The notes: generated from the letters alone by a model not told the origin. Shown: positions 1 through 43,333, counted from the first letter of the stretch. The stretch: 43,333 nt of DNA from a virus (IMGVR_UViG_3300047510_002406:1-43333); one strand, 5' to 3'. Numbers and translations are program-made.

Positions 1-38
1 TTTATGTTTTTAACGATTCTGGCAGCATAACATTTTAA
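1..38 (+). CDS. 3' end of an upstream tail-fibre-like gene (partial)
   Basis: The first complete codon begins at base 3 and the frame ends at TAA 36-38. The last residues read YVFNDSGSITF. A hydrophobic strand with a Gly-Ser turn ending in an aromatic residue is a common C-terminus of phage fibre and adhesin proteins. The next gene starts only five bases later, as in the rest of this tightly packed cluster. Only 11 residues are visible, so the product cannot be named. A second frame ending at base 30 is also open over this short stretch but its peptide looks less protein-like. Confidence 0.4.
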   Translation, partial: YVFNDSGSITF

Positions 39-42
39 AATT

Positions 43-279
43 ATGGCTTATTTCGCAGAAATAGATCAAAATAATGTAGTTAAGCGAGTTATCTCGGTTA
101 GCGACAATGAGTGTAAAGATCAATATGGCAACGAAAACGAACAAATCGGATCTTTATTCTGTCATAATTTACTTGGCGGGACATGGATTCAAACCTCGTA
201 CAATTCTAGAATACGGGGAAAATTTGCCGGTATTGGAGACCGATACGATCCAAACACAGACGCTTTTATAGGCGATTAA
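43..279 (+). CDS. Small phage structural-type protein of unknown function
   Basis: A 78-residue protein beginning MAYFAEIDQNN. It has a central aromatic segment GGTWIQTSYNSR followed by GKFAGIGDRYD and a short acidic tail. Small proteins of this type (an N-terminal MAYFAEID strand, then TWIQTSYN and AGIGD-Y) are recalled as common in large marine tailed phages, near tail-fibre genes; the function is unknown. No signal peptide or membrane segment is seen. It lies 23 bases before a collagen-like fibre gene in the same orientation, so a role in the fibre or virion is inferred from context only. The start is the only ATG near the 5' end; its leader is A/T-rich with no Shine-Dalgarno sequence. Confidence 0.7.
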   Translation: MAYFAEIDQNNVVKRVISVSDNECKDQYGNENEQIGSLFCHNLLGGTWIQTSYNSRIRGKFAGIGDRYDPNTDAFIGD

Positions 280-302
280 AATTTAATTTAAAATAGTTTT
301 AT

Positions 303-1484
303 ATGAACTTAACTTCACTAATTCCAGTTGGCTTGACTGGCGGACAAGGTGCCGCAGGCACCAGTGGAACTAGTGGAGCTTCCACGGGGACACACGGAAC
401 AAGCGGAACAACTGGTACTAGCGGCACTACTGGAACATCAGGCACAAGCGGACAAGTTGGAGGGGTGAGATATAATTTTTCTACAGCAGTAAATGACGTT
501 GATCCTGGTGCTGGAATTTTCCGCTATAACAGCGGAGCAATTGCAAGCGTGGTTTACATATATATTGATAACGTTGATCAATTAGGAAATACGCAAACAG
601 GTTGGTACGATACTTGGGATGATTCAACAACAACGGCGACAAGAGGCACTGTAACAGTATATAGTAGAGATTCAGGATCTGTTGTAAATGTTTTTCAAGT
701 GACCGGAGCGGTTATCGCGGGCGTAGGATATTATAAAATTCCAGTAAGCTATGTTAGTGGAACTTTGCCCAGTGATGGAGCATTGTTAGCTATTCAATTT
801 AGCCGCACAGGAAATTCAGGCACAAGCGGTACGGCAGGAACAACTGGCACAAGTGGCACCAGTGGTTCTTCTACAGGAACACATGGCACTAGTGGCACCA
901 GTGGTGTTAATGGCACAAGCGGTACTAACGGCGCGACTGGTGCTGCTGGCACTAGCGGAACAACTGGCACTAGCGGCACAAGCGGAGCAAGCGGCGCGGC
1001 TGGTACAAGTGGAACAAGTGGAGCGGGAACTATCTCAGGAACAACTAATACAGTTGCAAAATTTAGTTCAACAACAGCAGTTGGGAATTCTTCAATAACC
1101 GATACAGGCAGCTTAGTTACAATTGGCGTTAATACAACAGTTAATGGACACTTAGCAGCGCAAACAAAGGCATTCTTAATTGACCACCCCACTAAAGAGG
1201 GAATGAAGTTGCAATACGCCTGCTTGGAAGGTCCAGAAAATGGCGTGTACGTGCGCGGGCGCGCGCGCGGGCGCGAGATCAGATTACCCGATTATTGGGT
1301 CGCGCTAGTTGATTGGAACTCTATTTCAGTTCAGCTAACTCCTATTGGATCATTCAAGGAGCTTTATGTTGAGGCTATAGATAGTGGCAGCGTTTATGTT
1401 AACAGTAATGGGGGTAATCTGGATTACTTCTATATTGTTTACGGCGAGCGCAAAGACGTAGAGAAATTAACTGTGGAGTTTTAA
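303..1484 (+). CDS. Collagen-like tail fibre protein
   Basis: A 393-residue fibre. Residues about 12-52 and 171-243 are Gly-Thr-Ser triplet repeats (GTSGTSG type), expected to form a trimeric collagen-like or stiff stalk. Between them lies a beta-rich domain (about 53-168) with aromatic strands. The C-terminal 130 residues contain KAFLIDHPTKEG, LEGPENGVYVRG and LPDYW, a C-terminal module I recognise from tail fibres of T4-like cyanophages and other aquatic phages; it probably forms the trimeric tip or attachment domain. The repeats are rich in Thr and Ser and could accept O-linked sugar. The DNA for VRGRARGR is an abrupt GC-rich tract using CGC arginine codons, unlike the AGA-rich surroundings. 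The next gene starts one base after the stop codon. Confidence 0.8.
   Translation: MNLTSLIPVGLTGGQGAAGTSGTSGASTGTHGTSGTTGTSGTTGTSGTSGQVGGVRYNFSTAVNDVDPGAGIFRYNSGAIASVVYIYIDNVDQLGNTQTGWYDTWDDSTTTATRGTVTVYSRDSGSVVNVFQVTGAVIAGVGYYKIPVSYVSGTLPSDGALLAIQFSRTGNSGTSGTAGTTGTSGTSGSSTGTHGTSGTSGVNGTSGTNGATGAAGTSGTTGTSGTSGASGAAGTSGTSGAGTISGTTNTVAKFSSTTAVGNSSITDTGSLVTIGVNTTVNGHLAAQTKAFLIDHPTKEGMKLQYACLEGPENGVYVRGRARGREIRLPDYWVALVDWNSISVQLTPIGSFKELYVEAIDSGSVYVNSNGGNLDYFYIVYGERKDVEKLTVEF
336..458 (+). repeat. Gly-Thr-Ser triplet repeat, first block
   Basis: Degenerate 9-base units encoding GTS/GTT/GAS triplets, residues about 12-52 of the collagen-like fibre. Codons vary between units, so selection is at the protein level rather than recent slippage. 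Confidence 0.75.
813..1031 (+). repeat. Gly-Thr-Ser triplet repeat, second block
   Basis: The longer Gly-X-Y block, residues about 171-243 of the same fibre, dominated by GTS and GAS/GAA triplets. The minus strand is also open here and would give a Pro-Val-Leu repeat, which is a by-product of the codon pattern. Confidence 0.75.
1251..1276. other. Alternating GC-rich tract
   Basis: A 26-base stretch made almost wholly of G and C, with alternating CG steps, inside an AT-rich gene. It encodes V-R-G-R-A-R-G-R-E using CGC, GGG and GCG codons. Alternating purine-pyrimidine CG DNA can adopt Z-form; here it may also mark a module boundary in the fibre gene. Confidence 0.6.
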
Positions 1485-1485
1485 T

Positions 1486-2169
1486 ATGCCGAATAATTAC
1501 GGGCCAAGAATAGTTACTGATAATCTTGTTTTGTGCTTAGATGCGGCAAATCCAAAAAGCTATCCTGGTTCTGGAACGGTTTGGACAGATTTGAGAAGAA
1601 ACGGAAATGACGCCGTTCTTTATAACGGCCCAACTTATTCAACGGAAAATAAAGGGGTTATAACTACTGATGGCACAGACGATAATATATACATATTAAA
1701 CAATTCGACTATATCGAGTTTCACATCAGATATTACTATTAATTTTTTAGTAAAAATAATTGGCACTACAGATTATATGTCTCTTTTTGGAAAACAAACA
1801 GACGATAATTGGAATGATGGATTTGGCGCTTTTTTTGAGAATGGTCTTTTTTATTTTTTTGTTAATGATTGGATAGGCTATTTTGTTGGAACTGCTGGCG
1901 CAAATGTAAGTGGATCTTTTATGAATTTAACTTTCGTAAAATCTGGAACCTTTTTGTATATTTATAAAAATGGCGCAGTTTTAGCCAGTCAAAATGCATC
2001 TCCTGGTAACATAACTAACACATCATCTAGTTTAACTTTTGGCAATACCCCATCTAATAATTATCCAATGAGCGCTTCGTTCAGTCATATTAGCTTATAC
2101 AATGTTGCTCTTTCACCAACCCAAATACTTCAAAACTATAACGCCTTAAAAGGAAGATATAAACTATGA
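1486..2169 (+). CDS. LamG/concanavalin A-like domain protein (paralogue 1)
   Basis: A 227-residue single-domain protein of the LamG or concanavalin A-like lectin type. The hallmarks are an N-terminal segment with LVLCLDAANPKSYPGSGT and W-DL, then the strand G-DGTDD-I, and a C-terminal HISLYNVALSPTQILQNYNALKG, as in LamG_3 domains. Such jelly rolls bind glycans or proteins. In phage tails they serve as receptor-recognition or decoration modules. This is the first of three consecutive paralogues, and a fourth copy is fused to the minor tail protein at 25474. It is more diverged than the other two in the central loops. The downstream gene overlaps its stop by four bases (ATGA), so translation is coupled. 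No signal peptide is visible. Confidence 0.85.
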   Translation: MPNNYGPRIVTDNLVLCLDAANPKSYPGSGTVWTDLRRNGNDAVLYNGPTYSTENKGVITTDGTDDNIYILNNSTISSFTSDITINFLVKIIGTTDYMSLFGKQTDDNWNDGFGAFFENGLFYFFVNDWIGYFVGTAGANVSGSFMNLTFVKSGTFLYIYKNGAVLASQNASPGNITNTSSSLTFGNTPSNNYPMSASFSHISLYNVALSPTQILQNYNALKGRYKL

Positions 2170-2426
2170 GTAATCATTTCGAAAACCGAGAATACTTAAT
2201 CCTGCCAGTTTCTGAATTAACTAAGGTTGATTTTGACCTTGTTATGGAAACTAGCGCCGAAACTGTTAGAAAATCAATTGACGAGACAAAAACATTTGTG
2301 AAATGGGAGGGCGCGGAACCCGCTTTTGTCGCCACAATTTCTGGCGCAGAAGGGCCATATACTTACGAAGAGATTTTGGATATATTGACTGGGGTAGAGT
2401 GGACAAATACTGGAATGCGCGCTTAA
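2166..2426 (+). CDS. Hypothetical small protein between LamG genes
   Basis: An 86-residue acidic protein (MSNHFENREYLILPVSEL...) with a mixed beta and helix pattern, and YTYEEILDILTG near the end. The family is not recognised. It overlaps the preceding LamG gene by four bases and is followed after one base by the next LamG gene, so it is co-translated with the adhesins. A role as a small fibre component or assembly factor is possible, but only context supports it. Start choice is set by the ATGA overlap. Confidence 0.65.
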   Translation: MSNHFENREYLILPVSELTKVDFDLVMETSAETVRKSIDETKTFVKWEGAEPAFVATISGAEGPYTYEEILDILTGVEWTNTGMRA

Positions 2427-2427
2427 T

Positions 2428-3123
2428 ATGGCTTATCAAAACGGTCCAAAGATTGTTACTGATGGATTGGTTTTGTGCTTAGATGCTGGAAACCCAAAAA
2501 GTTATCCAGGTTCTGGGACAGCTTGGACTGATTTGAGCAGAAATAATAACAATGGAACATTGACAAATGGCCCAACTTTCAATAGCGCTAATCTTGGAAC
2601 TATTGTCTTTGATGGCAGTAATGATTATGTGACCCTAGCTAGACCAAGTGCAATAGTCACAGGAGGTTCTATTAGTATTGTTATCTGGGCTAAATGGATA
2701 TCAACAGGGACTACAACTTCAACAATTCAATGCTTATTGGACAACAACCATAGCGGTAATCCCATGCGAGGTTTTTATATACAAGATCGCCCAGATCTTT
2801 CTAAATTTTTAACATTTGGCGTTAGACCTCAAGCGAATTCAGCAATTTCAACGTTTCAAGTTGGAGATGGAAAATGGCGCCATATAGTTGGGACAAACGA
2901 CGGAACTACGAGTAGATTATATATCGATGGCAGATTAGATGGATCTTTCACAGAATCTGGCGGGCTATCTACTGTACAGACAAATATAAATATTGGTCGC
3001 TCAGAAGGATTTGGTAGATATTTAAATGGTAATATTAGTCAGGTTCTTTTGTATAACAGGGCATTAACCGCAACAGAAGTAAATCAAAGTTATACTGCAA
3101 CAAAAGGGAGATTTAAACTATGA
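2428..3123 (+). CDS. LamG/concanavalin A-like domain protein (paralogue 2)
   Basis: A 231-residue LamG-type jelly roll. The N-terminus GLVLCLDAGNPKSYPGSGT, the central FDGSNDYV strand and the C-terminal LLYNRALTATEVNQSYTATKG match the flanking paralogues. Residues about 15-60 are nearly the same as in paralogue 3, including the LTNGPTFNSAN segment, showing recent duplication or gene conversion. The middle of the domain, which forms the concave binding face in this fold, is strongly diverged, as expected if ligand specificity has been diversified. Its stop overlaps the ATG of the next gene by four bases. Confidence 0.87.
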   Translation: MAYQNGPKIVTDGLVLCLDAGNPKSYPGSGTAWTDLSRNNNNGTLTNGPTFNSANLGTIVFDGSNDYVTLARPSAIVTGGSISIVIWAKWISTGTTTSTIQCLLDNNHSGNPMRGFYIQDRPDLSKFLTFGVRPQANSAISTFQVGDGKWRHIVGTNDGTTSRLYIDGRLDGSFTESGGLSTVQTNINIGRSEGFGRYLNGNISQVLLYNRALTATEVNQSYTATKGRFKL

Positions 3124-3818
3124 GTGTTGCCGGGGGTCCAGATTTAATCCAAGATGGTTTAGTTTTGTGCTTAGATGCGGCGAACACTAAAAGTTATCCG
3201 GGCAGTGGAACTTCGTGGGTTGATTTGAGCGGAAATGGGAACAATGGGACTTTAACCAATGGGCCAACGTTTAATAGCGCTAATGGGGGGAGTATTGATT
3301 TTGATGGGTCTAATGATTTTATTCAGGGAACAATTCCATCTTCAGTATTTAGTGGCGCGCATACTATTTCTTGTTGGTTTTATAGAAGAAGTTTATCTGG
3401 TTGGTCTGGATTGTTTTCTAATAACGTAGGAACAAATTCTTGCACAATTTTAACTTTTATAGAAAATACAAATACAGTTGGAACAAATCGCGCTGGCTTA
3501 AGCGCAACGTCCATTGCAGTTAATTTAGGGGCAGACCATTTTAATAAATGGATTTATTGTACGATAGTATATTCAAATATAACAAATGGAAGCGCGGTTA
3601 ATGTATATGCGTATAAAGATAAAAATTTATTGACCGCAACTGGTAATTTGTATTGGACTTTGTCTTCTTCAAATTCCTATTATGTTGGAAGACATTGGCA
3701 AGGTGACACTCAAGTTCATAATGGTTTAATATCATCAACTAGTGTATATAACCGTGCATTATCTGCCGCCGAAATCCACCAAAACTACAACGCAACAAAA
3801 GGCCGTTTTCGCTTATAA
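3120..3818 (+). CDS. LamG/concanavalin A-like domain protein (paralogue 3)
   Basis: A 232-residue LamG-type domain protein. It shares LVLCLDAANTKSYPGSGT, W-DLSGNGNNGTL, FDGSNDFI and the C-terminal VYNRALSAAEIHQNYNATKG with paralogues 1 and 2. It ends with the same GRF(R/K)L pattern as the others, so the copies have kept their termini while the internal loops changed. Likely a virion-associated adhesin or fibre accessory. It overlaps the upstream gene by ATGA. A TGTAAAATA element lies just after its stop. Confidence 0.87.
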   Translation: MSVAGGPDLIQDGLVLCLDAANTKSYPGSGTSWVDLSGNGNNGTLTNGPTFNSANGGSIDFDGSNDFIQGTIPSSVFSGAHTISCWFYRRSLSGWSGLFSNNVGTNSCTILTFIENTNTVGTNRAGLSATSIAVNLGADHFNKWIYCTIVYSNITNGSAVNVYAYKDKNLLTATGNLYWTLSSSNSYYVGRHWQGDTQVHNGLISSTSVYNRALSAAEIHQNYNATKGRFRL

Positions 3819-3820
3819 AG

Positions 3821-3829
3821 TGTAAAATA
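3821..3829 (+). promoter_or_regulatory. TGTAAA(A/G/T)(T/A)(A/T) element, candidate late promoter
   Basis: TGTAAAATA in the 16-base gap before the glycine-rich adhesin gene, 14 bases ahead of its ATG. The same element occurs before the tape measure, the J-like fibre, the tail tube and the connector operon. It resembles the T4 late promoter core TATAAATA with one change. The match is short and also arises inside RCC1 coding sequence, so support rests on its recurrent intergenic placement. Confidence 0.35.
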
Positions 3830-3834
3830 TAACA

Positions 3835-5292
3835 ATGCCCAACATATTAATACATCCAAATTCTGGCATATTGGAGTTCAATACAGGAACCACCGGGTCT
3901 TCTTCGCTGGATGCGTCAATGAGCGGTGCAGCTAGGTTGACCTTTACAAATAGCGGAACCTTAGGTCTTACTAGTTACTCAACAGGCGTTGTTGACAAGT
4001 TTTTCGTTGAAGGCGTTAACGGCAGATTGTTTGAAGTAGACGACGTTATGACAGGCTCGTTAATGAGCGTCAACGACATTGCTGGCTTGCCAATATTTGA
4101 GGTATTTAGCGACGACAGAGTAGTGATGGGACAGTACAATCAAAGTACTCTTGTTGTATCTGGTCAATTTGTTAATATTAGCGGAAGAGCTAGCGTAGCA
4201 GCTTCTTCAACAGGAAGAGCTAATTTTAATTTGGCTCATGGCGTAGAGCCGACATCTCCAGCAAATGGAGACCTTTGGACAACAAATTCTGGTCTTTATG
4301 TTGAAATAAGTGGTTCAGCTATTGGACCATTAACAAGAAGTACTCAAATTGATACTTACACCACAACTGGAACGGTCCTTACTTGGAGCAAACCTGCGGG
4401 AGCTAAAGCTGTAACAATTATTGCAAACGGTGGTGGTGGCCAAGGTGGCGGTGGATGTTTAGCCACCTTGGCTGCAACTAATCCTAATGGCGGTGGTGGT
4501 GGTGGTGGTGGGGCAATGAATATTAAAACGTTCATTGCCGATAATCTCCCTTCATCACTATATGTTGTTGTTGGAGCGGGTGGTAGAACAGGTGGGCAGG
4601 GTGCGTCTGGGACTGTTCCTGCCATTGGAACGGCGGGACAAGCTGGCGGCAACTCTACAGTAGCAACGAACAACACTAATCCTCCTACGGCTGGTGTGCT
4701 TATTTTTGCTGGTGGAGGTGGTGGAGGAAAGGGCGGTCAAGACGCTACAACCAGCATTGGGGGCGGCGGCGGCGGAACTGGCAGCGCGGGCACAACCGCA
4801 ACCGGAACTGCAACTGTTGCGGGTGGTGGTGGCATTGGCGGCGCAGGCGCACAGGGGACAGGAAACAACGTCGCTTTCTCCTCGGAATGGGGCGGCGGCG
4901 GCGGTATCGGTTGCGGAGCTACTAATAGTAATAATTTTAATGGTGGTGGTTCTATCCACGGCGGTGGTGGTGGAGGATATGGCGGCGGTGGAAACGCTCG
5001 CCAAGGATCGAGCGGAGGTGGGAGCGGGGTTTGGGGAACTGGTGGTGGTGGAGCCGGTGGTACAAACGCAAACGGAGGCCCAGGAGCTGACGCCAGCACG
5101 CTGTATTCTTCTGGGGCTGGTGGTGGTGGAGCCGGTAGACAAGGTGCTGCTGGCAACGGCTACGTCGGTGGCGCTGGCGGCTTTCCGAGCGGTGGCGGTG
5201 GCGGTGGTGGACATGGACGGGACACCGGATTTGCTGGTGGCGCAGGCGGAAACGGTGGGGATGGTCGCGTAATTATTATTACTTATTTCTAA
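3835..5292 (+). CDS. Glycine-rich tail fibre/adhesin
   Basis: A 485-residue protein. Residues 1-165 are a beta-rich virion domain containing FEVDDVMTGSLMSVND and VFSDDRVVMGQYN, strands shared by tail fibres of many aquatic phages. From about 170 (WSKPAGAKAVTII) to the end, the chain is dominated by poly-Gly runs of up to eight residues alternating with short loops, ending GGDGRVIIITYF. This resembles the glycine-rich domains of phage adhesins such as the S16 gp38 type, where polyglycine II helices pack as a sandwich and the loops contact the receptor. The gene probably encodes a receptor-binding tip. Its GC content is high because of GGN codons, which produces long spurious open frames on both strands. 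Start ATG follows a TGTAAAATA element. Confidence 0.8.
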   Translation: MPNILIHPNSGILEFNTGTTGSSSLDASMSGAARLTFTNSGTLGLTSYSTGVVDKFFVEGVNGRLFEVDDVMTGSLMSVNDIAGLPIFEVFSDDRVVMGQYNQSTLVVSGQFVNISGRASVAASSTGRANFNLAHGVEPTSPANGDLWTTNSGLYVEISGSAIGPLTRSTQIDTYTTTGTVLTWSKPAGAKAVTIIANGGGGQGGGGCLATLAATNPNGGGGGGGGAMNIKTFIADNLPSSLYVVVGAGGRTGGQGASGTVPAIGTAGQAGGNSTVATNNTNPPTAGVLIFAGGGGGGKGGQDATTSIGGGGGGTGSAGTTATGTATVAGGGGIGGAGAQGTGNNVAFSSEWGGGGGIGCGATNSNNFNGGGSIHGGGGGGYGGGGNARQGSSGGGSGVWGTGGGGAGGTNANGGPGADASTLYSSGAGGGGAGRQGAAGNGYVGGAGGFPSGGGGGGGHGRDTGFAGGAGGNGGDGRVIIITYF

Positions 5293-5295
5293 GCC

Positions 5296-5649
5296 ATGCA
5301 CTTTGTAAACCTCACGACAAATCAATTTTCATTTGGCAATTCGCTTCCTCCTGGTGCGGCTTGGGAATTAGTGCCGGTAGAGCAATTTAATGATCTTCGC
5401 TCTTCGGGCTGGAATCCAACAGAATATATTTCTCCTTATCGTGTGTCAAAAGACACTATAACTTATCGGGTAATGGAGGCAGGGAAACTTCCTGATTTGA
5501 TCGCTCTTATTGGACAGCTTCCTGCGGAGCAGCAGTTTTTATGGACAAATTTTGCTTGGTTTTGGAGCGATAACCAAACAATAATAGGAATGTGTCAGCA
5601 ACTTGGATTAGATCCAGCAGTCATTTTGGCACAAGACCCATATATATAA
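5296..5649 (+). CDS. Hypothetical protein in tail-fibre cluster
   Basis: A 117-residue protein starting MHFVNLTTNQFSFGNSLPPG. It is mixed in structure, with an aromatic helix FLWTNFAWFW near residue 85 and a hydrophobic C-terminal helix. No family recognised. Three bases separate it from the glycine-rich adhesin and two from the next fibre gene, so it belongs to the same transcript. Because large Gly-rich adhesins often need a dedicated assembly partner, an adhesin chaperone role is conceivable, but nothing in the sequence shows this. Confidence 0.65.
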   Translation: MHFVNLTTNQFSFGNSLPPGAAWELVPVEQFNDLRSSGWNPTEYISPYRVSKDTITYRVMEAGKLPDLIALIGQLPAEQQFLWTNFAWFWSDNQTIIGMCQQLGLDPAVILAQDPYI

Positions 5650-5651
5650 CT

Positions 5652-6035
5652 ATGATTCTTTCAGATTTACTTCCAACTGGAGTTGCAGGTCCGGCAGGAA
5701 CTTCTGGCACCAGCGGATCTTCATACTATTTTATTACTGGTTATACAGGAACCAATTTAACTCTTTCCGCTGACCTTGCTGGAGATTATATTAGAACAAC
5801 TTCTGCAACAGCAGTGACAATTAATATTCCAACGCAGGCATCTGTATCTTGGCCTGATAATACGGAAATTCTCATTGAGCAAGCTGGCGCAGGACAAATA
5901 ACATTTTCTCCAGCAGTTGGTGTTGTAGTTAACACAAGTGAGACGCTCAAAACTCAAAAACAATACTCTGTAGTAGCTATAAAGCGTGTGTCGTCAGACG
6001 TTTGGACATTCTTTGGAGAAAGAGAATTAGTCTAA
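5652..6035 (+). CDS. Short tail-fibre protein with GTSGTSG stalk
   Basis: A 127-residue protein if the ATG at 5652 is used. A longer reading from 5592 would overlap the upstream gene by 58 bases and lacks a natural N-terminus. Residues 1-22 (MILSDLLPTGVAGPAGTSGT...) copy the N-terminal Gly-Thr-Ser stalk of the gene at 303. The remaining ~100 residues are a beta domain with IRTTSATAVTINIP, QAGAGQITFSP and LKTQKQYSVVAIKR, a small fibre-head domain seen repeatedly in phage fibres. It probably forms a trimeric spike or short fibre. Confidence 0.75.
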   Translation: MILSDLLPTGVAGPAGTSGTSGSSYYFITGYTGTNLTLSADLAGDYIRTTSATAVTINIPTQASVSWPDNTEILIEQAGAGQITFSPAVGVVVNTSETLKTQKQYSVVAIKRVSSDVWTFFGERELV

Positions 6036-6049
6036 TATAATAAATAGAG

Positions 6050-6559
6050 ATGAGAACTTTTCTTTATAATACGAATACGGGCAAAAGAGAAGGCGAGATT
6101 AGAGAAGGTCGCTATCTTGTTGATGGACAGCCCGGTGTGCTTCCAGATTATTTAATTGAGCTTGAAATTGAAAAACGTTCTGACCCGCCTTATGATTCAG
6201 CTACTCAGACGATTGAATATAGAGCTTATGCCGACTTACCTAATTTTAAATGGATAGAAGAAAGTTATGTTAGAAATTTGACTCCAACGGAAATAGCCCA
6301 AAGACAGCCGAAACTGCCAGATACCTGTACTCCAAGACAATTAAGAATAGCGTTGATTCAAAATGGCATATCGCCATCTTTAATAGATTCACAAATAAAT
6401 GCAATCACTGATTCAGTAGAAAGAGAAATTGCATATGCGGAGTGGGAATATGCTCTTGAAATTAAAAAAGACCATCCTCTTGTAGAAATGATGGCGATAA
6501 ATTTAAATTTAACTAAGCAGCAGGTTGATAATATTTTTATATTAGCGGTAACTTTGTAA
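6050..6559 (+). CDS. Tail-fibre-associated hypothetical protein
   Basis: A 169-residue protein. The first 90 residues are beta-rich and acidic. The C-terminal half (TPRQLRIALIQNGISPSLID... then EWEYALEIKKDHPLVEMM) is helical and matches a recurrent phage module of the form T-RQLR-AL----G followed by an EWEYA--I-RDHPLV segment, found at the ends of tail-fibre or accessory tail proteins. The family function is unknown. Two AT-rich gaps flank it (14 and 4 bases). It precedes the large RCC1 gene. Confidence 0.7.
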   Translation: MRTFLYNTNTGKREGEIREGRYLVDGQPGVLPDYLIELEIEKRSDPPYDSATQTIEYRAYADLPNFKWIEESYVRNLTPTEIAQRQPKLPDTCTPRQLRIALIQNGISPSLIDSQINAITDSVEREIAYAEWEYALEIKKDHPLVEMMAINLNLTKQQVDNIFILAVTL

Positions 6560-6563
6560 ATTT

Positions 6564-8861
6564 ATGAGTTTTACGCTTGCAGCAGGATTAAGGGCAAATA
6601 AGCCGCAAAGAAATGTTGGCGTGATTAGCGCAGGATATTATCATGGCGCAGCTATACAAAGAAACGGTAGGGTATGGACATGGGGAGTTTCTGGGGCTGG
6701 ACTTGGAATTGGTACTAATACAACAAATATTCCAGAAATTCTTGCGCCCGTGCGGATTATTGGAAGTACAGCAACATTTTGTAAAATTGCTTCAGGGGGA
6801 GCTAATATTATCGCATTAGATAAAAATGGAAGAGCTTGGACATGGGGAAGTAATTTATACGGACAACTTGGAGATAATACGAATATTGATAAATGTAGTC
6901 CAGTGTCAGTAATTGGGACAGCTAAAACATTTTGTGAAATTTCGGCTGGCAGTGGATATTTTCTCGCTATTGATAAAAACGGAAGAGCTTGGGCCTGGGG
7001 GGTAAATATCAGCGGACAACTAGGAGACAATACAATTGTTTGTAAATTAACGCCAATTAGTGTCCTTGGTGCTGTAAAAACGTTTTGTAAGATATCTGCT
7101 GGACCGAACGGAGACTATTCCACGGCCATAGATAAAAATGGATTGATTTGGGGATGGGGAAATAATTATTTTGGACAACTTGGAAACAATGCCGGATTTA
7201 ATTCAGTATGTACTCCTGTCTCTGTAGCTGGCGCACTAAAAACATTCTGTCAAATAGCGGCAGGAGCATACCACACTGCCGCGATTGACAAAAATGGCAA
7301 AGCGTGGGGCTGGGGGGCTGGAGGATATGGTCAAAACGGGAATAATACAAATGCAATAGTTTATACTCCAGTAAGTGTTGTCGGCGCATCAAAAACATTT
7401 TGTAAAATATCGGTGGGATTTTCACATACTCTTGCATTAGATAAAAATGGAAGAGCTTGGGCGTGGGGAAGAAATGTAACAGGCGAGTTGGGAGATGGTT
7501 CTTTAATATCGCGGTTTACTCCAGTAAGTGTTGCAGGCGTAATAAAAACATTTTGTGAAATAAGCGCCGGTATTATTAGTAATTTTATTGGACGCTCGCT
7601 GGCAATAGATAAAAATGGACGGGCTTGGGGTTGGGGATATAATTATAGGGGGATATTAGGGATCAACAGCGTTCAAAGATTTACGACACCAGCTAGTATC
7701 TGCGGAGCTAAAAAAACTTTTTGTCAAATAGCTCTTGGAGCTTTTCCCATTAATCCAGATGGAGGAGGATGGGGACTAGCTATAGATAAAAATGGATTGG
7801 TTTGGGGATGGGGTTTAAACCAAAGTGGTCAACTTGGACAAAATATTCCTCCAGATTTTTGCCGTAGTGCCAGAGATGGAGTTGTAACTCCTATCAGTAT
7901 AGTTGGCGCATTAAAAACATTTTGTAAAATATCAGTAGGAAACAATTACTCAATGGCGTTGGACAAAAATGGCATGGCATGGGGCTGGGGAACGAATAGT
8001 ATCGGTCAGATTGGAGATAACACTTCAGTAAGTAAGCTTACGCCAGTATCTGTTGCGGGGGCAGTCAAAACATTTTGCAAAATTAGCGCAAGTGTAGAAG
8101 CTGGTCGCTCTGGAAGAATAAATGCAGCGCATACTTTAGCAATAGATAAAAATGGTCGAGCGTGGGCTTGGGGGGCTAATGTTTGGGGAAGACTGGGAGA
8201 TGGCACATTAACCAATAGATTAACTCCAGTCAGTGTTAGTGGTGCGGTTAAAACATTTTGCGAAATTGGTGCGGGAGGTGCCTTTAGCGTTTCTATTGAT
8301 AAATATGGTCGCGCATGGGGATGGGGATATAATTATTACGGACAAATAGGAGATAATTCTAATGCATCTGCAATAACACCAGTGTCTGTAGCTGGTGCAG
8401 TTAAGACTTTCTGTAAAATATTTGCTGGAGCGTCGCACTGCCATGCTATTGATAAAAATGGTCAAGCTTGGAGTTGGGGATATAATAATTTTGGAGAGCT
8501 TGGAGACAATAGTACAGTTAGTAAACTTACTCCAGTGTCCGTTGCTGGCGCTATTAAAACATTCTGTGAAATATCTAGTTCAAGACAGCATTCTGTTGCG
8601 ATCGACAAAAATGGTAAAGTTTGGTCGTGGGGTAGAAATGCTGTTGGTGCGCTTGGAGATGGAACATTTGTTGATAAATTGACTCCAGTAAGCCTTGCTG
8701 GAACAAATAAAACTTTTTGTAAAATAGAGGCTGATTGGGGATTTTCCATGGGAATAGATAAATATGGTCAGGTATGGGGATGGGGAGCGGGCGAAAATCA
8801 TAGACTCGGTAATAATTTGAATTTTTGCGTGACAACTCCAGTAAGAATTTGCAATATTTGA
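6564..8861 (+). CDS. RCC1-repeat beta-propeller protein (14 repeats)
   Basis: A 765-residue protein made almost entirely of RCC1-type repeats of about 51-53 residues, each with A(I/L)DKNGRAW-WG, then G-LGDN, then TPVSV-GA-KTFCKISAG. I count 14 AxDKNG/W-WG units, which is enough for two seven-bladed propellers. Only about 20 residues precede the first repeat. A KTFC-type cysteine recurs in nearly every repeat, which is not typical of eukaryotic RCC1. Such propellers generally mediate protein or glycan contacts; here a receptor-binding or virion-decoration role is inferred from its place at the end of the fibre cluster. A second 14-repeat set is fused to a tail-tube-like domain at 27137. No signal peptide or membrane segment. 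Confidence 0.85.
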   Translation: MSFTLAAGLRANKPQRNVGVISAGYYHGAAIQRNGRVWTWGVSGAGLGIGTNTTNIPEILAPVRIIGSTATFCKIASGGANIIALDKNGRAWTWGSNLYGQLGDNTNIDKCSPVSVIGTAKTFCEISAGSGYFLAIDKNGRAWAWGVNISGQLGDNTIVCKLTPISVLGAVKTFCKISAGPNGDYSTAIDKNGLIWGWGNNYFGQLGNNAGFNSVCTPVSVAGALKTFCQIAAGAYHTAAIDKNGKAWGWGAGGYGQNGNNTNAIVYTPVSVVGASKTFCKISVGFSHTLALDKNGRAWAWGRNVTGELGDGSLISRFTPVSVAGVIKTFCEISAGIISNFIGRSLAIDKNGRAWGWGYNYRGILGINSVQRFTTPASICGAKKTFCQIALGAFPINPDGGGWGLAIDKNGLVWGWGLNQSGQLGQNIPPDFCRSARDGVVTPISIVGALKTFCKISVGNNYSMALDKNGMAWGWGTNSIGQIGDNTSVSKLTPVSVAGAVKTFCKISASVEAGRSGRINAAHTLAIDKNGRAWAWGANVWGRLGDGTLTNRLTPVSVSGAVKTFCEIGAGGAFSVSIDKYGRAWGWGYNYYGQIGDNSNASAITPVSVAGAVKTFCKIFAGASHCHAIDKNGQAWSWGYNNFGELGDNSTVSKLTPVSVAGAIKTFCEISSSRQHSVAIDKNGKVWSWGRNAVGALGDGTFVDKLTPVSLAGTNKTFCKIEADWGFSMGIDKYGQVWGWGAGENHRLGNNLNFCVTTPVRICNI

Positions 8862-8864
8862 GTA

Positions 8865-9644
8865 ATGTCTAAACCCATAATTGTCATAACTCATGAGCGC
8901 TCTGGCACTCATTTATTGATTAATTGCATCAACTATGCTAATAATGGACAGTTTTATACAATTGGTTACACGCCAAACGAAAACCTTTTTAATTTAAAGG
9001 GGCATTTTCATGTTACGCATAAAGATGTTATGTCTAATGCGTATGCTACAAACTTAGTCTGTAAGTCCCACCATCAGGTAGATTTTATGACGAGTTATAT
9101 AGATTTTTTATTTGCTAAATATAAAGTTATATATGTTAAAAGAAATTTGCCTGATGTTCTAACAAGCTATTACAGATTTATTCCAAAACCGGAAGAAAAA
9201 GATTTCCCAAACATAGAAGATTGGGTTTTTAGTAAACCGGATGACATTGGGCATAAATATTTACAGCCTTACTCTCCCGACCCTCATATTATAATTGAAC
9301 CAGAAAACTATATTCACCGTTGGTATTTGCACACAAGTGGCTGGCTAAAATATGCCAGCAAAATGTTAGTGGTTAATTACGAAGATATGCTACTTGATTA
9401 CCAAAATCAAAAGCAAAGAATTGAAGATTATATTGGCGGGAAAATTGCCGACAAAATTCCAGACATAAACGATAAGTCGCTTCCAAATTTTGGCCCAGTT
9501 AAAGGAATCATTGGCGCGCATAAAGAACTTATGTCAGAAGAGCTTCAGAAAAAAATTGAAGATAAGCTTTCTATCTATACAATTAGAGAGAAGCATGAAA
9601 AAAGAGAACCTAGTTCTAACCATCTCAATTGGGGATTATTATAA
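8865..9644 (+). CDS. PAPS-dependent sulfotransferase-like protein
   Basis: A 259-residue protein with the sulfotransferase fold signature. The 5'-phosphosulfate loop is HERSGTHLLI at residues 10-19. The 3'-phosphate-binding segment is KRNLPDVLTSYYRF, with Arg93 and Ser101 in the usual R-x7-S spacing. Length matches soluble sulfotransferases (PF00685-like). The family moves sulfate from PAPS to a hydroxyl or amine of sugars, lipids or small molecules. It starts three bases after the RCC1 gene and overlaps the glycosyltransferase gene by 50 bases, so the two enzymes are probably made together and may sulfate a glycan built by that enzyme. The substrate is unknown. No signal peptide is seen, so it should act in the host cytoplasm. 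Confidence 0.8.
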   Translation: MSKPIIVITHERSGTHLLINCINYANNGQFYTIGYTPNENLFNLKGHFHVTHKDVMSNAYATNLVCKSHHQVDFMTSYIDFLFAKYKVIYVKRNLPDVLTSYYRFIPKPEEKDFPNIEDWVFSKPDDIGHKYLQPYSPDPHIIIEPENYIHRWYLHTSGWLKYASKMLVVNYEDMLLDYQNQKQRIEDYIGGKIADKIPDINDKSLPNFGPVKGIIGAHKELMSEELQKKIEDKLSIYTIREKHEKREPSSNHLNWGLL

Positions 9645-11193
9645 CGAAGTCGCAAAGATTACTTTGCCGTCGATCAAAAAATACGCCGAAAAAATCGGCG
9701 CCGATTTCTTAAACGTTACAGAGTTCAATAAGTTTTATATTACGCAAAAATGGAATAAGTTCCTGATTGCGGAACTCCTAAATCAATACAAGAGAATCAT
9801 TTATCTTGATGTTGATATTTTAATCAGAGATGATTGCCCAAATCTTTTTGAAATTGTGCCCGAAAATAAATTGGGCATGTTCAACGAAGGGCGATACTCG
9901 CCGCGATTTGAATATCTGGAGCAAGCTTCAGAGTATTACAAAGAGCCGCTAAAGAAGTGGGGCGGCAAGTTTTACAACTCTGGCGTGATGGTTATTTCGC
10001 GGGTTCATAAGCAAATTTTCAGACTCCCAAAGGGCGTTGACTTTGTAGAGACTGATCAGCCCTACATTAACCTCCGAATCCTAAATGATAAGGTCGAGAT
10101 GCATGACTTGCATTACGACTTTAATCGTATGGATATTCTTGATAAGTTCTGTGGCATTTCTCGCCTAAATTCTTATATTGTCCACTATGCTGGCGCTCCA
10201 AAAGATATTCAAATGGACGTTATGCTTAAGGATATAGACCAATGGGAAAAAGACAAGCAAGAAGGATATAAATATAAGCGTAATATCTTGATTTCTGTTA
10301 CTGCTGGAATGGGCGACCAGCTTTGCTCAGAGCCCGCTATCCGATACACTCAAAAGATGTATCCTGATGCTAACATTACTGTAGTGTCGCATTTCCCGCG
10401 ACTATTTGAGCATCTTAGTTGTCCAGTAGTAAGCTATGATCAATGGAAGGGGATCAAAGACGCTTTAATTACAATGCATACTTGCCCTGATGATGAGCAA
10501 TCAGAGCATAAGATGTCTCACGTTCTTTTCCATCCTACCGATTTCGCTTCAATGTCCATGATTAAGCGAACAATCCCAAACAACGACAAAACAATTCAAT
10601 TAAAATTGGACGCCGAGGATGTTTCTTATGTTATTGATTTGTTCAAGGATAAAGATCCTAAGAAGCCTGTTGTTGTAGTTCATGCTGGCAAGTGGTGGCC
10701 TTCAAAGACCCTGCCAATTGAATGGTGGCAGCAGATCGTGAATAAGCTTTCAGAGAAGCTGACTGTTGTTCTCATTGGTAAGACTATTGATGAGAAGCAA
10801 GGTTATCTCCCTGTACAAATTCCACAAGGCGGCTATGATCTGAGAGACCTCACAACTCTTGGTCAGCTTTTTGCCCTTATTTCGCTATCAAGATGCTTGG
10901 TCACTAACGATTCCTCGCCCCTGCATATCGCGGGCGCGTTCGATAACTGGATCGTCACATTCCCAACTTGTAAGCACGAAGACCATATCCTGCCATTCCG
11001 CAATGGAACTCAAGCTTATAAGACCAAGGCTCTACGTAAGAACCTTCTCCTAGACGACCTTGAAATTCGCCATACAGAGTTCAAGCATGACACTATCGAC
11101 TTGATTCCAAAAGGGAAAACAGTGCTTGAGTATCTCCCAGAGGTCGATACTGTCGTTAAGGAAGTAATGGACATTTACGATAACAAGCGATGA
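9595..11193 (+). CDS. Bifunctional glycosyltransferase: GT-A (GT8-like) plus GT9-like
   Basis: A 532-residue protein starting at ATG 9595 (MKKENLVLTISIGDYY). An earlier ATG at 9490 would add 35 residues that overlap the sulfotransferase frame and do not resemble the family. Residues 1-222 are a nucleotide-sugar transferase of GT-A fold with YLDVDILIRDD, a DxD metal motif at Asp72 and Asp74. Residues 230-532 resemble GT9 heptosyltransferases: NILISVTAGMGDQL, then HAGKWWPSKTLP near 362 and the nucleotide-sugar-binding TNDSSPLHIAGA near 437. Thus one chain may add two sugars in sequence. Codons here favour C-ending forms (ATC, TTC, CTC) more than the neighbouring sulfotransferase gene, hinting at separate origin. 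It is coupled to the next gene by ATGA. Confidence 0.82.
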   Translation: MKKENLVLTISIGDYYNEVAKITLPSIKKYAEKIGADFLNVTEFNKFYITQKWNKFLIAELLNQYKRIIYLDVDILIRDDCPNLFEIVPENKLGMFNEGRYSPRFEYLEQASEYYKEPLKKWGGKFYNSGVMVISRVHKQIFRLPKGVDFVETDQPYINLRILNDKVEMHDLHYDFNRMDILDKFCGISRLNSYIVHYAGAPKDIQMDVMLKDIDQWEKDKQEGYKYKRNILISVTAGMGDQLCSEPAIRYTQKMYPDANITVVSHFPRLFEHLSCPVVSYDQWKGIKDALITMHTCPDDEQSEHKMSHVLFHPTDFASMSMIKRTIPNNDKTIQLKLDAEDVSYVIDLFKDKDPKKPVVVVHAGKWWPSKTLPIEWWQQIVNKLSEKLTVVLIGKTIDEKQGYLPVQIPQGGYDLRDLTTLGQLFALISLSRCLVTNDSSPLHIAGAFDNWIVTFPTCKHEDHILPFRNGTQAYKTKALRKNLLLDDLEIRHTEFKHDTIDLIPKGKTVLEYLPEVDTVVKEVMDIYDNKR

Positions 11194-11729
11194 ATAAATT
11201 CAGTTCTTTCCGCCCGCTCATGCATGAGCATGAGTATAAATTCATTGAAAAGTTCCTAAATAAAAATGACACTTTGCTTGAGTTTGGTAGTGGCAATAGC
11301 ACTATTTATTTTTCTGGAATTGTAAAAAAAGTAATTTCTATTGAGCATGACATTGATTGGGTAAATAGCCTAAATAAACTAATCAATGCTTATGACATCC
11401 AGAATATTGAGTTACTCTATCAAGCGGCGCATTCTCCAGACCCAAAGCCTTGCAGATACGAGCAATTCAAGGACTACGTGCATCTACCAGCAACCAAGAA
11501 CCTAAAGTTCACCAAGGCTTTGATTGATGGCAGAGCAAGAAAGTATTGCGCCAAATATCTTTGGGATATTATCGATGAAAATGTAGTGGTCTTCATTCAT
11601 GACTTTAACCGCTCTGATTATCAAATGGCGCTAAAGTATTATGACATGATTGAGGTACTGACGGAGGGGCAAGGAATCGCTGCTCTAAAAAAGAAAAAAG
11701 AAGTGCCAAAAGAAGACTTCTATTACTAA
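11190..11729 (+). CDS. SAM-dependent methyltransferase-like protein
   Basis: A 179-residue Rossmann-type protein. LLEFGSGNSTIYFS near residues 30-43 resembles methyltransferase motif I, followed by VISIEHDIDWV as the acidic motif II. ALIDGRARKYCA and VVFIHDFNR occupy the positions of motifs IV and V in small-molecule or sugar methyltransferases. It overlaps the glycosyltransferase by four bases and is the last plus-strand gene before a strong terminator. Modification of the glycan made by the upstream enzymes is a reasonable inference. Catalytic residues cannot be assigned with certainty, and a non-enzymatic Rossmann protein remains possible. Confidence 0.65.
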   Translation: MNKFSSFRPLMHEHEYKFIEKFLNKNDTLLEFGSGNSTIYFSGIVKKVISIEHDIDWVNSLNKLINAYDIQNIELLYQAAHSPDPKPCRYEQFKDYVHLPATKNLKFTKALIDGRARKYCAKYLWDIIDENVVVFIHDFNRSDYQMALKYYDMIEVLTEGQGIAALKKKKEVPKEDFYY

Positions 11730-11733
11730 ATAA

Positions 11734-11761
11734 AAAACCCCCGAATTTCTTCGGGGGTTTT
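11734..11761. terminator. Bidirectional intrinsic terminator
   Basis: A perfect 12-bp stem AAAACCCCCGAA / TTCGGGGGTTTT with a four-base TTTC loop. It has a T-run on each strand, so it can stop transcription from the plus-strand methyltransferase-like gene (stop at 11729) and the minus-strand tail tube gene (stop at 11779). It is the strongest hairpin I found in the window. Confidence 0.9.
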
Positions 11762-11778
11762 GTTTTGTCAAGCTATCG

Positions 11779-12942
11779 TTATACGATAGCTGGATTATAA
11801 GCGCTGCTCTGCACCCAAACGAATAGGCCGTTTGTAGTGTCTGTTGGACCACCAACTTGGGTAGTGAATGTCAAGTCAACTGATTTATTGTCGCCAATTG
11901 TTGACGAGAAGTTTTCACTTGCAAGTTTAGCGCCTCTAAGCTCATAAACGATTCTAGCTTCGTTGCCTGCTGTACCAGGAAGCTTGAATACGAAAGCAAG
12001 ATTCTTTGTGGTGTCGGCATCAAGAAGGGTTGCAATCGAGCCAGTAGATTTAAGGTCTGCAACAATAGCAGACATATTGCAAGTAATTTCTACTGGGAAG
12101 TCGATTACCTTGGTAAAGCCGAATCTGCTGCCAAGACGCTCCAGAGTGGTACGACCAATTGGAACTTCAATTGACAGGTTCTGGATGTGGGCAGCGGTGT
12201 TTCCAGAATAAGAAATTCCTGTGGGAAGATCGGTAACAACGCCATCGGTTAAGAACAGCGAAATGTCGCCGGGGCGAAGAGCCGAGACACCGACGTTACC
12301 AGTTGCAGGAACTGGAAGAATTCCTGTAGCACTAGATAGAGCGGCTGTACCGCTTTCTACGTTAATACCAGGAACAAGAAAACCAGATGCACCTGTAGAG
12401 ATGTTTACGTTAAGAGCTTCGGCAGTAACGGAAACTGTTGGCAGTCCACCTACGGCAGCTTCAACAGTATAATTTGTAATATATCCGTTACCAATTCCGA
12501 TTACTCTTGAGTTAACGCCGGTATAAGAAGCAAGGCCGTTGGCGTCGTTACCTTCTGGAACAGTTAAAATATGGAAGTTACGACCAGATACAATGCCAAT
12601 GTTATTGGTCTCTATGCTACCGTCAATTAGACCGCTAATGAACGGAGCGGTGCCGCTTCCTGTGCCTACGGTAAAGCCAAGAGCAGTTTCGTTGTTACCA
12701 GTTGTGAGGTAATAAGAGAAGTCGAGGTTAACAGTTGGAGCTTCGATTGAGATTTGGTCAATACGGGCAAGGTTGCCAAATTGATTTACGTCTTGACGAT
12801 TAACAGTAAAGCCATAGTTGGCTGATTGAACGCGATGGAGTTGATTAATTTTACCGACTCCGGTGTGCGCTGCTGTTGGGACAAGAGAGCCGTCCGCAAC
12901 GAAAAGCGCTTCTGATTGATAAATTACTCTGTTACGTGCCAT
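11779..12942 (-). CDS. Probable major tail tube protein
   Basis: A 387-residue beta-rich protein with no membrane segments. Landmarks include VQSANYGFTVNRQDVNQFG, SYYLTTGNNETALGF, NFHILTVPEG, GIGNGYITNYTVEAAVG, then ALRPGDISLFL and a second beta barrel. The layout of two related beta domains joined by a linker, plus clear similarity to the proteins at 24704 and 27137, points to the tail-tube fold. It is the last gene of the connector operon, has its own leader with a TGTAAAGTA element and uses highly regular, C-rich codons, all expected for an abundant virion protein. It is encoded opposite to the tape measure. An alternative is another tube-like tail component, but its placement after connectors favours the main tube subunit. 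Confidence 0.72.
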   Translation of the reverse strand: MARNRVIYQSEALFVADGSLVPTAAHTGVGKINQLHRVQSANYGFTVNRQDVNQFGNLARIDQISIEAPTVNLDFSYYLTTGNNETALGFTVGTGSGTAPFISGLIDGSIETNNIGIVSGRNFHILTVPEGNDANGLASYTGVNSRVIGIGNGYITNYTVEAAVGGLPTVSVTAEALNVNISTGASGFLVPGINVESGTAALSSATGILPVPATGNVGVSALRPGDISLFLTDGVVTDLPTGISYSGNTAAHIQNLSIEVPIGRTTLERLGSRFGFTKVIDFPVEITCNMSAIVADLKSTGSIATLLDADTTKNLAFVFKLPGTAGNEARIVYELRGAKLASENFSSTIGDNKSVDLTFTTQVGGPTDTTNGLFVWVQSSAYNPAIV

Positions 12943-12963
12943 AAGTTAAAAGAAGGTTTTAAA

Positions 12964-12972
12964 TACTTTACA
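12964..12972 (-). promoter_or_regulatory. TGTAAA(A/G/T)(T/A)(A/T) element upstream of tail tube gene
   Basis: TGTAAAGTA on the minus strand, 30 bases ahead of the tail-tube ATG, within a 53-base A/T-rich gap. It is the same sequence as the element before the connector operon at 14891-14883. It probably lets the tail tube be transcribed at a higher level than its upstream neighbours. Confidence 0.4.
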
Positions 12973-12995
12973 TTTTTTTATATATAAATGGAATA

Positions 12996-13841
12996 TTAAG
13001 CTCTTGGATATCTATACTTTGTAATTTCAAAGTCCATAAAGCCAATGTAAGATCTAGCGGCTCCAGCTTTTGATCTAGAGTCTTTAAATTTAGATACCGT
13101 AACGTCCTTAATGAAAAGCTCAGAGGTTGGATCAGGGTTGGCATAGTAATCATCAAAAGAATATGGGGAAGACTTAATGTCCCCATATTCGTTAAGAGGG
13201 TAAGAAGTGAAGTTCTTTTCTTTGAATATTTTCTGCTCAGAATCAGCAAAAAGTGACATTACGCCCTCTAAGGAATAAGGGTTTTCGGCAAAGATTACGC
13301 ATTTTATGTAAGCTGTGGTTTCATCTTCACCGCCAAAAGAAAATGGCTCATTATTGATGTTGTCTGGGCATACATAAATAGCAGGAAATACCTGATCATA
13401 TGGATCAACATAAGCACCCGTCCAAGGAAATTTTTTATTAGCCTCGATGTTGTTTTCGAGAATCAAGTCGTCTTCACTGTCATTGGACAAATAAACATTG
13501 AATTCTTTAACCGCAAAGCTGCCAGTAACAGCAACCCCTGTAGAAACTCCTGAAATTAATGCCCTGCCATTTAAAAAATCAATTTTCACGCCATCGTTCC
13601 TAGACTTGAAAACAGAATTAACATAAAATCCGCTTGGAATTGCGGCTCCAGTAATACTAGAGTCAAATACCCATTGTTTATATTTGCTGCCAAATGTTTT
13701 ATAAGTAGTTGATAGTCTTGGATCTGAGTAATATACAAAGCGACCAGTTTGGTTTGAGTAAGCTTCTCCTTTGTCAAGAAGATAGTGGTCTAACCAAAGA
13801 GCAAAAGATGTCGTGACATTATGTTGATATTGCGGTTTCAT
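12996..13841 (-). CDS. Putative neck/head-tail joining protein
   Basis: A 281-residue soluble protein starting MKPQYQHNVTTSFALWLDHY. It has an aromatic N-terminal helix, then beta strands with VKEFNVYLSNDSEDDLILEN and a long acidic loop. Its C-terminus DFEITKYRYPRA is a clear final strand. I do not recognise a named family. Its place between connector-like genes and the tail tube gene suggests a neck, tail-terminator or tail-completion protein. It overlaps the upstream gene by 23 bases, so the start was chosen from the good N-terminal sequence. Confidence 0.6.
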   Translation of the reverse strand: MKPQYQHNVTTSFALWLDHYLLDKGEAYSNQTGRFVYYSDPRLSTTYKTFGSKYKQWVFDSSITGAAIPSGFYVNSVFKSRNDGVKIDFLNGRALISGVSTGVAVTGSFAVKEFNVYLSNDSEDDLILENNIEANKKFPWTGAYVDPYDQVFPAIYVCPDNINNEPFSFGGEDETTAYIKCVIFAENPYSLEGVMSLFADSEQKIFKEKNFTSYPLNEYGDIKSSPYSFDDYYANPDPTSELFIKDVTVSKFKDSRSKAGAARSYIGFMDFEITKYRYPRA

Positions 13842-14421
13842 CTAATTGAGAAAATAGTTTTTCGTACTTAGCTAGAATTGCACTAATGTACCTTGTGTTT
13901 TTAAATCTTGCTTTGGAGCGAAGTTTATTTTTTAATTGAATTGCGGCTTCTGATCTTGATTGAGGAATGTCCTTCTCCAAATAAAGATAGTAGCCAACTC
14001 CTGATATTCCTGTTTCAATGCCTTTGGCCCAGCTACGACCAGGAGCCCAAGGCATTGGAGTAACATCCCAAACGTCTTCTTTTGTTGGCAAGAAGATGTT
14101 CCAAGTAGCACCATCGTCGATGAATCCAGAGAATCTAATTGTCGTTTTTTCTAAAAGTTTTACTACAGGATCAAGCGGCGTATCTCCAGCATAAAATCCA
14201 ATATAAGAGAACAAATTTCCATATCCACCAAGAGTTCCGCTTAAATTTGGCGCATCTGGACCCATTAATATTTCCTGAGAAATTGGGTGGTCTGCAAATT
14301 CAGATATCATCTGCCTTTTTAAGTTGTTGAAAGATAAAAGAATTCTTTTTTCATAAGATTCTTTTATTATTCTGCCAGACTGTTTTCTGAGCAAATTTTC
14401 AACTTCTCTTGGTAGGGCCAT
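13819..14421 (-). CDS. Putative head-tail joining protein
   Basis: A 200-residue protein with basic N- and C-terminal helices around a beta core. The core has TTIRFSGFIDDGATWNIFL and a Pro/Trp-rich loop PMPWAPGRSWAKG, then a helix rich in Lys and Arg. Size and position, one base after the connector-like gene and before the neck candidate, fit the tail-completion or gp10-like class of siphoviruses. No motif proves this. It is co-transcribed leftward with the tail tube gene. Confidence 0.55.
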   Translation of the reverse strand: MALPREVENLLRKQSGRIIKESYEKRILLSFNNLKRQMISEFADHPISQEILMGPDAPNLSGTLGGYGNLFSYIGFYAGDTPLDPVVKLLEKTTIRFSGFIDDGATWNIFLPTKEDVWDVTPMPWAPGRSWAKGIETGISGVGYYLYLEKDIPQSRSEAAIQLKNKLRSKARFKNTRYISAILAKYEKLFSQLDETAIST

Positions 14422-14422
14422 T

Positions 14423-14878
14423 TTATTCGTTAATTGGAGTCAGAATGAATGAATAGTACTTAGGGCCAAACATTCCATATGTTTTTCTATCAGAGGCAAT
14501 GCCATATCTTCGACCATCAAACTCAACTTTTCTAGCTTCTTTTAAATAATTATATCCAGTGGCATCTACTTTTATTTTTACGCTACCAACTGGATAAAGA
14601 ACCTTTTGTTGCGAATCTGTGCCAGAAAATAGGTCTTTGTCCTGATTCAAATATTTGATTCTTGCTTTTACGCTATATGTAACAGGCGTGTAGGTTGGTG
14701 CATTAACGGCGCTATTAGTATCAGCATCATAAAGTGCATTGTAAGTAGCAGAAGTCGAAATAATGGTCACTTCTGGGTTCATGATGATAGATATTGTTCT
14801 CGCAAAGGTCTCATGAATATTATCAAAAGCATCATTGATAAATGACTTTTGATCTGCGGATATATAGGAAGAAGCCAT
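14423..14878 (-). CDS. Putative head closure/connector protein
   Basis: A 151-residue protein. The N-terminal 40 residues form a helix (FINDAFDNIHETFARTISII). The rest is a small beta barrel with YSVKARIKYLNQD, GSVKIKVDAT, KVEFDGRRYGI and a C-terminal YYSFILTPINE strand. Short beta-barrel proteins with a final strand giving the converted base-to-tail interface are typical of head-completion or stopper proteins such as the SPP1 gp16 type. It is the first gene of the minus-strand connector operon. Start at 14878 follows a TGTAAAGTA element by 13 bases. Confidence 0.6.
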   Translation of the reverse strand: MASSYISADQKSFINDAFDNIHETFARTISIIMNPEVTIISTSATYNALYDADTNSAVNAPTYTPVTYSVKARIKYLNQDKDLFSGTDSQQKVLYPVGSVKIKVDATGYNYLKEARKVEFDGRRYGIASDRKTYGMFGPKYYSFILTPINE

Positions 14879-14882
14879 ATTT

Positions 14883-14891
14883 TACTTTACA
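14883..14891 (-). promoter_or_regulatory. TGTAAA(A/G/T)(T/A)(A/T) element upstream of connector operon
   Basis: TGTAAAGTA on the minus strand, 13 bases upstream of the connector ATG, in a 53-base divergent intergenic region. The sequence between the two divergent ATGs is almost entirely A and T. Confidence 0.4.
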
Positions 14892-14905
14892 CTTTTTATA
14901 TTAAA

Positions 14906-14911
14906 TATAAT
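14906..14911 (+). promoter_or_regulatory. TATAAT -10 element, divergent promoter region
   Basis: A perfect TATAAT 26 bases before the chaperone-operon ATG at 14932. No convincing -35 lies at 17 bases; TTTACT at 14881 gives a 19-base spacer and TTTACA at 14886 only 14. A/T richness makes chance TATAAT likely, so this is tentative. Confidence 0.3.
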
Positions 14912-14931
14912 ATAAGGTAAGGCAAAAGGTT

Positions 14932-15228
14932 ATGACAGGAAAGGAATATCTTAGCGATAGGGTTAAGGCAAACACCTCTGATTTATTCAAGAGGATGCTT
15001 GCTATTTTAGAAGACGTTAAGCATGAGCATGATAGGCAGTTCGAAATGCTACTCGCTTCTTCCCCAGAATCTTTTAAGCCTGTAGTAAAACAAGCGAATT
15101 ATCTCGATGAGGGTAAAATGGCGCTTTACCGCAAGCGCATTTTAGACATGGGCAATGAATCAATCAGAAAAACTGCGTCTGAAATTGATTTTGTCAGAAT
15201 TGAATTTCATCACACCTTTAAACAATGA
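14932..15228 (+). CDS. Hypothetical helical protein, start of tape-measure operon
   Basis: A 98-residue, mostly helical charged protein (MTGKEYLSDRVKANTSDLFKR...) with no recognised domain. It overlaps the next gene by four bases (ATGA) and heads the operon with the tail chaperones and tape measure. A role in tail assembly is inferred from position only. It has an AAGG-type weak ribosome site just upstream (GCAAAAGGTT), one of the few genes here with any purine signal. Confidence 0.65.
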   Translation: MTGKEYLSDRVKANTSDLFKRMLAILEDVKHEHDRQFEMLLASSPESFKPVVKQANYLDEGKMALYRKRILDMGNESIRKTASEIDFVRIEFHHTFKQ

Positions 15229-15962
15229 AAGAACTATTTAGCTTCAATATTAAAGTTAACAAAGAAGTTGAGAAGACCGAGACAAAAGAGGAGAACGGCA
15301 AGACTATCTCTGTCACTCAAAAGGTAAAAGAAGATGTTCCTGTAAAGATCATCATCAAGAGTCCCTCAAGAAAGAATATTGAAGATGCCGATATGCAGTT
15401 AAGCATCGAAATGTCGAACTGTATTAAAAAAGGTATTCTGACAAAAGGAATGCTTCTCAAGAAATATTCTGACTCTGGCGGTTTTATTCTGGAGGAAGAC
15501 CGAAAAGAACTCGCAAGGCTGAATGCTTTTGTTATTTCAAAGCAAGACGAGTATTCAAAAATGATTTCAAGATCAGAGAGGGATAAAGTAGCTGAAGATG
15601 AAATTATTGAAACGATTATGTCCGCTAAGAGAGCAATGCTGGAATATGAATCTGCTTACGCCAATCTTTTCGAAAATACTGCGGATTCGATTGCAGTAAG
15701 CAACGTAATTCGCTGGTTTTGCTTGCATATGGCTCACAAGCAAGAGGGCGATGGTCCAATTCAGCCCTTATTCGAAGGAGAAACTACCGAGGAAAAGCAG
15801 GCTTCTCTTCACAAGATGGATGAGGCCGAAGAGCCTATTTATTCAAAAGCTTATAGAAAACTCGCCACCTTTGTTTCATTCTGGTATTACAGCAAGAACG
15901 CAAAGAAGGAAGATTTTGAAAAGCTAAATTCCGACATTGAAAACGGAACATTTACTACATAA
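15225..15962 (+). CDS. Putative tail assembly chaperone, gpG-like
   Basis: A 245-residue protein. The N-terminal 70 residues are beta-rich and include a charged hairpin with Lys-Glu-Thr repeats; the rest is helical (DADMQLSIEMSNCIKKGILTK, then RSERDKVAEDEIIETIM). It sits two genes before the tape measure, where siphoviruses encode the paired chaperones that coat the tape measure during tail assembly. The following frame begins inside this gene and has no ATG start, which is the usual sign of a frameshifted G-GT product. Sequence similarity to lambda gpG cannot be judged by eye; the assignment is positional. Confidence 0.6.
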   Translation: MKELFSFNIKVNKEVEKTETKEENGKTISVTQKVKEDVPVKIIIKSPSRKNIEDADMQLSIEMSNCIKKGILTKGMLLKKYSDSGGFILEEDRKELARLNAFVISKQDEYSKMISRSERDKVAEDEIIETIMSAKRAMLEYESAYANLFENTADSIAVSNVIRWFCLHMAHKQEGDGPIQPLFEGETTEEKQASLHKMDEAEEPIYSKAYRKLATFVSFWYYSKNAKKEDFEKLNSDIENGTFTT

Positions 15963-16929
15963 TCAGCTTTTTATAAGATTTAACGAAATAATAAAAGGAT
16001 TCTCTGAAAGAAGGTTAGAGAAAGAAACTATATATATTAAACACCTCTCCAATGATGAGAGGTGTTTTTTGTATTCAAAGTATCAAGAGTTCTTTGATTA
16101 CGCTGGTAAGTTAGGGCTCCCTTCAGAAAAGGATGCTTTGGAAAAGGCTATCGATGATGATTTTTGGAGCGAAAAAAACGAGAAAGAGATAAAAACAAGT
16201 GAAGACTTCATCGAAAGAATGAAGCTCACTAAAAAAAATCTTTTCAAGCAAAGAGATATAGAGGTTATAGAAAAAGATTTAAAAGCCGAAGAGGAAAAAT
16301 TGAGAAATAAGCTTGAAGAAAGAAGAGAAATTTTAGGCAAAACAAAGGAGGATTATGCAGCTAATAGATCGAACGATTATGTACTCTACTTAAGTCTTTA
16401 CAAAAATAGAAGTTTTACAGAAAAATATTTTGATTTGGAATATTTTGAGGAAATGTCTCACTCTGAGTTAGGCAAATACATACTTTTTTATAACGAATTT
16501 TATAAAGAATTCGATGATCTCTGCACTCAAAGAATAGCGTTAGCTGATTTTTATAAGCCCTATTATATTGTTTTGGATAGTCCAAATGATTTTTTGGGAA
16601 AGCCGCTTTGTGAATTTACTGAGCTTCAAACAAGAGTTTTAATTTACGGAAAAGTTTTTAAGAATATTTTTGAAAATAATGAAAATATTCCAGAAAAGAT
16701 AATGAACGATCCTGAAGAATTATTGAAATATGTCGATAAAACAAAAGCTGAAGAAAAGTTTAACAAAAGCAGAAAAAAGTCTTCAGCCAACTCTAGCGCA
16801 GAAATGGTATTCGGGGCATCAAAAGATGAACTTTCAAAGTCAAAAGACACTAAAATGGTCAATGACGTAATGAAAGAAAAGAAAAATTTAACTATGGAAG
16901 AGTTAATGAAATTACATGGAGAGATGTAA
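15937..16929 (+). CDS. Putative tail chaperone extension, gpT-like (frameshifted or TTG start)
   Basis: A 330-residue open frame, +1 relative to the preceding gene, overlapping it by 26 bases. The first possible start is TTG at 15937; the nearest in-frame ATG is about 95 codons inside. No purine-rich ribosome site lies at the right distance, and the frame is open only from 15928. This suggests that it is reached by a +1 or -2 ribosomal shift from the upstream gene, as for tail chaperone pairs, though no canonical slippery site is evident in 15928-15962. The protein is highly charged with a coiled-coil region near residues 95-150 and a Lys/Ser-rich tail. The tape measure starts 32 bases later. 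A terminator-like hairpin lies inside its first 50 codons. Confidence 0.65.
   Translation: MKTEHLLHNQLFIRFNEIIKGFSERRLEKETIYIKHLSNDERCFLYSKYQEFFDYAGKLGLPSEKDALEKAIDDDFWSEKNEKEIKTSEDFIERMKLTKKNLFKQRDIEVIEKDLKAEEEKLRNKLEERREILGKTKEDYAANRSNDYVLYLSLYKNRSFTEKYFDLEYFEEMSHSELGKYILFYNEFYKEFDDLCTQRIALADFYKPYYIVLDSPNDFLGKPLCEFTELQTRVLIYGKVFKNIFENNENIPEKIMNDPEELLKYVDKTKAEEKFNKSRKKSSANSSAEMVFGASKDELSKSKDTKMVNDVMKEKKNLTMEELMKLHGEM
16039..16070 (+). terminator. Terminator-like hairpin inside coding sequence
   Basis: A perfect 11-bp stem AAACACCTCTC / GAGAGGTGTTT with a 7-base loop CAATGAT, running into a six-T tract. It has every feature of an intrinsic terminator, yet it lies in the second chaperone frame, 77 bases past the stop of the first. 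It might lower transcription into the extension frame and tape measure, or act only as RNA structure. Confidence 0.5.
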
Positions 16930-16937
16930 TTTTTCCG

Positions 16938-16946
16938 TGTAAATAA
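16938..16946 (+). promoter_or_regulatory. TGTAAA(A/G/T)(T/A)(A/T) element upstream of tape measure gene
   Basis: TGTAAATAA in the 32-base gap before the tape measure, 24 bases ahead of the ATG. If active, it would supply the tape measure independently of the upstream chaperones and of the hairpin at 16039. Confidence 0.35.
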
Positions 16947-16961
16947 GCTAAAAGGTAAAGG

Positions 16962-19900
16962 ATGGCAAAAGGAATCACAGTCCCGGTCACTCAAACTGGA
17001 TTATCGCAATCCATTCAAAATGCGGTTAAGCAAGTTGGCGGAATTAGCGTTCCGGTTGACATTGATTCAAGATCATTCAAAAACCTCTCTCAGCCGCTAG
17101 GAAGAATCACTGGTTTGGCGACTGAGTTCGAAAAGTCAATTGCGGCATCGAATGCCCGTGTTATCGCATTCGGCGCTTCAGTTGGAATTATAAATGGTAT
17201 TCAAGGTGCTTTTGCTGAACTACTTAGAACGGGTATAGAGGTTCAGAAGATATTGGCGGATATTGCCGCTATCTCAGGTCAATCTGGGGCAGAACTTTCG
17301 AAGTTTGGCGATTCTATTTTTGATGTCGCAAAAAATACTAGTCAAAGTTTTAAAGTAGCCGCTCAAGCTGCTCTTGAATTCTCTCGTCAAGGCTTGAGTA
17401 CTGATGAGACGATCAGAAGAACAAACGATGCTCTTACTCTTGTAAGATTCACTACATTAAATGCCGCAGAGGCAGTTGATGTTTTAACTGCGGCAACAAA
17501 CTCATTTTCAGACACGGGAATTACAACTTCTGAAATTTTGAATAAGCTTGTTGCGGTTGACACTAAATTCGCGGTTTCGGCGGAAGACCTTGCCAACGGT
17601 TTGGCTCGCGCAGGCTCGATTGCTCAAGAGGTTGGCGTTTCATTCGATGAGCTTAATGCGGCTATTACAATTACTCAAGAGAGAACTGCTCGCGGTGGTG
17701 CAGTAATCGGCAACGCATTAAAAACAATTTTCACAAGACTGAGAAGTGATGAAACAGTCAATGCGTTAAGATCTATTGGCGTAGAGTCTTTAAATGCCCA
17801 AGGGGGATTAAAAGGAGCTATTCCTCTTCTTCAAGAAGTAGCCACAAAGATTGAAAATCTTTCTGGAGGCGAAAGAGTTCAAATTTTAGAGGCAATTGCT
17901 AGCAAGTACAATATCAATATTCTTTCTGCTCTTTTAAATGACTTGAACGCCGCTAACGGTAAGTTTGCCGAGGTTGTTCAAATTTCAGGATCAGCGCAAA
18001 ATCAAGCTTACGAAAGACAAATAGAATTAAATAAAACTCTTGCTGCTCAGATAAATCTTACGACTGTTTCTGTTACTCAGTTATTCAATAAGCTTGCTGA
18101 AATTGGCGTGACAGAGAGCTTAACAAGCATACTGAAATTCGTTAATGATTTATTGGATGGCTTCAATAAGCTTTTAGACTCGGAAACAACTGGCAGCAAC
18201 ATCGCAAAAGGTCTGATCAAAGGCATTTCTGATGTTTTCTTTACTGTCGGTTTGCCAATTATTGGAGCTATCTTTATAAAGCTAACAAAAGATATTGCCC
18301 AATTCGGCGTTGAGTCTTTAAAAACAATTTTAGGCATTAACCAGCAAGTTAGAGAGCGCCAAGCTCTTGAGCAAGCTGTAGTAAATACTTTGATTAAGGA
18401 TAGAGATGTAATGGCGTCAATTCTTGCCTTGAGTGGAGATAGAGCAAAGCAAGAAGAGTATTTGCTAAATGTTTATAATCGCCAAATTTCTGCTCTTGAG
18501 AGAGTTCAGTCTATAGCAACTTCTGTTGCTCCTGCTTTAGTGCAGGGCGGTCTTTCTGCTACTAGCGGAACTGTACAACGCAGAGCAGCAGACGGATATC
18601 TCCCAGCGCAAGAAGCTGCGGATGTAAAGCGAGGCGTTGGTGGTGCGGACAAGAATGCAAAGGTGGTTAAGATCCCTAATTTCTCTTTTGGTGGTGGCAA
18701 GAAGGGTACAATGTACGCAAATACCAGCGAATATATTGTTCCTAATTATAATGGTGGCGATGGGACTGCTATCTTCAACAAAGATATGGTCAGTAAATAC
18801 GGAAAGCCAGAAAATGCTAAAAAGATAAATGCGGCAACAGGGTATATTCCAAATTATATAAAAACCCAGCCTAAAAATATTCAAGCTATTCGTCAAGGTA
18901 AAAAATTTGAACAAAGTTTAAATTTAAAACTATTTGGAGAAGCGTCATATGCAGCTAATGCTGTTTTAGATTTTCCAAAGCCAGAAGGTTTTGGTGCAGA
19001 CTCCGAAGTAAAAAAAGAACTTGGAATAAATCCACAATCAGAGTACGGAGATGCAAAAAGAACCCAAAGCAGAAAAAGCGAAAAGAGTTTATTAGATAAA
19101 TACCTGAGAACTCCAGAAGGAAGCGCTGAGTTTTTAAATGCAAAAGAAACCGCCAGAGGATTTATAAATTTAAATCCAAAAGGTTTGTCGATGCTATTTT
19201 TAGAACAAGGTCAAGACGCAAAAGAAACCGCTTATCTTGGAACAAAGGAGTCTATTTTATCAGAAAAAACAAAAGATTTGATTAAAACAAAATTTGGAGA
19301 TAAAAAAGCTAGCAAAACTATTGCTATGCCTTATATTGCCGATAAAATAAATAAAAGTGAACTGAGTGCTAAAAAAGCTTCGACTGGTTATATTCCAAAT
19401 TTTCAGCAGCAGGCGGTTGGCGAAAAGCAGCTTACCGCAAAAGAAAAGGAATTAAAAACAAAGGCAGAGAAAGTAATAAATAATAGGGTTGGCAATACTT
19501 TTGGTACTGCGGCAATGCTGGTCAAGGATCAAGATGATGAGCAAAAAGTCAGAACAGATAAAACTTATCCTTGGGGTTTTGAGCCAAAAGAGCCAGAAAA
19601 TAAAATATTTGGAAGAGTAAAGTTCCCAGTTTATGGCTTAAAGGATAGTGGATTGCAGCAAGCAAAACTTGGCGCTGTTCCAAAGATCAAAGAGCCATTA
19701 GATAAAATAGCTTTAGATTTCGGCACTTCTGTTTCTTCAGATCTGGCTGGAAGACAGGTCAGCCAAGCTGAGTATCAACAATCATACAAAAAATCTTTTG
19801 GTGCTGCTGGAGCTTTCGGAGGTGTTGTCGGAGGCATCTTTGAATCTGCCGCAAGAGTAGCTTTTAATTTTGAAAGCGACAAAGTTAATACTTTAGACGT

Positions 19901-22900
19901 TCCAAATATTCCTGATCCAATGCGATTGGCTTTCGGAATAACTGGAGGAGAAAGAAGCGCCGATCTTAAAGGTTCTGTTTCTGATGGCGTTTTAAGAGGG
20001 TTTGCAAGTCAGGCAGTAAAAAATAATTTAGTTAAAGAAGAGGTCAGGGAAATGACTAATGCGCCAAAGAAAGTTGCCGCAAAAGGATTTGTTCCAAATT
20101 ATGCCGAAAAACTTACAGAAATGTATGATTGGGATGGCACTATCATTCCAAAAATCTCAGGAAAGCCCGAAGAATATATTCAGTCGATCCAGAAACTTGA
20201 AAAGAAGGATCTTCTTCCCGTGGGCAAAGAGCTTGCCGCTTCAAAAGAAAAGTTTGATATTGCAACTGCTAGACCAATTGCATTTAAAGATCCAATTAAA
20301 AATGCAGCCCAAAATCTCGGGCTCAATGTTGAAAAAGTATTTCCTCTTGGATCAATGTTTGAAAATCGCAGGGCTCAAGGCAAAAGAGGTCCGAGAAAAC
20401 TTTACACTCCAGAAAGAAAAGCATTATTCGCGGAGAAGACTGGTAGATCTATCGTTGATGATGAAGAAGAGAACTTGATGGCTCTTGGATCTCGCGGCAT
20501 AAATGCAAATTTAAGAAATCGCGGCGCTTTTGGGTTTATTCCAAATTTTGCTTCTCAAAACGCAATAGACGCAATGAGAAGAATCGTCTCAGACCCTGCC
20601 GCTCCACAAGGAGAAAAAGATGCAGCGTCGTTAAAACTTTCTCAACTTACAAAAGTAAGTTCATTAAATAATCCAAGAGTTGCGGCGCAAAAGACCACAA
20701 AAATAAAGCTTCCAATAACTCAAGAGGACAAGGACTATCTTAATCAGAACAAGGAAAAAATTGTCGCAGGAATGGGCAGAAGTTTTGGAATGTTATTTAA
20801 TTTAGATGCTTTGGAGATGGGGGATTTAGGCTACGTAAAACGTTTGGATCCAATAGTTGCAAAAAAATTGTCGGAAATAGCGCAAAAACAAGGTGGCAGA
20901 GATTCTATCAGATCTTTGGTTGATTTTGGATCTGCGGCGAAAGGGTATATTCCAAACTTTGCTGATCCACTGAAAGAGGCTGTTAATAGAGAAATCGCCG
21001 CTGGAATTAATCCCTCTCAGGTGCGCGTAACAAGAGATGATCGTTTAATGACAACCCGCAATCCAGAGGGGCTTGCGGTAATAAATACCAGAGATGAGCC
21101 AAACGGCAAAGTTCCTTCTAACAGAATAAACGAAAAGGATGGCAAAATGGCAGCAAAGGGCTTTGTGCCAAACTTTGCTATTGGTACGCCTAAAGGTGGA
21201 TATAAAGCCGCAGAATCTTCAACTGGTGAAGCTGTAGGCATACCAAAAGATTTGCAGTCAAGTCTGATAGGATCAGCAAATAGACTTCTAAAACAATTTG
21301 AAGAAGGTGCAATTGACCAATCAAAGCTAAATGTAGCCATAAAAGATTTAGCGGCCAAGAATAATTTAACTGCTGAATCGACAAATAAATTGCAAACTCA
21401 AGTCGATGATTCAATAAAAAGATTTGAAAAGAATAAGGCTAAATCTGGCGGTGGAGGGGTTGGGCCAGACCAAGGCGGCGCTAAAGATGGAAGGTTTTCA
21501 TTAGATAAAACATTTTACGCTTTTTCTGGTCTAACTCTTGCCGCAAATGCGCTTGAGCAAGCTTTTGGAAAATCAGAAAGTGGGCTAGCAAAATTTGCAG
21601 TTGGTCTTGCAAGTGCTACTCAAGCAGCATCTCAAGGAGCGCTTCTGGGTCAATCGTTTGGAGATTTGACAAAAGGCTTGGTTGGAAAAGGCGGCGTTTT
21701 GGGGGCTTTAGGAAAAATTGGTAGCTTTGCTGGCCCTGCTGGTGCGGCTATAGGCTTGGGAGTTGGAATTTTTTCAGAAATTAATGATGTTATCAATGCT
21801 CCTCAAAGAAAAAGGGAAACAGATGCTGAAAAAAGAATAAATGAATTATCTTCTACTGCTTTAGATAAAGCAGATGAATTAAAAATATTTGAGGAGGAAA
21901 TAAGTAAAATACAAGCGCGGCAAAGAGAATTACAGCCTGGTGGGGAGGCCAGAGCACAAACTGCGGCCAATGTAGCTCAACAAAATCCTTTTGCCACTAT
22001 GGGATTGGCAATGTCTATGCCAGAGCAGGACAAAAAGGATGATGAAGAAATTTTAAAACTTAGAGTTGATTTAGCGGCTACCGAGAAAAAAAGAAAAGAA
22101 ATTTTAGCAGAAATTGCGGTAAATAAGAAAAAAGAAGAAAGGGCAGTTCAAAGAGAGGCGCAAGAATTAATTAAAAGAGTTGCTTTAACTACACAAATAA
22201 CAGCCTTAAATGAAGCTAATGCCAGAGGGGAAAATGCGGCCTTGGAACTAAGGGCAAAAAGGCAGTCCGATTTAATTAAAAATTCTATTTTTCTTACAGA
22301 CACCCAAAAACAAAGCCTACAAGACGCTGAAACTTTAACTCAGTTAGACGAAAAAAGAGATGATTTAAAAAAATCAATTCTTTTAAGCACTGTCAAAGAG
22401 TTGGGTCAAGGCAAGCTTACTACTGTTGAGGAGCAAAAATTAAATATCTTAAGAAAAAGGCTAGAAGCAGGAGAAAAAATAACCGATATTGAAAAAGAGT
22501 TAAATGCATTAGGCATTCAGGGAAATAGTGAAGCTGGAATTAAAATTACGAATGCTCTTTCTGAGTTCAGAATAAAAGATGGTCAATTGGTTGTAGAAAA
22601 AAATATCACAAGAGAAAGACAAGCCGCAAACAAAGAGGCAAAAACAGCTTTAGAGATAGAAAAAATAAGATTGAGTTATTTAGAACAGAGTTTTAAAGCG
22701 CAAAAAGAAATTGAAGATATTATGATTGCTGGAGATAGAGCTATACAAGAAGCGCAGTTAAGAACTCCTGTAGCTCAACTAGAAAACCAAATTGCAACTC
22801 AGCCATTCGCTACAAGAGGGCAGGAGGCTCAACTGGCAAAATTGAGAGAAGAATTTGCCAAATTATCCGCTCAAAGAAAAATCGATAATGATTTTGCGGA

Positions 22901-24704
22901 CATTCAAAGAAGAAATTTTGACGAATTAAAAAATTCGATTATTTCTAATGTTGAAGCCGCAAATGAGCTTAACGGAGAGTTCGTAAAAGGTTTAGTTTCT
23001 GACGCTAGAAAAGCACAAAGCCTTCAAGATTTAATTAATGTAATATCTGAATTAGAAGAGGCAGAAAAAACTTTGTCTGAAACGGAATCTAATTCAATAG
23101 CTAGGGAGCAAGCTACAAAGACTTTAAATGCAGCTACAGAGGCATTAAGAAAGAATAATTTAAATGTTGCTCAGGCAAAGGTTTTACTTGAAGAATATAA
23201 TAAACAACAGCAAAGGCAGATTGAATTTCGAACAAAGCTAGCTCAGTTAAGAGACGAATCTCCAGCCAAAGCTGGAATGTTCGCAGCATTTAACGAAATT
23301 GAACAAGAGTCTTATAACTTCCAAGAGACATTTGCCAAAAATACCACTCTTGCATTTAGAGACGGAATGAGAGACGCTTTGTCAGCAGCAATCTCTCAAA
23401 CTGATGATCTTGGTGCTGCTTTGCAAGATGTTGCAATGAACTTTTTGAAGACTATGCAGAATGCGTTCTTGCAGCAGGCTTCTAATCAGGCAATGATTGG
23501 TTTGCAGAATGCTTTCCCAACTGTATTTCCAAAAGGTCCGGCTCAAGGAGCTACTGGTGGTTTTGTTAGTGGCGGAAAAATTATAAAAGGGTACGCAACT
23601 GGCGGATTGGTTACTGGGGGTAGCGGATACAAAGACGATGTGCCAGCGATGCTTAGTCAAGGCGAGTATGTTATTCGCAAATCTTCTGTGGAAAAATATG
23701 GCGCCGCAAATCTTGAAAAAATGAACTCTGGGGGAATGCCCAGATTTGCTGCTGGCGGTGATATTTTCCTTCCTGGTGTTCGCGGACAAACCGCAATTTC
23801 TGGCTACAAGGATCTAACTAGATTCGCAAATCAAACTACAACTAGTGGCTCAACAGATGTAATGAAAGGCAGTGGATCTTCTGCGTTCATTAATCTTGAA
23901 GACCAGAGCATGAGACTTTCAAGGTTCGCCCTTCTTAACGAAGATGATATAGTTAATCAAGAAATTAAATCGGCGCAACAGCAAGGGCTAGATCTAATAA
24001 AACAAAGAGAAGCTTATAGAACGCAGCAAAGAAAAGCGTTCCAAAAGCAATTGAAGCAAACAGTGATTTCAGCAGCATTGAATGCTGGACTTGGAGCATT
24101 AAGCGCTCCTAGCCCAACAGGTACATACTCTGGAAAAGGAATTGGTTCCGAATTATATTCTCAGAGCAAAATGGCTCCTGGGACTTCTCCATTAAGTACG
24201 GGACCATCATTTTTTAGTTCATCTGGACCAGCTTCTTTTGGTGGATATTCCACTCTAACGCCAAGAGCACCATTTAAGGCTTATGGTGGGTCGATTTCCA
24301 AATATGCAGATGGCGGTCCAGTTGATAAAATTCCCGCTCTTCTTATGGACGGCGAATATGTAATGAGCAACAAAGCCGTAAAGAAGCACGGAAAGCAGTT
24401 TTTTGATTCATTGAATCAAGGTCGCGCTCCAAGATTTGCCAACGGCGGCGAAGTTGGAGGCGGCGGTGAAATGCTGGGCGAAAAGTTTGATAATCTTTCC
24501 AGCAAGCTAGAAACGAGGGGAGCACCAGAAGTTAATATCACCGTCAACGTAACAAGCTCTGGATCTTCAGAAACTAAAGCTCAAGGTGAATCAGCCCAAG
24601 GCGGCATAGACTATAAGAAAATGTCAGAAAAGATTAAAGCTGTAGTTCTCGAAACCATTAACGAGGAAAAGCGCTTGGGCGGATCGCTGAGATCAGGTAG
24701 ATAA
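16962..24704 (+). CDS. Tail tape measure protein with embedded enzyme-like domains
   Basis: A 2580-residue protein. Residues about 60-350 match the TP901-type tape-measure core (ALEFSRQGLS, AVDVLTAATNSF, ITQERTARGGAVIGNALKTIF). Residues 545-1405 are unusual: six GY/GF-(I/V)-PN-(F/Y) motifs start at 627, 809, 1042, 1191, 1328 and 1400. Between them are two PD-(D/E)XK-like segments (Glu650, Asp670, Asp697-x-Lys699; and Glu961, Asp979, Asp1001-x-Lys1003) and one HAD-like segment with Asp1056 and Asp1058. A Gly/Ala-rich hydrophobic stretch near 1545-1605 could be a membrane segment. Residues 1610-2110 are coiled coil. The C-terminal third has two copies of a GG-V...VPA-L--GEYV(I/M)...KYG/KHG...PRFA-GG unit; a degenerate third lies near 590. 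At about 0.15 nm per residue the full helix would suggest a tail near 390 nm, but the inserted globular segments make this an upper bound. The next gene overlaps by one base (TAATG). Confidence 0.92.
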   Translation: MAKGITVPVTQTGLSQSIQNAVKQVGGISVPVDIDSRSFKNLSQPLGRITGLATEFEKSIAASNARVIAFGASVGIINGIQGAFAELLRTGIEVQKILADIAAISGQSGAELSKFGDSIFDVAKNTSQSFKVAAQAALEFSRQGLSTDETIRRTNDALTLVRFTTLNAAEAVDVLTAATNSFSDTGITTSEILNKLVAVDTKFAVSAEDLANGLARAGSIAQEVGVSFDELNAAITITQERTARGGAVIGNALKTIFTRLRSDETVNALRSIGVESLNAQGGLKGAIPLLQEVATKIENLSGGERVQILEAIASKYNINILSALLNDLNAANGKFAEVVQISGSAQNQAYERQIELNKTLAAQINLTTVSVTQLFNKLAEIGVTESLTSILKFVNDLLDGFNKLLDSETTGSNIAKGLIKGISDVFFTVGLPIIGAIFIKLTKDIAQFGVESLKTILGINQQVRERQALEQAVVNTLIKDRDVMASILALSGDRAKQEEYLLNVYNRQISALERVQSIATSVAPALVQGGLSATSGTVQRRAADGYLPAQEAADVKRGVGGADKNAKVVKIPNFSFGGGKKGTMYANTSEYIVPNYNGGDGTAIFNKDMVSKYGKPENAKKINAATGYIPNYIKTQPKNIQAIRQGKKFEQSLNLKLFGEASYAANAVLDFPKPEGFGADSEVKKELGINPQSEYGDAKRTQSRKSEKSLLDKYLRTPEGSAEFLNAKETARGFINLNPKGLSMLFLEQGQDAKETAYLGTKESILSEKTKDLIKTKFGDKKASKTIAMPYIADKINKSELSAKKASTGYIPNFQQQAVGEKQLTAKEKELKTKAEKVINNRVGNTFGTAAMLVKDQDDEQKVRTDKTYPWGFEPKEPENKIFGRVKFPVYGLKDSGLQQAKLGAVPKIKEPLDKIALDFGTSVSSDLAGRQVSQAEYQQSYKKSFGAAGAFGGVVGGIFESAARVAFNFESDKVNTLDVPNIPDPMRLAFGITGGERSADLKGSVSDGVLRGFASQAVKNNLVKEEVREMTNAPKKVAAKGFVPNYAEKLTEMYDWDGTIIPKISGKPEEYIQSIQKLEKKDLLPVGKELAASKEKFDIATARPIAFKDPIKNAAQNLGLNVEKVFPLGSMFENRRAQGKRGPRKLYTPERKALFAEKTGRSIVDDEEENLMALGSRGINANLRNRGAFGFIPNFASQNAIDAMRRIVSDPAAPQGEKDAASLKLSQLTKVSSLNNPRVAAQKTTKIKLPITQEDKDYLNQNKEKIVAGMGRSFGMLFNLDALEMGDLGYVKRLDPIVAKKLSEIAQKQGGRDSIRSLVDFGSAAKGYIPNFADPLKEAVNREIAAGINPSQVRVTRDDRLMTTRNPEGLAVINTRDEPNGKVPSNRINEKDGKMAAKGFVPNFAIGTPKGGYKAAESSTGEAVGIPKDLQSSLIGSANRLLKQFEEGAIDQSKLNVAIKDLAAKNNLTAESTNKLQTQVDDSIKRFEKNKAKSGGGGVGPDQGGAKDGRFSLDKTFYAFSGLTLAANALEQAFGKSESGLAKFAVGLASATQAASQGALLGQSFGDLTKGLVGKGGVLGALGKIGSFAGPAGAAIGLGVGIFSEINDVINAPQRKRETDAEKRINELSSTALDKADELKIFEEEISKIQARQRELQPGGEARAQTAANVAQQNPFATMGLAMSMPEQDKKDDEEILKLRVDLAATEKKRKEILAEIAVNKKKEERAVQREAQELIKRVALTTQITALNEANARGENAALELRAKRQSDLIKNSIFLTDTQKQSLQDAETLTQLDEKRDDLKKSILLSTVKELGQGKLTTVEEQKLNILRKRLEAGEKITDIEKELNALGIQGNSEAGIKITNALSEFRIKDGQLVVEKNITRERQAANKEAKTALEIEKIRLSYLEQSFKAQKEIEDIMIAGDRAIQEAQLRTPVAQLENQIATQPFATRGQEAQLAKLREEFAKLSAQRKIDNDFADIQRRNFDELKNSIISNVEAANELNGEFVKGLVSDARKAQSLQDLINVISELEEAEKTLSETESNSIAREQATKTLNAATEALRKNNLNVAQAKVLLEEYNKQQQRQIEFRTKLAQLRDESPAKAGMFAAFNEIEQESYNFQETFAKNTTLAFRDGMRDALSAAISQTDDLGAALQDVAMNFLKTMQNAFLQQASNQAMIGLQNAFPTVFPKGPAQGATGGFVSGGKIIKGYATGGLVTGGSGYKDDVPAMLSQGEYVIRKSSVEKYGAANLEKMNSGGMPRFAAGGDIFLPGVRGQTAISGYKDLTRFANQTTTSGSTDVMKGSGSSAFINLEDQSMRLSRFALLNEDDIVNQEIKSAQQQGLDLIKQREAYRTQQRKAFQKQLKQTVISAALNAGLGALSAPSPTGTYSGKGIGSELYSQSKMAPGTSPLSTGPSFFSSSGPASFGGYSTLTPRAPFKAYGGSISKYADGGPVDKIPALLMDGEYVMSNKAVKKHGKQFFDSLNQGRAPRFANGGEVGGGGEMLGEKFDNLSSKLETRGAPEVNITVNVTSSGSSETKAQGESAQGGIDYKKMSEKIKAVVLETINEEKRLGGSLRSGR
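18864..19241 (+). other. PD-(D/E)XK-like segment 1 within tape measure
   Basis: Residues about 635-760. A helix with GKKFEQSL (Glu650) is followed by strand NAVLDFPK (Asp670) and strand EYGDAKRT (Asp697, Lys699). The E...D...DxK order and spacing follow the PD-(D/E)XK nuclease core. It is bounded by GYIPNY at 627 and GYIPNF at 809. Nuclease activity is inferred, not shown. Confidence 0.5.
19794..20066 (+). other. PD-(D/E)XK-like segment 2 within tape measure
   Basis: Residues about 945-1035. GGIFESAARVAF (Glu961), TLDVPNI (Asp979) and RSADLKGS (Asp1001, Lys1003) repeat the same E...D...DxK pattern as segment 1, with a similar LD-x-P strand. It ends just before GFVPNY at 1042. The two segments differ enough to be distant relatives, not a recent duplication. 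Confidence 0.5.
20109..20516 (+). other. HAD-phosphatase-like segment within tape measure
   Basis: Residues about 1050-1185. EMYDWDGTIIP gives motif I (Asp1056, Asp1058). IATARPIAF gives motif II (Thr1102). Lysines in RKLYTPERKALFAEK could serve as motif III, and SIVDDEEENL gives the acidic motif IV (Asp1166, Asp1167). All four HAD motifs are in order at family spacing. It is bounded by GFVPNY at 1042 and GFIPNF at 1191. Confidence 0.6.
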
Positions 24705-25474
24705 TGAAATCTTCCGTATCAAATTATGAGAGCAATTTTTACCTCAGTGGCGTCAAAATACTTGGCGTTTCTGATGTAAATTTTGGCTATTCAGTTCCTG
24801 TTGAGCATTTAAGCGTCATTGGCTATAGAAAGTTTAATACTTTTATAAGCGGTCCGCCTCAAGGGAATTTGAGCGTTCAAAAATACTTGTGCCAAAATGA
24901 TCATATTTTAAATTATACTGGAGCAATACAGGCGAGCGGCGGCTTATTCTATAATAATAAAAATTTTACTTTTCAATCCGCTTATTTAAATTCTTTTAAT
25001 GTTTCCTGCGCGGTGGGCAACTTTCCTCAGTTATCTGCCGATTTCTCAATATTTGGCAACGTGGGAACTGGACTTGGATTTACGACTAGTTCTACAAGTA
25101 ATCCTTTATCAGTTGTTAGACCGGGCGATATTTTAATTCGATGCGATGGTACAGGAACAAATAGAGTAGAAGCCTTCACTTATACTGTGGAGTGTCCGCG
25201 CATGCCCATTTACCACCCAACTGGATCAACTCCAATGGAAGTGGAAACGATTAGACCATATAGAGTTAGCGCCCAATTTACTCTTGGCGTATACGATTAC
25301 GAATCAAAAAGAGCTTTTGATTATATTGTAGACTCAAATAAGCAAAATATTAATATAGCTATAGGGTCATTAGCCACCTTTACTGTTAATAATATGGAAT
25401 TCATAGGAGAATCAATCAATAGCTCCGCTACGGACGAGGTCTCCATGACGCTTAATTATCAGGGATTTATCTAA
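24704..25474 (+). CDS. Tail-tube-like/distal tail protein
   Basis: A 256-residue beta-rich protein. VSDVNFGYSVPVEHLSVIG, AYLNSFNVSCAVGNFPQLSADF and VVRPGDILIRCDG align with matching stretches of the tail tube protein at 11779, including the RPGDI strand before the second barrel. The C-terminal strands MTLNYQGFI end the domain. Being directly after the tape measure, it is most likely the distal tail protein or a specialised tube subunit at the tip; distal tail proteins share the tube fold in siphoviruses. It is linked to both neighbours by TAATG overlaps, so translation is coupled. Confidence 0.68.
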   Translation: MKSSVSNYESNFYLSGVKILGVSDVNFGYSVPVEHLSVIGYRKFNTFISGPPQGNLSVQKYLCQNDHILNYTGAIQASGGLFYNNKNFTFQSAYLNSFNVSCAVGNFPQLSADFSIFGNVGTGLGFTTSSTSNPLSVVRPGDILIRCDGTGTNRVEAFTYTVECPRMPIYHPTGSTPMEVETIRPYRVSAQFTLGVYDYESKRAFDYIVDSNKQNINIAIGSLATFTVNNMEFIGESINSSATDEVSMTLNYQGFI

Positions 25475-27135
25475 TGTCTTTCTTTTACGACAGAGACCAA
25501 AATGTAACTGGGACAATTCCTTCGTCCTTTACTTTTGTGCCTTCGTATGGAATGCAAGTCTCATTCTCTTCTGAGCTTGCAGAATACACGACAGTTGACA
25601 ATTATCTTTATACAATCCCAAAGGCAGTTAATCATTTGCAAATGCAAATTGCTATGCCTTTTGAAAACAGAAAACAAGAAGAAGCAAGAAAGCTTGCTGG
25701 ATTTTTCGAAGGCTTAAACGGCACAGGGTATTTTTTATATACAGATCCAGCGCAGATATATAAGCCTCTTAATTTATTTTTAAATAGTATAGATAATTCT
25801 TTTGTTGAAAATGATCTATATACATTAGGTGCGACTTTATCTACAGATCAAATTTCAACCGTTTTAAATTGGAATCAGCCACTGATAACAGGCTCAAATA
25901 TAAAAGGTAATTGGGCAACTTCAACAAGCTATCAGAAGTATGATGTTGTAAGATATACAGGGAATGCTACATTTCCAAGCAATACAGGTAATCTATACGA
26001 TTCATTTTATTACTGCAAAGAGGCTCATACTTCTCAATCGTCAATTACTCCAGCTTCGGTTGATACGGTAAAATGGTCAAAGGATTTTTTCTTTCAGCCA
26101 ACTTATTCCACACCGCTTTCGAAAGAAAGCGCCGTGATAAAAACTGAACTGCCTTATTCGTTTACAAAAAGAACAAATTTTGGTTTGCACGCAAACGCAT
26201 TAAAGTCTTTTAAACTAGATTTTAAGGGGGTAAGTGATGCCGAGGCTAGATGCATTCTTCACTTTTTAATAGGTAGGCAAGGGTACAAAAGGTTCCAGTA
26301 TAAAATACCAAAAATATATAACCAATTCAAGATATTTTATGCGCCGCAATGGAGTCATACTTTTGTTTATAAAAATGTAAATGATATATCGGTGACTTTG
26401 ATTGAAGATCCTCTTGGCAGGGTCAGCGAAGATATTACTAGTATATCTACTAATGGATTAATGTGTTATCTAGATCCATCTAATAGGGCTTCATATAGAA
26501 GTGGAGTCACTGTTTATGATTTGAGTGGGTCTGTCAACTCTGGAACACTGTATAATGGAGCAACGTTTGCTTCTAGAAATAGAGGTGTTTTTTCTTTTGA
26601 CGGGACTGATGATTATGTATCCGTAGCCTCCCCAAGTAATAAATTTGCTTGGAATCCAACTTCTACTTCAACTTTAAATAGCATAAGTATAGAGATATGG
26701 GTAAAGACGAGCGATACTGTTGGAAGAATAGTCTCTAAGCCTTGGAATGCAAATGGGGGATACAATTATTGGGTAGATGGTAGCGGCTTTGGCATAACTC
26801 CTGGCACTTCTTCTTATGTTCTTCCATGCACTTCTTTTGCTACAGGAAATTGGGAGCATTTTGTATATATTGCGACACCAACTCAGCTTTCTGTTTATAG
26901 ACGAGGAGTTTTAGACGCAGGTCCAGTGAATCATGGATTAAATGAAAACCCTCCAGCGAACAATAGTAATTTAAATCTCGCAATAATGACTTTATTTCCG
27001 TATGAAGGGTCATTTGATTTTCCGAGCCATGCTATAGCTGGAGAACTTGGCGCTTTTAGATTCTACAATCGCGCTTTAACCCAAGAAGAAATAATTACCA
27101 ACTTTAACGCAGGAAGAGATAGGTTTAAAATTTAA
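25474..27135 (+). CDS. Lambda gpM-like minor tail protein fused to a LamG domain
   Basis: A 553-residue protein. Residues about 5-110 and 220-315 each resemble the lambda gpM minor-tail type: a strand set, then helices NRKQEEARKLAGFFEGLNG and SDAEARCILHFLIGRQGYK, then an aromatic strand (YAPQWSHTF). The two halves are separated by a loop domain with YQKYDVVRYTGN. Residues 322-553 are a LamG domain (NGLMCYLDPSN, FSFDGTDDYV, LGAFRFYNRALTQEEI) related to the three tandem LamG genes at the left. This fusion puts a lectin-like module on the tail tip. Position after the distal-tail candidate fits the lambda order. Confidence 0.75.
   Translation: MSFFYDRDQNVTGTIPSSFTFVPSYGMQVSFSSELAEYTTVDNYLYTIPKAVNHLQMQIAMPFENRKQEEARKLAGFFEGLNGTGYFLYTDPAQIYKPLNLFLNSIDNSFVENDLYTLGATLSTDQISTVLNWNQPLITGSNIKGNWATSTSYQKYDVVRYTGNATFPSNTGNLYDSFYYCKEAHTSQSSITPASVDTVKWSKDFFFQPTYSTPLSKESAVIKTELPYSFTKRTNFGLHANALKSFKLDFKGVSDAEARCILHFLIGRQGYKRFQYKIPKIYNQFKIFYAPQWSHTFVYKNVNDISVTLIEDPLGRVSEDITSISTNGLMCYLDPSNRASYRSGVTVYDLSGSVNSGTLYNGATFASRNRGVFSFDGTDDYVSVASPSNKFAWNPTSTSTLNSISIEIWVKTSDTVGRIVSKPWNANGGYNYWVDGSGFGITPGTSSYVLPCTSFATGNWEHFVYIATPTQLSVYRRGVLDAGPVNHGLNENPPANNSNLNLAIMTLFPYEGSFDFPSHAIAGELGAFRFYNRALTQEEIITNFNAGRDRFKI
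26437..27132 (+). other. LamG domain at the C-terminus of the minor tail protein
   Basis: Residues 322-553 of the minor tail protein. It begins LMCYLDPSNRASY and ends YNRALTQEEIITNFNAGRDRFKI. The same termini occur in the free-standing LamG proteins at 1486-3818, which suggests exchange between a fused and a free form. Confidence 0.75.
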
Positions 27136-27136
27136 T

Positions 27137-30100
27137 ATGGGCAGACCAATTTCATACGAAATGCAGATGATGTTTGTGGGCTCTGTTGGAGCTTTTGAAG
27201 AGGCCATGAACACAGGCAGCGGAATTAGCCGCCTTGATTTTATTCAAGGCTATGATTTTTCTTTTAATATAGACAGACCTGCGCTGAAACAAATTGGCTC
27301 CGATTCTTTTGCAACAAGACAAACTCAGTTCGCTCCAGATGTTAATTTTAACATTCAATATCTTTTGAACGATGGCTGGAATGAGAAATATATTGGATTG
27401 GATATACCACAAGGAAGCTTGTCTAACCCATTTGATACAATTCTTTCTTCAACTGGAGATCGAAACTTTTATGTAAGCGTGGCAAAAAATGATGGCAAAG
27501 ACCAGAATTTGCAAAGCGAAATTGTTAATAGTAATATTTTATCGATAGGCAATGCTTATATCAGCAGTTATGAAATTAGCGTAGCTGTAAATCAGCTAGC
27601 AACAGTCTCCTGCTCTTTTGTCGGCTCAAATGCCAGTGTTCAAGATTATGAAACTTCTAAGTATTTGCCATCTGTAAATAGTGCCGTTACTGGTCAAAAC
27701 GCCGAAGATGCTAATAAAAAATTTGCTCTTAAATTCTTAAATAATAATAGAAATCAAGCCTATATTCCAAAAGCTACTGAAACTTTTGCAGGAGGTTGTC
27801 CGTATAGCAAATGTAAAATAACTCCAGATTTCCAATCTGATGGAGTGAAGTCTCCAATTACTTTTGGGTTTTTTGACGCTGTTGCAAATAACTTTCAAAG
27901 TATGCAGTTTGCTGTTCAGTTTGAACGGAAATCTCTTTATGGGTTTGGGAACAATCATCCATACGGTAGAAAAATTCAAAGGCCAATAGTTGCAACTTTA
28001 GCATTGTCGGCGCTGATTGATGATTTTCAGGCCGAAAATTTAAGCAAAGTTTTTCATAACGAAGGTTGGTCAAAAAGTTCTATCTTGATAGAATTCTTTA
28101 ATTTGTCTGATGTTAAGAAGTTTACAATATCTTTAAATAATTTAACTTTAGAGTCTTATTCGCTAGGAGCAAGGATTGGGGATAGGGTTTTGGTAGACAC
28201 TAATTGGACAGTTGAAGTTAATAATGGGGGTGGGTCAAATGTAGAGATGGGCGGCTCTTATAGATATGGGACTCTTGATGTCACGCTTGTTAACGAGTCT
28301 TTTTCCATGCCTCAATTTCTTTCACAAATTGTTAGTGTTGCCGGATTGCCTTATGCGATAACTAAAGATGGCAATTTATTTTCTTGGGGTTTTTTCGCAC
28401 AAACGCCTGCTTCAGACGCTGGAATAATTCCAAGAAAAGTTTTTAATAGAAGTGGCGTATCGTTGCTTGCAGATAGCTCTGGTTATTCTAGAATGTTTTT
28501 AGATAAAAACGGAAAAGCTTGGGCATGGGGAGATAATTACTATGGGTCGATTGGAGACGGAACAGTAATTTCTAGAAGTTCTCCTGTTTCAGTAATTGGA
28601 AATAAAACATTTTGTCAAATAGCGACCAATTCATTTACTTCTTTTGGGGTTGATAAAAATGGAACAGCTTGGGGATGGGGAAGGACGCCTTTTGTTGGAA
28701 TAAACGTTACTACTGAAGGTTGTACGATTTCTCCAGTTCAAATTCTTAATTATGCGCCTTATGTTCCTTATACAGTTTGTTTTTGTAAAATATCTGTGGG
28801 CGATAGGTTTGCTTTGTGCATAGATCAAAATGGTAAAGCTTGGGGCTGGGGGGCGAATGACAATGCTCAATTAGGGATTGGTAGCATTAATGCTGGATGG
28901 GCACTCTTAAAACCAGTTTGTGGCAACAAAACGTTTTGTAAAATATCCGCTGGGTATGATCACTCGCTAGCCATTGATAAAAATGGAAAAGCGTGGGCTT
29001 GGGGCAGGGGAGACATAGGATCAGTTGGTGGTGGTGTATTAAAATGCACTCCAGTTGCAGTTTCTGGAAATATAACATTTTGTCGCATTAGCGGTGGATT
29101 TTTGAATTCTGGAGGTATTGATAAAAATGGAGAAGCTTGGCAGTGGGGAGGCGCAGTATCTCAGTATCCACTTAAAGTATCTGGTAGTAAAAAAACATTT
29201 TGTCAAATAAAAGCCGCAGGGTCTGTCTATTATGCTATAGATAACAATAATAGAGCTTGGGGCTGGGGAGATCCAAGAAATGGAAAGTTTGGCAATCCTA
29301 TATTCGCAAATCGTAGAACGCCAACGGCCATAGGCGGCTCAACTAAAACTTTTTGTAAAGTATCAGCGCTTGTAGCTATTGATAAAAAAGGAAAAGCTTG
29401 GGCGTGGGGATATAATGAATACGGGTCGGTTGGGGATGGTTCTACGTCAATAAGATGTACGCCAGTTTCAGTTTACGGAAATAAAACATTTTGTGAAATA
29501 GCGAGCCTAGCAAACAGTGTATTAGCAATAGATAAAAATGGTAAAGCTTGGGGCTGGGGAAATAATTCACTTGGACAGTTGGGAGATGGGACATCAATTA
29601 ATAACTTGACCCCAGTTTCAGTTTATGGAAACAGAACATTTTGCAAAATAGCTAGTGGAGGCTCTACATCTATCGCTATTGACAAAAATGGTAAAGCTTG
29701 GGGCTGGGGGTTTAATTACTATGGGCAGGCTGGTATTGGTCAAGGAATTGAAGTTTCCTTAACTCCAATGTCAATAGTTGGAAATAAAACTTTTTGTCAA
29801 ATATATAATCTAAACATTGGGACTTTTGGAATTGATAAAAATGGCAAGGCGTGGGGTTGGGGATATAATTATGGAGGAGAGCTTGGAGTAGGAGCAGGAT
29901 CTTATTCGAATAATTATTCTCCATTAGAAGTACTGGGAGGCAAAACTTTTTGTCAAATATTTTATGGAGGATCAAGCTCTATCGGTCTTGATAAAAATGG
30001 AAAAGTTTGGTCATGGGGTCCATATCCTACAAATATAGGTACTAATGAATATGGAGATCCTTTAGAGTTTGTTGGTTCTCCAATGGCTGTTTGCACAAAC

Positions 30101-30397
30101 AAAACATTTTGTAAAATAGCTTGGGACGGAGGTTCAGTTTTAGCCACTGATAAAAACGGCAGAACTTGGGCTTGGGGATCAGATTATTATAATACTTTGT
30201 CAATTGGCGGCGGTTATTCCGCAACTCCAAAATCAATTAATGGAGATAAAACATTCAATTACATAAATATGAACGGTGCCACTTCTGCTGGCATAGATAT
30301 AAAAGGAAGATTATGGACATGGGGAGATTTTTATAGAGCCCAATTAGGACAAGGAATCCCAATGACAGATACTCCTGTTAGGATATATAATTTCTAA
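27137..30397 (+). CDS. Tail-tube-like domain fused to 14 RCC1 repeats
   Basis: A 1086-residue protein. Residues 1-385 resemble the tail tube: YDFSFNIDRPALKQIGSDSFA, NIQYLLNDGWNEKYIG, NFYVSVAKNDGKD and GNAYISSYEISVAVNQLATVS track the gene at 11779 stretch by stretch, and a second barrel follows. Residues about 395-1086 hold 14 RCC1 units (A-DKNGKAW-WG, KTFC-I), the same number and type as the free RCC1 protein at 6564. The domain order suggests that the N-terminal part inserts into the tail tip ring, displaying a double propeller outward, probably for receptor or cell-surface contact. Copies number and orientation cannot be seen from sequence. Confidence 0.82.
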   Translation: MGRPISYEMQMMFVGSVGAFEEAMNTGSGISRLDFIQGYDFSFNIDRPALKQIGSDSFATRQTQFAPDVNFNIQYLLNDGWNEKYIGLDIPQGSLSNPFDTILSSTGDRNFYVSVAKNDGKDQNLQSEIVNSNILSIGNAYISSYEISVAVNQLATVSCSFVGSNASVQDYETSKYLPSVNSAVTGQNAEDANKKFALKFLNNNRNQAYIPKATETFAGGCPYSKCKITPDFQSDGVKSPITFGFFDAVANNFQSMQFAVQFERKSLYGFGNNHPYGRKIQRPIVATLALSALIDDFQAENLSKVFHNEGWSKSSILIEFFNLSDVKKFTISLNNLTLESYSLGARIGDRVLVDTNWTVEVNNGGGSNVEMGGSYRYGTLDVTLVNESFSMPQFLSQIVSVAGLPYAITKDGNLFSWGFFAQTPASDAGIIPRKVFNRSGVSLLADSSGYSRMFLDKNGKAWAWGDNYYGSIGDGTVISRSSPVSVIGNKTFCQIATNSFTSFGVDKNGTAWGWGRTPFVGINVTTEGCTISPVQILNYAPYVPYTVCFCKISVGDRFALCIDQNGKAWGWGANDNAQLGIGSINAGWALLKPVCGNKTFCKISAGYDHSLAIDKNGKAWAWGRGDIGSVGGGVLKCTPVAVSGNITFCRISGGFLNSGGIDKNGEAWQWGGAVSQYPLKVSGSKKTFCQIKAAGSVYYAIDNNNRAWGWGDPRNGKFGNPIFANRRTPTAIGGSTKTFCKVSALVAIDKKGKAWAWGYNEYGSVGDGSTSIRCTPVSVYGNKTFCEIASLANSVLAIDKNGKAWGWGNNSLGQLGDGTSINNLTPVSVYGNRTFCKIASGGSTSIAIDKNGKAWGWGFNYYGQAGIGQGIEVSLTPMSIVGNKTFCQIYNLNIGTFGIDKNGKAWGWGYNYGGELGVGAGSYSNNYSPLEVLGGKTFCQIFYGGSSSIGLDKNGKVWSWGPYPTNIGTNEYGDPLEFVGSPMAVCTNKTFCKIAWDGGSVLATDKNGRTWAWGSDYYNTLSIGGGYSATPKSINGDKTFNYINMNGATSAGIDIKGRLWTWGDFYRAQLGQGIPMTDTPVRIYNF
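28319..30394 (+). other. RCC1 repeat region (two predicted seven-bladed propellers)
   Basis: Fourteen W-WG units of about 49 residues. Most have the form IDKNGKAWGWG with a following KTFC. Units 1, 7 and 14 are the most diverged (KDGNLFSWG, NNNRAWGWG, IKGRLWTWG), consistent with propeller edges at 1-7 and 8-14. Confidence 0.75.
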
Positions 30398-30430
30398 TTC
30401 ACATATTTAAACTAATAAGGAATAATTAGC

Positions 30431-30439
30431 TGTAAATAT
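30431..30439 (+). promoter_or_regulatory. TGTAAA(A/G/T)(T/A)(A/T) element upstream of J-like fibre gene
   Basis: TGTAAATAT in the 46-base gap before the 1606-residue fibre gene, 13 bases ahead of the ATG. Same placement as before the glycine-rich adhesin and the connector operon. Confidence 0.4.
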
Positions 30440-30443
30440 ACTT

Positions 30444-33400
30444 ATGAGCAGAAGAATCGTAGACCTAGAAGAGTCGCTGATCATTGATGATCAGGATGAG
30501 ATTTTGTTTTTTCAAAACTCGACCAAAAGGTCAAAAAAGGTCAAAAGAGGGAATTTTTTTAGTAGCCGAGGGATTGTTGTTACAGGTAGATTTATAACTC
30601 CAGAGGGAAATGATGTTGGAGCTACTGCGGTGGCAGCGCAAATTGCCGCTTTAGCTGCGCAAGCAAATGCTCAAGGAGCGCAAGCCAGCGCAACTGGGAA
30701 GAATAAAATCTTCTATCAAAATGAGGCTCCAATAAATGGCACATTCATAGGAGCGATAAATGGGACTTCACTAACCGTAAACTCGCCCGGTATTACTAAC
30801 TCTGCTTCTGGTGGAGCAGAAATAAGATTAGGTTCAGTTTTGAGCGGAGGAACAGTAACAGCAGGAACAAAAGTAATATCTTTTGTGAGTGGAACTATGG
30901 GGCAAGCGGGAACCTATACAGTAAGCCCAAGCCAAACTGTAGCTCAAACAACGATTACTGTTGACGCAGGATTGATAGATGGAGATATCTGGTATGACAC
31001 TAACGATGATTATAAAACTAGATTTTATGATAACGGAAGTTGGGTTGAGGGATTCGCATCTCGCTTTAGACTTGACGCAAATAATAATATAACAGGGCTG
31101 CAAAGAGTTGGAGCTAGTTCAAATTTTGTTTTAGTTGCTGATAATTTTGCGATTACAAATGGATCAAGCAGCGTTGCAGAAGCAGATAGATATCCGTTTC
31201 AAGTTGTAACAGTTGGGGGCGCCCAAAAGGTCTTCATAAAAGAGGCTAATATTCAATTTTTAGATGCTGGCAAATTGACTGCTGGATTTATTGGAGCCCA
31301 AACAATTGAACTTGGCAATAATGCGGCATTCCTCCAATCAAGATCTTTCGTACCTACTTGGGTAAGCGGATCTTACATAGTTAGAGCTTATAGCACTAGT
31401 GGTGTGAATTTAGGCAAAGTTCTTCCAAGTGACGCTGTACAAGTAAAAGTTTTACAGGATAATGGATCTTATAAATTGTTTAGATCTTTATTGCTGCAAA
31501 ATGGAGGAACAAGCGCGGCTACAATTGCGCCGCCATTAACTGGTGGATCAAATGACAACTGGGCAGAAGTAACTCCAATTCCAACTATATCTATTGATGC
31601 GGGTTACGGCACAACTGCAATTCCAGACTTTGGTTTTAGAATTGTTGGCAATGGCGCTGCGGAATTTACTGGAGCTTTATTCAGAGGCGCAATTGTGGCT
31701 CAAGAAGGATTTTTTGGCTCAACCAAAAATGGTGTTAGAGTCGATACTAGTGGCCTTATAGTAAATAATTTTGGCAGAATAAAATCTGCTGGAATTGGAT
31801 ACAATGGAACTGACTTTACAACCAGTGGCACAAATGGAACAAGCGGTGGGTTTTTCTTAGGCAATACTCAATCAGAAGGTCAGGCAGAGCTTTATCAATT
31901 TTTTATTGGTAAACCAGAAGGCAATTATTTACGCTGGAATGGAACGGATTTAAGAGTAAACGGAAGAACCATTTCAACTGGGGCAGCAAATGGAACGGAC
32001 AATAATTACGGAATAACCATTGGCTCTAATTACGGAATTAGATATTATACAGATACTGGCGTATTAACAATGACAGGTGCGAACGCGAATGGTTCTACAA
32101 GCGGCGCACAAATAGATTTAGCTGGCAATAATTGGCAAAATGTAAATAGGGGCGCTTTGGTATTAAGCGCGGGCAAACCAACAACTCCAAATGCAGTATT
32201 TACTGGTTCAATTAGCGGGACAACGCTAAATGTAACATCAGTGGCAAGCGGAACTATTTTAGTAGGAATGTCTTTAAGTGGTGGTGGAATAACCGCTGGA
32301 ACTGTTATAATAGCAAATGGAAATGGTTCTGGCAGCACTGGAACTTATACTGTTTCTGCATCTCAAGCAGTGGCTTCAACTACTATAACTGGAAGTGCAG
32401 GCATAGCTCCAGGAGCAATACACTTTAGAATCAATGATGAACTTGTTGGTCTTTGGCAGGCTAATAAAAATTTTGAAATTTATAGCACTTTGTGGGTTGG
32501 AGGGAATTTGTTTGCTGGAACGGATTTAAATAATCCAAAATTTAGTGTCAATGGAACTACGGGAGTAGTAACGATAAACGGAGCTACGATAGATGGAGTT
32601 TCAACAATTGGTGGAAGATCTGGCTCAACAATAGCTGGCGCCATAAATTCTTCTGGAGATATTATTACTGATCTTATTAATGCTAGATTTGATACGGAAA
32701 CGAAACAGATTCTTTCTGATTTTTCTTTTGGTACAAGCGGGGCAATTCAGATTGGTTCATATGTAAACGGCGTTTCTGGTGATATTAAAATATCACCGGC
32801 TGGAATAGTTGGAAGAAATTCTTCTGGCGCTACTACTTTTTCATTAAATGGTTCGAATGGGTCGGCAACTTTTGCAGGAACAATTACGGCTTCTACGGGC
32901 GCTATTGCTGGATGGGATATTACTGCATCGTCTCTTTCGAAAAATAATGCAACCATTTCAAGCGCAGGAAGTATATCTTTAGGAGCTGGCGGCGAAAGCG
33001 TAAACTTAAGTTCAGTAGATGGAACTTATAGAATTTGGGTTGGCTCGACAAGCGGGGCAACCGCTGCATTTAGCGTTACTAAAGCTGGAGTTGTAACGGC
33101 AAACGGAGCAATTTTAGATTCTAATTCTACAATTGGAGGACGTTCTGGATCGATAATAGCAGGGGCAATAAATTCAACAGGAGCAATTTCTGGTGTTGTT
33201 ATAAGTAATGTTATAAATAGCGCCTTAAATACACAAGCGTCTCAAATATTATCTAATTTTTCTTTTAGCACAAGTGGTGCGATTCAGATTGGTGCGGTTA
33301 ATGGAACTGTTGGCGAAATAAAAATCAGCCCAAGCGGCATTGTTGCTAAAAATCCTTCTGGAGTTTCAACATTCACTCTAGATGGCATTTCTGGTTCTGC

Positions 33401-35264
33401 AACTTTTGCTGGACAACTTTCTGCTGCCACTGGGACTTTTGCTGGACAGTTGTCTGCCGCTACAGGAAGTTTTTCAGGTTCAATTACTGCTTCTTCTGGT
33501 TTGGTTGGTGGTTGGACAATTGGCGCTTCGGCTTTAACAGGAGGCAGCGGAAACTCTTCAGTTGGCCTTGCCGTTGATGCGTCAACAGGAGGTGTATCTA
33601 TATACGCAGGAAATGCCACAAAGAACGATGCTCCATTTAAGGTAACAAATACTGGCGTACTGACTGCTCAAAGTGGAACTGTTGGCGGATGGACGCTTGG
33701 AGCAACTTCTTTAAGCGGCGGTTCAGGTGCAACTAAAGTTGGATTAGAGGTTGATGGGGTATCTGGTGGTGTGTCTATATATGCTGGAAGCGCAACAAAG
33801 AACGACGCTCCATTTAAGGTAACAAATACTGGAGTTTTAACTTCTATCTCTGGCTCTATAGGCGCTTGGACCATTGATAGCTCATCACTACAAACAACTT
33901 CGGGCGCTTACATACAAGCAGGTCCAAGCGCTAGCAGTTATGTTAAAATTTCTTCAGCAGGAATTACGGGAATATCGGGCACGCTGGGAACCGTATTTAA
34001 TTTACCAACAGATGGAACAAGGCCAACATTTTCTAGTGGAGACATCACTCTAACTAAGTTTGTAATTTCTACTTCAGGAATTATTGAAACATCGACAAGC
34101 GCTGGTAATGGTGGAGCAAATGGTCAAGGTGTAAGAATAAATGATACAGGAATAAAAGGATTTGCTGCAAATAATGCAAATCCAACTTTCCACTTAGATG
34201 CGTCTAACGGAAATCTATCATTAGGATCTACTTCTGGCTCTAATTATTTAAATTGGACTGGATCTTCATTAGAAATGAAGTCAGATGCGGTTTATATTGG
34301 AATGTCCAAAGAAACAACTCTTGGCACAGGAATATTAAATCAAATAAAGGGGCCAATTGAGCTTTTTGGTTTTGATGGCGATTCTGGCAGTGGATTTGGT
34401 AGTGCAAATGTTTTTTGCAGGTTATTCAATGGAACGCAAGCAACCAAATATTCAGCCCTTGCTGATTCTAACTTTGGAATGAATGGAAGGGCTTGGAAAG
34501 CCTCAACAAGTAGTTGGGAGGATTTTGGAAGAATATCTATAACATTAAAAAACTCCATAGAGACTAATGCTGATTCTTATTTCAGCATGTATGTAAAAAA
34601 CACAAGCGGAACAAATAAATATCTACAGTTTTATAATGGCAAGCTTATTGTTGACGGTTTACATACATCAGTAAATGCTTTAGGAAAAATAAACGTTCCT
34701 GACGCTGGAACTTCATCTTCTGACGGAATCTTTTTTAACGCTGATACTAATTTATATAGATGTGGAGCAGATAAAATTGGCACTGATGATGATGTAGTAG
34801 TTGGAGTTGCCACTACTAGATATATTTATTTCAATAATCCTGCTGGAAAAATTGTATGGGCAAATACCACTGGAGATTTGAACGAAAACACTAATGGAGC
34901 AGTAAATTTATATAGAAGCGCCGCGAATTCGTTAAAAACCGATGATGATTTTATTGCGTTATCTGTGACTACAACTTCTGCAAGAAGAACAAAGAAAAAT
35001 ATTAAAAAATACAAAGGCGGGATGGATGTCGTTGAAAAATTAAAGCCGGTTTCTTTTGATAGAAAAGTTGATAATAAAAATGATATCGGTTTTATTGCTG
35101 AAGATGTAGAAAAAGCGCTTTCGATGATTGTGACTAGAAACGAAAAAAATGAAATAGAAGGTTTAGACTATTCTAAATTAACTGTTGTTCTAGTAAATGC
35201 AGTCAAAGAGCTTTCAGCAAAAATTAATGAACTAGAATTGAAGTTGAATGCCAACACAAACTAA
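30444..35264 (+). CDS. J-like central tail fibre with S74 intramolecular chaperone
   Basis: A 1606-residue fibre. Residues about 180-290 ([39 protein letters not shown]) resemble the C-terminal region of lambda J-type tip proteins (DUF1983-like). A Thr/Ser-rich module ending GTYTVS-SQ-VA-TTIT occurs twice, near residues 95-170 and 585-650. Long beta-repeats follow: [15 protein letters not shown]...SGAIQIG...DIKISP appears twice, and two 78-base units encode [18 protein letters not shown]. The C-terminus is an S74 chaperone: [29 protein letters not shown] and a coiled coil. Predicted autocleavage before Ser1512, with Lys1517 in the expected spacing, would release about 95 residues after trimer folding. 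The usual Asp after the serine is Ala here. It overlaps the Ig-like gene by 17 bases. Confidence 0.85.
33588..33665 (+). repeat. Fibre direct repeat, copy 1
   Basis: 78 bases encoding [20 protein letters not shown] and the next six residues of the fibre (from residue 1049). Similar to copy 2 at 33765 with scattered synonymous and a few coding changes; the repeat period is 177 bases. Confidence 0.8.
33765..33842 (+). repeat. Fibre direct repeat, copy 2
   Basis: The second 78-base copy, from residue 1108. It retains [15 protein letters not shown] exactly at the protein level, with NAT changed to SAT. It belongs to a beta-strand shaft repeat of 59 residues. Confidence 0.8.
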
Positions 35265-37728
35265 ATTTTTAATTACAAGTGGGGTGGCGCTTGTTGATTT
35301 AAGCGGCGTTTTTGAACCGCTTAATGGCGGAACATCTTATACATCAGCGGCGACCAAATATAAAGTTGGGGGCACTGATTTAACTGGAATATTTCATGCA
35401 TCAACTTCTGTTGATGATAGAGTAGACTATGATACTGGATATAAAATAACAGTAGGAGGAACCCCAGTTGACTTAAAAACAATCTTTCGTAAATACGGTT
35501 TTGTTGGAATAACAATAACATCTCAACCAACAAATCAATTTATTGATAATAATACAGCAGCTACCTTTTCGATAACTGCAACAGCGGCAGGAACTCCAAC
35601 ATATCAATGGTATAAAAATGGTTCAATAATATCTGGAGCTACATCTACTAGTTACACAACAGGAGCTTTAACTACTGCAAACGACAATGATACTTACTTT
35701 TGTAGAGTTAGTTATAGCGGGTCTTACGTAGATAGCAATTCAGTTGGTGTTAAAATAAAATCATATATAATTTCTCATCCATCAAACTTAACTGTTCATG
35801 ATGGAGATCCAGGTTATTTCGAAGTACAGGGTGGCGGCAGTCAAACATTAAATTTTAAATGGCTTATTGTCAACAGCCCAACATTTGATCCAGAAGGAGC
35901 TGGAAATGTAAATTCAAATACGGATAGGTATAATTTATCAGAAGCTGCTAGTGATTATAATCAGAATGGAGCATTATTTAGATGTCTTGTAAAAAATAGC
36001 CATTATGGTCAAAATAATGACGTTTCATCAAATTTTGCTACTTTAACTATAATATCGCCTTTAGCTACAATAAGTAGTTACCTAGGGCAAACTCAATTTA
36101 ATCAAGGAGATTTTGTACAGCTTTCATCAACAATAACAAATGGCGCCAAAAATGTTTCTTATCAATGGTATAAAAATGGAAATATAATTTCAGGAGCTAC
36201 TAGCTCTACATATAATTTTCAAATCAATGGATCTGGAGATACTGGATCTTATACACTAGTAGTAAGCAACAGGGGAGGATCATACACTACGAATGCAATA
36301 TCTGTTTCTATTATAGCTCCAGAGGTTACAGTTGGAATAACAGGATATACACCTCCATTTGTATTTAATAATGGAACCGTCGTTACTTTAACAGCTACTC
36401 TTTCTCAGGGTCAAAACGTGACATATCAATGGTACGGACCAAATGGAATTATAAGTGGAGCTACGTCTGCAAGTTACATATTTGCTCTGTCTGCTGCAAA
36501 TGATGGAAACTATTATGTTGTAGCTACAAATGCAGGTGGCTCAGACACATCTAATACAGTTTCGATTTATCTTAACCCATATATAATTACAAATCCAAGT
36601 TCAATTACTGTTAATGCTGGAGGTAACGCAAGCTTTACAGTAAGTGCAGAAGGATCTGGGACACTAAATTATCAATGGTATAGATCAACCAGTGGAGGGG
36701 CTTCTTATTCTGCTATAGGAGCTTCAAATTCAACCTTTGTTGATATAGGAGTAACGTCAGCCTATGACGGATACAAGTATTACTGTGTAGTTTCAAGCTC
36801 AGTAAGCGGATCTAGCCCAGTTCAATCTACGGTCGCAACATTAACTGTAAATTATGCTCCGTCAAACCCATCCATCACGGGACAAGAAATTTACAATAAT
36901 GGAAATGCGGTTGCGTTTACGGCTTCAGTTACATTAGGTAAGCCAACAAGTACTACTTATACTTGGCAAAGGTCCATAGATGGGGGCTTTAATTGGAGTC
37001 AAGTAGCTCAGACAACTACGACAGCTAGTTCAGACGAACTATCTGTTGGCACGGCTGGAATGGGGATATCTGGATATAAGTATAGATGCGTAATAAGTAA
37101 TAGTGTTGGATCTGTAACGACGGCGGTCAAAACAGTTTATATTAATCCATATATAACGGCAAACCCATCAAGTACAACTGTAAATTCTGGAAGCAATGCG
37201 ACGTTTACAGTAAGCGCTCAAGGTTCTGGAACCTTAACTTACACATGGTATAGAAATGGGGCTACGTTTGGAGCAGCAAATAGCCCTTCGTTTACAGAAG
37301 TAGGAACAGCTCCATCTCAAAATGGTAATACTTATTATTGCGTTGTTTCAAGCTCCATATCTGGAACAAGTCCAGCGACTTCATCTACAGCGACACTAAC
37401 TGTAGAGTATGCCCCAATAATAGGCTCTGTTCGATTCAATGGAACAACAGTTACATCAAACTTGCAGGCTTTTACAATTGCTAATGGTCTTACATTTACA
37501 TTGCAAGCTGTTTCAGTTGATGATGGTCAACCAAATGCTACATCAAGAGGCTGGTATAGATACGACGGAACTACATCTCCAGATCCAGAAGGCTACAATG
37601 AATTGCTTGGGACTAGCGATAGCGTAACTACAGACCAAGGCGATAACGAAACTCAATACTATAGATATAGAATAGCGAATACAGAGGGAACGACTCAATC
37701 GTTTGAAATAGAAGTTAATACAATATAA
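35248..37728 (+). CDS. Tail protein with eight Ig-like domains
   Basis: An 826-residue protein. Residues 1-90 form a beta module ([32 protein letters not shown]) of a type frequent in phage tip proteins. The remainder can be divided into eight Ig-like domains of about 80-100 residues, most with a Y-WY(K/R)NG core and a D/N-G-YYC or TYFC end strand, as in bacterial and phage I-set-like folds. Such domains bind carbohydrates weakly and decorate capsids and tails. It starts 17 bases before the end of the J-like fibre gene, so expression is coupled, and it is the last structural gene before the glycosyltransferases. Confidence 0.8.
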
Positions 37729-37730
37729 TA

Positions 37731-37756
37731 TTTAAAAAATAATAAGTTTTTTTAAA
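37731..37756 (+). terminator. A/T-only inverted repeat, possible weak terminator
   Basis: TTTAAAAAA and TTTTTTAAA separated by eight bases in the 35-base gap after the Ig-like gene. Without G-C pairs the hairpin is weak; it may simply be A/T-rich leader of the next gene. Confidence 0.2.
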
Positions 37757-37763
37757 ATACAGT

Positions 37764-38693
37764 GTGAAAGTCCTTTATGTTTCGCCTCACTTATCGACAG
37801 GTGGACTGCCTCAATACTTATTCAAAAAGATAGAGACGCTAAACCCTTTGTTTGAAATTCACTGTGTAGAATATAAATATCTTGGAAATGTTTATGTTGT
37901 CCAAAGAAATAGAATTATTGATCTGTTAGGCAACAGGTTTTATTCTATGGTTGGGGCTGAAGAGTCTTACTTATTAAAAATTATCGAAGATGTGTCTCCA
38001 GATGTTATTCATTTTGAAGAATTCCCAGAAACATTTTTAGACCAAGCGATTTGCAGAAAAATTTATTCAAATAATAGAAAATATTTAATATTTGAAACTG
38101 GGCACGGCATTTACTTTGATGCCCAAAATAAAAAATTTATACCAGATAAGTTCATCTTCGTTTCTGAGTATCAGACAAAACTGTATGGTAATTTGGGCGC
38201 TCCATATGAAATAGTTGAGTATCCAATTGAGCATAAAAAGCCACAAAAGAAAACTGCTCAAGAAAAGCTTGGATTCGATCCAAGCAAAAAACACGTTATT
38301 AATGTTGGCCTTTTTACTAAAGGCAAAAATCAAGGAGAGCTTATTGAGCTAGCTAGAAAACTACCTCAGTTTCAATTTCATTTTATTGGCAATTTAGCTA
38401 TTAATTTTAAAGATTATTGGGAGCCAGTAACAAAAGATTTGCCTAGTAACTGCAAGTTATGGCAAGAAAGATCTGATGTCGATTTGTTTTATCAAGCGGC
38501 AGACCTAATGGTTTTTACTTCAAAAATGGAATGTTCGCCAATTGTGATTAGAGAAGCTATTGGCTGGGGATTAAAAAGCTTGATATATAATTTAAATTCA
38601 TATTGCAATATGTACGATAAGTTTGCGAATATAGAGTACTTGAAAGAAGGGGATCAAGAGTATAATATAAATTTGATTAAGGACTGTTTATGA
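37764..38693 (+). CDS. GT4-like glycosyltransferase
   Basis: A 309-residue GT-B fold protein. The N-terminus KVLYVSPHLSTGGLPQYLFK is the Gly-rich loop of family 4 enzymes. The middle has PDVIHFEEFPE, and the C-terminal half has HVINVGLFTKGKNQ, then MECSPIVIREAIGWG, the E-x7-E nucleotide-sugar motif. It is somewhat short for GT4 but both domains are present. The start is GTG at 37764; no ATG gives a full N-terminal strand. Its stop overlaps the heptosyltransferase start by four bases (ATGA). It probably works on the same acceptor or donor pathway as that enzyme. Confidence 0.82.
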   Translation: MKVLYVSPHLSTGGLPQYLFKKIETLNPLFEIHCVEYKYLGNVYVVQRNRIIDLLGNRFYSMVGAEESYLLKIIEDVSPDVIHFEEFPETFLDQAICRKIYSNNRKYLIFETGHGIYFDAQNKKFIPDKFIFVSEYQTKLYGNLGAPYEIVEYPIEHKKPQKKTAQEKLGFDPSKKHVINVGLFTKGKNQGELIELARKLPQFQFHFIGNLAINFKDYWEPVTKDLPSNCKLWQERSDVDLFYQAADLMVFTSKMECSPIVIREAIGWGLKSLIYNLNSYCNMYDKFANIEYLKEGDQEYNINLIKDCL

Positions 38694-39841
38694 AGTATCA
38701 ATTGGCCTACAGCTATCAGAATACGAAAAAAAATATAAATGATTTTAACTTTATATTTAGTTTTATTGACGGAGCGAAGTTGACGATCACTGGCAATTCA
38801 GAGCAGTCTTTCGATGTAAAATTTATAGATTTAGACTCGTCTGCCGTTGTCTATGAAACTGTTTTGAAAACAAATATGTGGGCTTCGCCAACTGCAAAAT
38901 ATTTTGTTAATTGGTCGATACAGGTTTTTAAAGAAGGCCACTTGATCAAAAGACATGATTTGTCACTAGCTGGGAAACAGGTAAAGATAGTTTTTGACAC
39001 TGGAAGTATTGGAGATTCTGTAGCTTATATAGAAAGCGCGGAAGAGTTCAGGAAAAAGCATGGCTGCAACCTGACTTGCGTTGTCTTTAATAAGGACATG
39101 TGCAAATTATTCAAAGAAAAATATAAAAATATTTCTTTTTATAATTTGGACAAGCAGGATGATTTTCATGCAATTTATAAGATTCAATACCCGATAAAGA
39201 ACTGGCAGGGCATAATAAAAAAAGATCCAAGAACAATTTCTCTGACAGAAGTAGCGCCGCTAACTCTTGGTCTTGAGTTAAAGGAGAGAAGGCCAACCTT
39301 TGGAGAAAAAAAGCCTTCTGATAAAAAGTATGTGTGCATTGCTACTCAAAGCACATCGCAGTGCAAATATTGGAATAATAAAAAAGGCTGGGAGGGGGTA
39401 ATAAAGTATTTAAATGATGCTGGTTACGAAGTTTGGTGCATAGATAGACATTCGTCTTTTGGAAATTCAGGAAACTTTAATCGTATACCAAAAGGGGCGA
39501 TTGATAAAACGGGAGAATTTTTCCTAGCGACCAGAATAGATCAGATATGTGGCGCTGAGTTTTTCATTGGCTTGGGATCTGGACTGTCTTGGTTGGCTTG
39601 GGCTTGTGGAGTTCCGGTAGTTCTTGTGAGCGGGTTTAGCAAAGCTTTTGCAGAGTTCTACACCCCTTATAGAGTTATAAATGAAAACGTATGCAATGGT
39701 TGCTGGAACGACCCATCTTTAGCCTTTGATAAAGGCGATTGGAATTGGTGCCCAAGAAATAAAGACTTTGAATGCACCAAGCAAATAACGCCAGAAGACG
39801 TTATAAAGCACATCAATAAGATTATTAATACTCAACCTTAA
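38690..39841 (+). CDS. Autotransporter-type O-heptosyltransferase-like protein (TibC/Aah family)
   Basis: A 383-residue protein. Residues 1-100 are a beta domain with VKFIDLDSSAVVYETVLKTN and NMWASPTAKYFVNW. KIVFDTGSIGDSVAYIESA begins the GT-B core, with the conserved Gly-Asp. VCIATQSTSQCKYWNN, then FFIGLGSGLSWLAWACGVPV, are hallmark blocks of the bacterial autotransporter heptosyltransferase (BAHT) family. A four-cysteine cluster (Cys335-x2-Cys338, Cys354, Cys362) follows, matching the iron-binding finger of TibC-type enzymes. That family O-heptosylates serines in repeated beta-strand-loop-strand surface proteins, using ADP-heptose. Here the neighbours are Thr/Ser-rich phage tail fibres. It converges with and overlaps the FmdB-like gene by 17 bases at the 3' ends. 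Confidence 0.85.
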   Translation: MKYQLAYSYQNTKKNINDFNFIFSFIDGAKLTITGNSEQSFDVKFIDLDSSAVVYETVLKTNMWASPTAKYFVNWSIQVFKEGHLIKRHDLSLAGKQVKIVFDTGSIGDSVAYIESAEEFRKKHGCNLTCVVFNKDMCKLFKEKYKNISFYNLDKQDDFHAIYKIQYPIKNWQGIIKKDPRTISLTEVAPLTLGLELKERRPTFGEKKPSDKKYVCIATQSTSQCKYWNNKKGWEGVIKYLNDAGYEVWCIDRHSSFGNSGNFNRIPKGAIDKTGEFFLATRIDQICGAEFFIGLGSGLSWLAWACGVPVVLVSGFSKAFAEFYTPYRVINENVCNGCWNDPSLAFDKGDWNWCPRNKDFECTKQITPEDVIKHINKIINTQP

Positions 39842-40205
39842 CTCTGGTTGATTCGTAAGTCTTCTTTTCGCTTGGGTGCTTTGCGCCGTTTCTTCTTTTG
39901 GAATAATCTTTTAAAAACTTATTTTTAACTGGATCTACGCCGCCATTTTGTTTTGCGCGCTTTTCGCTAAGTTCAGCGCTTTTATCGAGCAAGTCTCCAT
40001 ACGTGCCTTTCTTATTCTTTGTGGCGTCAACGAATGAGGTGTTGCTGTACGGGTCAATTTGGGCGTCCACTGAGGCATTAGGCACCTGATATACCCTCTT
40101 CCAAATAAGTCCTTCCTGGTCGATGTATGAGTGCTCCTCGTTCATTCCTTGGAATACGTCAATCGTCTCGCCGGTCTTTGGGTTCTCGTAGGTGTACAGT
40201 GGCAT
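39825..40205 (-). CDS. FmdB-like small protein
   Basis: A 126-residue protein starting at ATG 40205 (MPLYTYENPKTGETIDVFQG). The N-terminal 45 residues follow the FmdB zinc-ribbon pattern (MPLYTYENPKTGE, then GLIWKRV) but lack the cysteines, so metal binding is unlikely. The rest is basic and helical with LSEKRAKQNGGVDPVKNKF. Proteins of this architecture are common in large aquatic phages; the function is unknown. An upstream start at 40238 would run through the terminator hairpin and adds a poorly conserved-looking MKKRLFYYHIY, so 40205 is chosen. It is separated from the heat-shock gene by that terminator and may have its own promoter. Confidence 0.7.
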   Translation of the reverse strand: MPLYTYENPKTGETIDVFQGMNEEHSYIDQEGLIWKRVYQVPNASVDAQIDPYSNTSFVDATKNKKGTYGDLLDKSAELSEKRAKQNGGVDPVKNKFLKDYSKRRNGAKHPSEKKTYESTRVKVEY

Positions 40206-40219
40206 ATAAATATGGTAAT

Positions 40220-40245
40220 AAAAAAGCCGCTTTTTCAAGCGGCTT
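40220..40245 (-). terminator. Intrinsic terminator after the small heat-shock gene
   Basis: On the minus strand a 9-bp stem (AAGCCGCTT / AAGCGGCTT) with a 4-base loop is followed by six T residues, starting seven bases beyond the Hsp20-like stop. It should end the dut-to-Hsp20 transcript and limit FmdB-like expression. Confidence 0.85.
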
Positions 40246-40251
40246 GGGATT

Positions 40252-40593
40252 TTAGTTAATGTCTACCTTCTTTTCTTGTTTTTTCTTCTTTGGAATTTTA
40301 ATTATCAAGACTCCATTTTTCACAGAGCATTGAACCGCAGAGAGATCGAGAGACTCTCTGCAAACCAGAAATGATCTATTGTAATCAGTGTACTCACTCT
40401 TGGCTCTAACAGAGAGCTTATAAGAATCTTCGCAATAAGTGACTGAAACATCATCTTTTCCGCATCCTGTAACGCGAAATACATAAGAGGTCGAATCTTT
40501 ATCGGAAGACTGATTAATATACGCGCAGTCATTCCAAATAGTGCCAGTTCCAGTTGTAGTAGTGTCGTAGTTTACTGAGTAGTAGTATGTCAT
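40252..40593 (-). CDS. Small heat-shock protein, Hsp20/alpha-crystallin-like
   Basis: A 113-residue protein with an alpha-crystallin domain. TSYVFRVTGCGKDDVSVTYC matches the first strands with the PG--KDD-SV pattern. NRSFLVCRESLDLSAVQCSVKNG is the central part, with the A-x-x-x-NGVL signature seen as CSVKNGVLIIKIP, followed by a Lys-rich tail KKKKQEKK. It is a short holdase that would bind unfolded proteins, and Hsp20-like proteins occur in T4-like cyanophages. Its five cysteines are unusual for the family. It lies in the leftward operon with the dUTPase, sigma factor, SSB and glycosyltransferase genes, and ends just before a terminator. Confidence 0.75.
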   Translation of the reverse strand: MTYYYSVNYDTTTTGTGTIWNDCAYINQSSDKDSTSYVFRVTGCGKDDVSVTYCEDSYKLSVRAKSEYTDYNRSFLVCRESLDLSAVQCSVKNGVLIIKIPKKKKQEKKVDIN

Positions 40594-40647
40594 AGTGATT
40601 ACTATTTAGCTAACGGCATGCCAAGGCTGTTCCAGAGGAGAACGCAA

Positions 40648-41745
40648 TTAAATGGTACGCAAAGTGTTACAAATTTTCTCAACTGTATTTTCGTAAGTGA
40701 AATTCTGTCCCAATTTAATACCAGCTTGATTAAGTACTTTATTTTCAGCAAGGGCTACCGCTTTTTGAATAGCTTGAATAGCTTCATCTTCATTAAAATC
40801 ATAAATATTACCTTGATTGAACTCAGAGCCTTTCTTAAAGAAAGCCCCATCATAAGCTTCAATTTTGCCGCTTGGCTCAACAAGTATAGCATTGTCTCTA
40901 GTGGCCCAATCTTTGTGACTTGTTGCGTTAAGCACAACGCTCCACTTGCCGAGGCAAGTCGCGTTGAAAGCTGGTAAGCCCCAACCCTCTGCCCCACTTA
41001 AGCCGCTAAGATCAATATCGGCTGAGTTTAAAATATCATTAACTTCTGAATTAGTGGTCACAAACGGAAGCACGTTAATATTGCTAGCCATTTGTTTGTA
41101 TGAAGCTATGACCTTTTGAGTAAAGTCTTTTGGAAGAAATGGGTTAATGATAGAACAAGTAAGCTGAAACTTTGGATTGTTTCCATAAAGCTTTGCCCAC
41201 ATTTTAACAATCTTATCTGTGTGTTTTCGTTTTTCGAACTTGCCCATTAGCAAAAAGTTAATCTTTCCATCTAAATACTTTTTGCCAGTAACGTGAAAGT
41301 CTGGGTCAAATCCAAGTGGCACGCTTTGCACGTTCTGATTGCCAGCGCCAATAAAAGAATTTGCTGCGTAAGAGCTTGAAAATAAAGTTACATCTTGAAG
41401 ACCAACTATTGCTTTTTCTGCAACAGTTGGCTGATCAAGTTCGTAAAAAGTCAGTAACGCCTGACGAGAAGTCATTCTCTTCTCGGCTCCATTGATATGC
41501 CAAAGTTTTAGGGTAATAGCGTCTTTTGATAGATTGGTGAATCTGCTATCAATTAAGCTTTTTACCCAAAGGGTAAAATCCTTTGGCATTTTGTCGAAAG
41601 CGGACAATTCAACATTTCCAATTGGAAAGTACGAAACCTTAAAACTAGGATCTTGCTGTACCTTCTTAAAGAGAACCTTTAAGATGTTATAGGTTACGTT
41701 TCCAAAGGAAACTTGATTCAATGGAGCTTCGAAGAGAATATTCAT
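40648..41745 (-). CDS. GT4-type glycosyltransferase
   Basis: A 365-residue GT-B fold enzyme. The N-terminal domain begins MNILFEAPLNQVSFGNVTYN; the C-terminal domain has KINFLLMGKFEKRKHTDKIV, then SGAEGWGLPAFNATCLGKWS, the loop that binds nucleotide sugar in family GT4. No signal peptide or membrane segment. It begins within the SSB stop codon (TGATG), so it is translationally coupled to SSB. Being in the early-type operon, it may be expressed before the fibre-linked transferases and could modify host envelope glycans or phage DNA base adducts; the target is unknown. Confidence 0.8.
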   Translation of the reverse strand: MNILFEAPLNQVSFGNVTYNILKVLFKKVQQDPSFKVSYFPIGNVELSAFDKMPKDFTLWVKSLIDSRFTNLSKDAITLKLWHINGAEKRMTSRQALLTFYELDQPTVAEKAIVGLQDVTLFSSSYAANSFIGAGNQNVQSVPLGFDPDFHVTGKKYLDGKINFLLMGKFEKRKHTDKIVKMWAKLYGNNPKFQLTCSIINPFLPKDFTQKVIASYKQMASNINVLPFVTTNSEVNDILNSADIDLSGLSGAEGWGLPAFNATCLGKWSVVLNATSHKDWATRDNAILVEPSGKIEAYDGAFFKKGSEFNQGNIYDFNEDEAIQAIQKAVALAENKVLNQAGIKLGQNFTYENTVEKICNTLRTI

Positions 41746-42170
41746 CAGATTGGAACTTCGTCTTCGTCAGCTTCTACAGGAGCAGGCTTTGCTGGCGCCT
41801 TTGCTACTGTTCTCGCGGCTGCTCTTGGGGCGGGAGCGGCATCTTCAGTCTCAGCTCCGTCCTTCTTCTTGCCTCCAACAAAGTTTACTCTATCTGCGAC
41901 AACGAGAATTTTAGTCTTTTTCTCTCCGTTCTTTTCCCAAGAGTCTTGCTTAAGGCGACCAATGACTGATACGCTGCTGCCCTTCTTTACGTGAGTTGTG
42001 ACAAACTCAGCTTGCTTCTCCCACACATCGACATCGATGAACACCGTATCCTTGTCGTTGATTGGGTTGTTGACTGCCAGACGGAAAGAAGCGATACTCT
42101 TTCCAGTTGAGGTGCTGCGGGCCATTGGCTCCGCAACAACGTTTCCTGCGAGGACTACTGAATTAATCAT
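41745..42170 (-). CDS. ssb: Single-stranded DNA-binding protein
   Basis: A 141-residue bacterial-type SSB. The OB-fold starts MINSVVLAGNVVAEPMARST, with SIASFRLAVNN, DTVFIDVDVWEKQAEFV and VSVIGRLKQDSWEKNGEKKT in canonical order. A Pro/Ala-rich linker (residues about 108-132) leads to an acidic tip DEDEVPI, like the C-terminal peptide that recruits replication partners. It coats ssDNA during phage replication. Overlaps of eight bases with the sigma gene and one base with the next show tight coupling. The linker region uses GC-richer codons than the rest. Confidence 0.92.
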   Translation of the reverse strand: MINSVVLAGNVVAEPMARSTSTGKSIASFRLAVNNPINDKDTVFIDVDVWEKQAEFVTTHVKKGSSVSVIGRLKQDSWEKNGEKKTKILVVADRVNFVGGKKKDGAETEDAAPAPRAAARTVAKAPAKPAPVEADEDEVPI

Positions 42171-42744
42171 TTTTTTTAACGTAGGTTTTTTTAAGCTTTT
42201 TGAAGGCTAGGTTGTGAATATTGATACAGCCTTGAATCGATAAGTCAAGCTCTTTTGCAATTTTTCTCCAAGGAGTTAGCTTTTTCTTTTCTGAAAAATA
42301 TCTCATTTTAAATATTTTTTCAATTCTTTTGTCTTCTAAAGTCGAAAGTTGAGCAAGGATATCGCGCAACATTTCTTGCTCTGCTAATTCCTTCGGCTCT
42401 GAACTCTCAAACTCGCAATCAAAATTTTCTTCCATTGGTAAGTGGCGACGCTTATTTGATGAGTTTAAACAAAGCCATCTTGTGTGATTTCCAAGATAAG
42501 TCGAAAACTTGATATTGCGTTTTTCATCGAAGGTTTTCACGGCATCAAAAATATTTGATTCCTTATTCGACATTAAATCATAAAAATTATCAATAGCAGT
42601 TTCTCTTGGAGCATAACTGTGAACCATCTGCAAATAAATGCCAGAATGTCTGTTGACGATCTCCATGAAGCAATCGCTATCGCCACTCTTTTTAACCTTT
42701 TGGATCAGGTCAAGATCGTCCATTTTTTCTGGAATTAATCTCAT
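42163..42744 (-). CDS. RNA polymerase sigma-70 family factor, phage type
   Basis: A 193-residue small sigma factor. Region 2 is seen in NFYDLMSNKESNIFDAVKTF, then FDEKRNIKFSTYLGNHTRWL; KFSTYL with a following R-W helix is the sigma2 core. Region 4 is LEDKRIEKIFKMRYFSEKKK, then KIAKELDLSIQGCINIHNLA, a helix-turn-helix for -35 type contact. The size is similar to T4 gp55 and ECF-type factors. It likely directs host RNA polymerase to phage promoters. The ATGA overlap with the dUTPase gene fixes the start at 42744, though Met8 is possible. Confidence 0.82.
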   Translation of the reverse strand: MRLIPEKMDDLDLIQKVKKSGDSDCFMEIVNRHSGIYLQMVHSYAPRETAIDNFYDLMSNKESNIFDAVKTFDEKRNIKFSTYLGNHTRWLCLNSSNKRRHLPMEENFDCEFESSEPKELAEQEMLRDILAQLSTLEDKRIEKIFKMRYFSEKKKLTPWRKIAKELDLSIQGCINIHNLAFKKLKKTYVKKND

Positions 42745-43211
42745 TTTCCTGTGCTTCCAAAGCCGCCAAGACCTCTTTCGGAATCATCCAATGATTCGGT
42801 TTGATGAGCCACAAAATTAAAAATTGGCATGAACATCAACTGCCCAATCTTATCTCCTTTTTTATAAATCAAGGAATTCTTGGTTGGCTTGCCTTTGCCG
42901 AGGTAGCGGAAGCGGAGCTTGATCGAGGCGCGATACCCATTGTCGATTACGCCAACAGAATTGCAAAGCGCCAAATGATATTTACTTACGCTAGATCTTG
43001 GAAACAAAAGAGTGAAAAAGCCATCTGGTGGTTGAATTGCAACTCCCGTGTCGTACTCGATATACAAAATTTTCTTACCTGCTTCGTCCAAGTAAACAAA
43101 AGTTGGATCTTCTGCCGCTACGAGATCCCATCCCGCATCGCCCTTTGCTGGGGGAATCACGTTATTTTCGAAACCATTTTTGAGAACTTTGAACGATAGG
43201 TTTGTCTGCAT
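42741..43211 (-). CDS. dut: dUTPase (dUTP diphosphatase)
   Basis: A 156-residue trimeric-type dUTPase. All five motifs are present: AGWDL (1), PRSSVSK (2), GVIDNGYRASIKLRF (3), GDKIGQLMF (4) and RGLGGFGSTG (5). It converts dUTP to dUMP and pyrophosphate, supplying dTMP synthesis and keeping uracil out of phage DNA. It heads the leftward operon and overlaps the sigma gene by ATGA. Compared with typical dUTPases it has a slightly extended loop between motifs 1 and 2 (DEAGKKILYIEYDTG). Confidence 0.93.
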   Translation of the reverse strand: MQTNLSFKVLKNGFENNVIPPAKGDAGWDLVAAEDPTFVYLDEAGKKILYIEYDTGVAIQPPDGFFTLLFPRSSVSKYHLALCNSVGVIDNGYRASIKLRFRYLGKGKPTKNSLIYKKGDKIGQLMFMPIFNFVAHQTESLDDSERGLGGFGSTGK

Positions 43212-43275
43212 GTTCGTACTTTGCCTGAGATTCTAAACTTTGTCAAGAGGTTTTCAACCAATCACGGCTCGGCGT

Positions 43276-43302
43276 AATTTAAAAAACGAAGTTTTTTAAA
43301 TT
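43276..43302. repeat. 12-bp inverted repeat at the right edge
   Basis: AATTTAAAAAAC, GAA, GTTTTTTAAATT: a perfect 12-bp inverted repeat with a three-base centre. It touches the candidate -10 of the dut promoter and covers its predicted start point, so it could be an operator. No gene lies in 43212-43333 within the window. Confidence 0.6.
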
Positions 43303-43329
43303 TAAAGAAAAGGGGGGTACGGGGGTCAA
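43301..43329 (-). promoter_or_regulatory. Candidate sigma-70 promoter for the dut operon
   Basis: On the minus strand, TTGACC (43329-43324) is followed after exactly 17 bases by TTTAAA (43306-43301). These match the -35 in five of six and the -10 in four of six positions. It lies about 90 bases before the dUTPase ATG. The C-run between the boxes is odd for a spacer. Confidence 0.35.
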
Positions 43330-43333
43330 GGGT

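Follow-up and report, generated by a model that had tools for sequence, protein, structure and literature searches.

The tape measure protein encoded in the window (the whole 43,333-nucleotide stretch of viral DNA analysed here) contains an array in which a short recurrent linker stands between the modules, and two of these modules carry a nearly invariant set of catalytic-type residues in the order known from the PD-(D/E)XK nucleases. Comparison with relatives revealed that whole modules have been swapped, gained, lost and reordered. The best explanation, which we favour with moderate confidence, is that this protein is both the ruler of the tail and a carrier of exchangeable enzyme cargo that would act in the host at infection. 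The cargo is most likely a tail-delivered effector array resembling the polyvalent proteins.

The 2580-aa ORF was assigned to the minor-tail-type tape measures by its PhageMin_Tail domain (Pfam PF10145, E 1.1e-24), and many tape-measure PHROG families match it. Its N-terminal part is constant among relatives and strongly constrained (dN/dS 0.03 between the window and relative L002). The conserved pre-hinge directly precedes the first linker, and two C-terminal elements, GEYV..K.G..LN.G..P.FA.GG, were found in the post-cargo region by direct reading. Copies of the motif G[YF][IV]PN[FY] start at residues 627, 809, 1042, 1191, 1328 and 1400; the array extends from residue 627 to about 1400 and each interval between linkers is occupied by one module. 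The features of the ORF, with the evidence in brackets where it applies, are the following:

16962..24704, plus strand: tape measure protein ORF, 2580 aa (PhageMin_Tail, PHROG, 21 IMG/VR relatives)
16962..18821, plus strand: constant N-terminal tape-measure part, residues 1-620 (68-98% identity across relatives)
18654..18839, plus strand: pre-hinge, residues 565-626, ANTSEYIVPN..AIFN..M..G.P..A..INAA (alignment; 159 IMG/VR relatives)
18840..18857, plus strand: linker 1, GYIPNY, residues 627-632
18858..19373, plus strand: module m1 (family F5), nuclease-like, residues 633-804 (alignment, hhalign, AF2)
18909, 18969, 19050 and 19056, plus strand: codon starts of m1 residues E650, D670, D697 and K699
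19386..19403, plus strand: linker 2, GYIPNF, residues 809-814
19404..20072, plus strand: module m2 (family F0), nuclease-like, core at the C-terminal end, residues 815-1037 (alignments, AF2)
19842, 19896, 19962 and 19968, plus strand: codon starts of m2 residues E961, D979, D1001 and K1003
20085..20102, plus strand: linker 3, GFVPNY, residues 1042-1047
20103..20519, plus strand: module m3 (F2), HAD-phosphatase-like by motif, residues 1048-1186
20532..20549, plus strand: linker 4, GFIPNF, residues 1191-1196
20550..20930, plus strand: module m4 (F3), no function assigned, residues 1197-1323 (module families)
20943..20960, plus strand: linker 5, GYIPNF, residues 1328-1333
20961..21146, plus strand: module m5 (F4), short conserved element NPxGLAVxNTRDEP, residues 1334-1395 (module families)
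21159..21176, plus strand: linker 6, GFVPNF, end of the array, residues 1400-1405
21177..24701, plus strand: post-cargo tape-measure region (direct reading)

The consensus of 451 linker copies is A(0.57)-A(0.73)-x-G-[YF]-[IV]-P-N-F(0.91)-A(0.79), that is, AAxG[YF][IV]PNFA, in which the invariance of G, P and N is by construction because these letters belonged to the search pattern. The 21 IMG/VR relatives recruited with the N-terminal part of the window's protein agree in the location of the first linker and differ in the modules after it. The module families of this set are the nuclease-like F0 and F5, F1 with a P-loop (GPAGTGKTT), F2 with HAD motifs, F3, F4, F6 and F7. They are arranged as F5-F0-F2-F3-F4 in the window, F5-F1-F0-F2-F3-F6-F4 in L002, F0-F5-F2-F3-F4 in L010 and F3-F1-F0 in L003; thus, the order of the two nuclease-like families is exchanged between the window and L010, and the m4-type module stands fourth in the window and first in L003. 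The m5-type module often takes the final position. Scanning a viral collection for the linker motif disclosed the same plan in many more contigs, among the matches listed, and the plan was seen again when the conserved hinge was used for scanning (159 IMG/VR relatives, 80 of 159 kept). Of the 76 complete linker-bearing tape measures, which contain up to nine linkers each, 75 have their first linker at residues 607-654. In this large group of uncultured phages the cargo ranges from 210 to 1504 residues and comprises one to seven interchangeable enzyme-like modules per tape measure. At least one nuclease-like module, always bracketed by linkers and always in the cargo region, is present in 75/76 of the complete proteins. 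The tape measures were sampled by the N-terminal part, F5, the HAD module, the linker or the hinge; since F0 was not among the baits, the presence of the nuclease-like domain in nearly all of them was, for most entries, not built in.

The preliminary description had reported two PD-(D/E)XK-like segments in this protein and argued that two matches were hard to explain by chance. All eight residues it named (E650, D670, D697-x-K699 and E961, D979, D1001-x-K1003) are found at the given positions. The strict pattern G..[FYIL]E/LD.P/[DE].K is found in two places in the protein, whereas the mean over composition shuffles was 0.003 and none of 5000 shuffles contained two; with a looser form of the pattern, two occurrences were obtained in 3.7% of the shuffles. 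Since the pattern was drawn up after the hits had been seen, conservation is a better test than the shuffles. Among 78 homologous, non-redundant modules (<80% identity), the Gly ahead of the F-E pair is conserved in 78/78, the Glu position holds E in 74 and D in 4, the middle Asp is D in 78/78, the next acidic position is D in 50 and E in 28, and the Lys is present in 78/78, followed by a later helical Lys or Gln in 77/77. The 78 members were recruited by profile search, which biases toward conserved columns; no other columns come near these values, and the invariance is limited to the G/E/D/(D/E)xK set in domains that are otherwise 15-30% identical. Iterated profile searches started from F0 alone and from F5 alone reached the same 93-94 modules. 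Profiles built exclusively from F5 and from F0 matched over the core (hhalign 96.7%, E 3.6e-10) with the E, D and DxK in register, while a smaller comparison, with 4 sequences of F5 and 11 of F0, gave a weak match (6.1%, E 0.006). The homology of the segments, together with the invariance of the residues, rules out two separate chance motifs, and in this respect the earlier argument held. The modules also show the catalytic set of the PD-(D/E)XK superfamily, namely E, D and (D/E)-x-K in that order, and we infer that these residues form the active site of a nuclease.

The fold expected by the preliminary description was not recovered. The AlphaFold models of F5 (pLDDT 85.9, pTM 0.83) and F0 (pLDDT 92.0, pTM 0.85) show a strand bearing the D-x-K, with a short helix lying between it and the middle Asp. 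As assumed earlier, the Glu lies in a long helix in these AF2 models; the middle Asp, which had been put in a strand, stands beside a one-residue bridge. According to DSSP, the elements follow each other as alpha(E)-bridge(D)-alpha-beta(DxK)-alpha; the other strands come N-terminally of these in F0 and C-terminally in F5, and neither model contains the alpha-beta-beta-beta-alpha-beta core or consecutive strands after the first helix. Taken strictly, this is the outcome that the preliminary description had named as speaking against its proposal. Foldseek searches of the PDB, run with these two models only, returned nothing at E<=0.001 (the top matches were unrelated, prob <=0.08), and the F0 model had no convincing match in BFVD. 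Credible sequence-profile relatives of the domain were likewise absent from PDB, Pfam, NCBIfam, PADLOC and PHROGs. Profiles of YraN (UPF0102) and Mrr_cat, built from bacterial genomes as genuine PD-(D/E)XK families, matched each other at 90.6% in hhalign and the nuclease-like profile at <1%; with this working positive control, no homology of the core to either family was found. No VRR_NUC sequences were found among the 99 genomes searched. What stands of the earlier proposal is thus a pair of homologous, discrete domains with E/D/(D/E)-x-K in nuclease order, and what does not is the restriction-endonuclease-like fold. The nuclease label for the m1/m2-type modules is taken from the motif alone; they are best regarded as a new domain family in which residues resembling an active site follow the order of nucleases, a predicted nuclease whose fold is unproven. 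Judging from the models, a permuted version of the PD-(D/E)XK core is possible. Another candidate, a circular permutation between F0 and F5, was hinted at by the strand placement and is not claimed, as hhalign with duplicated profiles gave no convincing extension past the core.

The other cargo modules include GNAT acetyltransferases above the Pfam cut-off in two relatives (L039 and L041) and a cytidyltransferase-associated (nucleotidylyltransferase-related) region above the cut-off in a third (L115). Module m3 contains the motifs DWDGT, ATARP, ERK and VDDEEEN, in agreement with the DxDxT, T/S, K and D motifs of the HAD superfamily, and D9, D11, T55, K106 and D119 are invariant in 7/7 aligned sequences of the HAD-like module down to 35% identity; no HAD profile match was found for m3 in Pfam or PDB sequences. 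The P-loop module F1 gave weak AAA-type matches at the loop only. The P-loop motif itself occurs in 23/75 cargo regions and in 3 of the remainders of the proteins. HExxH, looked for as a mark of the metallopeptidase processing known from polyvalent proteins, occurs in 3/75 cargo regions. The HAD-like and P-loop assignments come from motifs only and are accordingly putative. Many modules look, by eye alone, like protein kinase, ART-like, ParB-like or metallopeptidase domains, and no claim is made for them. The preliminary description mentioned neither the linkers nor the HAD-like module nor the exchange of cassettes.

The exchange is best seen in two pairs. L002 shares 96-98% protein identity with the window up to residue 1330 and has two whole extra cassettes, one within this stretch and one directly after it, with both boundaries in linkers. 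The dS of the same pair amounts to 0.37 for the N-terminal part and for m1, against 0.02 for m2 and m3. The nucleotide identity of L010 and L011 is about 65% in the N-terminal part and about 50% in the post-cargo region, while several cargo blocks are 96-98% identical. The modules are under purifying selection: their dN/dS values of 0.09-0.44 imply that they are maintained as proteins.

None of eight query regions (m1-m2 of the window, the hinge and six other cargo regions) had a match among the isolate phages of INPHARED. Among 297 cellular genomes belonging to the same phylum as one carrier MAG, the nuclease-like domain occurred in that MAG alone, which has two domain matches, one of them on a contig bearing the tape-measure hinge. 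No description of tape-measure enzyme arrays was found in the literature, the coverage of which was thin for subscription journals and bioRxiv. In a survey of jumbo phages the tape measure comes up a single time, in the role of a conduit for DNA, and the word "tape" is absent from the text of the paper on polyvalent proteins (PMC5512222), which are the nearest known concept.

In the arrangement that we propose, the work of the tape measure would be done by the N-terminal and post-cargo regions, and residues 627 to about 1400 would form folded modules, like beads on a string, on the fixed linker (AAxGYIPNFA). The nuclease-like domain would be a near-obligatory member, the HAD-like, P-loop, GNAT and other modules would be optional, and these optional enzymes may come and go as cassettes via recombination. 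At infection the tape measure would exit the tail before the DNA and the modules would arrive in the cell as immediate-early effectors that may cut nucleic acid and modify host targets, taking over the cell or blunting its defences ahead of phage gene expression. We infer that the modules enter the cytoplasm and act on the host; the earlier idea of effectors leaving with the tail agrees with a modular, horizontally exchanged array. That tape measures get as far as the inner membrane during injection is known from lambda gpH, which was labelled by the inner-membrane bait TurboID-ManZ; those of siphoviruses are contacted there by a membrane nuclease defence (PMC13190303). As tape measures exit the tail and reach the inner membrane, one that bears enzymes would be well placed for their delivery before phage transcription. 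Several folded domains of 15-25 kDa in 3-6 copies fit hardly inside a tail tube, thus the modules would need to be unfolded or situated at the tube end. More tentatively, the tape measure of this class of uncultured phages may be a programmable multi-effector conveyor with linker-defined slots, in which one slot is taken by a new-fold metal nuclease in nearly every member, while other cassettes circulate between divergent phages and occupy the slots that are left.

An accessory toxin would not usually be so nearly universal as the nuclease-like module is, and the module could have a structural or processing role. It is conceivable, though unlikely, that the modules contribute to building the tail, close off the tube or attach to its tip, with the invariant residues binding a metal or a partner without catalysis. 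A module found in all but one of the complete proteins, always in the cargo region, is what would be expected of a structural part, and it lacks a match to a known enzyme fold. However, invariance restricted to the G/E/D/(D/E)xK set in such divergent domains is a usual mark of an active site, other modules can be recognised as enzymes (GNAT), and whole modules are gained, lost and reordered between closely related tails. We also consider it quite unlikely that the domain is a new-fold enzyme other than a nuclease, acting for example in processing of the array at the linkers or on nucleotides, its PD-(D/E)XK likeness being convergent or coincidental. Confident AF2 models without a Foldseek match, the missing YraN and Mrr_cat relationship despite a working control, and the near-universal presence, which suits a processing enzyme, all fit such an enzyme, but the order and chemistry of helix Glu, Asp, strand (D/E)xK and helix Lys/Gln match the nuclease signature, and we know of no protease or nucleotide enzyme that fits this residue order as well.

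The remaining alternative concerns the target: the cargo might be delivered against competitors, the putative targets being resident prophages, superinfecting phages or defence systems and not the host. The diversity and fast exchange of the cassettes are like those of arms-race loci, and a role in countering restriction and in confronting rival resident elements has been proposed for polyvalent proteins (PMC5512222); even so, we regard this reading as improbable. Returning to enzyme cargo aimed at the host, a near-constant nuclease-like module accompanied by swappable others suggests that the tail delivers a customisable enzyme set at infection. If this is true, tails are a protein-delivery route for immediate-early effectors, and the cargo lists can be read directly from metagenomes. 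The linker is a sequence handle for new enzyme families, the unmatched nuclease-like domain included.

Tape measures are usually viewed as rulers and formers of the DNA channel with at most one cell-wall enzyme. Known enzymatic examples carry peptidoglycan hydrolases, as in the SPbeta-like YomI and in mycobacteriophages, where one or two fixed domains are directed at the cell wall. These share with the present array the location of catalytic-type domains within the tape measure protein, whereas the cargo described here is, by motif, directed at nucleic acid, protein or nucleotides and is exchanged as cassettes. The m1/m2-type modules share with the PD-(D/E)XK nucleases the helix Glu, the Asp, the (D/E)-x-K and the helix Lys/Gln, all (nearly) invariant, and differ from them in predicted topology and in having no fold or profile match. 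The polymorphic toxins (Rhs, CDI, T6SS; PMC3482391) likewise pair an unvarying part for delivery with effector domains that are interchangeable and spread through recombination, but they have a single C-terminal toxin, in contrast to the internal exchange in several slots seen here (one to seven cassettes). Polyvalent proteins of phages and conjugative elements are single polypeptides that unite several unrelated enzyme domains and are presumed to enter with the injected DNA (Iyer et al. 2017, PMC5512222). The array resembles them in having several disparate enzyme domains in one mobile-element polypeptide and in the recurrence of GNAT, putative metallopeptidase and other effector types. In contrast to polyvalent proteins, the modules here are borne by the tail tape measure and set between copies of one and the same short linker at a constant position, and a single new family, the nuclease-like one, is nearly always present.

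Related contig L001 carries, at L001:4106-5440, a tandem pair of modules of the nuclease-like F0 family; the linker between them, GYIPSF, deviates slightly from the consensus. In the AlphaFold models of the window's two homologous modules, the additional strands lie ahead of the core in F0 (19470-20072) but after it in F5 (18867-19376), an arrangement that hints at a circular permutation between them. The pre-hinge together with the first linker (SEYIVPN..KYGKPENAKKINAATGYIPN, approximately 18654-18860) is similar to two elements in the C-terminal part of the tape measure protein:

approximately 23640-23760, GEYVIRK..KYGAANLEKMNSGGMPRFAAGG
approximately 24360-24480, GEYVM..KHGKQFFDSLNQGRAPRFANGG

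The linker may therefore have its origin in a shared tape-measure element.

The protein also has a second hypervariable stretch, at residues ~1500-2050 (21460-23100), where nucleotide identity to the close relative L002 drops to 0.44-0.6 across much of its length, compared with 0.85-0.95 in the flanks. Linkers are absent from this stretch, which looks like the helical spool. Four further ORFs of the window, the last two of which lie among the tail genes, are the following:

15225-15962, ORF just upstream of the tape measure gene
15937-16929, ORF overlapping the former and likewise just upstream of the tape measure gene, with a TTG start
6564-8861, RCC1-repeat (beta-propeller) protein
27137-30397, RCC1-repeat (beta-propeller) protein

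The two overlapping ORFs may encode tail assembly chaperones linked by a frameshift; an obvious slippery site of the classic kind was not seen within 15225-16929.

When the 84,980-genome collection was scanned with the conserved hinge, only two contigs matched (L162 and L163), both assigned to MAGs (Verrucomicrobiales, Flavobacteriaceae). They are probably phage contigs binned with the MAGs, and these taxa provide weak hints to the host.
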